Shown piece by piece: positions 1 through 64,000 of a stretch of DNA of 64,000 bases; positions within the stretch are counted from its first letter, which is position 1, and each line of letters starts with the position of its first letter. Source of the stretch: Cladocopium goreaui. Taxonomy: Eukaryota; Sar; Dinophyceae; Suessiales; Symbiodiniaceae. The translations under genes and the position numbers were made by a program. The stretch lies in contig CAMXCT020000126.1 of the NCBI GenBank assembly GCA_947184155.2, forward strand, positions 165,066 through 229,065, given 5' to 3'. The notes below the pieces were generated by a model, which searched no databases, was not told where the DNA came from, and was given only the letters and a program-made list of their open reading frames with translations.

Positions 1-1341
1 TCTGTTGGGGATGCTGGGTAGTGTCGTTTGTTGGGGATTCATATGGGTTTGTCTGAAAATAGTGTATACCCCCAATGATAGCCATTTAATAGGGACAATG
101 ATCATGAACCATTGGCTTTAGGGTACACTATTGTCAAACAATCCCATATGCCCTAAGAATGTAGGAAATTGCTGGAGAATAGACTTTTGTAATTGTAGGC
201 ATTTTTGCCGCCACCAAATGATCTATGGTGGATGTTTCACGTGTTAATTTACTGGAAGCTAACCGCCATAAAAATATAGTACATTGATTCATTGATGGAC
301 ATGGACATGGACATGGATTCATTTAGTTCCCGAAAAAACAAAAAAGTGGGAAAGTAAGGAAGGCACCTTCCAACCTAGATCAAACACATGAAACATCTTC
401 CGAAAGGAGATGTCCAATATCTGGATTCACCAAAGGACAATAAGAAACATCGGAAACATCATTTCAGCAAATCTTGGTTTCCGTATAATGGTTCCAAGTT
501 CACCCCAGTCCGAAACACCAACACCTGTTGGTTCAGTTCCCACTCTTGTTCACGAAACTCCCATGCTTTGAAACAGTGAAGATAGCTGTCTTTCTTGTCT
601 GCTTAGATTTTGTTAGATAGGTTCGTTGACAATGTGGTAACCAATCTGTGTAATTCCGGCTGTTCTGGGGTATACCCAACAAATATACAAATATCAGATA
701 AAATAGTTGATTGCTGATATCATATCTCATGAAATCCCATTGATAGCCATCACTATAATATACCCATTGTATCCTCCATATTTGAAGCCGAATGAGGCCA
801 TCACAAAAAATGCTGCTTACATCCCATTCTATCGCAATTAAATGATCCAGAATATTTGCTTATATCATAGTTATATCCATTTGAAAAAATATATGCCAAT
901 CAATATGTTGTTGGTTATATATGGTTATATCCCATGACATACCCATGAAAAATCTCACATATTTGGTGATTAAATCATTTTCTATTCTCCACGGAGAGCG
1001 GGCCGCATACCTCTCTGAGGAGTTTCAAGGCGTCCTCCAAGAGAACCTGCAAGAGCGATTGACCATGTCATGACAGCTGCAGGAAACCATGGCAACTATA
1101 ACTTATGGTATAAGCTATTGTATAAGCTATGGTATAACCTATGGTATGTATATAATTGTATATATATATATATATGGTATAACCAATGGTATAACCATGG
1201 TTTTACATTCTCTAACGAGCCAAAAAGAACATGGTGTAGACTCGATGAGGAATGATTGGTCCATCGTCCCAAGTAATTTATCCACTTGGTTATGTCAAAA
1301 TAGCTATTGAACATGGCCATAGAAATAGTTGTTTTACCTAT
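1..1341. other. AT-rich non-coding DNA left of the giant transposon
   Basis: No open frame here looks like a protein. The stretch holds an inverted-repeat element (41-150), a run of TATGGTATAA-like decamers (about 1096-1200) and the left half of a MITE (about 1272-1349). I see nothing else of note. Confidence 0.7.
41..150. mobile_element. MITE-like inverted-repeat element, family 2
   Basis: The left end (catatgggtttgtctgaaaa, continuing to 72) and the reverse complement of the right end (121-150) match for about 27 bases with a few differences. There is no coding capacity. The same terminal motif, TTTGTCTGAAAA or close to it, recurs near 33240, 53396 and 29738, so this is a repeat family and not a chance palindrome. 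A cut-and-paste MITE is the simplest reading. Confidence 0.6.
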
Positions 1342-1349
1342 TAAAAATG
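1272..1349. mobile_element. Left half of a split family-1 MITE (insertion target)
   Basis: The bases around 1276-1349 match the left half of the complete MITE at 21263-21368 (shared runs such as ttatgtcaaaatagctattg and attaaaaatg). The match stops abruptly after TAAAAATG at 1342-1349. The right half resumes at 13399 with the same TAAAAATG. The two halves together make one nearly complete MITE. Confidence 0.75.
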
Positions 1350-1373
1350 CAGAACGCACTTGACAACGGACAG
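1350..1373 (+). repeat. Left terminal inverted repeat of the giant transposon
   Basis: It begins cagaacgcacttgacaacgg directly after the TAAAAATG target duplication. Seventeen of 24 positions agree with the reverse complement of 13375-13398. The core TGACAA and the CG/GAG steps are shared. The 7-bp satellite starts directly inward. Confidence 0.7.
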
Positions 1374-1918
1374 ATTCGAGATTCGAGATCCGAGATCCGA
1401 GATCCGAGATTCGAGATCCGAGATCCGAGATCCGAGATCCGAGATCCGAGACTCGAGATTCGAGATCCGAGATCCGAGATTCGAGATTCGAGATTCGAGA
1501 TCCGAGATCCGAGATTCGAGATTCGAGATTCGAGATCCGAGATCCGAGATCCGAGATGCAAGATCCGAGATTCGAGATCCGAGATTCGAGATCCGAGATC
1601 CGAGATCCTAGATTCGAGATTCAAGATCCGAGATTCGAGATTCGAGATCCGAGATCCGAGATTTGAGATTCGAGATCTGAGATCCGAGATCCGAGATCCG
1701 AGATCCGAGATCCGAGATCCGAGATCCGAGATTCGAGACTCGAGATCCGAGATCCGAGATTCGAGATTCGAGATTCGAGATCCGAGATCCGAGATCCGAG
1801 ATTCGAGATCCGAGATGCGAGATCCGAGATCCGAGATCCGAGATTCGATCCGAGATCCGAGATCCGAGATCCGAGATTCGAGATCCGAGATCCGAGATCC
1901 GAAATTCGAGATTCGACA
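1374..1918. repeat. 7-bp satellite (GAGATCC/GAGATTC), left subterminal array
   Basis: About 78 units of GAGATCC or GAGATTC run with rare variants. Because 7 is not a multiple of 3, each strand reads the same heptapeptide in all three frames, and neither strand makes a stop codon. The long open frames seen here on both strands (for example about 208 codons on plus) are therefore a product of the repeat and not evidence of a gene. A second array of the same unit and orientation lies at 12885-13358. Confidence 0.95.
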
Positions 1919-2047
1919 CCCAAAAGATCAGGTTAGGCAATTTCCTGCCTCATAGTTGTATAATTCGTGTTAATTCTTTATTTCCTACCTAATTAGGTAA
2001 TTTTAAAGGTAAACATGTCATCTAATTTTAAGGTAATTCGGAACGTG

Positions 2048-2160
2048 GAGTTGAAAGTTTGCGTGCAAACTTGCGAGGCGGGGCTGAAAGTTTGCATGCA
2101 AACTTGCGAGACGAGGTTGAAAGTTTGGATGCAAACTTGCGAGGGGAGGTTGAAAGTTCC
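2048..2160. repeat. 36-bp tandem repeat with perfect palindromes
   Basis: There are about three units of roughly 36 bp. Each contains a self-complementary core, best seen as AAGTTTGCATGCAAACTT near 2086-2103. On the plus strand one frame reads a 12-residue repeat of the type ESLxANLRGEV, a peptide pattern that I recall being common in dinoflagellate repeat DNA. I do not take it as a gene. Confidence 0.8.
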
Positions 2161-2169
2161 AGTTGTTCC

Positions 2170-2545
2170 CTTCGGGCTGTTGCAGGTAACATCACTTCAG
2201 AGCACCCGCTCCATGTGCACATTGGATCCAAAGATCGCAAGGGCATCTGGCACACACGCAACGAACCTGCGGATAGAAGATATAGAAGTGGGAAGGGAAA
2301 CTTGCCAGTTTTCCTGTACTTGCAGGTTGTCATGAACAAGCCGTTCGTTTCAGGCGGTTGCGGGTAATATCACTTCAGCGCACTCGCTCCATGTGCACAT
2401 TGGAACCAAGAATCGCAGGGGCATCTGGCACACACGCAATGAAGCTGCGGATAGAAGTGAGAAGGCAGACTTGCCAACTTTCCTGCACCTGCTAGTTGTC
2501 ACAACAAGCTGTTCTCTTTAAGCTGTTGCAGGTAACATCACTTCA
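2170..2545. repeat. Diverged tandem repeat, unit ~170-178 bp
   Basis: GTAACATCACTTCAG or a close form occurs at 2186, 2364 and 2532. Between the starts lie matching blocks (cgctccatgtgcacattgga; gcatctggcacacacgcaa). About 2.1 copies. No gene is seen. Confidence 0.75.
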
Positions 2546-2839
2546 GTTTACAAGTCCGTAGTGGCAAATGGGCCAATTCACAGGCCCTCCACCTCTGATC
2601 GACGGCTGGCAGTGTCTTTACTGTAGCCCCTTCGGAATTTCCACTTCATATATTGTCTCATACCACCTTCTTCTCTTCTCAGGTGTTTTCCCATGCGCGA
2701 AGCGTGTGAATTGGGTATACTCTGAATACGATCTCGTGTGTGCCACCCATCACGCATTCCTCATGATCTGATATATAGCGCCTGCATCGCCAAATCTAGT
2801 TGAAGGTTCAGTCGTGGAATTTGGAAGTTACTCTGTTCC

Positions 2840-3252
2840 CTATATACATGTTTCAAAACAATTTCAGTTTGATGTGTGGGTCTTGCCTCAGACCAAGAAG
2901 CGGTGACCAAATATCGTACAGGCTGAGTTCGGAACTCTGTTTGGAACTGAGGCCGTCGCCTTTCGCGTGGCGCGTTGATTAAAATGAGACAGCGCAGAGA
3001 TGCTCTACGGCACCTCGGCAGGATGAAATGCAGCAGACTCACTCAGACTCTCAAAACGGTTTGAGTTTGATGTGTGCGCCTTGCCTCAGACCAAGGCATG
3101 GTGACCTAATGACTGACTTACACGTGTTAAGTTCGGAACCCCGTTTGGAACTGCATGAGGCCATCGCGTATCGTGTGGTGCAAAGAGTAAAAATGAGACA
3201 GCGCAGAGATGCTCTACCGCACCTCGGCGGGATGAAATGCAGCAGACTCACT
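2840..3252. repeat. Two diverged tandem copies of a ~200-bp unit
   Basis: The motifs TTTGATGTGTG, CCTTGCCTCAGACCAAG and AAAATGAGACAGCGCAGAGA each occur twice, about 200-208 bp apart (for example at 2982 and 3192). The copies differ at many positions. The block sits just upstream of the transposase gene and may hold part of its 5' region. No open frame is convincing. Confidence 0.75.
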
Positions 3253-3454
3253 GGTGGGCCCCGCTGAAATTTTGCCAGAGGGCCCTAGAATGGATTCTTC
3301 TTTCGTTCTCCTCCAGTTTGTTTTCAGCGAACTATAGGCCCTTTTAAACTTCAACTGGGACAGGCCACTTCGAGTGTAATCCATCATACATCCGCCGCAG
3401 AAACGCCCAACAGCAATAAGTGGCCACATGAAGAGCAGTTCAGATTAGACAGCC

Positions 3455-5919
3455 ATGACTAGCAGCACTGGCTACCAACGTTCAGCAATTCAAGACGCCT
3501 TTTGTGTTTTTTTGCACTGCAGTAAGCTTGTCACTCCTTCTGTTGCCATGGCAGAAGTTTCATGGGCAGCTCTTCTGCAGCCTCTTGAGGCAAGCGCTGC
3601 AGCAACAGTAGTGTTGATTCTTCAGCTCGTGCCCATCCCCCTTGCCGGAGCTGTGTTGCGATCTTTAGCATGGGCCTGGCACAAGCAGTCTCTAGCATCA
3701 AATAGCTCGGAGAATGTGGTGTGGAAAGTTGCTCGTTACTTGCCAGCGCTCACGTGCGGACAGCGCACTGTGGCGCCACTGTTGTCCTCTCTCAAAGACT
3801 TGCAAAAGGATTGCCCGACGCTCCCTGTGGTGCGGGTGTCCAGTGCCAGGTCCCAATGTCCTTGCGGCCATGATCTTCGGGAGAAAGCCCCAGTTGCCGA
3901 AGCCACCATTGCAAACAATGCGGCTGCGTCTCGGAGGACTAGTAGCAATCGCTACAAGGTTTACTCTTTGAACGCAGGCCTCTTGTGGGCGGATTTTGTG
4001 GAGCAGCAGTGCCCGGCTTGCCGCAAGTACTTCTTGGGGAATTGGTCTTTCAAGCGGCAACAGTCTGGCTTCGGGCATATATCAAATTTGCAATGTCAGT
4101 CATCCGCCGCAGATGGCTTTTTCATTATACCTCGCTACCGGAGCTTCTTTGCGGTTGAAATAGCACTTCTCAAACACCTCACTGACAGCTTGCATTTCAG
4201 CGGAGGGTCGATGAAGGCTGCAGTCTTGGTATGGGCCATGCGTCATTCAGAGGCTTGGCAGCAGGATTTGCTCTTGGGCCCAGACAGAACTCAGCTGCCG
4301 CATACCATCAGCAACTTGTTGTCCGCTTGGTATTCTTGGAGGGCCTTTGACATGGCAGGCCAGCTAGCTGAGCCTATTGTTTGGGATATGACCCCAGCCG
4401 GCTTCGACGCTTCCTTGTTAGCGCATACAGCGGCCATCCGAGAGCAGCATTTAGATTGGGTTGCGGCCCATATCAAAGCATGCCCTCGCTGTCGTGACAA
4501 TCCTTGCGTCATTGTGGATGGGAAGGCTGGCGCTCGGCGACTGATTTGCGCAGGCCAGGACAGAGTGTACACCCGGTGCCGGCTTCTCTTAATTTCTTCC
4601 GTGGTTTTTGTGTGTGGGTGGGCTACAATAAAGTTCGCGAGCGACCCCTAAAAAAATCTGACTTTGGCTTGAAAATGCTTGAAACTTTTCTTTCTCTGGA
4701 CCTATACCCGCTCTTTGACAAACATAGGTCCCGAAGACTCGGCGTCCTGGGTGTGAGGTTCCAAAGCAGCTTATTCTCATACAGTTTTCTAGAAATCTGC
4801 AAGTACTGTAGCTCCGCCCTCCTACCCCCGCTGGCCATGACAGGCACAGATGGTACAGTATCCTTCCCAGACCTTGGCGTAGAATTCGCTTCTGGCTGCA
4901 CCAACTTTGCGCACGCAAAGCACCAGCATTGCTCTGCATGCCGCCACTTGCCCGAACATGACCACCTCATTGCCGATCAGCTTTCCGTGCTTGGCACAGA
5001 AGAGCGCGAGGATGCTGACGGCCAAGGCCTTGAGATCATGTACGTCGTGCAATGCAAAGATCCTTCTGATGCCTCGCAGGTAGTGGAATTGCTTCTGCCG
5101 CGCCAAGAGGTGCGAAAAGATTTGCTCCTGACCTTTGAAAGAGGGCTTTTGCCACAAAAGACAGGTCATCGCAACAAAAAAGCTGCAAAAGCCAAGGGCT
5201 CGAGACAAAAAGCTCGGTGGCTGCGAAAAAACGATGCATCTTGTTCAAGCATTCTGGCGCCCAAGAAGGCGCGTGTCAAGAAGAAGCCACGTTTGCCTGC
5301 CAAGCCTGCCAAGTTAGAGCCCACTGAGTGCACAGTCGACAAAGATACCCACCGCCGCCGCCGAACCACAGGAGGCATTTTGACTTGTGTGCTTAGTTGC
5401 GGATTGTTGGCCGACTTCATCGAGATGTGGCGTGGGGAGCAAATGGAATTAGTGTACGTCTTTCTCCTTCAGTTTCTCAAAGACATGCAGACGCGTGGGG
5501 TTTCCATTTCTTGCGTTGCCTATGATAATGCTTGCAAGCTGTGGAAAACAGTGCAAGAGAAGAAGGATAGCAGGCCGCCATGGTCTACCAACTTTTCACA
5601 AATTGGGCTGGTTCTGGACCACTTCCACAAGCGCAATCATACGTGGTGCTTGAAGAATCTTCCCCAGACAAACCCGGACACACCGCAAAATGCGGCGCTG
5701 CTGAAAAACAAAAACACTGAAGCGTGCGAACAGCTGAACAGCTGGATCACAGGAAGAACCAAATCCAGCTTGGAGATGCCACCTGGTCGCTTTGCCATTT
5801 ATTGGCGCACCTTGTTCCAGCAGCACAATGTTTGGTTGGAGGCAGAGGCTGACTGCTTGCGAAGACGATTTGCCAAAGGCAAGATGCAGCATGATCCTGA
5901 CAAGACTCGCAGTGGGTAA
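3455..5919 (+). CDS. KDZ-family transposase with CxC5/CxC6-like cysteine clusters (two exons)
   Basis: Predicted DNA transposase of the Kyakuja-Dileera-Zisupton group. The first exon is open from ATG 3455 (an internal ATG at 3548 is also possible). It holds a CPCGHD...CPACRKYF cysteine pair (about 3858-4030), then CPRCRDNPC and VDGKAGARR (about 4480-4545), an arrangement like the CxC5 and CxC6 clusters associated with KDZ transposases. The reading then moves to another frame: a CTNFAH...HCSAC cluster (about 4894-4945), a basic linker (5160-5370), and the KDZ core with a YDNACKL motif (Asp codon 5524), LDHFHKRNHTWC (about 5614-5652) and NTEACEQLNSW (5713-5745), ending at TAA 5917. An intron between about 4566 and 4870 explains the frame change; its exact ends are not fixed. 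The core is shorter than in many KDZ proteins, and I cannot assign every catalytic acid. Confidence 0.75.
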
Positions 5920-8121
5920 AAATTGCTACGCAATCATTACCCGTGACTTCTTTGTTCTTGCGGTTTGTTCCTCACATGTTTCATATCTCTTAATACCTTC
6001 TGAAAATAGGTGTTCTCCATGCCAGATCCTCATGCACTTCCAAGGATAGCCCAGAAACCTCAACTTTCTCTTCCTTTTTCTTTGCGATTTCGCACCTCAT
6101 TCAGCGACAGTCATGTCTGGCAGCTCTGATGCCTCCAGGTTTTCATTGTGCACGACCAGCGGCCGCACCTGGGCGCCGTTGAGCAGAGGGGAAGAGCGCT
6201 GTGAAAGACAGACTTCCCCGCGTGGCCCGCCAATTCCGTCATTGTAAGCAAACCCTGACGATGTCATGCTGACAAGACACCGTGATACACGGAAGAAAAC
6301 AATGTTTCGAATCAGTAATCACTCCAAGACACCGGTGATGCATTGACATATGGGCGGTTCCAAGCCAATACCCGGTAAATTGCTCAAAAAGTTCTATGTC
6401 AACGTTTGGAGTGGCGAATCGTTATTCAATGGTAACGTTCTATTTGAATCTGGCAGTGGTCAGTTTGAAGCTCCCATTTGAAGCGCCCCAAATTTTTGCA
6501 CATCTCGCCTGCCTTCCAGGTACATGGTCCAAGCCCAAGGTGCGACAGCAAAGCCTCTGGCTTGGTTTCAGTTGGCGGACGAGAAGGCAGCCCACTTGGA
6601 GTTGCTGGCTGCATTAAGATGTGAAGGGTTGAAGTGACCGGCCCCAAGGGTTCCATGATCCAAGCGTTTGGGCAATGAAGTTGGGACTTGAGCACGTCCA
6701 TACTGACCATCCTGTGATGAAAGGTTGCCGGCTTTAACAGTGGAAAAGGAATCGGATTCATGACCGTTGGGTACAGGTGACCGCTCTTACAGTTGCATCT
6801 TCCTTCCAAATCATGTCCAAAATGTTTCAAAATCATGTTTGCTGAGTTTGGGGTCCTCCCCGCCTGCCCAAACTAATCACATCCGCATGTGGGAAAGGCT
6901 GCGGCGCGACGAGTTCCCTATCATTTGTGTTCAACCATACATTTGCCTTGTGGTACTCTCAATCCAAACGGTTTCTTGCCATCAAAGGAGCCGGTCAGTC
7001 TGACTCCGCGACGCAATGAAGAAACTCAATTCAGCAACGCGCCATCCTTGCGCAAAGACTTTTGGAGGGATGCGTTGCTTTCTCTATTCTTTGCGAGGTG
7101 TTGCCAAGAGGCGGTATGGGAAAGAGAATATCATAGGGTAAAAACATGCATTTCAAAAAAAAAAGATTCAAGCTGGTTCGCCGTAGCCCGCAGGTCCAGT
7201 GGTTTAGCTGTGTTGTCTGTCTTTACCCTATCTTTGCTGGATGGCAATCCCTGTCTTTTGCCCACCGACTGCCTGTATGAGAATGTCTAGCATTCCCGTT
7301 GCCCATGAGCCAAGGCGAAGCAACTTGGTAGGCGGAGAAGGTCCCTGACAGCATTGGCATCTTTATCTGCCTCTAAACGCCCCATTTGACTTGCAAATCA
7401 GATAGAAAAGTGCTTTAAAACACATCCATCATGATCAAGCCTAATTAAAGTGTGTGCTCTGTTCCTGTGGGAACGCGTATAGTACCCCGCTTGTCACCCA
7501 TCCGCGGCGCCAAGGTATACAGCGCTGCGACATCGGAGCCTTCACTGGCCAACTGTATACAAGGCGCAAAGGACATGTCACTGATGCTCCTGCTGATGAT
7601 AATGATGATGATGTTGATGATGTGACGTGGTGCGCCACCTGGGGCGAATCGGCGAAGCTGGGTGGAAAGAAGTTGGGCAAGTGATGCAGCAGTGGGCTAC
7701 CTGCTTCAAATCGCATTAAGCCAAATAAAAGTCAACTTGTTTTTTTGGTTGCGTTGAGTCTTGCGCCGTGAATAGGAAGAGTCACCAGGCAGAAAATGGC
7801 CTTTGTCTCATCAGATCCGCGCCTCCCTGAAGCAGGTTTGATGCACGGTGCGCTGATGCTGACAGAATGCAGCACTGTCGCAAGGCTTGCGCTTCACAAA
7901 AGCTGTGCAAGTCAGCTCTGCAACGTAGGCAACATCCCAAGAGTCAAACTGAAGATGGTGTCCTCCAGGAACATTGCGTATTTAAATGTGTTGATTACCT
8001 GCCCCACGAACACATGCATCTCCAAAGCCAAACTCAGTTGCTGCAAGAGCCGGCTCTGCTCAAAAGCACCTTGCCCTCACGGAGGCATCCAAGGTTTCTG
8101 TCTCGGTGCACGCATTGTAAG
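5920..8121. other. Region between the two transposon genes, no convincing gene
   Basis: The first part is presumably the transposase 3' region. An open plus frame ending at 7684 (about 7460-7684) contains an Asp-rich run and a basic C-terminus ending GGKKLGK. Another open frame runs 7015-7290. Either could be an exon of a passenger gene, but I recognise no family and see no splice pair that settles it. Confidence 0.5.
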
Positions 8122-11076
8122 ATGTCCCCACTTCGACACTTCCTCTGCTTGGCTTTGGTTTGTGGAGCACGTGCTGCGAAAAGAGGGAAATACACGCCAG
8201 CGATGCCTGAGGAGCGCACCATGAATGGCAAAGATGTGCGCCAAGCCACAAAGCTCTTAGAGACCATGTGCCCTTTCCCTTCCGAGACTATGGCCCAAAC
8301 TGTGCCCTGTTCTTGGCAGTTCGCTGGGGCCCTAGCGCGGGCCACGAGCTTGCATCAGAGCTGCGCCTTTGTGCACCTTCTCATCATGTTGTCACTGGTC
8401 CTGAACGCCGTTCAAGTCCGTTTTGGAGGCATCTTAGGAAAGTTCCCCAACATCCTGATGCTTCAGCATGGTGAACCTGGGGATGGCAAATCCATTGCCC
8501 TGTGGCTGGTCCTTCAAGTTTTGTACTACTTCGACACCATCAAAAGCAAGCATGATGCTGCCAGGCATCGCATCGACTCGCGCCGCTATGAAGAAGCAAA
8601 GCGGGCTTACGAAGGAGCGCTTGCAATCAATGACCCTGAAGCTGAAGAGCCAGTTCCACCAACCAAGCCAGAAAAACGAGATTCTGTGCAGAACAAAGGA
8701 ACTTTCTATGGACGCTTGGGCTGCCTTGTGTTTTGTTTCATTTTTTTTACCGTTTCATGTCTCTCCTTCTGACTGCTGCTAGAAACAAGTATTGCTTCAG
8801 AGGAACCTTGTGAACTTCTGCAATGTAATGAATGTTTCTCTAAGCATGCTTCAATGAACTTCTGCGAGCAGAGATCCTGCTAACTCTTCACCGCCACAAA
8901 AAGTACAACCATGTACAACCATGTTTTGCTCACTTTGCGACCAAGGATTGGGATGCCTCCTCGAGAAGCAAGGTGGGCGTGCATTCCTGGCCTTGCATGA
9001 AGGCAAGTCTTGGCTTTCTGAAGCGTTCGAACATGCCAAAGGCGGAGGCTTGGAGGATTTGAACCAAATTCTCGACCACGACATCTACAAGAACAACCCC
9101 GCCACAGGACAGTCTCGCTTTCATGTGCGAAACCCGCATGTTGTGGGCGCTGTCCTGATGCACCTCGAAGAGTTGCTGGACATTGGGAAGAAAGGCGACA
9201 GCGTTGCGGGACTCCCACGCTTCTTGATCGGTCATTTCTTATCAGTCTGCAGCAAGGTCTGCCCAGAGAACTTGTCTGCCCAGGAAATGCAAAACTTGCT
9301 CCTCGAAGACCCCAATTATTTCAATGACCTTTCTTATGATGAGATTGTCAAGGCTGCAACCAACTTGCTCTTGCTTGCTGATGCGGCTTTTCCTTATCAG
9401 CGTCGGAGAGACGATGAAGTAGGGCCTGCCGCAAGCAGGTACTCCGAGATCCGAGGAATTCACACCATGGAGTTTGCAGAGGGCGTTGTTAGCAGTTTCC
9501 AACAAGACTTCAATGAGATGGTGGATGATTACCGTAAGGCCAAGAAAGCAGGCGATGCCAAGGCAGCACTTCTCAGCAAAGACAAGACCAGGCCCCTTCA
9601 GTTCATCCCAGGCATCCACATCTTTGAGCAAGGCTTGCTCCACCTCTTGTCCTTGGCAAGCGTCCCCGCTGATCAATGGCAGAACCTTTCCCCAGAAGAC
9701 ATGGTGCGGAAAGTGGCCGCGGTAAATCCAGATGTTTTCTTCAGTGATTTTCTGCCAAGCTCCGTGCCTCCATGTGCTACCCAGCAATCCGTTGATGCAG
9801 CATTCTCTCTTTCCAGGTGGTTCCAATCCGTCTACCACTTCAGCACGAACGCTGCTCAAAAGCTGGACGAATTTCGAAAAGACCGTCTTATTAAGACGGA
9901 CTTGCCGCAGCCGAGCGCCCAAGCATTTGCTGAGAAGCTGCAAAAGGCGGTTGGGCGGTTGGGTTTTTCATTCGTCGTGCCTTAAGAGTGTGATGAATTC
10001 TGTGCGTCTTAAGTTTCTATAACTGTTACCACTGGGTGCTAGAGGGGATTTGGGTAAAGCCCGTGTCCTCCTTCCTTTGACAGGCTGCTGCCACATTGAT
10101 TGACCCCGGCAACACCTTTCTGACCATGGACAGGGTTACCTACAAACGCTTTGTCTTCGATGCCAGCAACACGGATGCCGAAGTCTATGCCAAGCACTGC
10201 GACCTCATCCTTCTCGCCCTGATTGGCTTCATTGCCATCGGCCATGGAAACTGGGCAAAGGTAAAGTACGCAGAAGATGATCCCAACTTCATGTTGGCGG
10301 CCAACCGGCTGCAACTGTTCTCCCCAGAAGTCTCTTTTCAGGAGTTGCGCGCTGCCGTTCCTTTCAATGAAGGGCCCCTTCCCAACCTTGACCAGGACAA
10401 TGCAGACACTGTGTGTCAAGCATTGGTCAAACTTCTGAAAGGCTTCCCGATTGCCATTGACAAGCTGCCTGACATTCAGGCTCTTGCTGTGCACGCCGAC
10501 ATTCCGCCTTCGCAACCTGATCCTGGTGCATCACAAGCTGTCGCAGCTTCTCCGCACAAGAAGCCGGAAGAACAGCATGTGTTGACACAGGTTGCTCTTG
10601 GAAATCCTGAGGCCAGTGATGATGAGCCGCCGGCGAAGCGGCTGAAAGACGAACCTCTCCAAGTCGCTGACCTGCGCAATCACAAAGACACGATGACGAA
10701 GATGCTGGCTTGGATCCTCAAGCAGAAGAACCATTCTATGCCGCAATGGCGCTTGAATGAAAAAGTGCGAGAGGTTCATCCAACAACAGAAAAATCCTAT
10801 GTGCTGGCTGCCAAAGTCACAAAGCTTTTGATTTCAGCTACGCTAGCTGTGCCGACGCCAAACAAAACCAACAGCTTTGACCTTGTGAAGGTTCCTTAGG
10901 AAGATCGCGATTCCATCGTCATTGAGTTGGAGAAGGTTGGCATCTTGAAGCCTGGAGACAAGCAGAAGGTCACAGTGCAGTTGGGAAAAAGAGACACTGC
11001 AGCAGTTTTTGAAGAGTGTAAGTTCCAGGAGTGCATGGCATTGTGTGCTGAAGGCTTCAAAGGACACGCAGAGTGA
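8122..11076 (+). CDS. DUF3987-like P-loop ATPase gene carried by the transposon (three exons, one in-frame stop)
   Basis: Exon 1 is open from about ATG 8122 and contains a Walker A motif, GEPGDGKS (about 8470-8493), after a hydrophobic strand (FPNILMLQ). This arrangement and the Lys/Glu-rich helix that follows fit DUF3987 proteins, which are primase- or helicase-associated ATPases of mobile DNA. Exon 1 is open to about 8727. Exon 2 (from about 8968, with the HEGKSWLSEAF motif) runs to about 9976. Exon 3 starts at 10084 after a CAG acceptor. A GT donor at 9974 or 9977 gives a phase-0 intron of 107-110 bp. Exon 3 is interrupted by TAG at 10897-10899, yet the same frame stays open for 58 more codons to TGA 11074. 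I infer an inactivated or read-through copy. The family call is moderate, the P-loop certain. Confidence 0.6.
9974..10083 (+). other. Small intron in the P-loop gene
   Basis: The upstream frame ends in TAA at 9983, and the downstream exon is open in another frame. A GT donor at 9974 or 9977 and a tttgacag acceptor ending at 10083 join the two frames in phase 0. The base after the acceptor is G, as is common in dinoflagellate introns. Confidence 0.55.
10897..10899 (+). other. In-frame TAG inside an otherwise open exon
   Basis: The frame reads ...DLVKVP, TAG, EDRDSIVIELEKVG... and then continues with protein-like composition for 58 codons to TGA at 11074-11076. A single C-to-T or G-to-A class change would create this TAG. 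The sequence cannot tell decay from read-through or an unseen splice. Confidence 0.8.
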
Positions 11077-11650
11077 GGGCATCCTAGACAAAGTCGCATT
11101 CTTCACCGCATCGTGACAAAATGCAAACTTGGCTCCTGCAATCTGCCCTGCCACTTTCTCATTCACCCAGCACGCTTGTGCCGCATTTACTTCTGCTGCT
11201 TGTTCAGCTGCAGCATGTTAAGAGCGTGGTGCATGTCGCCAGTTGGATCTGATGCCGCATTGCTTCCCACCTGCAGGCCACTTCAAAGGGCCACCGCCCT
11301 ATGCTGCTGGGCTCACATTCTGGCTGGAGCTAACAAGGATTGGGCAAGAGTACCTTTGGTTTGGCCCTGAATTCATGGTGATGATTCTGATGGATCTGGT
11401 ATGGGTTACCCTAAACAGTATATGGCCACACTTCAAGTTCTTATGCTATTGGTTAAGGCCTGGTGTTCATTCAAGGTGGTCTCCGGGGTGTCCGGCAACT
11501 TTGGCGACCCTTACAGCACCAAAGTCCTTCGATCTCCTGTTTTCGACAGAATCTCGCACGAAAATGGTGTCCCAGAAGGCTTTCTTCCGAAGGTCTAGTT
11601 TTACCGGCGCGCCGTGCTGTTTTTGGTGTCACGTGCTTGTTTTTTCTTGG
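11077..11650. other. Non-coding spacer after the P-loop gene
   Basis: No convincing coding frame. It leads straight into a 50-bp satellite. Part of it may be the 3' untranslated region of the upstream gene. Confidence 0.5.
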
Positions 11651-12027
11651 ATCTTCTCTGGCACTTGTACACACACACACGCTTGATGCTACTCTGTAGG
11701 ATCTTCTCTGGCACTTGCATACACGCACACACATGAGGCTACACTGTAGGATCTTCTCTGCCACTTGCAGACGCGCACACGCATGAGGCTACGCTGTAGG
11801 ATCTTCTCTGGCACTTGCACACGCGCACACATATGAGGCTACGCTGTAGTATCTTTTCTGGCACTTGCACACACACAGACACAGACACACATACATACAC
11901 ACACACGCACACTTGATGTTACACTGTAGGATCTTCTCGTGCACTTGCACACGCATGATGCTACTCTGTAGGATCTTCTCTGGCACCTGCACACACACAC
12001 ACACACTTGATGCACTCACACTTGATG
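11651..12027. repeat. 50-bp satellite with CA-rich cores
   Basis: Four exact-length units start at 11651, 11701, 11751 and 11801. Each opens atcttctctggcacttg, passes through a CA-rich stretch and ends in ctgtagg or ctgtagt. A longer unit (11851, expanded CA tract) and two shortened or altered units (11931, 11973) follow. No gene. Confidence 0.9.
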
Positions 12028-12169
12028 GCGCTTCTGGGACTGTGTGTACCAAAGAGAAAGACAGGAGAGAAATGTCTGTAGATCAGGCAAGAAGATTTTC
12101 ATTCGAGTACTGAGCAGGCGTGTTACTTTTGTTGAATCTATGTCCATTTTTCGTAGCAGGTGTGAGCCT

Positions 12170-12780
12170 TTGGGGACAAGAGCTTGTCAAGAGAGCTCTT
12201 ATAGAGAGCTTGTACGGAGATCTCTTTCAGAAATCTTGCCAAGAGACCTCATATGGGGAGCTTGTCCAGAGATCTTGCCAAGAGGTCTCTTACTTAGATC
12301 TTGCCAAAAAAAAGCTTCCAAAGAGAGTTTGTACAGAGATTTCATACAGAGATCTTGCCAAGAGATATCCTATAGAGATCTTGTGCAGAGATCTTGCCAG
12401 GAGACCTCTTATAAAGATATTGCCATTAGATCTCGTAAACAGAGCTTGTCGAGATAGCTTGTCGAGATATGTTTTTCAGAGAGCTTGTACGAGGTCTTGC
12501 CAAGAGACGACCTCTTGTAGAGTCTGTAAAGATCTTGTACGGAGGCCTTGTGCAGAAAACAGAGATCTTGCTAAGAGATCTCCTCTAGATTAGAGGCTTG
12601 AGCAGAGATCTTACTTAGAGATTTCTTAAAGACATTTGCAGACATCTTGCGTGGAGATTTCTTGTAGACACCTTGTACAAATAGCCTTCAACCTTGCAAA
12701 GGGATCTTGCACAGCAGCTTCTACAGAAGCTGTCACGAACATCTTGCACACGATGTCCTACAGACAAAGATCTTCGCCAA
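12170..12780. repeat. Degenerate AGATCTTGCC-rich repeat
   Basis: Irregular repeats of about 18-24 bp are built on GAGATCTTGCCAAGAGA and close variants. The palindrome AGATCT occurs many times. Two frames stay open for stretches with SCQE/RDL-type peptides, which I read as repeat artefacts. The block adjoins the second 7-bp array. Confidence 0.8.
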
Positions 12781-12884
12781 GGGAACTTGCAGAATCTAAA
12801 AACTGGTATCTCTTCGGCAAGTTCAGATTCGAGATCCCAGATCTAAAATCCAACTTCCGAGATTCGAGATTCGCGATCCAAGAT

Positions 12885-13358
12885 CCGAGATACGAGATCT
12901 GAGATTCGAGATTCGTGTTCAAGATTCGAGATTCGAGATCCGAGATCCGAGATTCGAGATTCGAGATCCGAGATCCGAGATCCGAGATCCGAGATTCGAG
13001 ATCCGAGATCCGAGATTCGAGATCCGAGATTGGAGATTCGAGATCGGAGATCCGAGATCCGAGATCCGAGATTCGAGATCCGAGATCCGAGATCCGAGAT
13101 CCGAGATTCGAGATCCGAGATCCGAGATCCGAGATCCGAGATCCGAGATTCGAGATTCGAGATCCGAGATCCGAGATTCGAGATTCGAGATTCGAGATCC
13201 GAGATCCGAGATTCGAGATTCGAGATTCGAGATCCGAGATCCGAGATCCGAGATCCGAGATCCGAGATTCGAGATCCGAGATCCGAGATTCGAGATCCGA
13301 GATTCGAGATCCGAGATCCTAGATTCGAGATTCGAGATCCGAGATCCGAGATTCGAGA
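12885..13358. repeat. 7-bp satellite (GAGATCC/GAGATTC), right subterminal array
   Basis: Same unit and same orientation as 1374-1918, with about 65 units and a looser leading edge from about 12825. All six frames are free of stops. The two arrays sit just inside the two ends of the giant transposon, as direct and not inverted repeats. Confidence 0.95.
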
Positions 13359-13374
13359 TTTTCCCGCGGCGCCG

Positions 13375-13398
13375 ATGACCATTGTCAGGTTCGATCTC
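13375..13398 (-). repeat. Right terminal inverted repeat of the giant transposon
   Basis: Read on the minus strand it begins gagatcgaacctgacaatgg. It agrees with the left end at 17 of 24 positions and is followed directly by the second TAAAAATG (13399-13406). Confidence 0.7.
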
Positions 13399-13460
13399 TA
13401 AAAATGATGATTTTCCATAGTTTTTTGTATGTTTACCAGAGGTTATCCACTTGGTATTTC
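13399..13460. mobile_element. Right half of the split family-1 MITE
   Basis: Starting with TAAAAATG, this resumes the MITE interrupted at 1349: gatgattttccatag, then gtttaccagagg. These match the right half of the copy at 21263-21368. It ends near ttatccacttgg, which also lies at the far end of the left half. Confidence 0.75.
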
Positions 13461-14051
13461 ATCATTAGACCATCAACCAAGGCGCTTGATCGTTGTTCAT
13501 TTGGGAAGGATGGGGTCCAACCAAAATCACCCGACTTCAGCAGGTAAATGGGACAACCCCAACGAGATGGGACTTCGCAACAGTGATTCTGAACCACTTC
13601 CTGGGACGGTTATCCAAGCAACATCGTTATAGAACATTTACGGGCAAATCGAATGGGCGATCTCACAAAGTGTGCGGTGAGGATAGTGGAATATCAGCAA
13701 CAAGAGATGATGCATGTATGTCGTGTACCCTTCCAACATACCCAAGTAATAAATGGGAAGGGATATTATATGATATATTATGATATAATATATTAATATA
13801 TATTACTATTAGCAAACATCGGAGATTAAACAAGAATCGGAGCAGAATCAACTCTCAGAATGCAAACAATAAAACTCGCAGGTTACAAGATGTTACACCG
13901 ACAGAGAAACAAACCGTTTTTAGCCTGAGGCCGGCACCACTAGACACTTGGGACCAACCCCAGTACAATGATCGGAATAACCCCACAAAATGAAGGTCGG
14001 CAATTCTTTCCAAAAAAAACCTAGCTGGATATAGATTTTGCCTCGAATTTC
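13461..14051. other. Non-coding, AT-rich
   Basis: No gene is visible. A short AT palindromic tract (about 13765-13805) is the only structure I notice. Confidence 0.5.
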
Positions 14052-15647
14052 TCAGCGACTTTGAGGATCTTGGAGGGATCGGTTGCGGTCATGCAAACTG
14101 TTGGGTAAGCTTGCACCTTCAAGGTCTTTCTGGACTGTGGAAGGAAAAGTCAAGCTTTGAAGACCGGTGGGTAAGGTCACACCTTTCAGGCCATGCTTGA
14201 ATCCAGAAACAAAAGGCTACACCTTCCAGACTCTGCTTAAATCCAGAACCAAAAATCAAACTTTGAAGGCTGCCCGGCAACGTCACATTTGTCAGGCTCT
14301 GGTTGAACCAAAGACCAAAATTCAAACTCTGAAGACTCTTTGGCAACGTCACTCTCTCCAGACTTTGGTCGAAGTGCTGACCAAAAGCCAAACTTTGAAG
14401 ACCGCTTGGAAATGCGACATCTTCCAGGCTTCGGTTGAACCCACCAAGAGTCAAGCTTAGGAGCGCGCTTGGCAACGTCACGAACGAGGTCCAAGCTCTG
14501 ATTGAACGAAAAACCAAAGGTCAAACTGTTCAGATGGCTTGGCAAGGTCACACCCTCCAGCTTCTGGCTGAAGCGCGCGCCAAAACTCAAATGCTGCAGG
14601 CTGCTTGGCAATGACACGCGGTCCAAGCTCTGATTGAAATCCAGGCCGAAAGTCAAACTTTGAAGGCTGTTTGGCAAAGGAACGTTGCCCAGGCCTCGAT
14701 TGAAGCATCTGCCAAATTTTAAGCTCTGCACACTGGATGGCAAAGTGACCTTGTCCAGGGGTTGGTTGAAGGAGTCACCGAAGGTCAAGCTTCGTAGACT
14801 CGTTGGCAAAGCCACTTTGTCCAGGCTTTGGTTGAACTTACTGCCAAATTTCAAGCTTTTGAGGCCACTTGGTAAAAGCACGTGTTCCAGGCTTTGATCG
14901 AATTCCTTGCCAAAAGTCACGTTTTGAAGGCTCCAGGGGTTGGGTAAAGTTCTCACCAAATGTTATACTTCGAAGGCTGCCTGGCAAGGTCGCTTGCTCC
15001 AGAGTGTACTTTAAGGTGAGACCGAATGTCAAATTTTGAAGGTTGCTTGGCAAGGTCACGTGCTCTGGGCTTTGTTTGAAATCTGTGCCCAAGGTCAAGC
15101 TTTGAAGGCTCTCGGGCAATTTGACGCATTCCAGGCATTGATCGAATTGGCAACCAAAAGCAACACTTTTAAGATTTCTGGGCAGCGTTGCACACTCCAT
15201 TCTTTGGTTAAATTCATCACCAAAAGACAAGCTTTGAAGACCGCTTGGCAATGAAACACCTTCCAGGCTTTGGTTGAACATGGTACCAAAAGTCAAACTT
15301 CGAAGTGTGCTCGGCAAGGTCAGGCGGTCGAGGCTCTGGTTGAACGAAAAACCAAAGGTCAAGCTGTTCAAATGGCTCGGCAAGGTCAAGCCCTCAACTT
15401 TCTGGTTGAAGCAACCACCGAGGGTCAAATGCTGCAGGCTGCTTGGCAATGACACACGGTCCAAGCTCTGATTGAAATCCAGGCCGAAAGTCAAACTTTG
15501 AAGGCTGTTTGGCAAGGTGACAGAAGCCAGGCTGTGGTTGAATTCTCTACTGAAAGCAAGGCTCAGAAGACTTTCAGGGAGGTAATACAAATATTCCCCA
15601 GCCATGGCTCCTTCGAGCTGTTTCTCCCTCAAGTGCAAACTCACCAT
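14052..15647 (-). pseudogene. FNIP/leucine-rich-repeat protein, frame-broken
   Basis: On the minus strand from about 15647 to a stop at 14052, a 22-residue repeat of the form LPxxLQSLTFGxxFNQSL recurs more than 20 times. This matches the FNIP repeat and related leucine-rich repeats, which build extended protein-binding solenoids. No enzymatic domain or signal peptide is clear at the start (MVSLHLREKQLEGAM). The repeat pattern moves between frames at three places: about 14940, where part of a repeat is also missing; about 14480; and about 14210, again with loss of most of a repeat. No single frame spans the gene. Introns that each remove part of one repeat are an alternative, but deletions fit better. 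A block of about 176 bp (14495-14670) is nearly repeated at 15337-15514. The repeat call is strong; the pseudogene call is moderate. Confidence 0.8.
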
Positions 15648-16230
15648 CAGGAACTGCGAGTCCTTTCACACAACACCATGCTGCATAGAGATCTGTTGGC
15701 AAAAACATGCATGACAGGGCTGCTGATTTGCCCGCGATCCCTTGTTCCTGCAAGGAATCGATGGAATACTAGCGCTGAAGTACCGTGATGCAGAGCAAAT
15801 TTCCCATTTCTATGGGATCCAAGTCGCTCCGAAACCAACTTCCCGACATCCCGGCCGAGGGTATTGGGAGACACGCAGAAGGTCCATGCTTCACCAGTCG
15901 CAAACAGGACTTGAAGATTCGTCACATGCGAGCCACTGGCACCAGATTCCAAGTAGCCACCTTCAAGGCCTGACATATGCCACGCAATCTATGGTTCTGA
16001 AAACTTCAAATCCGGAAAATGATCAATTTGAGTAGGAAAATAGTAGGTAAATCGGAAACCAATGTTTTTTTCGTCGTTTTTCAAGGTCCCCAATATTTGG
16101 ACAACTGGTGAAAATGCTGCAGAAGAGTTCTATGTCCTGCCATTGGTTGCACTCGAGCCACCACACTTGTCTGTAAGCAAGCTCAGCGTGAGCGAATAAC
16201 AAAGGGAATTCATATGACCCCTGATGATCT
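15648..16230. other. Upstream region of the FNIP gene
   Basis: Open frames here are short and overlap on both strands (for example 15785-15973). No family is recognised. It may contain a 5' exon of the FNIP gene, but I cannot define one. Confidence 0.4.
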
Positions 16231-17400
16231 AAGCTGCAAAAATAAGATATGTCGATAGGTAACTTTCTATTTTCATATATTCACTATATATTATATATAG
16301 GTAAATCATATATAGTTAATATATGTTTATATAGTTTCACTATATCAATGCGGGCACACCTGGGTCATTCTCCAGCACATGTTTTCAGATGACCATTCGG
16401 ATAAGCCAACTGGATAGTGAAGCTTGATGCTCTCATGTTTTTTTAGATGATCATGTCTCTGCTGCAAGACAGCACGGGCCATAGGACCCATCAGCTGCTG
16501 AATGAATGAATGATCATGTCTCTAAGTTTTTTGGATGATCATGTCTCTAAGTTGGTTTAAATGATCATTTTCAAGGTAAAGAAAAGGCGTTCCTGCAAAT
16601 TTTCCTTACCAATCCGTACCCAGTAAAGTACCCTCCAGTAAACTAATATAGCTATCGAAAATCTACCTTTTCATGGGTAAATCTTGGAATTGAATGGGCC
16701 ATGCCATAACCCTCTGACAATTAAACGTCGCAACGGAAAATCCCCTATATACAAATGGAGGTGTTGATAATAAAAACGTCTATAAATTGAGCATATGGAC
16801 CCCCAAATCATCCATTTTAGTAGGATTTTCCTTTATAAACCATCCATTCTGGGAATTTTTGGGATACCTCCATGAAACCCCCATATTCCGTTGCGATGTT
16901 TGACCATTTGAGTACTGGTAATCCATTGATCCCGCGATCGCGCCTGCGGTGTTCGATTGGACTCGGTGTATCCGCTCGCCGCGGTTGCTCGGAGACCGGA
17001 GACGGAACCTTGGAGGGCATCATTAGGCGATCAACCCAGATATAACTGAGGTATAACTTAGGTATATCCCACATATAATTTGGTGGCCGGGCTATGAAAT
17101 ATCTATTGATTATATTTAATTATTACATAGTTATTTCCGACTGATTGTGACACGTCACAACTTGAATGCACGTCCAAGTAGGCGTCGTATACAGGAGGAT
17201 TTTTTACAAAAGGTCTTTTTCTTGGAACGCATAGAACCAGGATTTTCTAAGACTAGTTTCCGTTGAAGATGGGGAAGGGTATGATGGTTCCCCAGGTGGA
17301 AGCTCGTCCCGTAGGATACCCATGGATCTGACCATATCTGACCTGTAGCGAAGCACAGCTTTTTCCGAATGGATGATGTTCCTCTTGATTTAAGTATACA
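16231..17400. other. AT-rich non-coding DNA
   Basis: An AT-rich palindromic tract lies near 16270-16340. The phrase atgatcatgtctct occurs three times between 16440 and 16560. A GC-rich island at about 16915-17030 is open on the minus strand with a Pro/Arg-rich reading (VPSPVSEQPRRADTPSP) and could be an exon. I cannot define its splice sites. Confidence 0.4.
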
Positions 17401-17403
17401 CTA

Positions 17404-17466
17404 TTACATTTACATACATTTACATACATTTACATACATTTACATACATTTACATACATTTACATA
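17404..17466. repeat. 10-bp minisatellite (TACATACATT)
   Basis: Six perfect units of tacatacatt lie in AT-rich DNA. Confidence 0.95.
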
Positions 17467-17759
17467 ATCATATTCTTCAACCAGGTCTATACGCGTACAA
17501 TATGTTCTGTCAAAACATCTGTTTGCGCCCTTTTGACTTTTAACTTTGTTGGGGAAACGATCCACTGCATACATGCAGGACCCCGCTTCTTACTGACATG
17601 CAAAAAGAACCAAAGTCACTTGGCCTTATAGAATATCTCACAAATAAACATCTTTGCACGGAGTCATCGTGTAGTATCGTTTACTATCGGGCCATGTTAA
17701 TATACTCGCCGGTCAGTGCTGGACATGGCCAGTTCGGGGATTTCCAGGCATATCAAATC

Positions 17760-17799
17760 ATCAAATCCCAATGAAATCCCAATGAAATCCCAATGAAAT
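17760..17799. repeat. 12-bp minisatellite (AAATCCCAATG)
   Basis: About three units of aatcccaatgaa run in tandem. Confidence 0.85.
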
Positions 17800-17942
17800 T
17801 GTGATATTCCTCATTATTCCAATAGAATTGCGCTAAGAAAAGAGGCTGGAGATGGAGATGGTCACTTCATGTCACTTCCATAGTTTTTTTTCATGTATAA
17901 TCATGTTGTATCCCCATGATTCCAATAAAAAGTGAGTTTCAG

Positions 17943-18070
17943 TGGGAGGGGACGTTCCTGGGCGCAAAGCTCGCTCCGACCTTCGCCCTGCTGATCCATG
18001 TCACCCTGGGCCTGGGCTCTCCAACTTCGCAAAGTTGGCAAAGTCGGCCGCAGCTGAGGCCTCGCGATAT
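17943..18070. other. GC-rich exon-like island, strand uncertain
   Basis: It is sharply GC-richer than its surroundings. On plus it follows a gtttcag acceptor and stays open (Gly/Arg/Pro-rich, then AKLAKSAAAEAS). On minus a gcctcag acceptor opens a frame as well. One of the two is probably an exon; the sequence does not decide which. Confidence 0.35.
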
Positions 18071-18104
18071 TTTGGGCAAATGTTGATGTTAAAAAATACA
18101 ACAT

Positions 18105-19374
18105 CAGTTAAAAAGTCATGCAATCCTGATATATTTGGATATATTTGGGATATACTCACAAATGATGTTTACCCTATTTCTGTATCATTTTGTATTCTTG
18201 TTCCTCTCGTAAACCTTGCCTTCTCAAGCTGATGGTAAAATTCGTGGGTGGGCTCTTTGAAGACAAAAGATGATGGAAACTACAAAGGTCCACCATCTTT
18301 TTCAACAAAGGAGAACCACGAGTGCCGTTTGAAAATGACATCAAATGACCAAAAAAAGATGGTCAAAAAAGGGGCAGTCTGGCAGTCACGAAATATCCAG
18401 ATGCAATTCTTAATGACATCACCATGACAGATTGTAAGCGTAAGACTCGTCGACTGTGGTTGGTTTGTGTGGTTATATACTGTGCAGGCCACTGCACTCC
18501 TTGAGTGGTTTTCGGCAATGTATCCCATGCGCTTTCTCACCATCTCCTACAGTAACATTCTGTTTGACAAATCTCCCCATTTCTGTTGGCGAAATCGAAG
18601 ACCAGCATGTTAAAAGTGCTGAAGTACCATCCCCAATTCGCCATAATTTGCACCTCCATCCCGCATGGCACCCCACCAGGGACCCGTGCCCTCCCCAAGC
18701 TGTGAAAACTTCAGATGCGCCCAGCGGTGTCAGGCCGAGCCTCGAGTGCGACATGTCGATCCATTTTTGAAGGTCAGAAATGGGTTTCTCTTTAAATAAA
18801 TGGATAATTGATTGCCCCAAAGCCTATTGTTCATCCTATTTCATCCTGGTTTTCTCCACGCACTCGCTATTTTGGAAGATATACCATACCTCGTTATACG
18901 ACACCCCCACAATGAGGAGCCCGATATGTGGATCATTGGGGCTGTCTCCAGTTGGGTTGATCACTGAGATCACCAGCTCAGGTTCTAACCCCCACTTCCC
19001 CTTGGGCCGTGTGTCCTATGTCCAAATATATATTTCAATGGGGCATGATCAAACATGAGATTTTATGAGATTTTGGGATTACCTAAGACCTCTGAGCTTG
19101 GGTGAAACAACCTGTTGCTCGAGGACCCCTCCAAAAAAAGAATGAAGTCGATGAGACTATACAGTAAATTCAGCTAAGATGTCCCATTCCTGATGAATTT
19201 CCAATTGGAGAAGCCGCCAAAAAAACTCGTTTACCAAGCACCGACAACTCGGCACATCTGCAATTCCTCTGGAGGCTTGAGAGGTGGTGCTGTAGTTAAT
19301 GGGGGATATTGGGTGGTATGGGGTGTTCTATTGGCTTAACTTTATAGCTGTCCCTTCACAAAAAAATATGGGGG

Positions 19375-19406
<32 letters not shown>

Positions 19407-19500
19407 ACTAACTAGGGTGATGGTATGCCTACTGGTATGCTTTAATAGACTACATTATAAATATAAATATTATAAATACTGTATATCATATACAATCATA
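18105..19500. other. Mostly non-coding DNA
   Basis: No convincing gene. A GC-rich patch at about 18640-18760 has a minus-strand tttcacag acceptor and a later GT, but the interval is not a multiple of three. Short TA-rich tracts lie near 19375-19410. Confidence 0.4.
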
Positions 19501-19561
19501 TACATATCTATCGTTAATGGGGGATTATGAACCAACTTTCATAAATGGTGGAGGTCACCAC

Positions 19562-19684
19562 CTTCTGGCAGCCTGCCCATGCTGGGACTCCCGTCACAGC
19601 GACGCCCACGGCCAGCCGACCAAGCACCGTCGTACGCGTTCGGCGACGCAGGGCAGCCTGGCCGGGGGGGTGGAGGTGTACCCG
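19562..19684 (-). CDS. Putative phase-0 exon of an unidentified minus-strand gene
   Basis: Read on minus, a gattgccag acceptor opens a frame of exactly 41 codons (starting RVHLHPPGQAALRRRTRTTV, ending AWAGCQK) followed by a GT donor (gtggtg). The GC-rich island stands out in AT-rich DNA. The product is not recognised. Its phase and orientation agree with the chain of minus-strand exons at 28.9-35.8 kb, so it could belong to the same gene. Confidence 0.45.
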
Positions 19685-19779
19685 CTGGCAATCAAACATA
19701 GCTGGGACATCCCAGGTTTAAGCTCCCTTTCACACTGAAACCTCCATTTATAGGAGAATTTTACCCTCAATTCATGGGC

Positions 19780-19912
19780 TAAATATTGCTAAATATGGCT
19801 AAATATGGCTAGATATGGCTAAATATGGCTAAATAATGCTAAATATGGCTAAATATGGCTAAATATTGCTAAATATGGCTAAATATTGCTAAATATTGCT
19901 AAATATGGCATG
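19780..19912. repeat. 10-bp minisatellite (GCTAAATATG)
   Basis: About 12 units of gctaaatatg, gctaaatatt and close variants run in tandem. Confidence 0.9.
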
Positions 19913-20061
19913 TATGGTGGAAAACTCATGGATCCATTGCATTTTTGTAGCGGGATTTCCACTCCAAAAGTTGGATTGGAAATGGGTGGTATGCGGATGG
20001 GACTGACATATATGCAAATGACTTGCCTGCACCATCGCGGTGTGAAGCAACGCACCCGATG

Positions 20062-20117
20062 CGTACTGCAACCGTACTGCAACCGTACTGCAACCGTACT
20101 GCAACCGTACTGCAACT
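20062..20117. repeat. 11-bp minisatellite (CCGTACTGCAA)
   Basis: Five units of ccgtactgcaa. Confidence 0.95.
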
Positions 20118-21018
20118 TCGCTGAGGCAAGATTGGGGGCTGCGCACTATGATAAGACTATGCACTATCATATCATAACTCTTGTGACATGAAATGGCTGA
20201 AGCTTCAACCAAAGCATACCAGAGATTTGCTTGTTGATCTTGTACTGTTGCACATCTGCTCCCTTAAAATGTTTACGGTTTCAGTTTGGGCTTGCAAGAC
20301 CAGAATGCTGCTAGAACATGCTCACCATGTTTAGTTTCTGCGCGGAGTCGAGCATAGAATGGTCAGCTGCAAGATGTGTGGGTCTCAGCCGATATCACAA
20401 ACCCACTGGGCGCATTGGGTGTTCACAGGAGATTCTGGATATCAGCAAACGATGGATTCTGGGGATTCTGATGGATCTTCACTGCTTCGCCAAGTCTGAA
20501 ACTCAGAATCCAAAGATGATGGTCAGCAAGGCAACGAACTTATCCATCCATCGGTTGGACACCATGTCAAACCCCATCCCCGGCAGAGCTCGGCACTTCA
20601 GGAAAGCAAGGACATAGTCAGAGAGCCTTGGTCGATAAATTCTGGGCACCAAACAACAGGACCCGAAAATTTGACCGCTACTTTCCTTACCCTTTTGGTC
20701 AATGGACAATCCACTGCAAATAAATGTTTTAATATGTTCTAGTTGGAAAACCATCTATAAATGGAGCTATGTTGAATTACTGGAAGTACTAACAATTTTA
20801 ACAGCTGATGGTTATTAGTAACCTTCCCAAAACCTGGGGGTTGATATTTTTGGAGCTGCCTCAAACTTTGGAAGCTTTATATAGATCCTATTATTTCACC
20901 ATCACATATCATCACATGCTCCATCGGGCCATCAAAAACATGGGAAGAATTCGGGTGTGTCCAACTTGATCGAAATGTCCCGTGCGCAATGGCCATCATT
21001 GGCCATCTTTGATAGGTA
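20118..21018. other. Non-coding DNA
   Basis: No frame with protein-like features or clear splice signals. Confidence 0.5.
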
Positions 21019-21019
21019 A

Positions 21020-21090
21020 ATTCATGGATTAATCATGGATTAATCATGGATTAATCATGGATTAATCATGGTAAATCATGGTAAATCATC
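21020..21090. repeat. 11-bp minisatellite (ATCATGGATTA)
   Basis: Four to five units of atcatggatta followed by degraded units (atcatggtaa). Confidence 0.9.
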
Positions 21091-21262
21091 TACTTTCACT
21101 ATCGTTCACTCATGTCAGGCTCTCGCTCCATATCCAAGGCACCATTCCATGTCATCGCCCTCCGCCATTTTCGCAGCGAGCCGAGACTTGTGGAAGGTCC
21201 CTGACGACACGGACGACAGGGTCAACCGTCAACTGGGGGCCTGAAGTGTTACAACAGTGGAA

Positions 21263-21368
21263 TACCCTCTGGTTATGTCAAAATAGCTATTGAAAATGGC
21301 CATTTATAGTGAGTTTTCCCATTAAAAATGGTGATTTTCCATAGTTATGTTAGTTTACCAGTGGAATA
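21263..21368. mobile_element. Family-1 MITE, complete copy
   Basis: It runs from taccctctggttatgtcaaa to tagtttaccagtggaata, with inverted ends and a non-coding centre (cccattaaaaatggtgattt). It is the best in-window model of the site into which the giant transposon inserted. The TA at both ends suggests a Tc1/mariner-type element. Confidence 0.7.
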
Positions 21369-22396
21369 ACAGCACTTGGAGATTCGGGGCTTGTTTCGAG
21401 GTCATTTGGGGATTGTTTCTGCTGGGGATATACTACTAGTGTTACCCTCAATGGATTGATTGGGGTTGACATGGGTTAAGCCTCGAAAATGTCCTATCAT
21501 CCAAATCTGGCACAGAAGGAAAAAAAAACGGACCAAGAATATGGAACTGGACCAAACAAGACTTCACAGATTTTGGATGATTTAGGATATTGCCATTGAT
21601 TGATTGTGAATATGTGTCAAGAATTGTCATTTCTTTGCAGCTCTTATTCGCTTCCCTGCTCTTACCCGCTGGGCTGTATGTAGATCGCATTATGGATTAC
21701 ACGTGTCTCCCCAACGACTCCATTCTAGTTCTTCCACTCAAAAGTCTTGCTAGATGTGTAGCCTCGACATTGCCAGATTGCAAGCTACCAAGAAAATGCA
21801 CATCGAACTGGCAACCCTTTCGGAAATCATCGATAATATCAATCTATCAACCCACATGAACTTCCATCTTTCGGTTATTCTTGGTCCATCTTTTGGTGTT
21901 TTTTGGTCCATCTTTTGGTGAATTCAATCCCCAAATACCACGCTCATGTTGGCCGTGCAGCACCTGTGCCCGGAAATCTCGGGCGCAAGCTTGGGCCAAC
22001 ACTTGGGCCCTTCTTGACTTGAGCTCAAAAGCTAGTCATGGCATGTCATGGTTGGCCCATGGCCGGTCCAACAAAATCTTTTTTTTTTGTTTTATGGGCC
22101 AAAAAGCCTCTAAAGTCTACCGGAATGATCTTGATCATTCTGTGTCCTGCGAAACCCAACACATAGAAAGTATCCCTGGTATAGTAGCTATCCCTGATAT
22201 CACTCATTCTTGGACACTCCCATATATGCTTGAGATTGGTCGAGCATATGGTCACTTTTTCGTGCTTGCAGCCCTTGCGTACCAACACTGCTTTGGGCAG
22301 CTGCTACTGGTACCCCCTGGAATACATCAAATATGCTGACCCACTTGGAACCAATGGTGCCCTTTTGGGACCAATAGAGGGGCTAACCTTAGGCGT

Positions 22397-22427
<31 letters not shown>

Positions 22428-22529
22428 GCCTATATATTGATTCCCAGGAGCGCCTCAGGCCACAAAGAGTTTGAAGTGCTGCATACGGCTACGGCTGAAA
22501 AATTGCGCCCTGACTTTGTATACCCAGAC
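21369..22529. other. Non-coding DNA with a TCA microsatellite
   Basis: The run at about 22397-22427 is (TCA)n. No gene is recognised. Confidence 0.5.
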
Positions 22530-22703
22530 CATCCAGTTTTGATGGTCATCAGCAGTTGCTGTTTCAGCTAAGAAATTTGTTCGTTCACGGAGCCATTCTG
22601 GGATGGTTTCCCGACGCCTTTTCCTCCCGCGTCGAGTCGGGTCGAGGGCCGCCCTAAGCGGAAAGGAACTTGGGAGACTTGGCCTCGCCATCCATTGGGG
22701 GAT
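22530..22703 (-). CDS. Putative phase-0 exon, basic region
   Basis: Read on minus, a gtccacag acceptor is followed by exactly 58 open codons (IPQWMARPSLPSSFPLRAAL..., with RRGRKRRRETIPEWLRERT) and a GT donor (gtctgg). The basic stretch could be a nuclear-targeting or nucleic-acid-binding segment, but that is a guess. The gene is unknown. Confidence 0.4.
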
Positions 22704-23200
22704 CTGTGGACACGGCAACAGGATCACTCCAGAACACCATACCAGCCATCACTGCAGAACATACCCATTTTAAAGCATCACTTCAAAACACACTTCCAGT
22801 GGGAACATAGCATATATGATGTATATATGTAATTATATATATTAATATATAAATATTATAATCTTTATGTATCTGTATTACCAAGACCCAATAATCGGAT
22901 CTGTGTCTGAAAATGTCGGACTTACACCAGGTCTGCGTGCAACAAGCGACAGTCTGAGATGATCATCCAAGGGTATCCGTATAGAAAGCAGCTACAAGGT
23001 TGAGGAATTACATTTGGAGTTCAGGAGGAGTTGATGTTTAATGGACGTCAATGCATTATAAATGGCATTATTTATATTTATATTTATTATATTATATATA
23101 TAGCAGTTCATGCTGAGTTAATGGGGATAATAGTCTAGCATATTGTATGGATTTGTATGGGATATGATTGGTATATCCCCCTTACAATATTGATCTTAAG
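22704..23200. other. AT-rich non-coding DNA
   Basis: TA-rich tracts lie near 22813-22865 and 23060-23105. No gene. Confidence 0.5.
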
Positions 23201-23212
23201 GTGGGGGGCGCG

Positions 23213-23910
23213 ATTTATAAGAAAGCCTTTATGAAATGGGAATTCCATGGGGATGCCTGTTTATAGAATTCAGATACTCAATGCTACCGCAATATAGGAA
23301 CTCCAATTAGCATTTTATAAGAAAAAACACCAGCTTATAATATGACAGTCCATAGTCCAAAAAAACAGCTTATAGATCATGGCCAGACAATTTACTTTTT
23401 TTTGATTACATTTTATCCATTTTATAAGGTGGGAGTGGAAATTCCACAAATTATCACAAATTTATACTGAAAGTGACAAACTGTCATTCTATAAGGCACC
23501 TCCAGGGCATATTATAAGATATTGTAAGAACAAAAACTGTGCAAACCTGATTTTATAAGGCAATGTTCTCCAAATGTTATTAAACGACAACTAGAGTCTA
23601 TACATGACAAGTTTAAAAGGAACCATGATTTTATAACCCCAACATGTAGTAAAAAACATATACAAATATTTTTTTTATGCTGACCCCGCTCCCCATGTTT
23701 TCTCCTGAGGAGATACTGCGGTTTGCCATTTTATAACCCCCAGAAAAAGGGGCGGTTTATAAAATGAGGGTTCGAGTGAGCCACTTCCCAAACCCGTTAT
23801 TGCAAACGCCCTCATTTTATAAGCAATTTTCATTCTTGATTTTTTAGGGTTGGCACCGATTATTATTTATAAAATGCGCCCTCTGGGGGGCACAACTTTA
23901 TAAGGGAAAT
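23213..23910. repeat. Dispersed TTTATAA(G) motif array
   Basis: TTTATAA, CTTATAA, TCTATAA or the reverse form TTATAAAA recurs about 17 times in 700 bp, often as ATTTTATAAGG. Spacing is commonly 35-75 bp, and the intervening sequence is not repeated. That differs from a simple satellite. No coding frame. Confidence 0.6.
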
Positions 23911-23989
23911 TATAAGGGGGATATTGGTATATGACTCATATGACTATGATGTAGCTAACATTAACATACACCTGGAAAGCCGTAGTTGC

Positions 23990-24240
23990 CTATTGTTTCA
24001 GGCTACTTTGGCCTGGTAGCCCCTTTTTGTGGCACTTTGCAATTCTCACACCAAAAAAAGGCACTTCATCTTTTGCTGCAAAAATGACCATAAAAGTGCC
24101 GTAAATATCCGTAAAGTGCCATAAATACCCGTAGAAATCCTACTCCTAAAATGGTATACTTTCCAGTGACCAAAATTTCGGGCACTTTGGAAAGTGCCCA
24201 AAACAATGGGCACTAGGCTTTCCAGGCATTAACTATAGAC
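23990..24240. repeat. AAAGTGCC/GGCACTTT-rich segment
   Basis: Multiple copies of ggcactttg, aaagtgcc and (a/g)taaa(t)acccgta lie on both orientations within 250 bp. It looks like a degenerate short repeat. Confidence 0.5.
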
Positions 24241-26502
24241 TATAGTTGGCGGAAATTTTCCGTGTTAAAATCGGTCAAAAAAGCCATTTTGTGCTTTCGG
24301 CGCCTGAGTCGCCTTGATCTGCTTTTCCAGGGCAGAGACCTGGGTGAATCCACTTGGGGACCCCAAGCCATTTGCACTTTTTTACAGGTGAGCAGCATCC
24401 AAAATGCATCAAAATGCATGGGTTTATCGATGTTTATTGTTTTTATTTTGGAGTTCTACTAAGTTGTTGACAAGAGATCATTACAATCCATTGTTGGACT
24501 AGCATGGAATTGCTATAAATACAAACCGGTAGAACCAGTTCCCAACCAGGCTTTTGAGGCTGCTCAAGCCAGGTGTAGACAGCTTTCGGGAGTTGCACTG
24601 ACAAAACAAGTCAAGACACCTATGGGACTAAAAAGCACACCCGTGAATGGCCTCCCCATCAACCAGATTAGTCACTGGCATAGCCACCGGGACACTTTGA
24701 AACCACCAAGCGGGGCAAAGATGGGCAAAGCATGACTAGCCTGCGTCCCCAGCAAGCACGTAGCCCATCTTGTCTTGCTGTCATACACCGCAGATGCAGT
24801 GCGTTGGCCCCAAAGACATGGAATAATCGTAGCTGTTGTAGCGTCTGCACCCGGCCAACGGTGCATGGATTAATTGCAACGGAATTGCTCCCGGACAGTT
24901 CCAACCTTTAAACAATCCTGGGTGGACGCGTCGTTGCAGCGCACATGTTGCAGCGCGCACAATCTTTCAAGACATGCAGCATTCAGAACAAAGTGAAGAT
25001 CGCTAAAGCCAACCCCCAAACATTGGACATCATTGGACTTTTCATGAATTTTGGTTCTGTTATCCAAACCTGACTGGTTTCGTGTCATACCAACAATATG
25101 ACTATAAAGAATAAAACTCATGCCGGTCATGCCAACGAGAACTCAGGATATACAAAATGAGACAAACTTAAATCGACTTGAAGTTCGACAAATTGCACGC
25201 CTTCCCATGCTGGGCAACAAGCTCTTCAAAGATTGGCAAGGTTCATCAAGGTTCGCAGTCAACGGCAACAGACGACAACACACCAACGACGCCAACGAGA
25301 CCTATGGGACTAAAAATCACATCCGTGAATGGCCTCCCCATCACCCAGATTAGTCACTGGCATAGCCACCGGGACACTTTGAAACCACACAGTGGTGCAA
25401 AGCATGACTAGCCTGCGTCCCCAGCAAGCACGTAGCCCATCTTGTCTTGCTGTCATACACCGCAGATGCAGTGCGTTGGCCCCAAAGACACGGAATAATC
25501 GTAGCTGTTGTAGCGTCTGCACCCGGCCAACGGTGCATGGATTAATTGCAATGGAATTGCTCCCAGACAGTTCCAACCTTTGCAATCCTGGGTGGACGCG
25601 TCGGTGCAGCGCACATGTTGCAGCGCACACAATCTTTCAAGACATGCAGCATTCAGAACAAAGTGAAGATCGCTAAAGCCAACCCCCAAACATTGTACAT
25701 CATTGTCATTGGACTTTTCATGAATTTTGGTTCTGTTATCCAAACCGGACTGGTTTCGTGTCATACCAACAATATGACTATAAAGAATAAACACATGCCG
25801 GTCATGCCAATGAGAACTCAGGATATACAAAATGAGACAAACTTAAATCGACTTGAAGTCCGACAAATTGCACGCTTTCCCATGCTTGGCAACAAGCTCT
25901 TCAAAGATTGGCAAGGTTCATCAAGGTTCGCAGTCAACGGCAACAGACGACAACACACCAACGACGCCAACGAGACCTATGGGACTAAAAATCACATCCG
26001 TGAATGGCCTCCCCATCAACCAGATTAGTCACTGGCATAGCCACCGGGACACTTTGAAACCACACAGTGGGGCAAAGCATGACTAGCCTGCGTCCCCAGC
26101 AAGCACGTAGCCCATCTTGTCTTGCTGTCATACACCGCAGATGCAGTGCGTTGGCCCCAAAGACACGGAATAATCGTAGCTGTTGTAGCGTCTGCACCCG
26201 GCCAACGGTGCATGGATTAATTGCAACGGAATTGCTCCCGGACAGTTCCAACCTTTGCAATCCTGGGTGGACGCGTCGGTGCAGCGCACATGTTGCAGCG
26301 CACACAATCTTTCAAGACATGCAGCATTCAGAACAAAGTGAAGATCGCTAAAGCCAACCCCCAAACATTGGACATCATTGGACTTTTCATGAATTTTGGT
26401 TCTGTTATCCAAACCGGACTGGTTTCGTGTCATACCAACAATATGACTATAAAGAATAAAACACATGCCGGTCATGCCAATGAGAACTCAGGATATACAA
26501 AA

Positions 26503-26834
26503 CTTGAGGCCGGGGGTGGATGACGAAAGCTAGCGGGGTAGGAGAAATAAGGAAGGGAAGAGGTGAGTTGCGGAGGGACTGTCATCATCGTGTCGCGGCA
26601 TTGTTCAACCCAACGAGGATGCAACAATGATATATGATATATGATATATGATGATATATAACAATGATATATATGGGGGAGGGGGCAGGGGGGGGCCCTT
26701 TCGCGGGAAAAATCACGTGATGTCCTTGGGGAGCCCCAGAATACTTGCTAAAGCAAGAAGACTCTAGCGAGCTGACGCTACCTTTCGTGATAATGCCAAC
26801 AATTGCCAATAATGATGAAATGTAAGTGAATAAC

Positions 26835-26878
<44 letters not shown>

Positions 26879-26929
26879 CGACGATGACGATGACGATGAC
26901 GAGGACGATGACGATGACGAGGACAAGGG

Positions 26930-26985
<56 letters not shown>

Positions 26986-27041
26986 GTGATGGTGATGATG
27001 ATGATGATGACGATGATGATGACGATGAAGATGAAGATGAA

Positions 27042-27086
<45 letters not shown>

Positions 27087-27214
27087 GGTGGTGGTGGTGG
27101 TGGTGGTGGGGGGTCCCCCCCTTTCGCGTGAAAAATCACGTGATGTCCTTGAGCAGCCCCCGGAATACTTGCTAAAGCAAGAAGACTCCAGCTAGCTGAC
27201 GCTAGCTTTCGTGA
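26503..27214. mobile_element. Insertion inside the satellite with short inverted ends and a GAT microsatellite
   Basis: The satellite reads ggatatacaaaa and resumes tgagacaaac; the 712 bp between are foreign. Near its ends lie acgaaagctagcg (about 26524) and cgctagctttcgt (about 27199), exact inverted 13-mers. A segment of about 96 bp is present twice in direct orientation (26697-26792 and 27119-27213), each with the palindrome ATCACGTGAT and the phrase cttgctaaagcaagaagact. A (GAT)n tract fills the space between. I infer a MITE-like element with an internal duplication or microsatellite expansion. Confidence 0.65.
26836..27110. repeat. GAT/GAC/GGT trinucleotide microsatellite
   Basis: A long run of GAT with GAC and GAA interruptions ends in a GGT tract. 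It gives artefactual poly-Asp, poly-Met and poly-Ser frames. Confidence 0.97.
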
Positions 27215-28350
27215 TGAGACAAACTTAAATCGACTTGAAGTTCGACAAATTGCACGCTTTCCCATGCTTGGCAACAAGCTCTTCAAAGATTGGCAAGGTT
27301 CATCAAGGTTCGCAGTCAACGGCAACAGACGACAACACACCAACGACGCCAACGAGACCTATATGGGACTAAAAATCACATCCGTGAATGGCCTCCCCAT
27401 CAGCCAGATTAGTCACTGGCATAGCCACCGGGACACTTTGAAACCACCAAGTGGGGCAAAGCATGACTAGCCTGCGTCCCCAGCAGGCACGTAGCCCATC
27501 TTGTCTTGCTGTCATACACCGCAGATGCAGTGCGTTGGCCCCAAAGACACGGAATAATCGTAGCTGTTGTAGCGTCTGCACCCGGCCAACGGTGCATGGA
27601 TTAATTGCAATGGAATTGCTCCCAGACAGTTCCAACCTTTGCAATCCTGGGTGGACGCGTCGGTGCAGCGCACATGTTGCAGCGCACACAATCTTTCAAG
27701 ACATGCAGCATTCAGAACAAAGTGAAGATCGCTAAAGCCAACCCCCAAACATTGTACATCATTGTCATTGGACTTTTCATGAATTTTGGTTCTGTTATCC
27801 AAACCGGACTGGTTTCGTGTCATACCAACAATATGACTATAAAGAATAAACACATGCCGGTCATGCCAATGAGAACTCAGGATATACAAAATGAGACAAA
27901 CTTAAATCGACTTGAAGTCCGACAAATTGCACGCTTTCCCATGCTTGGCAACAAGCTCTTCAAAGATTGGCAAGGTTCATCAAGGTTCGCAGTCAACGGC
28001 AACAGACGACAACACACCAACGACGCCAACGAGACCTATGGGACTAAAAATCACATCCGTGAATGGCCTCCCCATCAACCAGATTAGTCACTGGCATAGC
28101 CACCGGGACACTTTGAAACCACCAAGTGGGGCAAAGCATGACTAGCCTGCGTCCCCAGCAAGCACGTAGCCCATCTTGTCTTGCTGTCATACACCGCAGA
28201 TGCAGTGCGTTGGCCCCAAAGACACGGAATAATCGTAGCTGTTGTAGCGTCTGCACCCGGCCAACGGTGCATGGATTAATTGCAATGGAATTGCTCCCAG
28301 ACAGTTCCAACCTTTGCAATCCTGGGTAGACGCGTCGTTGCAGCGCACAC

Positions 28351-28917
28351 AGACACGCATGCAGTGCAAGTTGTAGATTGAAGATCCCTTCTGTCAAACA
28401 GAGCAACAAACACTGGTGTGGCACGTACAAAATTTTTGATTTATGTTGATTTCGGGAAAGATGAGGTTTTCAAGGGTGTAGCCTTTGAGGTGCCAAGTCT
28501 GATAGGGTCATCAATGGATACATCACTGGGGCATCACAGCAAGGCACCACTGGAGACCATCCCATGGGGCTACCGCACCATTGGTGAAAAGGAGCCGAAA
28601 ATCATCAGCAGATCTTAAGGAATCATATGTCAGAAGCAAAAAATCTTGGTGAAACATGTTTGTTTTTTAACCTATCATACTTGATCCTTGGTTGCTTGAC
28701 ATCCCATCTTTTTAGCTTACCGCATCCCCATCTTTCTCGATCTTGAAATCCCAGTGGTGTTTTTCAGTGCCTGGAAACTGCTCCAAAACGCATTTTTGGA
28801 TGATCAATCCCTCATTTTCAGACGCATCCAGATATCATATCATCGCCGGTCTGATGTATATCCGAATTTGATCCCCATATTACACGTTTTCCGGCACACA
28901 AAAAAGGGTCCGGCCAC
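28351..28917. other. Non-coding DNA after the satellite
   Basis: No gene or clear repeat. Confidence 0.4.
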
Positions 28918-28971
28918 CTGCTTTTGTTCCATTTCCTTCTGCTGCACAATCAGCTTTTGGAGCTCAGCAGC
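28918..28971 (-). CDS. Coiled-coil exon, 18 codons
   Basis: Acceptor cacttcccag, reading AAELQKLIVQQKEMEQKQ, donor gtggcc. 54 bp, phase 0, strong heptad character. Confidence 0.6.
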
Positions 28972-31900
28972 CTGGGAAGTGGAAAACTTGGTGGATTCTG
29001 AAATCATGGACTGGTTTTGTTGGGAAATAGTAACCCTCAAGCAAATAAAAAACTAGAATTTACATCAATTTACCACTAGCCACTGGATGAGTAGATTTGT
29101 TTGTTCTATCTTTTTGTGGTTGCTAAAACCCGAAACCAATGTGTTTACGCCCAAATTGATTATTAGCGGTTCCTGCAGATCTTACCTCAATGAATATTGC
29201 GATGACAAGTGAAAGAGGGAGAATTCCCTGGGTTGTCTAAGTGGTTGGTTTTCGCTTACTTCTATACGCCATCTGGTTATTTAACTTAGCCATGGAAAAT
29301 GATCCTATTATATGATAAAAATGATGATGTGCTGTTCTTAAAAATTGTGATTTTCCAGTTCGCTACGTTAAATAAGCAGAGGGTAACCCCTGACAATGTG
29401 GATACAGGAATCTCCAGCCTTCCACTAACCTTTGAGACACAAAGTAAGGAAACCAGGATGATTTGACACAACCACTTTGGGGGGTTGGTTTGAAAGCCTC
29501 TTAGGTATGTGGAAGATGGAGCATTTGAGGCGTTCAAATTTGTGATAGGAATATGCGCATCAACATAGGGTTGTTGGGGGGTCATCAATATATGTGCGTC
29601 GACCACTCTACACTGATGTTTATTGCGAGTTCAACTAGACCAGCAGTTACTGAATTTGGGCAGTCAGTTGTTTTACAAGATATCAAGATCACTGATCTAA
29701 TCTCTTTGACATAATGGTTCCTGATGGTTGCAAGATATGGCTTTGTCTGAAAACAGGGCACCTGGGCACCTCGAATCACGGTTGATCATCATTTTCCCTT
29801 CCGCAGACCATTCTATCAGGCTGGGAAACTCTGACTATAGCTGCTATAGCTCCAACTGGCTCACTTTTTTTGACTGGGAATATGGATGCCCATTGCTATA
29901 GCTCCAACTGGCTTACCTCCTTCCAACCACCCCGCCTCATGCTCAGCCTGTCTCTGCAACGCCGTCTTGCCTCACTGGTGGCAGGATGCCGTCCCCCGGT
30001 TTCACATGAAACATCCTGAATTTCTATGGTCCCAGTCTGTGGTTTCAATCTATTTCATCCCCTAGGATTTACCATGGTGTATGGCGGGCGTGAAAAATAT
30101 TGGGGCGAAGGGATTCAACGGAGATATTTCATGGGATACAATGGCAAAAACAACCAGAACATCATGGATAATTTGATGATATACCCAACAATTTGCGATT
30201 GGTATATAAAACATATACAAACATATACAAGTTGGGTTGCTGCAAAAAATAATTGACATGAATTTTTCAAAAAAATCGCCAGGTTGTTTCAAGAACAAAT
30301 GCCAATGCCAAGTGTCTTTTTCTTTTCTGCCCGATCATCTAACATACCCATGGACAAATGACTACAACGACCCGATTTGTGATGATGTCCCTATGAAAAC
30401 GGTGGGTTTTCCATCCATTTGCCATAGGGGTTTCCATAGTTTTCCATCCGTTTTTCATGTGGTTTTCCCAAACTCAAAGGACACTGGGAAAGCTGGCCTT
30501 TGTGCTCCATCACCGAGGCGGCTTTCAACTTGGCCTCGAGGAGATTCTCCTAAGTCATGGCAGTGCCCATTCAGTCATAGCTGGTCAATGGATGGTTATT
30601 CCATGTTATTCCCCGAAAGATCATAGGTGTTGACCCAATCTCCACAAAATGTGGGGCCTTGAAGCGATCAAATTTATGGGGATTCAAGATGATTTGCTCT
30701 ACAAGAATTGGGATTTAGCTTATAAATATCAAGTTTTAGCCATGGAACATGGGATTTAACAAACAACCATTTTTTTTATGGTGGCTGTTGCGGATATATC
30801 AATATATCTATACAATGGTTGGATGGATGAAACAAGACCAACTTGTAATACCCAACTCTCAGGACCTAAGGTCCGCAATGATTCCCCCACATATTCCATG
30901 TGGATGATCAAAAACCACCATAAAATCGGGGTGGGGCCAGCTATGGCCAGCTGTGAAGAGAAGGGCACCTGTTAGGGTGAACTGACCCATACCTACATGT
31001 GCCATGGTCAAAAACATTATAGGAATAAAGTATGGGCATCCCACCATCGGGGTAGTGGGTACCGTAGATTAAGCCCCATTCATTGGTGGGTGACCATCCA
31101 CTTTCTCTGGAAAAACAATTCCCAATTCATGTTCTGATGGAAAAACAATTCCCAATTCATGTTCTGACCATAGGTGCAGGATTATTGGTTGGTTAGTCGG
31201 ATGTTACATCCCATGATATCCCATGATATGTCCATAAAATGATTAGTCGTGTAACCCATTAACATTGATGGTTGATTCATTCCACTACTTATTATAGATA
31301 AACCCAGGTCTTAATCATCCTATGGTTTCCCATAAGGGCAGTGTTCAAAACTCTCTGATTTTCCATTATACTGCTTCTTTAAGAACAGAATTCCACTACT
31401 GGATGATGATAGTCCCCAGTAGATTGGACAGTATCACCCCAGTGAGAAAAAAAACACATCACCCAACAGAGCTTTAGCAGCACCAATATTTTAATGTAAC
31501 GGGATAGAATGTTTTTTTGTGAATCCAGAAATCCAGAAAGGCAATGGAAATTTCCAATGATAACAGCCGGCAGCCGGCTGTACCGGGTGAATGTTCCCAT
31601 CATTTCCTCCCATGGTGAAAGCGCACCTCTTGGCTTTCGGCAGCCTCTTGCGTTTTGGCCCTGGACTCCATGTCCTTGGCCTGAAAGGACACGGTGACAT
31701 GGTGACATGGAAAAAATCCTCTGATGTAATATTGAAGTACCCTCTGGTAAATTAACATAGACCCTGGCAGTTGTCGGGTTTGGAAGATTAGTTTCCATTA
31801 AAACTAGGCTATTTTCAGGGTCTATGTTAATTTACCAAAGGGTATATTATTATAAGTCTATATCTCTGGGTAAATTAGAATATTTCACTAACCTCTATTT

Positions 31901-34900
31901 AGTTCGGCCATTTGGGGATGATTTCCTTTATTATTAACCATGATTCCAGGGCTCGGTCGCAGTGAGGTCGTTATAATTTACCCAGATATATGCTTTTTAG
32001 TGGGTATAACATGGTATTATATATGTATTTATCATTATTTATCTATAATTGAATAATATGTTGTTCATGGGTATAACGTGATTCAGTGCCCCTTTCAGGG
32101 TAGAGCTAACCGAGCACATCTCCAGGTTTTTGATCAATAGTCGCAAAATGTGCCTCCCGCAGGACCCGCTGCAACTCCAACTTCTTGGTGCCAAGGGCCT
32201 TGCAGCATACTTTGCCTTGGGTTCTGAAGCCTTTGCTGGTAAGGTTTCGATGGATGTGTTCACTTATTTTGGGGAGTCTTGTGGTTTGTGAGGTGTGCGG
32301 TTGTTTTTGAGTGGCGACATATGCATTCTTCGAAAAATTCGATGTAATCAAAGGGCATTGCTTGATTTTGGAAGGATTCTGGCCACATTTGGGTTCCATG
32401 CTAAAGTGAAGGGTTGTAAATTCTTGTGACACCTATTTTTTTTGCGGATATGGATCACCTTTTCGACGAGTGCACATAGCAAATGAAACAACAAGAAACA
32501 ACCACAATTTTGAATGATGATTCCAAGATCAGCTGGGAAAACCCCTTCCAAAAGTTCCAAAATCACTTAAGATTTTGTCCCAATTGGCCCAGTAATGTCC
32601 AGTATGTTTCCTAGAAAATGGTTGGGAAACATGGTGGTTTTGTACCCCAAGAGTTGGTGAAAAAACACAGCACCCACCCGTCCAGGGTCACCGGTGACCT
32701 CCTCTTCTCCGATGACCTGATTTTTTGCCATTGATTTCATCCAAAATTGGGATAGCATTCATAAAAATAGAAGAAAAACGCGCTAAACATGGTCAAAAAC
32801 CAACTACAGTAACATAAACTAGTTGAATTGGTTTATAATTCGGACCTGTCCCTGCCAATTTATGGGTGGGCCATCTTCATTTATCCCAATATATCCCAAT
32901 CACTTAAAAATGATCCTATCATTGGAACGTTCACTGACAACGTACGCATGTCTATCCGTCCATCTAGGTGAGAGAACCAAAAACACATGGTTTCATCCCC
33001 AAGAATGTCCTTGAACTGCTAGTGATAGGAGATTTCTGATCAATGTCAACCCTTCCTTCGAAGTTTTCATTGTTAATATGTCCATGTTGTTCCCTATTGA
33101 TTTTCCAAAACAAAAAAACACATTCATTTTGTTAGTGACATATATCCAGGTTTTTTGGTATCTGATGGTGGTATATCCAATTGAATATCCCCGCAGAAAT
33201 TGTTCATGTTGTACTTCCAAATTGGGGATTTTTGTTTGGTTTGTCTGAAAATACGATACCTCCAAATCCCATGGTTTATCATCATGTTCCCCCGTGATAT
33301 TGCAATGTGGACACAAAATACCATTGGGTTAACATATGTCTACATGCCATTGTATCATTTCCCATAATTTCACCATTAATCGATGGTTTTCCCACGAGTT
33401 TCCCATCCTATCTTGTCCAGACTCGCCCATGTACAGAAAAACGATGGTCTCCGGACCTCCTCTTGGAGTTTTTGCAGTTTCATCTTGGCTTTGTTCACCT
33501 TCTCATTGGAGACCTCCGCCGTTATTCGCACAGAATTCACTGGAAATCCATGGGATGAAAAAAAACCTTGGGCGAACGAGCCCCCAAAAGCTAAGGATAT
33601 TTTACGGGAGTTGTTAGAGGAACATGTTATTCTCACAAGGTGCAGTAATGGGTTGATATATTATGGCAACCGTCACAGGAAGCCGTTGTTTTTAGCGTCA
33701 AAAATAAAGTTGACCTTGCAAGAACGTCCCTGACGTCACTTGCAAGAATGTCCCTGACGTCAGTTTTGGGCCTTACAAATCGATAAAATTGGAATGAGCC
33801 GTGGGAACTGCTCCAGCAGTTCACGGGGCACCTTCTTCTTGCTGAGCTGTGGGGCCCCTTAAAGCAATCTCAAAAACAATACTTTCTTGAGCTACTTGTA
33901 GTTTGTTAGTTTCGTTTTCCTGGCAAAAAATGGTTCAAACCGTTCGTTTCTGCATCTGGAAACTCATGTTTCACGGCACCGGCCCATTATCGTTGACCTT
34001 CGGCCTCGCAAATCCTCAGCACTGCTCTAGTGTGAAGGGTAATTAGAGTGTTACAGTAAGTGTAGTGTGGAGTGTGAAGTGTGATGTGTAGAAATTGCCC
34101 TTAAACGGGCCCAAGCTGCGCCATGGGCCCAAGTTGGAGCCAAGTGGGCCCAAGTTGGTCTGGGCTTAAAACAAACGTTTCCAGAAAGGTTTGTTTCTGG
34201 GTGGGAAACTTACCTTTCAGGCCAAAAAAAACGTCAGTTTTTGGAAGAAAACGTGCGTTTTCAATCTGTGATGCTTCTGTGCTGAAATTTGCATGGAAAA
34301 GAAACGTTAGTTTCACTCAACCAAACATTTTATTTCTGGTGCCCAAACGTCTGTTTTTCGCAGAAAAACCATACAAAAAAAAACAAAGTCTTGCCTATAT
34401 AGCTCTCAAAGATGACAAAAGGGGCCCTTAAACAAAAAAAACACCAAGAATATAAGTAATATAAGTATCAAGGCATAAATCTGGATAAATCTTATATCCT
34501 ATCCCCATTATATCCCAACGAAATATCAATTATTTTGGTTGGCTGAATTCCCTATGTGTCCCTATAGATTCTCCTATATCAAATCATCAATTACCCTCAG
34601 TCATATGGTATAGATGGCCCATTGAAACAGAATAAACAGATGTTTCATGATGCTTTTCACATTAAAAAAAGGTCATGTTCCAGCTAACCCTTCAATAAGC
34701 GGGTGGTAAACCCAGATTCCCAGTCGACTGGGACCGGGCTCACCTCGCGTTGCTTCTCCAGGCTCAACTCGAGCTCCTGCATCTTCTGGTGGGACCTCTC
34801 CACCTTCAGATCCTCCTCCTGAAATGGACCACGGCCCACCATGGCCCATGGGGAAGTTTGGGGCCAAGAACTGGGATGGGAATTTGGAAAGTCCGATTTT

Positions 34901-35745
34901 GTTGGGCCAAACACAAATGTAAGATGGAAGATGACGGAGAACTGTAAACACGGTCCAAAAACGAAGAATTCGCACAGCATTTCGTAGGTGGAGGGGTCTT
35001 GAATTTTGACCAAGTCGCATGTCGTAGAAGATGATTAAACGGGAGGTTTGGATGGAGGTTCCCTTCATTCTGAACCAGAAGTGAATCCCTGGTAACGACA
35101 TTTTATGACATATGCTGAAGATATGTTTCTTGACGATGTGGTATCATGGGAATCCAAAATCTGAGCAACAAAAACACCAGCCTTTCCTTGTGATGTCCAG
35201 ACCTAGCCAAAGCAGTAATGTAAAATCGCGCCCCAAACCTACTATGGGTTCTAGGGATCCATATGAAAACTTCACACCGATGACACACCTATGACATACC
35301 CATCTTGATCCACCAGGATATGGTTCTTTGGAGTCGCCCATGGTCTTGGAGTTCCTCCAACTCAGAACAGAGTTGGCCAACTAACGGTTTGCTGTAGATG
35401 GCCAATTCATTCGATGATTGACCTATCAAACAAGTGTATCCAGGACTGGGAACGCCCCAAGCCCCAAGGGTTGATCATCAGGGCTGTCTCGCAATTGGGT
35501 TAAACCCAGCGGTTTCCCCATTAAAATTACCAATAAATTGCAAGATGTTGGGCACCAACTGACTTAGAAAACACCCATATATCGACATGTTTTCGTTACA
35601 TCTCATTATCTCCGCAAAAAAATCGCGCTGGCTGGTCAAATCCCATATTACATTCCCGTGGCTACCTTTAAGCCAGAAGGCTGTCCTGCTTAGTCTTCTT
35701 CAGTTTTTGCCTCAGTTGGTCTTCCTTTTTAGATGCTTCCAGTGC
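28918..35745 (-). CDS. Minus-strand coiled-coil gene made of very short exons (partial)
   Basis: Eight exon-sized islands, each 36-83 bp, read on minus as Lys/Glu/Gln-rich helices and are bounded by an AG acceptor and a GT, GC or GA donor. In order of reading they are 35686-35745, 34744-34818, about 33457-33539, 32154-32198, 31627-31680, 30514-30549, 29917-29970 and 28918-28971. Seven are exact multiples of three and phase 0. Introns are about 0.5-1.3 kb. I infer one gene for a long coiled-coil protein, perhaps structural or cytoskeletal. Neither end is in view, and more exons may lie further left (22530-22703, 19562-19684) or right (about 36418-36450). No family can be named. The individual exons follow. 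Confidence 0.55.
29266..29385. mobile_element. Family-1 MITE, diverged copy
   Basis: The left end, catctggttatttaacttag, and the right end, cgttaaataagcagagggta, are inverted relatives of the family-1 ends. The centre shares aaaaattgtgattttcc with other copies. It lies in an intron-like part of the coiled-coil gene. Confidence 0.55.
29917..29970 (-). CDS. Basic exon, 18 codons
   Basis: Acceptor ccagtgag, reading ARRRCRDRLSMRRGGWKE, strong donor gtaagc. 54 bp, phase 0. Its Arg-rich content differs from the other exons. Confidence 0.4.
30514..30549 (-). CDS. Coiled-coil exon, 12 codons
   Basis: Acceptor gacttag, reading ENLLEAKLKAAS, donor gtgatg. The same frame stays open a little beyond the donor (VMEHKGQ), so the 3' edge is uncertain. 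Confidence 0.45.
31109..31168. repeat. 30-bp tandem duplication
   Basis: The unit ggaaaaacaattcccaattc, continuing atgttctgat, occurs twice back to back with no mismatch that I can see except at the end. Confidence 0.9.
31627..31680 (-). CDS. Coiled-coil exon, 18 codons
   Basis: Acceptor cctttcag, reading AKDMESRAKTQEAAESQE, donor gtgcgc. Exactly 54 bp, phase 0. Confidence 0.6.
31738..31844. mobile_element. Family-1 MITE with ~29-bp inverted ends
   Basis: Left taccctctggtaaattaaca (continuing tagaccctg) and the reverse complement of the right end differ at only one base over 29. The centre is unlike that of the other copies. TA at both ends fits a TA target duplication. Confidence 0.8.
32154..32198 (-). 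CDS. Coiled-coil exon, 15 codons
   Basis: Acceptor ctgcaag, reading ALGTKKLELQRVLRE, then gcacat, a GC donor. Phase 0. Confidence 0.45.
33238..33262. repeat. Family-2 MITE end fragment
   Basis: ggtttgtctgaaaatacgat matches the terminal sequence of the elements at 41-150 and 53394-53504. The second end is not clear. Confidence 0.4.
33457..33539 (-). CDS. Coiled-coil exon, ~27 codons
   Basis: The donor side is clear (CAAGAGGAG then gtccgg). The reading ends NEKVNKAKMKLQKLQEE. The acceptor drawn here (atttccag) leaves two extra bases, so the true 5' edge may lie slightly inside. Confidence 0.5.
33715..33762. repeat. 24-bp tandem duplication carrying TGACGTCA
   Basis: cttgcaagaacgtccctgac, continuing gtca, is repeated at once with one change (aacg to aatg). 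Each unit ends in the palindrome TGACGTCA (33731-33738 and 33755-33762), the core of CRE-type sites in other eukaryotes. Function here is unknown. Confidence 0.85.
34165..34360. repeat. Cluster of AAACGT-n-GTTT motifs
   Basis: Five loosely self-complementary motifs (aaacgtttcc, aaacgtcagttt, aaacgtgcgttt, aaacgttagttt, aaacgtctgttt) lie within about 190 bp, with irregular spacing. Confidence 0.55.
34744..34818 (-). CDS. Coiled-coil exon, 25 codons
   Basis: Acceptor catttcag, donor gtgagc (canonical). It begins EEDLKVERSHQKMQELELSL and ends EKQRE. It is the clearest exon of the set, with phase 0 at both ends and regular heptad leucines. Confidence 0.65.
35686..35745 (-). CDS. Coiled-coil exon, 20 codons
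   Basis: Acceptor gtcgttcag; reads ALEASKKEDQLRQKLKKTKQ; the following bases are gacagc, a GA donor, which is among the non-canonical donors known from dinoflagellates. Phase 0. Confidence 0.5.
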
Positions 35746-36029
35746 CTGAACGACTTTTTCGAACGGAAACCCAGTGGACTTTGGAGAAATGCTACATGTA
35801 CATTGTACATCATTGTATCCCAATGTATTTTTTGTTTGGAATCGGAAGACCAAAGTTTTCGGGACGGTGACATCTAGAAAACATTGGGATTTGGGGGTCC
35901 TTTATTGACACTTTTTTTGGACATGTGGTGCGAAAATTCGGCAGGAGTCCTTTTCATATCTTCTCAATTCCTGTAGAAATACCACAGTACCTGTATCCTT
36001 GTGCGACCAATAATTAGCAGGTGTTTGAG

Positions 36030-36058
36030 TGAACGACCACATTCTTGCGAAACGACCA
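36030..36058 (+). repeat. Paired GAAACGACCA motif, left of the mobile-element block
   Basis: TGAACGACCA (36030) and CGAAACGACCA (36048) are 18 bp apart. A very similar pair in the same orientation lies at 48359-48388, on the other side of the plus-strand genes. Confidence 0.55.
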
Positions 36059-36417
36059 CTTCCAGGAAACCCACCGCAGCCATCTTCCAGGAATCTTCAG
36101 CTTGGCATCCCAGGACATCTCCAGGAACATTTTGGAAGATAATCTTCTAGAATGGTAATTTCCATTCAGTGAAATTCAATGCCATTGGGGAGATGCACAC
36201 CTGTGAATCTTAATTGTTCATCAAATCCCGTCATGCCATAGTATCAATCCATAATCTCAGTTGCAATGTCTTCTCGAAATCATCTCAGCGGGAAGGTCTT
36301 GCTGGCTCAGTTGATTGAATCTCGACTTTACACCTCCGGCATTGTTTTTTGAATCTAACTCCTTTTTTTTTAAAGGGCGCTTTCCCCATATTATATTGAT
36401 TGGTCTCCCATGGACAG

Positions 36418-36450
36418 CCCTTGGCTGCATCTTTTTGTTCTTCGCTCGCA
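36418..36450 (-). CDS. Possible further coiled-coil exon
   Basis: Acceptor cacctggcag, then a reading with ASEEQKDAAK and a possible GC donor. It is shorter and weaker than the exons to its left. Confidence 0.25.
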
Positions 36451-36671
36451 CTGCCAGGTGATGGATCAAAGTAGCCTTGGCTGCTGCTGGTCGGGGAGTG
36501 CCCCATGGGTCTGGGTCAGGCTTATTAATAATGGCAGGGAAAAAAAACAAGTGACCTATACATTCTTCATTGGTGCCCCCAAGAAATGGCCCCAGGTCAC
36601 TTTGGAAAACCGACTGTTGTGCAAATTGCAGCGCTTTTGGCTTTCCCTTTCCAGCTGCAGGGGTAGCAGCA

Positions 36672-37050
36672 ATGGACCCAAAAGATTTTTCTTTTGTGGA
36701 CTCGTGCTGGAAAGCTTGGGAGACAGTGGGGGAAATCCGGTCATCAGCCATCAAGAAGCAGAAGCTTATTCGGAATGAGAAAGCATCTGGTCTGATCCAT
36801 CCCACACTACAAAACATCAGGTTCAACTATAAGCTCTTGAAAGGCTTCACCCAGCACATGGCCGCTGTTGGTGTCATTATGACAAAGAGGTTAGAATTCC
36901 TGAAGCCACCCATTGAGAAGTATTACCGGCAGATGGAAGTTGATACCTCAACAGAAGCAATGACAACAACAATTCATGGGGTGGGCATTCTAGTGAAGAA
37001 AATGTTGAGCGTGATCAAACGTAAATGGTCTCGATGGGAGATGCCAAGGG
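36672..37050 (+). CDS. First exon candidate (helical, MDPKDFSF start)
   Basis: ATG 36672 opens a frame reading MDPKDFSFVDSCWKAWETVG and continuing helical and Lys-rich to about 37050, where gtgcct may be the donor. No known domain. Confidence 0.5.
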
Positions 37051-40000
37051 TGCCTAGACAGAAAACATCTTGAGTGATTTTTCACTATATACTGTAGTTT
37101 GGGAATGTGAGATGATAATGGGTTTATGTTTTTTTGGGGGAGAGCATTTCAGCAACACTAGGATCGGATGGTCAAGGACCTTGTGCTGGATCTAGCTTTA
37201 GCTTCTAACAAAGCCTGGGAAGATACTTGGCTACAATGTTCAGTTTGAGTTGCCAACTTTTGGAAATACCAAACAATTTACTGTCATGGCCCAGATTATA
37301 GTTTAGCATTTGGTAAGTTACACGTGTGAAGGATGGAAGATCTCCATTTCTTTTTGATGATGAAGCTGCTCCTGACGAGGGAGATATCAGTGACTTTAGT
37401 GTTCGTGAGTCGCTTTCCCGCAGCAATTCCTTGCTGGAAGCTGAAAGGGAAAAGGGTTGGGAGGAGCTCCAAGCTCTTGCTGACGAAATGGCCCGTGACA
37501 ATGATCCCACTTTGACGCTTGATGGGCCTGATGATGACGTCGTAGAAGTCCCCATGCAATGTGGATATCCTGAAGTATTTCCTGATAGGCAACGCTTCCC
37601 GTCCAGTGAGTCTTCCCCGGCTGCTGCCCCCACGCACATAGACTTGGACTCTCCAAGCCCTGCAGCCCCTGTCACCCCACCAGCAGATCCGAACAAAGAC
37701 AATCTCCTCAAGTTGCTTCAGATTGTGCAGGCCAAGGCATCGATCAGTAAAGCGGCTCCCAAGACTGAGAAACATGGTTAGTTTATGTTAGTCTCATATT
37801 GATATGTTATATGCTTTCATTTTTTCAATTTTCCCTTTGCTCCCCCTGTTTTCTGCCTCTAAATTCCACATGCCTACAAACATGTGCTTTATTACTGAGT
37901 GCAAGCAGTGGCCACATGTTCTGAGGACACCTCCGGTCTCTTCGGGCAGTGACGGGGTTGACATCGCAAAGGCCACAGCTACACGTGTGGAAAGAAGCAG
38001 TGCTTTGGAGCAAAACAGAGACCTCTTTTGATAATTTTGAGTTTCCAGCCAAGGAAAAGATAATTTCACATGGCTTTGTTTTTCTAGACACTGCACATGT
38101 GAAGTAGGTGCAGCCATTCCAACGCCTCATGAAGGGCACGTGGCGGTTGCTTTGGGTGAAGCACTCCGGGCATCGAATGCTGAGATTCGGAAGGCCCTTT
38201 CCCATTCTTGTCAAACATCCGTTTGCCGTATTATATCGAAATCATAATTGCATAATTGTATACGCATTTGAATACAAAAAATAAATATACCCATATGTAT
38301 GTATACATTTACATATGTGCCACATAAACTGCATATATAAATAATATCATATTTATATATATATATACGGTAACGACTTAAATATGTGGAGGGCGGACCA
38401 GACCGTGAGGCCCCGGAGGTAGTATGAAATACCTGTTCGTATATTTAAATGCATGTTTCGCTAGCACACCTACCAGACGCTGACTATCAAAAAATACGTA
38501 TTTTATATAGTTGTACCACTTGCAAACTTTGGACCTATAGCCAAGGGTTGGGAAACATTTGCAGGACACCTCCACTGATGACAAGCTCGCAGCCCTGCTT
38601 CGTGATCAGCAGCTTGCATTGGCCAAAGCCAAAGCGAGAAAGAACCGTGGAGAGGGGGAGGCAGAAACAGGTGAGGGGGGGGATGAGGAACAAGGCCAGG
38701 AAGAGGAGGAGGAAGAAGAGGCAGATGATGATGAGGAGACGGCAACCCCCAAACCAGGGCGCAGAGGAAAAGGGAAACCCAAGGGCAGGGCGAAAGCGAA
38801 AGCAAAGGCAGCAGGTAAGGCCAAGGCGGCCAAGGCAAAACCCAAGGCTAAGGCAAAGGCATCAGGCAAGGCCAAGGCAAAGGGGAAGTCGAAAGGTGAG
38901 GCCGATGGTGCAGGTGATGTATCGGGAAGTGATGGAGGATCTAAGAGGTTGGCTGAAGGTGTTGAAGGGGAAAAACCTGAGAAAACTGAGAAAGCAACCT
39001 TTGCCAAGCGTTACAAACCGGGGCGCCACCCTGAAAAGTGGCTCCAGTCCCGTGCAGTGTGGATGAATTTCCTTTTTGACAAGCTCAAAAGCCATGTCAC
39101 CATGGAGGAATTTGGTTCTGAAAAACATTTCATGAGAAACAATCCTGTTAACCCTGTCAAGTTTCTTGGTGTGCATGTATGATTTGACAAGCTTGATTCC
39201 GATATCCCAATCAACCCCTTACAGGAGGAATGGTGGAAGCATTGCGGGGAAGCCATGAAGGAAACGGGCGATGTATCAGTGATCACCACCAACCTTGCTC
39301 ATGATTTCTTGGTCAAGCCTGAAACGCGTGAACGCATCCCATTAAATATAGCATGTTTTTTTTGGCCCCCAAGATTTATTCAAATACTTTGTCCGTTTTA
39401 GGGGTCAACATTAGCACTTCCACCGTCTGAATGCTGACAGGTGACATCTACACTGCGGTGGGCAAGCGCTACATCAGCGAGCTCCCGGTTCCATGAACAT
39501 AGCGGTGGAGCACAGTTGCCTGGGTTTTTCCAGCAAGTCTGAGTGAAGGCACCCATCAGAAGTGCCGACAGCAGGTCACAGCTTCTTTGGGCGTAGGGTG
39601 GCACTTCTGCTTGCACATGCATGTCTATATAGGATTGGGGTTGTTTGATGAAGTGCCACCTGGTACCCGGCGCCAATTTATGTGGCTAGGCTCTGCTTCA
39701 ACATGTCACAGCAAGCTCAAACCCATGAGAGAAAAATGTTCCTGCTGCCTGGAACCCTCCAACCCAGTGCTAGAACATACACTATAGTTATATTCCCCTT
39801 CCATGATTTGATAGCTTAAACATTTTTCCAATCATTTTGTGGTAGAACCCCCCCTGGCTGCTTTCCAGGTACGTATGAACATCTTGGCGGCAACCGACTT
39901 CTATGATGATGCGGAGCTGCACCATGGTGGTGAAGGCCTGCTGGGTCACAGGGTTGAGTGTCCCTGGGGTTGAAACTACGCATGTGCCACGCAGCGTGTT

Positions 40001-41679
40001 TCATAGCTCAGGGCTGACCAAAAAAGGCAGTGACAGGATGCCCCGGAAACCAGAATATGTCGCTGTGCAGTTGCTCAAGCATGGATCACCAAAGGCCGGG
40101 CAACTGCCTTCAAGATCAAACGTATTGGATACACAATTTCATGGTTGGACATGTTACTGTCTCAAAAAAATAGTGGGGCCCCAAAGGCCTTATTTGTTTC
40201 AATTGAAAATGAATTTTGGGGCCCCTCTATTTTGAGATATTTCCTTATGATCCCATCCACCCTTGCCTTGCTAGATCTTCGTGCTGGCAACGCTGCTTTT
40301 GATGTGGAATAGCCGCATCGAGCTGAATGAGGCATTCCTGCACATATCAAAACATGTTGGCATCAATCTTGAAAAAAATATGGTTTGATCATCTAATGAA
40401 TGAATGTACATAATTTTGGCATTGCCTGCCAGGGGTTGGTGTTTATAGAGCACTATGCTGGTGCATCGGAAATGACGAACACTATGAGAGAGAATTCTGT
40501 GCCCAGCGCACGCTTGGATCTGAATTTGCACCGGTCTATGAACATTTTAACGCCCGCAGGCATGGCGACTTGACCTTAGCTACCCATGGGACTGCAATCA
40601 ATACAGATCAGTGCTTCCATTGGGTAAGACTTCACTCATGCTGAAGTAGCTAAGGACACACATGGTATCCATACTGCGTGGGTCCACTGAAGGATTCGCA
40701 TGCTGGAAAGGTGTCAAATGTGCATCTTGGGTGAGCATTTGCAGAGCCACAACTCTGAGGAGTTTTTTTGCGCCTTGTGGGGATGAATCCTCCAAATTTG
40801 TGATGGAGGGGAATGGCATGGCCGCACGAGAGGCATTATTATGTTTGCTTGTTGCTGCTCTCTTTGGCAGCTGGTGCATTGAGCAGCCATCATCTTCACT
40901 TTTGTTTCGGCACCCACGAATGCAATGGCTGTGCCAACAAATGACAGTTGAATCCTTAGTACTTAGGGTTGAATGTGCAATTGCTGAATAATTTCAACCT
41001 TTCTGGAAACCAAAGTGGTTCAGATAAATTATATAAGTACTTGCACTCAGGTTTTTCGCTGCAATTTTTGGATGTGTTTCTTTGACAGCAAGTCACCGAA
41101 GAGGACATCGGTATGGAGCAACCGTTCCTTCATTAAGAAATTTTGGCTTGGTAAATTATCAAAGAAGATCAGGCAAGACCTTAAGCTGAAGTACCCTGAC
41201 TTCTATACTACTGTCAAATACGTGGACAAAAAGGGGAAGAAGAGATATCATGGCAGTCGCCAGCTGAAGTCCACGCAGACTCTTAGTTGTATATACATGC
41301 ACATTTTTTCAAGAACCCCCTGGAGGAAGGAGACAATTTTCCATGACGGTTGTTTCAACGATTTAGTGTGTGGCCAACCCTCTCCACAAGCATGCATGCA
41401 TATTTTTGTCCTTACCCATGTGCACTTAGGACGTATACGAAAAAGTTTGCGTTGAGGATGTTGGAACTCCTTCCTGTTGCAGCTGATGCCGAGATCCAGC
41501 CTTCTCGTCCCAGGGATGCTCTCGCGGCTGAGCTTACCTCCTTGTGGACGCAAACTGATGGGTTGGGCCCGGATCTTTGGGACGATGCAGGGATGCCACA
41601 GCTGGTTCACTACCTTCTGGGGGCCAAAGGTCTTAACGTCCCAGAACAGTGGGAGTGGTTGATCCCTTCTCACATTTAA
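36672..41679 (+). CDS. Many-exon mobile-element-like gene with methyltransferase-like motifs
   Basis: A chain of plus-strand exons that I read as one gene: about 36672-37050, 37332-37776, 38565-39176, 39225-39345, 39869-39952, 40275-40382, 40433-40566, 40655-40950, 41089-41277 and 41430-41679 (TAA). The first part is helical, then acidic, then a long Lys/Ala/Gly-rich basic tail that could bind nucleic acid. The later part (40.4-41.3 kb) has FIEHYAGASE, VKCASW and WCIEQP. I recall this series as an abundant, uncharacterised dinoflagellate family. Its motif order resembles motifs I (FxGxG), IV (catalytic Cys) and VI (ENV) of cytosine-5 DNA methyltransferases; that likeness is my inference. Exon phases agree at several joins. 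Stops lie in the introns, and the exact edges of some exons are uncertain. The copy may be decayed. Confidence 0.5.
37332..37776 (+). CDS. Acidic exon
   Basis: A tgtgaag acceptor opens DGRSPFLFDDEAAPDEGD; the exon is rich in Asp, Glu, Ser and Pro and ends before gttagt. 148 codons plus one base. A further open stretch at about 37909-38031 may be the next exon but ends in TGA. Confidence 0.55.
38565..39176 (+). CDS. Acidic then Lys/Ala/Gly-rich basic exon
   Basis: Acceptor catttgcag, 204 codons in phase 0, donor gtatga. It opens DTSTDDKLAALLRDQQLALA, then a Glu-rich run, a KGKPKGRAKAKAKAAG-type basic tract, and a compact end (KATFAKRYKPGRHPEKWLQS). The basic tract is probably nucleic-acid-binding or disordered. 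The AKRYKP/W motif is one I associate with an abundant dinoflagellate family. Confidence 0.65.
39225..39345 (+). CDS. Short exon (EEWWKHCGEAM)
   Basis: A ccttacag acceptor follows a gap of only 48 bp from the previous exon. It reads EEWWKHCGEAMKETGDVS and on to about KPETRERIPLN. The 3' edge is unclear. Confidence 0.5.
39869..39952 (+). CDS. Exon, 28 codons
   Basis: Acceptor gctttccag, reading VRMNILAATDFYDDAELHHG and ending GLLGHR, donor gttgag. Phase 0. Confidence 0.5.
40030..40125 (+). CDS. Possible exon (DRMPRKPEYVAVQLLKHG)
   Basis: An open, basic stretch after aaaggcag. Edges are not fixed. It sits between two better-defined exons. Confidence 0.3.
40275..40382 (+). CDS. Exon, 36 codons
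   Basis: Acceptor ttgctag, reading IFVLATLLLMWNSRIELNEA and ending GINLEKNM, donor gtttga. Phase 0 at both ends. Confidence 0.5.
40433..40566 (+). CDS. Exon with a methyltransferase-motif-I-like segment
   Basis: Acceptor gcctgccag opens GLVFIEHYAGASEMTNTMRE, followed by a predicted strand (ARLDLNLH) and TPAGMA. The FxxxYAGAxxMT pattern followed by an acidic strand end is what a SAM-binding fold would show. The 3' edge (GC or GA donor) is uncertain. Confidence 0.5.
40655..40950 (+). CDS. Exon with KCASW and IEQP motifs
   Basis: After ctaag the frame reads through GFACWKGVKCASWVSICRAT, GDESSKFVMEGN and GSWCIEQPSSSLLFRHPR. I recall the same order of motifs from many dinoflagellate predicted proteins. 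The Cys and the EQP positions match catalytic-loop and ENV positions of C5 methyltransferases in order only. Confidence 0.55.
41089..41277 (+). CDS. Exon (KSPKRTSVWSN...) with a probable GA donor
   Basis: Acceptor ctttgacag. It is basic and ends YVDKKGKKRYHGSRQLKST. Joining at 41277 (then gactct, a GA donor) to 41430 restores a Gln codon and an open frame. This is a good in-window case for a GA-AG intron. Confidence 0.55.
41430..41679 (+). CDS. Last exon of the methyltransferase-like gene
   Basis: After gtgcacttag the frame reads TYTKKFALRMLELLPVAADA and continues to WLIPSHI and TAA at 41677-41679. Continuity with the previous exon supports the join. Confidence 0.55.
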
Positions 41680-41908
41680 ATTCCATATAGTGCCACTACA
41701 CATTTGGACATGGGCATGGGAAAAAAGAACAGGGGATGAGTGCATGCCCATGTTATGCTGGTCAGTATGGACTACATCTAGCTTCCTTCATCTCAAGCTG
41801 GATTCATACAACTCGCATATCGATCTATCAGAGTCGCTAGTGTTCAAGACTTCACGGAGTTTGTCCTCAACTAGAGGCAGGGCCAATTGATGACAAACCT
41901 TTTCAAAC

Positions 41909-42037
41909 CAACAGAGGTTGAAAAATCTTATAGGTCATTTTTTCAACCTGTCCTTTTTTAAGCGTTTTAGGGCCCAGAAAAGGCTAAACAAGGACACCAG
42001 CAAAAGAATGCCTATGTAGACTTTCAACCTCTGTTTG
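41909..42037. mobile_element. MITE-like element with ~25-bp inverted ends, family 3
   Basis: aacagaggttgaaaaatctt (41910) and the reverse complement of the segment ending at 42037 (aacagaggttgaaagtctac) match with few differences over 25 bases. The centre holds a small gcgttttagggccc palindromic area. Single copy in this window. Confidence 0.6.
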
Positions 42038-42048
42038 AGATTCTTGCT

Positions 42049-42376
42049 ATGTCTTTCGAAAATGTCTTTCGAAAAGCCTTCGAAAGGTTGAATCAGCCCG
42101 GAAGAACTTCGAAAAATCTCTGGTTGAACAGTTTCGAAGGATTTCGTTCACATTTCGTGAAAACGATGATTTTCGAAACATCCAAAAACAGTCAAGAAAC
42201 ATCCAAAAATACCCAAGAAACATCCGAAAAAACACACGTATACGACCACTTTTTTTTCGTACGAAAAAATTGGATATATGCATCATTTTTTCGAAAATGT
42301 TCGAAATTCGACGTTCGAAATTCGATGTTCGAAATTCGACGTTCGAAATTCGACGTTCGAAATTCGACGTTCGAAG
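42049..42376. repeat. TTCGAAA-rich DNA with a 14-bp tandem repeat
   Basis: TTCGAAA and TTTCGAA recur from 42053. From 42299 the unit gttcgaaattcgac is repeated five times with one change. The unit is 2 x 7 bp and reads open on both strands, like the 7-bp satellites of the giant transposon. Confidence 0.85.
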
Positions 42377-42383
42377 CTGCCAG

Positions 42384-42542
42384 GTCTACATGTCGGAGCC
42401 CCGAGCAGCTGAACCAGTCCTTCGAGGTGGATGGTCGGCATCCTCGCTGTTGTCCGGCATTCGGGCAATGGACCAGGATTGCCTCAATGCCATCAAGCGT
42501 GAGCTTCCAGATGATCCCCAAGAACTTCAGCAGTTGCAGGAG
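42384..42542 (+). CDS. Exon, 53 codons, probable GC donor
   Basis: Acceptor gctgccag, phase-0 reading VYMSEPRAAEPVLRGGWSAS and on to DPQELQQLQE, then gcaaat (GC donor). No ATG with a clear upstream context; the true start may be the Met codon near 42390. Confidence 0.5.
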
Positions 42543-45500
42543 GCAAATGTGTTTTTATGTCGATCGATATAAACCATTATATCATTATCACTACTAGATA
42601 GCATATAGCATATGATTGCCTACCTACAGTTGGGTGGCTAGTAAGTTGGCAGTGGTTGCTATCGATGGAGGTGATCACGCAGATGATATCTTCTTCTTCG
42701 TCCCCTGCCTTGGACGCTGGTGGTGCCCAGGCCCAGGAGGAGTCAAACCAGGCAAGGCTGCACATAATATATTATATATGATATATATATATATATTTAA
42801 ATCAATCACAGGCCAGATTCATCCAGCAGCGGCCGCTTGTGTGGCTGCACGCTGGACTAGAAACATGTTGGGAAAAATACCATATATAATATATCTATTG
42901 ATATATCTATAATATATAGTATTTTGACCCCGCAGAATCAAAAACAAATGTTGATTTCCTCAGACAACCATGTAGGGCCAACCATATATTTCTGCCATGG
43001 TTGTTTAGGGTTCCAGGGAGACCATTTTCAAGTTACTAGTTTCTATAGTGTTGATGTACCAATGTCTACCTATCCCATGATTCACGTCATATGTTGTGGC
43101 AGGTACGAAGCCCCTACTGCTCTGCGCCTACAGTGCATTACGAGGGTGATGGCACTCGCAAGCCTGTTCCTACTGCAACAAAGGGGAATTTTCCACTTCC
43201 TCCCAAGACCCTTGTTCAATCAGTAGCCAGGCCTAGTGTGGACGGGGTTCCCAAGAGTGTTCCTGCTGTTTCTGAACCCAGTAGCCCGAGACCACCCCCA
43301 TGCAAGCGAGCCACGCACTTGGAGCACACTGGGGCCAAGCTTCAACGCTTGTTGGCTCCAACGCCGTCCCAAGCACCTCGGCCAAAAGCAGCGTCAGCAA
43401 AGGAGATGCCAGTGGCACGTTTGTTGGCCAAGGAGTTTGATGCTGTCAGTGTGAGTGCAGACCCCCTACACCCTGATCAGTCATTGGTGTTTGACAAGCC
43501 TCTGAATGCGAATGGGAGTTTGGATCATGTCTTCTCACCGACACCTGTTGCTACACCAGCGCCTGTGACACCTCCCCAGACCAACGAACAGGTTGAAACT
43601 TGTTGGCATGATGTGTTGGCAACATCAGCAAAAACATGAGAAAAGCAAGACGTGCAGTTTCCACTAGTTTTTTGATTGTTGGTGCATCTGTTCCTTCATG
43701 GGTGCATTGGTTTCCCCATGCATACCTCTTGCTAAGGACAAGAATGCAGCATACCTTCAAGCTCTTGTAGACCAGCAAGGACATCAGATTGAGGTGTTGA
43801 AACAGCAGTTGTTGACACTTCAAGGGGAACAGCCTGAACGTTCTCCTCCCAATGAAAAATCCCTAGAGATGAAAAATGCCACTTGAATCAACCTATGTTG
43901 TATGCATGTATACGCAATGGTAAATGCACTTGTTCTTACTTTCCAAAACATATGCTGTCCCTTCCCAAGCCAAGCCCTGCTTTAAGGCCACTCCTGCTGG
44001 TGATCATGCCGAGGCGCTGCAGGCTGGAAATACTCAGCCAGACGCAAAGGCACCTGAGGCGGAGGAAGCGGATGTCAATGGGGAAGAGCCAGCAGTGCTT
44101 CATGTGGCAACCCTTTCCCGCTATGAAAAGGAGAAGGTCAGGCGCATTGTTTGCCCCAAACAAAATACTGGTAGGCTGGAGGTACCGGATGATGTGCACC
44201 AGCTGTGGAACACACCACAAGGGAAAGAAAAGTTGTTCTCGCTTTGGTGCAAGAGTGGCGGAGTTAAGGCTTATTGGTCGCACAAAACAATTTTTGGGAT
44301 GTCAAACACCTATGGTGATCAATTTAAATGCCATATCTATAGTATATGTAATATAGATCTGTATTATATAATTGCAACTTGGCTTTCTATAAAAATACAT
44401 GTAGCCCGCTTTGACAGCCATAGTGGCGCTGTTCATTTTTCTTCGCCTGGTCCCATGCTGAAAATCTCCACCGGGGCCCATCTATTGTGAATCCCTGTGG
44501 CATATGATGGCTAGCCAAGGCTATCTTTCTCGAACGGGTGGAAATCTTAAGTGTGACAACGAAAAGCAAGAAGATTGAAGTCCAGGGTGGCTTTTACTCA
44601 GAAGAGGATATGAAGTCTGAGCTTGGGTATTCGGAGTTTTCTAGCAGCACTTAGGCATCCTATGACATGCAGGCCCTCCTGTCTCCTTCTGGTTTTTCCG
44701 ACCTTGTCTCCCATGTTCCCTTTCATCCAAGGGACCGCATCGAGAAGATCAAAAAGTGGGCCATTGCAAAGCAGCTTGTGAGGCCAGCTGTTGCCTGCAC
44801 AAGCAATGGTGTATCTCCCTGTTGTGTTCCAAAATCATGTTCTGGCAGGCTTTGCGAATATGATGAAGATACTTTGGAGTATTGGGTGAATGTGAGAACA
44901 TCTGGCACCCTATCCCGTGAAGATTTGCTCACGTTGTCGAAGTCTCGTACCCATGAACAAGAGACCACTGCAGATGCTTTTGCACATGAGCAAGTGGATT
45001 TGAGTGTTGGTGGGTTTCCCGATTTGGGTGGTGCTGAGCCTGCTCTTGCCACGGAAGGGGACAAGAGCCTAGGGGTCACTAAGTGGCAACCTGATAATCT
45101 TGAATTTGGCAACTGACCGTTTTAGCATTCAAGTACATGTCTACATGCCGCATCCCCCAATAAGGTGAAACAAAAGCTTGCGATGTACTTGAAGAATGGG
45201 TTGAAGGCCAAAAATTCAGTCAGCACCGTGGCTGACAAGATCCGAGCCTTGGCATTGGAAGACCAATCTTGCAAGGCGAAGCTTGGCTGCTAACTTCCCG
45301 CCCATCAGTTCAGAGCTGCAAAAGTTGAGATTCCACTGCAAGTTTTACCTCAGCAAAGATATGACCATATTATGCACATCACTTCAGGACAGTTGCGAAG
45401 CTACATGACAACGCAAAGACCATCGAACAGATCTATGAACAGTTGGCGGAATACCAGGCTGAAGGAGAAACCACTGGCTTCAACAAAGAGTGTGCATCTT

Positions 45501-48327
45501 AATGGTACTCTTCTGAAAATTAAACAGTGAAGGAGTGTAGGAGACAGCCTGAATATCGAAATACTACTGCTTTCTCAATCAAACAGTACCTAGTGGGAAA
45601 ATTTTGAATATCCGAACGCTATTGCTTTCTCAGTCACACAGCGCCCGGTGGGAAAAGCCATCAAATCGCTTTGCCCAGGTTGAGCGAGAAGATCGATGCT
45701 GAGTTCCTCAAGATGACGCGAGCGAAGCAAAGCTGCACATTTTGTTGTTTCTTATTGTGCCAAAAATCAGTTGGCCCCGTCCTCCCCTGGTCCACCTTAG
45801 AGCAATTTACATTAGTGAGCTATCTAAGGATGTCCAAAGCGACTGCAGCCGAAGCTGCTGCAAAGCGGGTTCCCCAAAACACTTCCTAGCTGAGTTCTGG
45901 ATCCAGCAAATGATTCCATGCTAGCAAACACTAACCCGTGGCTTGCCTGTTTGTTTGAGGCATTTCGTCAGCAAGGCTAAGCGTTCAGTGAAGACCGAAA
46001 AGTGAATGGTAGCGATGGGGATTTGTTTCCCTGTTCTTGTCTGCATTTATGCAGCGCTATAGTTTCTGGAGTTGTCCAGGGCAACTTCTTGTCAGGGGTT
46101 GAGAACAGTCCGGGTGGGTGCTGTGCACATGCATCTGCCTGCAAAAACACAGCCAGGCAGCCAGCCCCTTAGAACCTGTGTCTGTTGGGGATTCATTCAG
46201 GATAACACACGTGCAGCCATCGAAAAAATTGCATGCAGCCAGCTTGCTTATTGTGGATGATGGTAGCTGTTCTTCACACATGATGTGTGTGGAAAATTCT
46301 TTCAACGTCGTGATTGCTTTGCAAAGAAACCCATATATGCACATACATCTCAGCTGAAATATGCTCCTTTTATTTCAAGTTGCGCTAGGCTTTGAGTTAA
46401 GCCAGACGGTCGTGCACATTGCAAAGATCTATGGAAAAGGCGTTCCTTGAAAACAATTGACGACATGTCATTTACTTATGCCTTCCCTCCCAGATCAATC
46501 ACTCACAAATCTGCAAACTTGTTGATCCAAGGCTCCTGCAGCTGATTGCGTTGAGGAAGCACAGTCCGCTTCAGTGAAGGATGATTGCCCAGTCCTGCGT
46601 CGCATCGCCAGTGCAAGGGTGGCAGATCCTGATGAACCTTTGTTCAAAGCCTTGAAAGATTGCGGGCACGCCCTTGATGTGCCAGTTACAACTTTGAAGC
46701 TGGACAACACCTTTGAATACCCATGCCTTCACCCACGGGACCTTCTGTTTGCTTTTGCCAATGCAGGGTTTACTCACCGGATATTTGGGGTGGAGGGGCC
46801 ACTTGAAAGTGTAGAGAAAAGCTTAGCTGATTTCTGGAGAAGATTTAGGCTTGCAAATCCAACCCACGATTTGAGTCAGCTTGGAGAAACAGATCAAAAT
46901 TGGTCCAGACTTCTACCTTTTTACCTTCATGGTGATGGTGGTAGAACCTACAAAAAGGATCCTATTTTAGTGCTGAGCATGTACAGTGCATTGGGAAGAG
47001 GAACGGCAAAAAGACCGGCCTCAACGCAGCTTGGTCGCCATGCGAAGCGAAAGCACGACGATGATTCTTCCGCAGAAGAGGGCATCGAATGTGGTGTCAA
47101 CCTTCTTGGCCATTCGTATACACACCGTTTTCTTTACACTGCTATGAAGGCTGAATTCTACAAGAAAAAAATCACCGATTTGAAACCTTGATTGACTTTT
47201 GGGGACAGCATCTCGCTGACTTGTACACTTCGGGCTTGGAGCTCGATGGCCACACATGGAAAGTGGCTATATTGGGCTTGACTGGTGATGCTCCTTTCCT
47301 TCGTGAAACTGGATTCCACAACCGGAGTTTTTCCAATGTCAAAAAGTCTCATTCTTCCAAATCCCTGTGCAAGGGGGTTTGCTGGCTGTGCGCTGCTGGC
47401 ATATCAAATGGACCACCATTTGAAGATGTGCGGGTTACTGATGCCCAGTGGTTGGAAACTATTGGGCCTAACAACCCTTTACCGTGGGATCGTCCAGGGC
47501 CGCTTTTGGCATACTTACCAGTGGATCAAGAAGATCTAGCTTCCTTCTACAGGCCTGACTTGTTTCACATTTTGCATGCTGGTGTCGGCAAGGATTTTGC
47601 TGCCAGTTGCATCATCTATTTCTGTGCTAAGACGTTCAAGTCGTCCCGAATTGGTTTGGCGTTGGATCATGTCAATCTCCTTTTCCGAAATTTTCTTGCC
47701 ACAGAAAAAGAACGTGTCAATTTTAGCAACATCACATTTGAACTCTTGGGCTACGAAAGCAGCAGAACATACCCTATGGGACACTGGTCCAAAAATTTGG
47801 ATACTGCTGTAATGATCAAGTTTGTGGAGCACGTGGCAGCCAACAATTTGGATCCTGGAGATCCTGTTATGCAGCTCATAGTGCAGGGAAGCAGCGCTAT
47901 AAACCACTTTATGCGTGTGTTGCTTTCTGCTCCCTATTGGCTATGTGAGTCTGAAGCTTGGCAGGCCATCTTTGCGGGGCAGGAATTTTTGTCAGCTTTT
48001 GCTGGATTGGCACAGGCTTGCTATCATCAGAAGCTATGCTTGTTCAAGCTCAAACCAAAACTGCATATGTTTGCCCATATCGTTTTTAGGATGCTGCAAC
48101 AATTTCGATGTGACACTGGCTGCACAACAAACCCAGTGGCAGAAGCCACATTCATGAGCGAGGATTTTGTTGGCCACGTCTCAAGATTAAGCAGGCGCGT
48201 CAATGCCAGGAGGCATGGCCACAAAATATACAACCGCTATTGCGTTGCAGTTTGCCAGAAGCTGCGAGCGGGGGACGCTGTGAAGAAATCGCAAAGAAAA
48301 TATGCGCGTGATCAAGGTTTATTCTGA
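42384..48327 (+). CDS. Many-exon gene ending in a large transposase-like exon
   Basis: Exons that I can place: 42384-42542, 42683-42751, about 42812-42865, 43103-43591, about 43737-43870, 43987-44314, 44520-44635, 44732-45116, about 45165-45290, about 45389-45500, about 45692-45740, about 45831-45889 and 46531-48327. Several joins preserve the frame exactly. The N-terminal part is Pro/Ser-rich and disordered, the middle helical, and the last exon holds a domain with a D...LTGDAP...CWLC...RPDLFH...KPKLHMF series. I recall this as an abundant, uncharacterised dinoflagellate family. The order Asp, GD-P, CxxC, D-x-x-H resembles DDE transposases of the Plavaka and CMC/EnSpm kind, which is an inference. 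One frameshift at about 47187 breaks the last exon. Confidence 0.5.
42683..42751 (+). CDS. Exon, 23 codons, probable GC donor
   Basis: After atcacgcag the reading is MISSSSSPALDAGGAQAQEE then SNQ, then gcaagg (GC donor). Phase 0. Confidence 0.45.
43103..43591 (+). CDS. Pro/Ser-rich disordered exon, 163 codons
   Basis: Acceptor ttgtggcag, donor gttgaa, phase 0 at both ends. It starts VRSPYCSAPTVHYEGDGTRK and is rich in Pro, Ser, Ala and Lys. No fold expected. Confidence 0.6.
43737..43870 (+). CDS. Coiled-coil exon
   Basis: Acceptor ttgctaag, phase-0 reading DKNAAYLQALVDQQGHQIEV and LKQQLLTLQGE. The 3' edge is not fixed. Confidence 0.5.
43987..44314 (+). CDS. Exon with a VHQLWNTPQGKEKL motif
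   Basis: After gctttaag the reading is ATPAGDHAEALQAGN, an acidic linker, then DVHQLWNTPQGKEKLFSLWC, a helical motif that I associate with abundant dinoflagellate repeat genes. Probable donor gtgatc. Confidence 0.55.
44520..44635 (+). CDS. Exon with EVQGGFYSEEDM motif
   Basis: After agccaag the reading is AIFLERVEILSVTTKSKKIE, then VQGGFYSEEDMKSELGYS. Joining at 44635 (donor gttttc) to 44732 makes a Glu codon and continues DRIEKIKKWAIAKQ, so a 96-bp GT-AG intron is well supported. Confidence 0.6.
44732..45116 (+). CDS. Exon with EYWVNVRTSG motif
   Basis: Continues the previous exon. It reads DRIEKIKKWAIAKQLVRP, then a Cys-containing loop and DTLEYWVNVRTSGTLSRED, and stays open to TGA 45114. 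The real donor must lie before that stop if the gene continues. Confidence 0.5.
45165..45889 (+). CDS. Cluster of small helical exons
   Basis: Three to four short open pieces: 45165-45290 (VKQKLAMYLKNGLKAKNSVS), 45389-45500 (TVAKLHDNAKTIEQIYEQLA), 45692-45740 (IDAEFLKMTRAKQ) and 45831-45889 (SKATAAEAAAKRVPQ). All follow AG acceptors and are Lys/Ala/Glu-rich helices. Donors are uncertain. Confidence 0.4.
46531..48327 (+). CDS. Transposase-like exon, broken by one frameshift
   Basis: Opens after atccaag with APAADCVEEAQSASVKDD. The first part, to 47189, includes LPFYLHGDGGRTYKKDP and NLLGHSYTHRFLYTAMKAEF. The frame then ends at TGA 47189-47191, but the next frame continues the same protein from about 47190 (IDFWGQHLADLYTSGLELDG). 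Loss of one T in the run at 47187-47188 explains it. The second part has LGLTGDAPFLRETG, CKGVCWLC, RPDLFHILHAGVGKDF, KPKLHMFAHI and EDFVGHVSRLSRRVNAR, ending at TGA 48325. Two Cys pairs could bind a metal. I read it as a DDE-type integrase fold by analogy of motif order, not by alignment. Confidence 0.6.
47186..47191 (+). other. Frameshift site in the transposase-like exon
   Basis: The first frame reads ...ITDLKP then TGA. One extra T after CCTT would join it to IDFWGQHLADL in the second frame. Both parts are protein-like right up to this point, so it is a true frame break and not two genes. A programmed shift is not excluded, but no slippery heptamer is obvious. Confidence 0.65.
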
Positions 48328-48358
48328 TTTTGTGCAACCCAGTAAAAGTGTGATTTTT

Positions 48359-48388
48359 TGAAACGACCGTATTTTTTCGAAACGACCA
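48359..48388 (+). repeat. Paired GAAACGACCA motif, right of the mobile-element block
   Basis: TGAAACGACCG (48359) and CGAAACGACCA (48378) are 19 bp apart, in the same orientation as the pair at 36030-36058. Confidence 0.55.
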
Positions 48389-48399
48389 AAACTGAAACT

Positions 48400-49250
48400 G
48401 AAATGGTCTTCGACCAGAAACTTCTGGATGGTTCAGGATCTAGGATTATATATTGTTATGTTGCATCATATTGTATACATATGTTCCAAGAAAGAAATAG
48501 TTGACTGGAAGGGTGTGTCTTAGAATCATGCCCCCGTGTTCGTTCAAACTTACCACAGATTCCACAGTTCCTCAAAAAACTGGCCTCGGCATCCCTTCCC
48601 TGCGGCAGCCTGACACGTCCCGAGAGGGGTCGAGTGACGTCAAGCGGGTTAAAGCCCATGAGGAAACCAACCAAAAATGGCAGGGTCTCAAGGAAGAAGA
48701 TTTTAATGGATTTTACCATGATTCTTCACCCATGAACAAAAGCCAGGTTTTAACCTTAGAAGTGAAGAGTTCAGCCATCAAACCAGGAGTTCACCGGCAA
48801 AAGCCAAGATTTTACCTCACGGAAACAAGAACGCTGGGGAGTAAGCGCCAGAGATGGTGAGTTTACAACCGAGAATTGGGAGTATTTTTTTCGCAAGGTG
48901 CTCAGACCAACAGCGGCACCACCATGTCTTGGAATACGCCTTCAAATGCACATTGCCGTATGATAAACCCAGTAATTAATCAATCCCCAACTGACACTTG
49001 CTATTGCGTGCCCTGATTTTGGATGGTATGAATATTATAAATTGCATCCAAATGGTTGGTTACTGGGATGGTTCTGGGGTCAAAATTCATGTATCCTCAC
49101 TTCCCCCAGAATACCTTCCGTCAAAAATATCTGTTCCCTAATGTGGTTACAACCATCATATAAACCACCCATTTTTGATGGTTTATACCACCCATTTATG
49201 TTGATTTGGGGGATGGTGCAAATGGCATCGTTTTAACCACATTTTTTCAA
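48400..49250. other. Mostly non-coding DNA
   Basis: An open plus frame at 48501-48860 contains a Lys/Glu-rich stretch (SSDVKRVKAHEETNQKWQ), possibly an exon. I cannot fix its edges. Confidence 0.35.
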
Positions 49251-49257
49251 AATTAAC

Positions 49258-49350
49258 CATGTGATCAGCCGTTCCAAGGCCCAGAGCTCGGCCTTTTCGC
49301 GACCTCGTTACTTCCTTCCCCCTGGCTGCAGTTGCAGCCGAGCAAAAGCC
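49258..49350 (-). CDS. Putative minus-strand exon, 31 codons
   Basis: Acceptor gggttgcag, reading GFCSAATAARGKEVTRSRKG and ending GTADHM, then gttaat. It is phase 0 and GC-rich in AT-rich surroundings. Other frames are also partly open, so this is weak. Confidence 0.3.
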
Positions 49351-50299
49351 CTGCAACCCAATGGCATGCCCCAACCAATCAAATCAATTGGGATTTTATG
49401 ATATTCCCTCCATAGCAATTCCATGGGACTTGGCTTGTAATCCACAAAACTCGAGAAAATCATTCGTGAAAATCTGGAGTTCACCAGCCACCATGAATGG
49501 TTAATGCTTACAATGACCTAAAAGCTGTGGTCCCCCCATGTTTTTTTGAATTATCGAATCCCATACCGAATCAGCAGCAGCCCAACCACATGGTCAAAAT
49601 CGCGTTGAATTCGCAAATGATTCGGTTGTGGTGTGCAAATCACTTCCATTTGACTTTGATGAAGGGAGTTGCCAATTTGGCTATAGTTGAAATGGGGGCG
49701 AGCCCCTGATTTTGGATGAAACTGACCAAATCTGCAATACCCTTGCTACTGTAGCTTATAGCCACAATTCCAGCCTCAGTGAGTTCAGCATCAATGGACC
49801 CATAGGTCTGTGCAGAGTCTCCACCTGACCAACGGATAAAAAGCGGATCAAAGAGCCAAGGAACGAAAAAAATGGTGATGTAAGAAGAAATGGTCGTCAT
49901 TTCTTTTCCGACTTTAGGAAGTGGTGAAATATATTGAAATGTCAACTTTCAGGATATACTCAGTACTTTCACTTGCTCACCATCATTGCGGCTGGTCAGC
50001 CAGCGACGTCACCGTCATTTGCCCCCGCAAAACAATCCCGGGGACCTGTTGCTGGGTTCTGTTCAGAATCAAGCAATCTCGTGGCAAGTGGTCAATCCAA
50101 GAACGAACCCCAATTCTTCAACATTTGCCAAAACATGCCAAAGCCTACACATAGATCCAAATGGTCACATTGGAATACATTGGATATATGTACGTGTATA
50201 TATATATACTGGCCTAATGTTAACATAGTCAAATAGTCACTACCTTTTGTTTTTTGGAATATCGTTTATTTTATCAATATTCTTATCATTGAGGATATA
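49351..50299. other. Non-coding DNA
   Basis: A Pro/Ser-rich open stretch lies at about 50000-50110 on plus, without clear splice edges. Nothing else is visible. Confidence 0.4.
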
Positions 50300-50952
50300 T
50301 AATGACGTGGCATGCTGGGCCACTGTCTTCCCATATTTTTAATGTAATTGAAATGTTTATACAACAGATCGAAACGTCCAGAAGCCGACGATTGCATGCG
50401 AGTCATTGTGTAAAAATGCACTTTTCTTTTTGACATCCTTTCGCTTACCTGAGTTGCAGCAAGAGCCTGTTGTATGTTGTTGCCTTTTGTTGCGAGACCC
50501 CCATGTTTTGGCTATGTTATTGTTTGTTGTGTGTATGTTGTGTGTGTGTGCGTATGTTATTGTTTGTTGTGTATATGTGTGTGTATGCCGTGAAATGCTA
50601 AGAATACGCACGGTAGCTTGCACGTTGTTTGTATGTTTTGTCTTTTGGGGGTGACGTTGTTGTTTTTTATTGAAAGCCCGGGCAAACCTTTCATTTTTAG
50701 AACAATTTGACAATTTGGATCAATTCCGTTGGTTAGCGGACTTAGGGCTTAACAGAAGGCTGAAATTCTATCTTTGGCCTTCCTTTCATGCTTTGCGTGC
50801 TTTAGGAACTTTAGTCAATGTGTTGGCTAACTTTTTGAAAAGGTACCCTACAAATAAAATCCAAGCCAAAAAAAAACCCTGATAACACCAGCCGCTGTGA
50901 TGTCAGCTGGGCAGGCTGATTTCATCCAATTTGTTCAGCAGTTCCTGAGATC
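50300..50952 (+). repeat. Duplicated segment A, first copy
   Basis: It starts taatgacgtggcatgctggg and ends ttcagcagttcctga. It matches 52285-52898 in the same orientation with small differences. It contains a GT-rich microsatellite (about 50525-50590). No convincing gene. Confidence 0.9.
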
Positions 50953-51045
50953 CAAAACAACATTATGAATGGGTGATGCAAGCAAATAATGACACTGAAA
51001 CCATACCTTTGCCCCCACCAAGCAAGTGATAGCACACTCCCAAAG

Positions 51046-51284
51046 AATGTAATTGGTTTCGATTGAATCCCTGGCTTCTGCGAGTGCCAATCTAGCATAG
51101 TCTGGCCATGAATTATTGAGTATTGATTGTCGGCAGATCACAGCTGCCATCGGGAAATGTTGTCTCAAATGACACAGACCTGTTGCTTTTAAGTGGACTT
51201 CGGATGATTGACAAGTTGTGGGTTTTACCTTAGAATGGATCCTGCCCCACCATAGTGACAGATGGCCCCCCTTGCTTCACTACA
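51046..51284 (+). repeat. Segment B, inverted with respect to 52990-53189
   Basis: Its reverse complement (for example gtgaagcaaggggggccat, ccacttaaaa, gccagggattcaat) is found at 52990-53189, diverged and with one internal deletion. Confidence 0.85.
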
Positions 51285-51377
51285 GTAATGTTTTCTGAGG
51301 TGTAGTGTGGGCTGGAATGGCTCAGGAACAGAACCGTAAGCAGCTATATATATATAATATATATATATATATGTCTA

Positions 51378-52191
51378 CCTCCCCACTTCAAGACTTTACA
51401 ATTTACTGTTTAGCTTAGTTTCCTTCAAACTTATGACTCAATTGACTCAATTTACTCAATAACTTTTGTAACTTTTGGTTTACTCAGTCTCATATGTTGG
51501 CAGACTCAGGATGCAAAGTTCCCATTTCCCATGTGGTGATGAGCAGTTTCGGATTCGGTAGCGTCGCGCTCTGGACCTTGCAGGGTTTGCCGATTCGGTA
51601 GCGCTCCGGACCTTGCAGGATTTTTTCAAAAATTAAAACATCATCCAAAAAATCAAAGGTGCTGTTAAGATATTCACCTTGTACAGGGGGGGGCTGCCAG
51701 CCCCCCCCTCCTGCAAGGTCCGGAGCGCTACCGACCTTGCAGCCCCTCCCCCCACCAATCATTGGGCCATGGATTTTTGACCTTGCAGCCCCCCCTCTGA
51801 ATATTTTCGACATGCTGTTAAGATAATACAGGGGAGGGGCTGCAAGGTCCGGAGCGCTACCGACCTTGCAGGAGGGGGGTGGCAGCCCCCCCCCTGTACA
51901 AGGTGAATATCTTAACAGCACCTTTGATTTTTTGGATGATGTTTTAATTTTTGAAAAAATCCTGCAAGGTCCGGAGCTCTACCGAATCGGCAAACCCTGC
52001 AAGGTCCGGAGCGCTACCGAATCCGGAATTGTTCATCACCACATGGGAATCCTTGAGGGAACTTTGTATCCTGAGTAAAGCAAAAGGTACAAAAGGTATT
52101 GACGGTATTGAGTCAATTGAGTCAAGTGAGTCATAAGCTTGAAGGAAACTAAGCTAAACAGTAAATAGTAAAGTCTTGAAGTGGAGAGGTA
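51378..52191. mobile_element. Foldback element: large inverted repeat with GC-rich centre
   Basis: Left arm 51378-51752 and right arm 51831-52191 are inverted copies over about 360-375 bp, separated by about 78 bp. The arms include acttcaagacttta at the outside and C/G homopolymer runs and GGTAGCGCTCCGGACC motifs near the centre. No transposase frame. It is a foldback or hairpin element. The outer left flank is TA-rich (51345-51371). Confidence 0.9.
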
Positions 52192-52284
52192 AACATATGG
52201 CTTACCACTGTCTTCTTGCTGGAAAAAATATGCTGCAATTATTTGCACATTATTCTTGTACATGCAATCAACAGGGAGGAAATT

Positions 52285-52898
52285 TAATGACGTGGCATGC
52301 TGGGCCACTGTCTTCCCATATTTTTAATGTAATTGAAATGTTTATACAACAGATCGAAGCATCCAGAAGCCGACGATTGTATGCGAGTCATTGTGTGAAG
52401 TAATGCACTTTTCTTTTTGACATCCTTTCGCTTACCTGAGTTGCAGCAAGAGCCTGCTGTTTGTTGTTGCCTTTTGCTGCGAGACCCCCATGTTTTGGCT
52501 ATGTTATTGTTTGTTGTGTGTATGTTGTGTATGTGTGTGTATGCCGTGAAATGCTAAGAATACGCACGGTAGCTTGCACGTTGTTTGTATGTTTTGTCTT
52601 TTGGGGGTGACGTTGTTGTTTTTTTTGAAAACCCGGGCAAACCTTTGATTATTAGAACAATTTAGATCAATTTCGTTGGTTAGCGGACTTAGGGCTTAAC
52701 AGAAGGCTGAAATTCTATCTTGGCATTCTTTTCATGCTTTGCGTGCTGTAGGAACTTTAGTCAATGTGTTGGCTAACTTTTTGAAAAGGTACCCTACAAA
52801 TAAAATCCAAACCAAAAAAAATCCCTGATAACACCAGCCGCTGTGATGTCAGCTGGGCAGGCTGATTTCATCCAATTTGTTCAGCAGTTCCTGAAATC
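52285..52898 (+). repeat. Duplicated segment A, second copy
   Basis: Direct repeat of 50300-50952, slightly shorter because its GT microsatellite has contracted. Confidence 0.9.
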
Positions 52899-52989
52899 TG
52901 TAACCGCAACATGAATAGATGATACATGACTGTGACACAATCAAAACGAAGCAAGTAATGGGTCTTTGAAGCCCGGGTTTGAAAACATC

Positions 52990-53189
52990 AGTGAAGCAAG
53001 GGGGGCCATTCGCCACCGTGGTGGGGCAGGATCTAAAGGAAACCAATACCTTGTCAATCATCGGAAATCCACTTAAAAAACAAACAGGCCTGCGTCATTT
53101 GAGACCACATTTCCCAATGCTCCGATGATAGTAGCAATCTGCCGACCAGCATTCGCAGAAGCCAGGGATTCAATTGAAACCAATTAGAT
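52990..53189 (-). repeat. Segment B, second copy (inverted)
   Basis: Inverted relative of 51046-51284. Confidence 0.85.
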
Positions 53190-53393
53190 TTTTGGGGGGC
53201 GTCATCAACTTCTTAGTTGGGGCAATGTCATGGTTTCATTTTCACCTCAAATATAGTTCACCACTTTTCTGCAAAGAATAACGGGAAAACCCAATGACTA
53301 TTTGATTATGTTAACAGCAGGCCAGTAAAGGGAGTATAATGGGATATCATGGCATATAGTGGGACTATAATGGTGATAGAATGGGATATAGCC

Positions 53394-53504
53394 GGGTGTG
53401 TCTGAAAATTTGGTATACCCAAAAAATAACAATCTCATTGGGAAGCTGATGATAAATCATGACAAATCAATGGATCTGGGGCTACCCTATGTTCAGACAA
53501 ATTC
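53394..53504. mobile_element. Family-2 MITE-like element
   Basis: Left gggtgtgtctgaaaatttgg (continuing tataccc) and the inverted right end (ggaatttgtctgaacatagg) match imperfectly. Same terminal motif as 41-150. Confidence 0.55.
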
Positions 53505-53854
53505 CTTTGGCTCCGGAACGGAGCCGGGTGAAAGATTGCCCGAATGTTGACGACCCCGTGGCTGCTAATCATTTGGGGCTACGGTTTCAGCAGTAGATTC
53601 AACATCAATTTGGGGGATCAGCCCTGATTTTGCGCCGGTTCAGGGATGATCAAGTTGGGAGACATGCACAACATTCCCAGTCAAAATAGGCTCAGCCGCC
53701 CAGTTTCCACGGAAAAAAATCCACGTGTTTTTCGAAACGAAGCAGAAATCCTGACAGCCTATCTGCTGCTTCTCGGGTTTTCATGCCTACATCCCCACAT
53801 CTCCAAAATTTTGATGCCTACATCCCCAAATCTAACCATTTCTGACACCTTCAG

Positions 53855-53963
53855 CCTCTCCCCACATCGAGGCTTCGGCAGATCGCTTCTGTGCGGCCAA
53901 CCTCAGGGAGAAGTCACCACTGGAAGTCATGGAGTTGACGAGCGCCACTGGAACTGGATGGAG
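53855..53963 (+). CDS. Possible exon
   Basis: GC-rich stretch between a ccttcag acceptor and a strong gtaccg donor. Two plus frames are open (one reads RFCAANLREKSPLEVMELTS). The gene is unknown. Confidence 0.3.
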
Positions 53964-54313
53964 GTACCGATTTTCTTATATATAAGGCCTATTTTTTAGG
54001 CCTATGTAAGGGAATATCCCAGCAAAATATGGTTGAATTCCACTAGACTGGTTGGGTGGTTGACCTACCCCTCTGAAAAATGATGGACTTCGTCAGGTGG
54101 GATGATTGATTATTCCCAACTGAATGGAAAAATAAAATCCATGTTCCAAACCACCAACCAGTTTGAGACCTAGTATATAAAACCTCGAGTTGGAACCTGA
54201 GGTTTCATGCAACATATTGGAACCGTGAATTTTAAACTGTCCAAACCTCCAAATGCCATATCTGTATTTTTTTGCTAATGGAAGCAGTGAATGGTGGTTT
54301 GAGAGTAGCAAAA

Positions 54314-54395
54314 TACCCTCTGGTAAACGTTTACATAACTATGGAAAGATCCACCATTTTTCATGGGAAAATCCACTATTTCTATAGCCAAAAAT
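54314..54395. mobile_element. Family-1 MITE, truncated left part
   Basis: Begins taccctctggtaaacgttta and shares catgggaaaatccac with relatives. The right end is missing. Confidence 0.5.
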
Positions 54396-55499
54396 TCCAC
54401 GGCAAAGTGCTGATGGCCAGCATTTCAAGTGGATGCAATGCACAGGAAAGGCTCGAAGGCTCGTTTCAGTCATCGCTTTCGAGTCAACTTACTATGGAAG
54501 AAAAGGTCATCCCAATAGTATTAGGGATTCCCTATATTGGATGTGTACATATGAGTAAATATATGTATCATATTGTACACTAAATATATATATATATAAT
54601 ATCATGTATATATAATTATAATATATATATATTCTATATATATACATATATACCCAGAAGCGATGCTGCAACAACTTTGTTTTCAAATCTATGGGCCAGT
54701 GAAATGTGCATTCTGAGTAAGTGTGTGTGAAATATCCCGAGTTTCTATTGTGGATTATATCTGGTGTATTTTCACAACAAAAACGCTTCCTTGGTGGATC
54801 AATCATTTGTGGCCTATCCCAGTGAAGTAGGATTTGGTCGCTTACTTTGGGGGTGCCCAGTGAACTAAGTGGATATTATATACCCATACTTGTAGGGGCC
54901 CATATCCCAACTTATTGGGTTTTAATCCCATGGTCATACCGATACAAATGTAACCCAACTGCACTTCCAAGTAGGGTAGATTCCAGTATATCACCCATTC
55001 TATATCCAGTGCTACTTCCAGTATATTCCTTCTATATCCCTATGATATCCATCTTTGACCCCAACTACACCCCCTGTCTGTATCCCCTCTGCTGAGTTAA
55101 GGGCTTCTGGTTTCTGGCCCGCAGCCGCTCCGCACTACCTCGGCTCTTGTGGCTTTGATCATCCACTGTTTAATGTAGGATGTGTATGTTGCGTATATCT
55201 ACTGTACATTCTGTTCATATATATATATATATACTACGTGTGTGTGTATATTATGTATATGTATGTGTATATATATATGTATGTGTTTGTATGTCTATGG
55301 ATGGCATCGTCCAGTTACGATCCCTGGAATGCAAATCAAAGTAGAACGGCTGGTCTTTACTATTTTGCTGGTGGAATGGTCATTGGCCAACAGGAACTGT
55401 GGAAGATTTCCTCCAGTCACTGAACGCAGGGACCGTCTCCCCATCCCCCAAATCACAATGTTTATAGGTGGTATAGTTACCATTCCCAAATGGGTGATT

Positions 55500-55530
55500 G
55501 TCCATAGCTATGTTAGTTTACCAGAGGGTA
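55500..55530. mobile_element. Family-1 MITE, right end only
   Basis: atagctatgttagtttacca followed by gagggta is the family-1 right terminus. The left end is not found within 120 bp. Confidence 0.5.
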
Positions 55531-55607
55531 CCACATGATTCCCATTGAAAATTCCATGACAAGTTGTGGCACTCAGCTCATTTGGCATTCGGACGTGCGC
55601 ACCGCAG

Positions 55608-55658
55608 GTCAGCCGCCAGTCGCGCCCAGCGCAACTGGGGGAGGGCGAAGGGCGGAGG
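55608..55658 (+). CDS. Possible exon, 17 codons
   Basis: A GC-rich island follows the acceptor gcaccgcag, reads VSRQSRPAQLGEGEGRR and ends at gtgtca. The minus strand offers a competing reading, so this is weak. Confidence 0.25.
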
Positions 55659-56081
55659 GTGTCAACGCAAAAAAACACGGTGTGTATAGTGGGATGTTTA
55701 CCTATTATGGTTTACAAAGTTGGTTTATGGTTTATATAGCTGGTTTATGATGGTTTGCAATGGTTCCCAATGGTTGCTACTGGCTTCCAATGGTTTATAT
55801 AGCTGGAATGACATGTTGGCCAGTTCCAATCTGATCACGTGGGGTGCCCCAAACAGGTCTTGGGATCTGGTGTCTCAAAATGGGCCAAATGGGGATACCG
55901 GGATACGCATGGAAACCCCAAATCAATGAGAATCAAATCGTGGGGAACAAATTTTGAAAGACCAAGACCTTTGGCGCCGTTGTTTCACTGTTGTTTTCAT
56001 GAGGAAAAAAATGCTGAATTTCCTGCGGATCATACTGGTGAAGTGATGGGAAATGCCCCAAGGAAGCACTTTCACGGCTTC

Positions 56082-56185
56082 TACCCTCTGGTAATTTAAC
56101 GTAGCTATTGAAAATGGCCATTAATAGTGGATTTTCCCATTAAAAATTGTGATTTTCTATAGCTATGTTAAATTACCAGAGGGTA
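56082..56185. mobile_element. Family-1 MITE, intact 104-bp copy
   Basis: Left taccctctggtaatttaacg and the inverted right end differ at one position over about 27 bases. The centre reads cccattaaaaattgtgattt. TA at both edges. This is the cleanest member in the window. Confidence 0.85.
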
Positions 56186-56414
56186 TCTACTGCCTGCTGG
56201 CCACCAATGACCCAACTAATTGCCGATCACTGCAGTCACATCATGGCAGTACGGTTGTAAGTTCTCAATAGAATCATACCCTGAATATGCAATGTCGTAT
56301 GCACTATCTGCAACGTAGAAAAAAAAATCCGCCGACCCCGGCCAACAGCAAGGGGGAGCGCGTCAGGGAAGAGAGGTTGTGGACAACAAGAAATACAACA
56401 ACGGGTCTTGGGAA

Positions 56415-57060
56415 GCTTTCCAAAGTAGCAGCAGCAGTAGCAGCAGCAGAGCAGCGGCAGAGCAGCGGCAGCAGCCAGTAGCCAGCAGCCAGTAAGCAGG
56501 CAGGAGGCAGCCAGGACTCAGCAGCCAGTAGGCAGCAGCCGCCAAGCAGCCAGTAAGCAGGCAGCAGGCGGCCAGTAGTCAGCAGCCAGGTCAGCAGCCA
56601 GTAGGCAGCTGCCGCCAGCAGCTGCAGCAGGGGGCTCTTTTGAACAGGCGGCAGCAGCAGCAGCAGCAGGAGGCTCAGGTGTAGCCTTGTTTAGAGCAGT
56701 TTCAGACGAGACGTTAGGCAGTTTTTGGTCATTTTTTTATGGCCCATCCGTCCTTCACTGCCATGGTGCTTCCCTGTCCGGGACCCACGTTTTAGCCGCC
56801 AGCAGAAGCAGCCAGCAGCCAGCAGCAGCCACCAGCAGCCAGCAGCAGCCAGTAGCCAGCAGCCAGTAAGCAGGCAGCGGCAGCCAGTAGTCAGCAGCCA
56901 GGACTCAGCAGCCAGTAGGCAGCTGCCGCTAGCAGCTGCAGCATTATTATTCGGGGGCTGTTTTTTGAACGGGCAGCAGCAGCAGCAGGAGCAGCAGGAG
57001 GCTCAGGTGTAGCCTTGTTTGGAGCAGTTTCAGACGAGACGTTAGGCAATTTTTTGTTAT
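56415..57060. repeat. CAG/CAGCC-rich repeat, two ~327-bp variants
   Basis: Dense cagcagccagta-type repeats. The segment gtagccttgttt(a/g)gagcag, leading to gagacgttaggca, occurs at about 56681 and 57009. It is a diverged leader of the following satellite. Open frames (poly-Gln/Ser/Ala) are artefacts. Confidence 0.85.
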
Positions 57061-57099
57061 TTGGCGTCGTGCGTGCAGCATCCAGAAACCATTCCTTGC

Positions 57100-60000
57100 T
57101 TTGAGCAGCGGAGCAGCAACAACCGAAGTAGCATCCGAGCAGCTTACAGCAGGAGCAGGGCAGCAGGAAGGCCATGTGGACACAGTTGTCAAGAGCTGCC
57201 AAGAGCTGGAAATTTGTGTTTTTTAACTAGGGTTTCAGAAGGGACGTTAGGCCTCGTGGATTATCATTGCAGGGCACCATTCCGTCCCTCAGTGCCATGG
57301 TGTTTTCCTGTCCGGGAGGTGCGTTTTTTTAAGGCAATTCGTTGGCTAAAAGATGTGGCAAGCAGTTGCAGCAGCCGCAGCAGAAGCAGCGCAGCAGCAA
57401 CAACCAAAGCAGGGCTGCAGGAAGGCTATGTGGACAAGTTGCCAAGAGCTGCCAAGAGCTGGAAATTTGTGTTTTTTAACTAGGGTTTCAGAAGGGACGT
57501 TAGGCCTCGTGGATTATCATTGTAGGGCACCATTCCGTCCCTCAGTGCCATGGTGTTTTCCTGTCCGGGAGGTGCATTTTTTTAATGCAATTTGTTGGCT
57601 AAAAGATGTGGTAAGCAGTTGCGGGCTGCAGAGGTGTCAAACAGGTGCAAAACGCTGCCAAGAGCTGTCAAGAGTTGGACCTTGTGTTCTTTAATGTTTT
57701 TTAACTAAGGTTTCGGCAGGGACGTTAAGCCCCGTGGATTACCATTGCAGGGCACCATTCGTCCTTCAGTTCCATGGTGTTTTCCCGTCCAGGAGGCTGG
57801 TCAGCAGCATCAGCAGCAGCCGAAGCCAGCACACCAAAAGCAGCGGAGCACCAACAACCAAAGTAGCAGCCGAGCAGCTTACAGCAGGAGCAGGGCAGCA
57901 GGAAGGCCATGTGGACAGTGGACACAGTTGTCAAGAGCTGCCAAGAGCTGGAAATTTGTGTTTTTAAACTAGGGTTTCAGAAGGGACGTTAGGCCTCGTG
58001 GATTATCATTGTAGGGCACCATTCCGTCCCTCAGTGCCATGATGTTTTCCTGTCCGGGAGGTGCGTTTTTTAAGGCAATATGTTAGCTAAAAGCACACCA
58101 GCAGGAGGAGGGGCTTGTAGCAGGAGCAGCAGCAGCAGCAGCAGGAAGCAGCGCAGCAGCAACAACCGAAGTAGCAGCCGAGCAGCTTACAGCAGGAGCA
58201 GGGCAGCAGGAAGGCCATGTGCACACAGCTGTCAAGAGCTGCCAAGAGCTGGAAATTTGTGTTTTTTAACTAGGGTTTCAGAAGGGACGTTAGGCCTCGT
58301 GGATTATCATTGTAGGGCACCATTCCGTCCCTCAGTGCCATGGTGTTTTCCTGTCCGGGAGGTGCATTTTTTTAAGGCAATTTGTTGGCTAAAAGATGTG
58401 GCAAGCAGTTGCAGCAGCCGCAGCAAAAGCAGCAGCAGCAACAACCAAAGTAGCAGCCGAGCAGCTTACAGCAGGAGCAGGGCAGCAGGAAGGCCATGTG
58501 GACAAGTTGCCAAGAGCTGCCAAGAGCTGGAATTTGTGTCTTTAACTAGGGTTTCAGAAGGGACGTTAGGCCTCGTGGATTATCATTGTAGGGCACCATT
58601 CCGTCCCTCAGTGCCATGGTGTTTTCCTGTCCGGGAGGTGCATTTTTTTAAGGCAATTTGTTGGCTAAAAGATGTGGCAAGCAGTTGCAGCAGCCGCAGC
58701 AGAAGCAGCGCAGCAGCAACAACCAAAGTAGCAGGCGAGCAGCTTACAGCAGGAGCAGGGCAGCAGGAAGGCCATGTGGACACAGTTGTCAAGAGCTGCC
58801 AAGAGCTGGAAATTTGTGTTTTTAAACTAGGGTTTTAGAAGGGACGTTAGGCCTCGTGGATTATCATTGTAGGGCACCATTCCGTCCCTCAGTGCCATGG
58901 NNNNNNNNNNNNNNNNNNNNNNNNNNNNNNNNNNNNNNNNNNNNNNNNNNNNNNNNNNNNNNNNNNNNNNNNNNNNNNNNNNNNNNNNNNNNNNNNNNNN
59001 GGACGTTAGGCCTCGTGGATTCTCATTGCAGGGCACCATTCCGTCCCTCAGTGCCATGGTGTTTTCCTGTTCGGGAGGTGCGTTTTTTTAAGGCAATTTG
59101 TTAGTTAAAGGTAAAAGATGTGGCAAGCAGTTGCAGCAGCCGCAGCAGAAGCAGCGCAGCAGCAACAACCAAAGTAGCAGCCGAGCAGCTTACAGCAGGA
59201 GCAAGGCAGCAGGAAGGCCATGTGGACAAGTTGCCAAGAGCTGCCAAGAGCTGCCAAGAGCTGCCAAGAGCTGGAAATTTGTGTCTTTTAACTAGGGTTT
59301 CAGAAGGGACGTTAGGCCTCGTGGATTATCATTGTAGGGCACCATTCCGTCCCTCAGTGCCATGGTGTTTTCCTGTCCGGGAGGTGCATTTTCTTAAGGC
59401 AATTTGTTGGCTAAAAGATGTGGTAAACAGCTGCGGGCTGCAGAGGTGGCAAACAGGTGCAAAACGCTGCCAAGAGCTGTCAAGAGTTGGACCTTGTGTT
59501 CTTTAATGTTTTTTAACTAAGGTTTCAGAAGGGACGTTAGGCCCCGTGGATTACCATTGCAGGGCACCATTCCGTCCCTCAGTGCCATGGTGCTTTCCTG
59601 TCCGGGAGGTTCGTTTTTTTAAGGCAATATGTTAGCTAAAAGCGCACCAGCAGGAGGAGGGGCTTGTAGCAGGAGCAGCAGCAGCAGCAGCAGGAAGCAG
59701 CGCAGCAGCAACAACCGAAGTAGCAGCCGAGCAGCTTACAGCAGGAGCAGGGCAGCAGGAAGGCCATGTGGACACAGCTGTCAAGAGCTGCCAAGAGCTG
59801 GAAATTTGTGTTTTTTAACTAGGGTGTCAGAACGGACGTTAGGCCAGGAGCAGGGCAGCAGGAAGGCCATGTGGACAAGTTGCCAAGAGCTGCCAAGAGC
59901 TGCCAAGAGCTGCCAAGAGCTGGAAATTTGTGTCTTTTAACTAGGGTTTCAGAAGGGACGTTAGGCCTCGTGGATTATCATTGTAGGGCACCATTCCGTC

Positions 60001-63000
60001 CCTCAGTGCCATGTTTTCTTGTCCGGGAGGTGCATTTTTTTAAGGCAATTTGTTGGCTAAAAGATGTGGCAAGCAGTTGCAGCAGCCGCAGCAGAAGCAG
60101 CGCAGCAGCAACAACCGAAGTAGCAGCCGAGCAGCTTACAGCAGGAGCAGGGCAGCAGGAAGGCCATGTGGACAAGTTGCCAAGAGCTGCCAGAGCTGGA
60201 AATTTGTGTTTTTTAACTAGGGTTTCAGAAGGTACATTAGGCCTCGTGGATTATCATTGTAGGGCACCATTCCGTCCCTCAGTGCCATTGTGTTTTCCTG
60301 TCCGGGAGGTGCATTTTTTTAAGGCAATTTGTTGGCTAAAAGATGTGGCAAGCAGTTGCAGCAGCCGCAGCAGAAGCAGCGCAGCAGCAACAACCAAAGT
60401 AGCAGCCGAGCAGCTTACAGCAGGAGCAGGGTAGCAGGAAGGCCATGTGTGGACACAGTTGTCAAGAGCTGCCAAGAGCTGGAATTTTGTGTTTTTTAAC
60501 TAAGGTTTCAGAAGGGACGTTAGGCCCTGTGGATTATCATTGCAGGGCACCATTCCTCAATTCCATGCTGTTTTCCTGTCCGGGAGGTGCATTGTTTTAA
60601 GGCAATTTGTTGGCTAAAAGATGTGGCAAGCAGTTGCAGCAGCCGCAGCAGAAGCAGCGCAGCAGCAACAACCAAAGTAGCAGCCGAGCAGCTTACAGCA
60701 GGAGCAGGGCAGCAGGAAGCCCATGTGGACAGTGGACACAGTTGTCAAGAGCTGCCAAGAGCTGGAAATTTGCGTTTTTAAACTAAGGTTTCAGAAGGGA
60801 CGTTAGGCCTCGTGGATGATCATTGTAGGGCACCATTCCGTCCCTCAGTGCCATGGTGTTTTCCTGTCCGGGAGGTGCATTGTTTTAAGGCAATTTGTTG
60901 GCTAAAAGATGTGGTAAACAGCTGCGGGCTGCAGAGGTGGCAAACAAGTGCAAAACGCTGCCAAGAGCTGTCAAGAGTTGGACCTTGTGTGCTATAATGT
61001 TTTTTTAACTAAGGTCTCAGAAGGGACGTTAGGCCCCGTGGATTACCATTGCAGGGCACCATTCGTCCTTCAGTTCCACGGTGTTTCCCCGTCCAGGAGG
61101 CTAGTCAGCAGCATCAGCACCTGCCGAAGCCAGCACACCAAAAGCGGAACAGCAACAACCGAAGTAGCAGCCGAGCAGCTTACAGCAGGAGCAGGGCAGC
61201 AGGAAGGCCATGTGGACACAGTTGTCAAGAGCTGCCAAGAGCTGGATATTTGTGTTTTTCAACTACGATTTCAGAAGGGACGTTAGGCCCTGTGGATTAT
61301 CATTGCAGGGCACCATTCCGCCCCTCAGTGCCATGGTGTTTTCCTGTCCGGGAGGTGCGTTTTTGATAAGGCAATATGTTAGCTAAAAGCACACCAGCAG
61401 GAGGAGGGGCTTGTAGCAGGAGCAGCGGCAGCAGCAGCAGCAGCAGGAAGCAGCGCAGCAGCAACAACCGAAGTAGCAGCCGAGCAGCTTACAGCAGGAG
61501 AAGGGCAGCAGGAAGGCCATGTGGACACAGCTGTCAAGAGCTGCCAAGAGCTGGAAATTTGTGTTTTTTAACTAGGGTTTCAGAAGGGACGTTAGGCCCT
61601 GTGGATTATCATTGCAGGGCACCATTCCGTCCCTCAGTTCCATGGTGTTTTCCTGTCCGGGAGGTGCGTTTTTTAAGGCAATTTGTTGGCTAAAAGATGT
61701 GGCAAGCAGTTGCAGCAGCCGCAGCAGAAGCAGCGCAGCAGCAACAACCAAAGTAGCAGCCGAGCAGCTTACAGCAGGAGCAGGGCAGCAGGAAGGCCAT
61801 GTGGACACAGATGTCAAGAGCTGGAAAGTTGTGTTTTTTACTAGGGTTTCAGAAGGGACGTTAGGCCTCGTGGATTATCATTGTAGGGCACCATTCCGTC
61901 CCTCAGTGTCATGGTGTTTTCCTGTCCGGGAGGTGCATTTTTTTAAGGCAATTTGTTGGCTAAAAGATGTGGCAAGCAGTTGCAGCAGCCGCAGCAGAAG
62001 CAGCGCAGCAGCAACAACCAAAGTAGCAGCCAAGCAGCTTACAGCAGGAGCAGGGCAGCAGGAAGGCCACGTGGACAAGTTGCCAAGAGCTGCCAAGAGC
62101 TGGAAAGTTGTCTTTTTTAACTAGGGTTTCAGAAGGTACATTAGGCCTCGTGGATTATCATTGTAGGGCACCATTCCGTCCCTCAGTGCCATGGTGTTTT
62201 CCTGTCCGGGAGGTGCATTTTTTTAAGGCAATTTGTTGGCTAAAAGATCAAGCAGTTGCAGCAGCCGCAGCAGAAGCAGCGCAGCAGCAACAACCGAAGT
62301 AGCAGCCGAGCAGCTTACAGCAGGAGCAGGGCAGCAGGAAGGCCATGTGGACAAGTTGCCAAGAGCTGCCAAGAGCTGGAATTTGTGTCTTTAACTAGGG
62401 TTTCAGAAGGGACGTTAGGCCCCGTGGATTACCGTTGCAGGGCACCATGCCGTCCCTCAGTGCCATGGTGTTTTCCCGTCCGGGAGGTGCATTTTTTCAG
62501 GCAATTTGTTGTGGCTAAAAGATGTGGCAACCAGTTGCAGCAGCCGCAGCAGAAGCAGCGCAGCAGCAACAACCAAAGTAGCAGCCGAGCAGCTTACAGC
62601 AGGAGCAGGGCAGCAGGACGGCTATGTGGACAAGTTGCCAAGAGCTGCCAAGAGCTGGAAATTTGTGTTTTTTTACTAGGGTTTCAGAAGGGGCGTTAGG
62701 CCCCATGGATTATCATTGCAGGGCACCATTCCGTCCCTCAGTGCCATGGTGTTTTCCCGTCCGGGAGGTGCATTTTTTCAGGCAATTTGTTGGCTAAAAG
62801 ATGTGGCAACCAGTTGCAGCAGCCGCAGCAGAAGCAGCGCAGCGGCAACAACCAAAGTAGCAGCCGAGCAGCTTACAGCAGGAGCACGGCACCAGGAAGG
62901 CCATGTGGACAAGTTGCCAAGAGCTGCCAAGAGCTGGAAATTTGTGTTTTTTTACTAGGGTTTCAGAAGGGGCGTTAGGCCCCATGGATTATCATTGCAG

Positions 63001-64000
63001 GGCACCATTCCGTTCCTCAGTGCCATGGTGTTTTCCCGTCCGGGAGGTGCATTTCTTGAAGCAATTTCTTGGCTAAACGATGTGGCAAACAGTTGCAGCA
63101 GCCGCAGCAGAAGCAGCGCAGCAGCAACAACCAAAGTAGCAGCCGAGCAGCTTACAGCAGGAGCAGGGCAGCAGGAAGGCCATGTGGACAAGTTGCCAAG
63201 AGCTGCCAAGAGCTGGAAATTTGTGTTTTTTTACTAGGGTTTCAGAAGGGACGTTAGGCCCCATGGATTATCATTGCAGGGCACCATTCCGTCCCTCAGT
63301 GCCATGGTGTTTTCCCGTCCGGGAGGTGCATTTTTTAAGGCAATTTGTTGTGGCTAAACGATGTGGCAAACAGTTGCAGCAGCCGCAGCAGAAGCAGCGC
63401 AGCAGCAACAACCAAAGTAGCAGCCGAGCAGCTTACAGCAGGAGCAGGGCAGCAGGACAGCCATGTGGACAAGTTGCCAAGAGCTGCCAAGAGCTGGAAA
63501 TTTGTGTTTTTTTAACTAGGGTTTCAGAAGGGACGTTAGGCCCCATGGATTATCATTGCAGGGCACCATTCCGTCCCTCAGTGCCATGGTGTTTTCCCGT
63601 CCGGGAGGTGCATTTTTTCAGGCAATTCGTTGTGGCTAAAAGATGTGGCAACCAGTTGCAGCAGCCGCAGCAGAAGCAGCGCAGCAGCAACAACCAAAGT
63701 AGCAGCCGAGCAGCTTACAGCAGGAGCAGGGCAGCAGGAAGGCCATGTGGACAAGTTGCCAAGAGCTGCCAAGAGCTGGAAATTTGTGTTTTTTAACTAG
63801 GGTTTCAGAAGGGACGTTAGGCCCCATGGATTATCATTGCAGGGCACCATTCCGTCCCTCAGTGCCATGGTGTTTTCCCGTCCGGGAGGTGCATTTTTTC
63901 AGGCAATTTGTTGGCTAAAAGATGTGGCAACCAGTTGCAGCAGCCGCAGCAGAAGCAGCGCAGCAGCAACAACCAAAGTAGCAGCCGAGCAGCTTACAGC
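57100..64000. repeat. Tandem satellite, unit ~280 bp, about 25 copies, runs off the window
   Basis: Each unit contains gggacgttaggcc, the phrase gggcaccattccgtccctca followed by gtgccatggtg, a CAG-rich core, and one to four copies of ccaagagctg. Landmark spacing is 220-305 bp on the left and a regular 271-282 bp from about 62.1 kb. The caccat...atggtg pair can form a hairpin. Plus and minus frames stay open across parts of the array, with Ser/Ala/Arg- or Cys-rich readings, but they are interrupted in other units. I do not call a gene. Confidence 0.95.
58901..59000. other. Assembly gap (100 N)
   Basis: One hundred N inside the tandem satellite. A round placeholder of this kind means the true array length here is unknown. 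Confidence 1.

What the first reader, a model, noticed from the sequence alone, without database searches (positions are those of the whole stretch)
1342..13406. A 12-kb DNA transposon with KDZ transposase, P-loop passenger gene and satellite-filled ends, caught inside a MITE
Seen: TAAAAATG on both sides; two halves of one MITE that join seamlessly if the block is removed; 17/24 matching inverted ends; one transposase gene and one ATPase gene inside. Known: KDZ elements are reported to make 8-bp duplications. Inferred: the block moved as a unit. A complete, boundary-defined large KDZ element in a dinoflagellate, with a DUF3987-like cargo, may be undescribed.
Basis: partly seen in the sequence, partly recalled or inferred. 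Interest (0 to 1): 0.92.

Follow-up and report, generated by a model that had tools for sequence, protein, structure and literature searches.

The report
Two-gene jumping element in an alga
A 12,000-base jumping DNA element, probably from a dinoflagellate alga, carries both its own cutting enzyme and a second, ATP-binding protein that stays paired with that enzyme in distant relatives, which suggests that the second protein matters for how the element lives or moves.

Summary
Block 1350-13398 (12,049 bp) is a mobile element inserted into a MITE with an exact 8-bp target duplication, TAAAAATG; the joined flanks align across the junction to three other MITE copies in the window.
The genome holds at least 8 more elements with both ends. 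Of all 9, 6 have exact 8-bp duplications, 1 has 7 of 8, and the last 2 share one 8-mer with each other, as if recombined. One of the 9 has lost both genes yet has its own duplication.
A second family (36-49% protein identity) has the same plan: KDZ-type transposase, then DUF3987 ATPase, TIR core CTTGACAA, 8-bp duplications, 7-bp satellite arrays inside both ends. Four Prorocentrum cordatum proteins read KDZ, then ATPase.
So the ATPase is hardly chance cargo: it looks like a conserved partner in a dinoflagellate KDZ-like lineage that I did not find described.
Open: the KDZ Pfam score is just under its cut-off; many weaker KDZ matches in the genome show no ATPase; the ATPase has a signal-peptide-like start in most homologues checked, which fits a nuclear helper poorly. 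No structure could be predicted.

The parts
1342..1349 (.). left copy of the 8-bp target site duplication TAAAAATG
13399..13406 (.). right copy of the 8-bp target site duplication TAAAAATG
1350..13398 (+). the mobile element (12,049 bp)
   Evidence: 7 other long copies in the genome align to it at 95.6-99.5% identity over segments longer than 1 kb, between the same ends
1350..1373 (+). left terminal inverted repeat, starts CAG, core CTTGACAA
   Evidence: 10 exact and 16 near matches in genome, controls 0
13375..13398 (-). right terminal inverted repeat, starts GAG on the minus strand, core CCTGACAA
   Evidence: 16 exact and 22 near matches in genome, controls 0
1372..1916 (+). left 7-bp satellite array (CGAGATC/CGAGATT, about 78 units)
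   Evidence: unit number differs between copies
12825..13359 (+). right 7-bp satellite array, same orientation as the left one (about 77 units)
3455..4561 (+). KDZ-type transposase gene, exon 1 (limits approximate), CxC4-like cysteine cluster
   Evidence: (CxC4 E 0.03, below cut-off)
4843..5919 (+). KDZ-type transposase gene, exon 2 with the likely catalytic core (5' limit approximate)
   Evidence: PF18758 E 2.3e-5, 24.6 bits; homologues 46-93%; motif alignment
8122..8710 (+). ATPase gene, exon 1: signal-peptide-like start, Walker A GEPGDGKS; the following intron appears to be GA-AG
8946..9976 (+). ATPase gene, exon 2 (3' limit approximate)
10084..10899 (+). ATPase gene, exon 3 as present in the window, ending at a stop private to this copy; in 7 of 9 copies the frame runs to about 11076
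1271..1349 (+). left part of the interrupted MITE (with the left duplication; outer limit approximate)
13407..13480 (+). right part of the interrupted MITE (outer limit approximate)

Best explanation
It is a complete, recently mobile, two-gene DNA transposon of a KDZ-like lineage in a dinoflagellate. Shown: the boundaries, the 8-bp duplication, insertion into a MITE, many copies in different flanks, a gene-less copy with the same ends and its own duplication, and pairing of transposase and ATPase in two families and in another species. Inferred: the KDZ transposase recognises the TIR core CTTGACAA and perhaps the 7-bp subterminal arrays, cuts the element out and joins it to staggered, mostly AT-rich target sites, leaving 8-bp duplications; gene-less copies are moved in trans. 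Inferred with less certainty: the DUF3987 ATPase is a dedicated partner that helps the transposase, for instance in end pairing, target choice or DNA remodelling.
For: The empty site is readable in 3 other MITEs. Of 9 elements with both ends, 6 have exact 8-bp duplications and 1 has 7 of 8. The other 2 share CCCTTTTC between the left flank of one and the right flank of the other, the only exact match among 72 cross pairs. Copies differ by about 0.1-0.3% per pair in exons. Gene-less copies: C4148 (5.8 kb, own duplication AAGTATGG) and C949 (98.5% identical to it, right end not found). Pairing in family 1: 12 of 13 KDZ loci have an ATPase exon-2 match on the same contig, and the 13th (C3186) holds ATPase exon 1 near its contig end. 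Pairing in family 2: 6 of 7 KDZ loci, same strand, ATPase downstream. Pairing in Prorocentrum cordatum: 4 predicted proteins read KDZ then ATPase, 2 of them (P0009, P0013) with near-identical matches. Family 2 shares the TIR core, exact 8-bp duplications in 2 of 2 fetched complete copies, and 7-bp arrays. Walker A residues are nearly invariant across the 11 aligned homologues.
Against: Nothing tests the helper role directly. The ATPase has a signal-peptide-like start in 12 of 13 homologues checked plus the window (by hydropathy and eye, no control set), which is unexpected for a nuclear protein; family 2 shows no such stretch next to its start. Within family 1 the counts are 26 non-synonymous (the stop included) to 10 synonymous variant codons, so they show no purifying selection since the last burst. 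Arrays stand in direct, not inverted, orientation, which is odd for symmetric binding sites. The KDZ score is just under Pfam's cut-off; homologues P0016 and P0019 have no Pfam KDZ match. One family-2 KDZ locus (C781) has no ATPase match, two family-1 ATPase loci (C3338, C3554) and the weak ATPase match on C1293 have no KDZ match; these were not fetched. Weaker KDZ matches outside the two families, on many contigs, show no ATPase match, so most KDZ-like genes in this genome may do without it. One family copy has a frameshifted ATPase, the window copy a stop, and one (C5869) a nested insertion in KDZ exon 1.
Confidence: 0.6

Rival explanations
1. The element is a KDZ-like transposon as described, but the ATPase is a passenger that serves the element indirectly, for example by acting in the ER, plastid or outside the cell on host physiology, not in transposition.
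For: Hydrophobic start followed by AxA-like residues and a basic stretch in 12 of 13 homologues checked and in 9 of 9 aligned copies of family 1. Extra genes in large KDZ elements are reported (PMC12477816, passages; PMC12730594, sections).
Against: Basic, NLS-like stretch near the C-terminus in window, family 2, P0002, P0003, P0006 (the NLS reading is recalled). Family 2 lacks the hydrophobic start in the frame seen. KDZ and ATPase read as one protein in 4 Prorocentrum predictions. No signal-peptide predictor was run.
Confidence: 0.27
2. The ATPase is a helicase-like replication factor, and the element moves by a replicative or virus-like route rather than plain cut-and-paste.
For: 3 of 11 homologues weakly match a phage DNA helicase family (PHROG 2373, best E 0.0095). 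DUF3987 proteins are often primase-helicase-like (recalled).
Against: No polymerase, primase or capsid gene was noticed in the frames read, though only six frames were given to Pfam. Pattern-based scans found no relative of the ATPase in viral contigs or prokaryote genome contigs, and none of the KDZ protein in viral contigs. TIRs and fixed 8-bp duplications fit a DDE-type transposase.
Confidence: 0.1
3. The block is an assembly artefact or a chance nest of repeats.
For: Two copies (C862, C6199) have swapped flanks, which could be an assembly error at a repeat.
Against: 9 elements with both ends, 6 with their own exact duplications, plus a second family with the same plan.
Confidence: 0.02

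Closest known systems
KDZ superfamily (Kyakuja-Dileera-Zisupton), large algal members
   Same: KDZ-like catalytic region, CxC-like cysteine cluster (weak), 8-bp duplications as reported for Zisupton and a Dileera family (PMC12730594, section 3.1.1 and passages), size over 10 kb with extra genes as reported for Ectocarpus KDZ, and a 31.7-kb active Chlamydomonas KDZ (PMC12477816, passages)
   Different: Pfam score just under cut-off; conserved DUF3987 ATPase partner; tandem 7-bp satellites just inside both ends; CAG/GAG termini; no dinoflagellate KDZ transposon found in the listings
Kyakuja families with TET/JBP cargo (fungi)
   Same: KDZ transposase with an enzyme gene carried along
   Different: Two characterised families reported with 7-bp duplications, CA..TG ends and no TIRs (PMC12730594 section 3.2.1); here 8 bp, imperfect TIRs, other cargo
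KolobokH (RecQ helicase-carrying DNA transposons)
   Same: Eukaryotic DDE transposon lineage with an ATP-driven accessory enzyme (PMC9587614, passages)
   Different: Another transposase superfamily, Kolobok's 4-bp TTAA duplication, RecQ and not DUF3987
TnsB-TnsC, MuA-MuB, IstA-IstB (bacteria)
   Same: Works-like analogy only: transposase plus dedicated ATPase (recalled)
   Different: No sequence or fold relation was tested or shown; bacterial

Membership tests
KDZ superfamily | PF18758 transposase domain | tested here: inconclusive
   window exon ORF E 2.3e-5, 24.6 bits against 26.6; 2 of 6 aligned homologues match, best E 9.3e-6, 25.9 bits; precomputed PF18758 for 2 of 5 homologues, P0018 and P0020
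KDZ superfamily | 8-bp target site duplication (Zisupton, Dileera) | tested here: met
   family 1: 6 of 9 exact, 1 of 9 with 7/8, 2 of 9 without own duplication but sharing one 8-mer across; family 2: 2 of 2
KDZ superfamily | acidic catalytic triad | tested here: inconclusive
   conserved LxD, YDNAC, VLD, NxExCEQ in 8 aligned sequences; which acids are catalytic was not determined; P0016 has E where the other 7 have D in C-x-V/I-D-K
KDZ superfamily | CxC cysteine cluster at the N-terminus | tested here: inconclusive
   CxC4 E 0.03, 14.6 bits against 26.9
Kyakuja | 7-bp duplication, CA..TG ends, no TIR | tested here: not met
   8 bp, ends CAG..CTC, TIR 17/24; definition from two families in PMC12730594
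Dileera or Zisupton | placement in the transposase tree | not tested
   no reference sequences at hand
DUF3987 (PF13148) | profile above curated cut-off, Walker A | tested here: met
   36.3 bits against 27 on part of exon 1 joined to exon 2; only profile positions 34-198 of 364 align; of the homologues scanned some are below the cut-off
Eukaryotic two-component (transposase plus ATPase) machine | ATPase required for transposition | not testable with these tools
   needs an assay

The most novel reading that the evidence does not exclude
Dinoflagellates host a KDZ-derived lineage that moves by a true two-protein machine: a DDE transposase plus an obligatory DUF3987 ATPase (fused or directly adjacent in Prorocentrum), loaded on tandem 7-bp subterminal arrays. 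This would be a eukaryotic counterpart, by convergence, of bacterial transposase-ATPase pairs such as TnsB-TnsC or MuA-MuB.
Probability: 0.33. Interest if true: 0.85.

Novelty: new variant of a known kind. Interest (0 to 1): 0.64.

Why it matters
It gives a boundary-proven, recently mobile KDZ-like family in a group with strange chromosomes, with young copies, gene-less derivatives and a sister family for comparison. The long pairing of a transposase with an ATPase makes a direct question testable: do some eukaryotic cut-and-paste elements need an ATP-driven partner, as Tn7 and Mu do in bacteria (recalled)? The conserved signal-peptide-like start of that ATPase is a puzzle in itself.

Tried and rejected
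Rejected: chance nesting or artefact (9 elements with both ends, sister family). Rejected: Kyakuja membership by its reported 7-bp, CA..TG, TIR-less definition. Not supported: viral or prokaryotic origin of the ATPase; scans of viral contigs (KDZ) and prokaryote contigs found no relative, but those scans rest on two short peptide patterns each. A PDB sequence search with the ATPase profile gave nothing at E up to 1. NCBIfam gave only an irrelevant weak match. The first ATPase join, used, was out of frame after exon 1, so in those calls the ATPase evidence is mainly exon 1; the join was corrected. Exon limits are approximate. Purifying selection within family 1 was looked for and not seen by codon counts (26 non-synonymous to 10 synonymous). 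C80 (left end with 2 mismatches) holds neither gene in the 9.5 kb fetched and no right end was found. Planned but not done because the machine was busy each time: PF18758 search of the genome, genome count of the MITE and of the family-2 left end, structure prediction of either protein. C1030 (a possible 1.1-kb mini-element) and C781 could not be fetched.
Full report
WHAT WAS CHECKED. The finding claims a 12-kb transposon inside a MITE. The sequence has TAAAAATG at 1342-1349 and 13399-13406. Joining 1271-1349 to 13407-13480 and aligning with three other MITE copies in the same window (21270-21361 +, 54313-54390 -, 56102-56191 +) gives one continuous MITE; at the junction the three carry a single 8-mer (TAAAAATG, GAAAAATG, TAAAAATT) where the window has two. 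The inverted ends match 17 of 24; 200,000 shuffles reach this with frequency 5e-6, and of 63,800 window positions 1 does, the true end itself.

THE FAMILY. The left end occurs 10 times exactly, window included, and 16 times with up to 3 mismatches; the right end 16 and 22 times; reversed controls gave 0. In the stretches held from 12 contigs (the window and 11 others), one search found 9 elements with both ends, on 8 contigs. Their own 8-bp duplications are exact in 6 of 9 (one, ATATATAT, lies in a simple repeat and is weak evidence), 7 of 8 in 1, and absent in 2. Those 2, C862 and C6199, share CCCTTTTC between the right flank of one and the left flank of the other, the only exact match of 72 cross pairs, as expected if they recombined with each other or were joined wrongly in assembly. 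C1011, C3186, C949 and C80 showed a left end only. Seven other long copies match the window at 95.6-99.5% over segments above 1 kb. C5869 carries a nested 3.6-kb insertion in KDZ exon 1. C4148 (5.8 kb, own duplication) holds neither gene, and C949 is 98.5% identical to it: non-autonomous forms, presumably moved in trans. C80 also holds neither gene in the 9.5 kb fetched.

THE GENES. The transposase gene spans about 3455-5919 in two exons; its core matches PF18758 (KDZ) at E 2.3e-5, 24.6 bits, cut-off 26.6. Homologue P0018 scores 25.9 bits; P0016 and P0019 match no Pfam family. The ATPase gene runs from about 8122; part of exon 1 joined to exon 2 matches DUF3987 at E 4.9e-9, 36.3 bits, cut-off 27, over profile positions 34-198 of 364. 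Its first intron appears to be GA-AG. The frame ends at a stop at 10897-10899 that the 8 other aligned copies lack; 7 of 9 copies stay open to about 11076, and C5931+ has a frameshift upstream in this exon. Across these 9 copies (8 with both ends, plus C1011), exons differ by 0.09-0.31% per pair with one indel in all, introns by 0.7-0.9% with more indels; variant codons are 26 non-synonymous, counting the stop, to 10 synonymous. So the copies are young, and the codon counts alone show no selection since their spread.

A SECOND FAMILY WITH THE SAME PLAN. The ATPase exon-2 search found 14 near-identical loci and a group at about 37% identity. The KDZ exon-2 search found 13 near-identical loci and a second group of 7 at 40-42%, with a last exon at 44-49%. 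In the second group, 6 of 7 KDZ loci have the ATPase on the same strand downstream (C781 has none at the threshold; on C5938 it lies 10.5 kb away; C2029 is in pieces). In the first, 12 of 13 KDZ loci have the ATPase exon-2 match on the same contig, and C3186 holds exon 1 near its contig end. Against a general rule: ATPase loci C3338 and C3554 and the weak match on C1293 show no KDZ match, and the weaker KDZ matches outside the two families, on many other contigs, show no ATPase match; none of these was fetched. C304, C4112 and C391 were read. C4112 and C391 are 99.3% identical over 11.4 kb; their ends are GAGGATTGG-CTTGACAA... and, on the other strand, CAGACCCGG-CTTGACAA..., with exact duplications AATATAAT and AAATATGT. 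Both families thus have one CAG and one GAG end and the core C(T/C)TGACAA.

SATELLITES. Family 1 has 7-bp units CGAGATC/CGAGATT, family 2 CGAGAAT/CGAGGAT, just inside both ends. In each family the unit lies on one strand at both ends (family 1, window: CGAGAT 68 and 65, 0 on the other strand there; family 2, C4112: CGAG 64 and 75, 0), so the arrays are direct while the TIRs are inverted. Unit numbers vary among the 8 long copies of family 1, left 60-86, right 46-72. A 21-mer of the family-1 array has 566 matches in the genome (control 3); the first 100 listed lie on four contigs, three of which carry elements of this family; the other 466 were not listed. I read the arrays as binding platforms for the transposase or ATPase (inference); slippage products without function are not excluded.

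WIDER DISTRIBUTION. Four P. cordatum predictions (P0009, P0013, P0014, P0015; three of them partial) read KDZ and then ATPase in one protein; P0009 and P0013 give near-identical matches. This is either a real fusion or two neighbours joined by gene prediction; both mean adjacency. Pattern-based scans found no relative in viral or prokaryote contigs.

AN UNEXPLAINED POINT. The ATPase starts with a hydrophobic stretch, small residues and a basic stretch in the window, in 9 of 9 aligned family-1 copies and in 12 of 13 homologues checked (13 of the 22 found; the other 9 are partial, fused or were otherwise left out; P0006 and P0010 are close relatives); P0003 lacks it. This was judged by hydropathy and eye without a control set. 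Family 2 shows none in the frame next to its start. A basic NLS-like stretch lies near the C-terminus (the label is recalled). This speaks for a role outside the nucleus and is the main evidence against the helper reading.

LITERATURE. PMC12730594 (abstract, sections 3.1.1 and 3.2.1, passages): 8-bp duplications in Zisupton and a Dileera family, 7-bp with CA..TG ends and no TIRs in two Kyakuja families. PMC12477816 (passages): giant KDZ elements over 10 kb with extra genes in Ectocarpus; a 31.7-kb active KDZ in Chlamydomonas. PMC9587614 (passages): RecQ helicase in KolobokH. PMC8226300 (passages): Zisupton and Kyakuja in green algae. PMC9297572 (passages): Zisupton in a nematode. Searches: KDZ transposase or Zisupton with dinoflagellate gave 2 papers, neither holding the word dinoflagellate; KDZ with dinoflagellates gave 5, not opened, none about a dinoflagellate transposon by title; DUF3987 with transposon or transposase listed 15 of 11,205, three of which hold DUF3987 and are bacterial by title; dinoflagellate DNA transposons listed 15 of 51, not opened. 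The library lacks most subscription papers, so this is not proof of absence.

VERDICT. Real, complete and recently mobile: near certain. KDZ-like lineage: likely. ATPase a conserved partner: likely. ATPase a transposition helper: about even. New variant of a known kind.

Noticed in passing
C862:39003-51128 and C6199:228258-240553 of G000: Two copies without own duplications share the 8-mer CCCTTTTC across (left flank of one, right flank of the other): ectopic recombination between copies or an assembly join at the repeat.
   Followed up: partly
window 8122-8202 and homologues P0001, P0002, P0004-P0006, P0008, P0010, P0021-P0024, P0026: Signal-peptide-like N-terminus on a transposon ATPase.
   Followed up: partly
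C5869 copy, inside KDZ exon 1: Nested 3.6-kb insertion with ends CTTGGATGGGCAGGCCTC...GAGGCCTGCCCATCCAAG; probably another transposon.
   Followed up: no
G000 C5923, C2286, C735, C143, C3691 and others: KDZ-like stretches of about 30% identity inside open frames of 1154-3380 aa.
   Followed up: no
G000 C553:231764-232863 and C1030:84202-85316: Possible mini-elements of about 1.1 kb: satellite array matches in C553; both end motifs in C1030.
   Followed up: no
window 14119-15647, minus strand: Repetitive reading frames of the form SLQSLTFG-FNQSL-VTLP, leucine-rich-repeat-like by eye.
   Followed up: no
window 8711-8945: Apparent GA-AG intron in the ATPase gene.
   Followed up: partly
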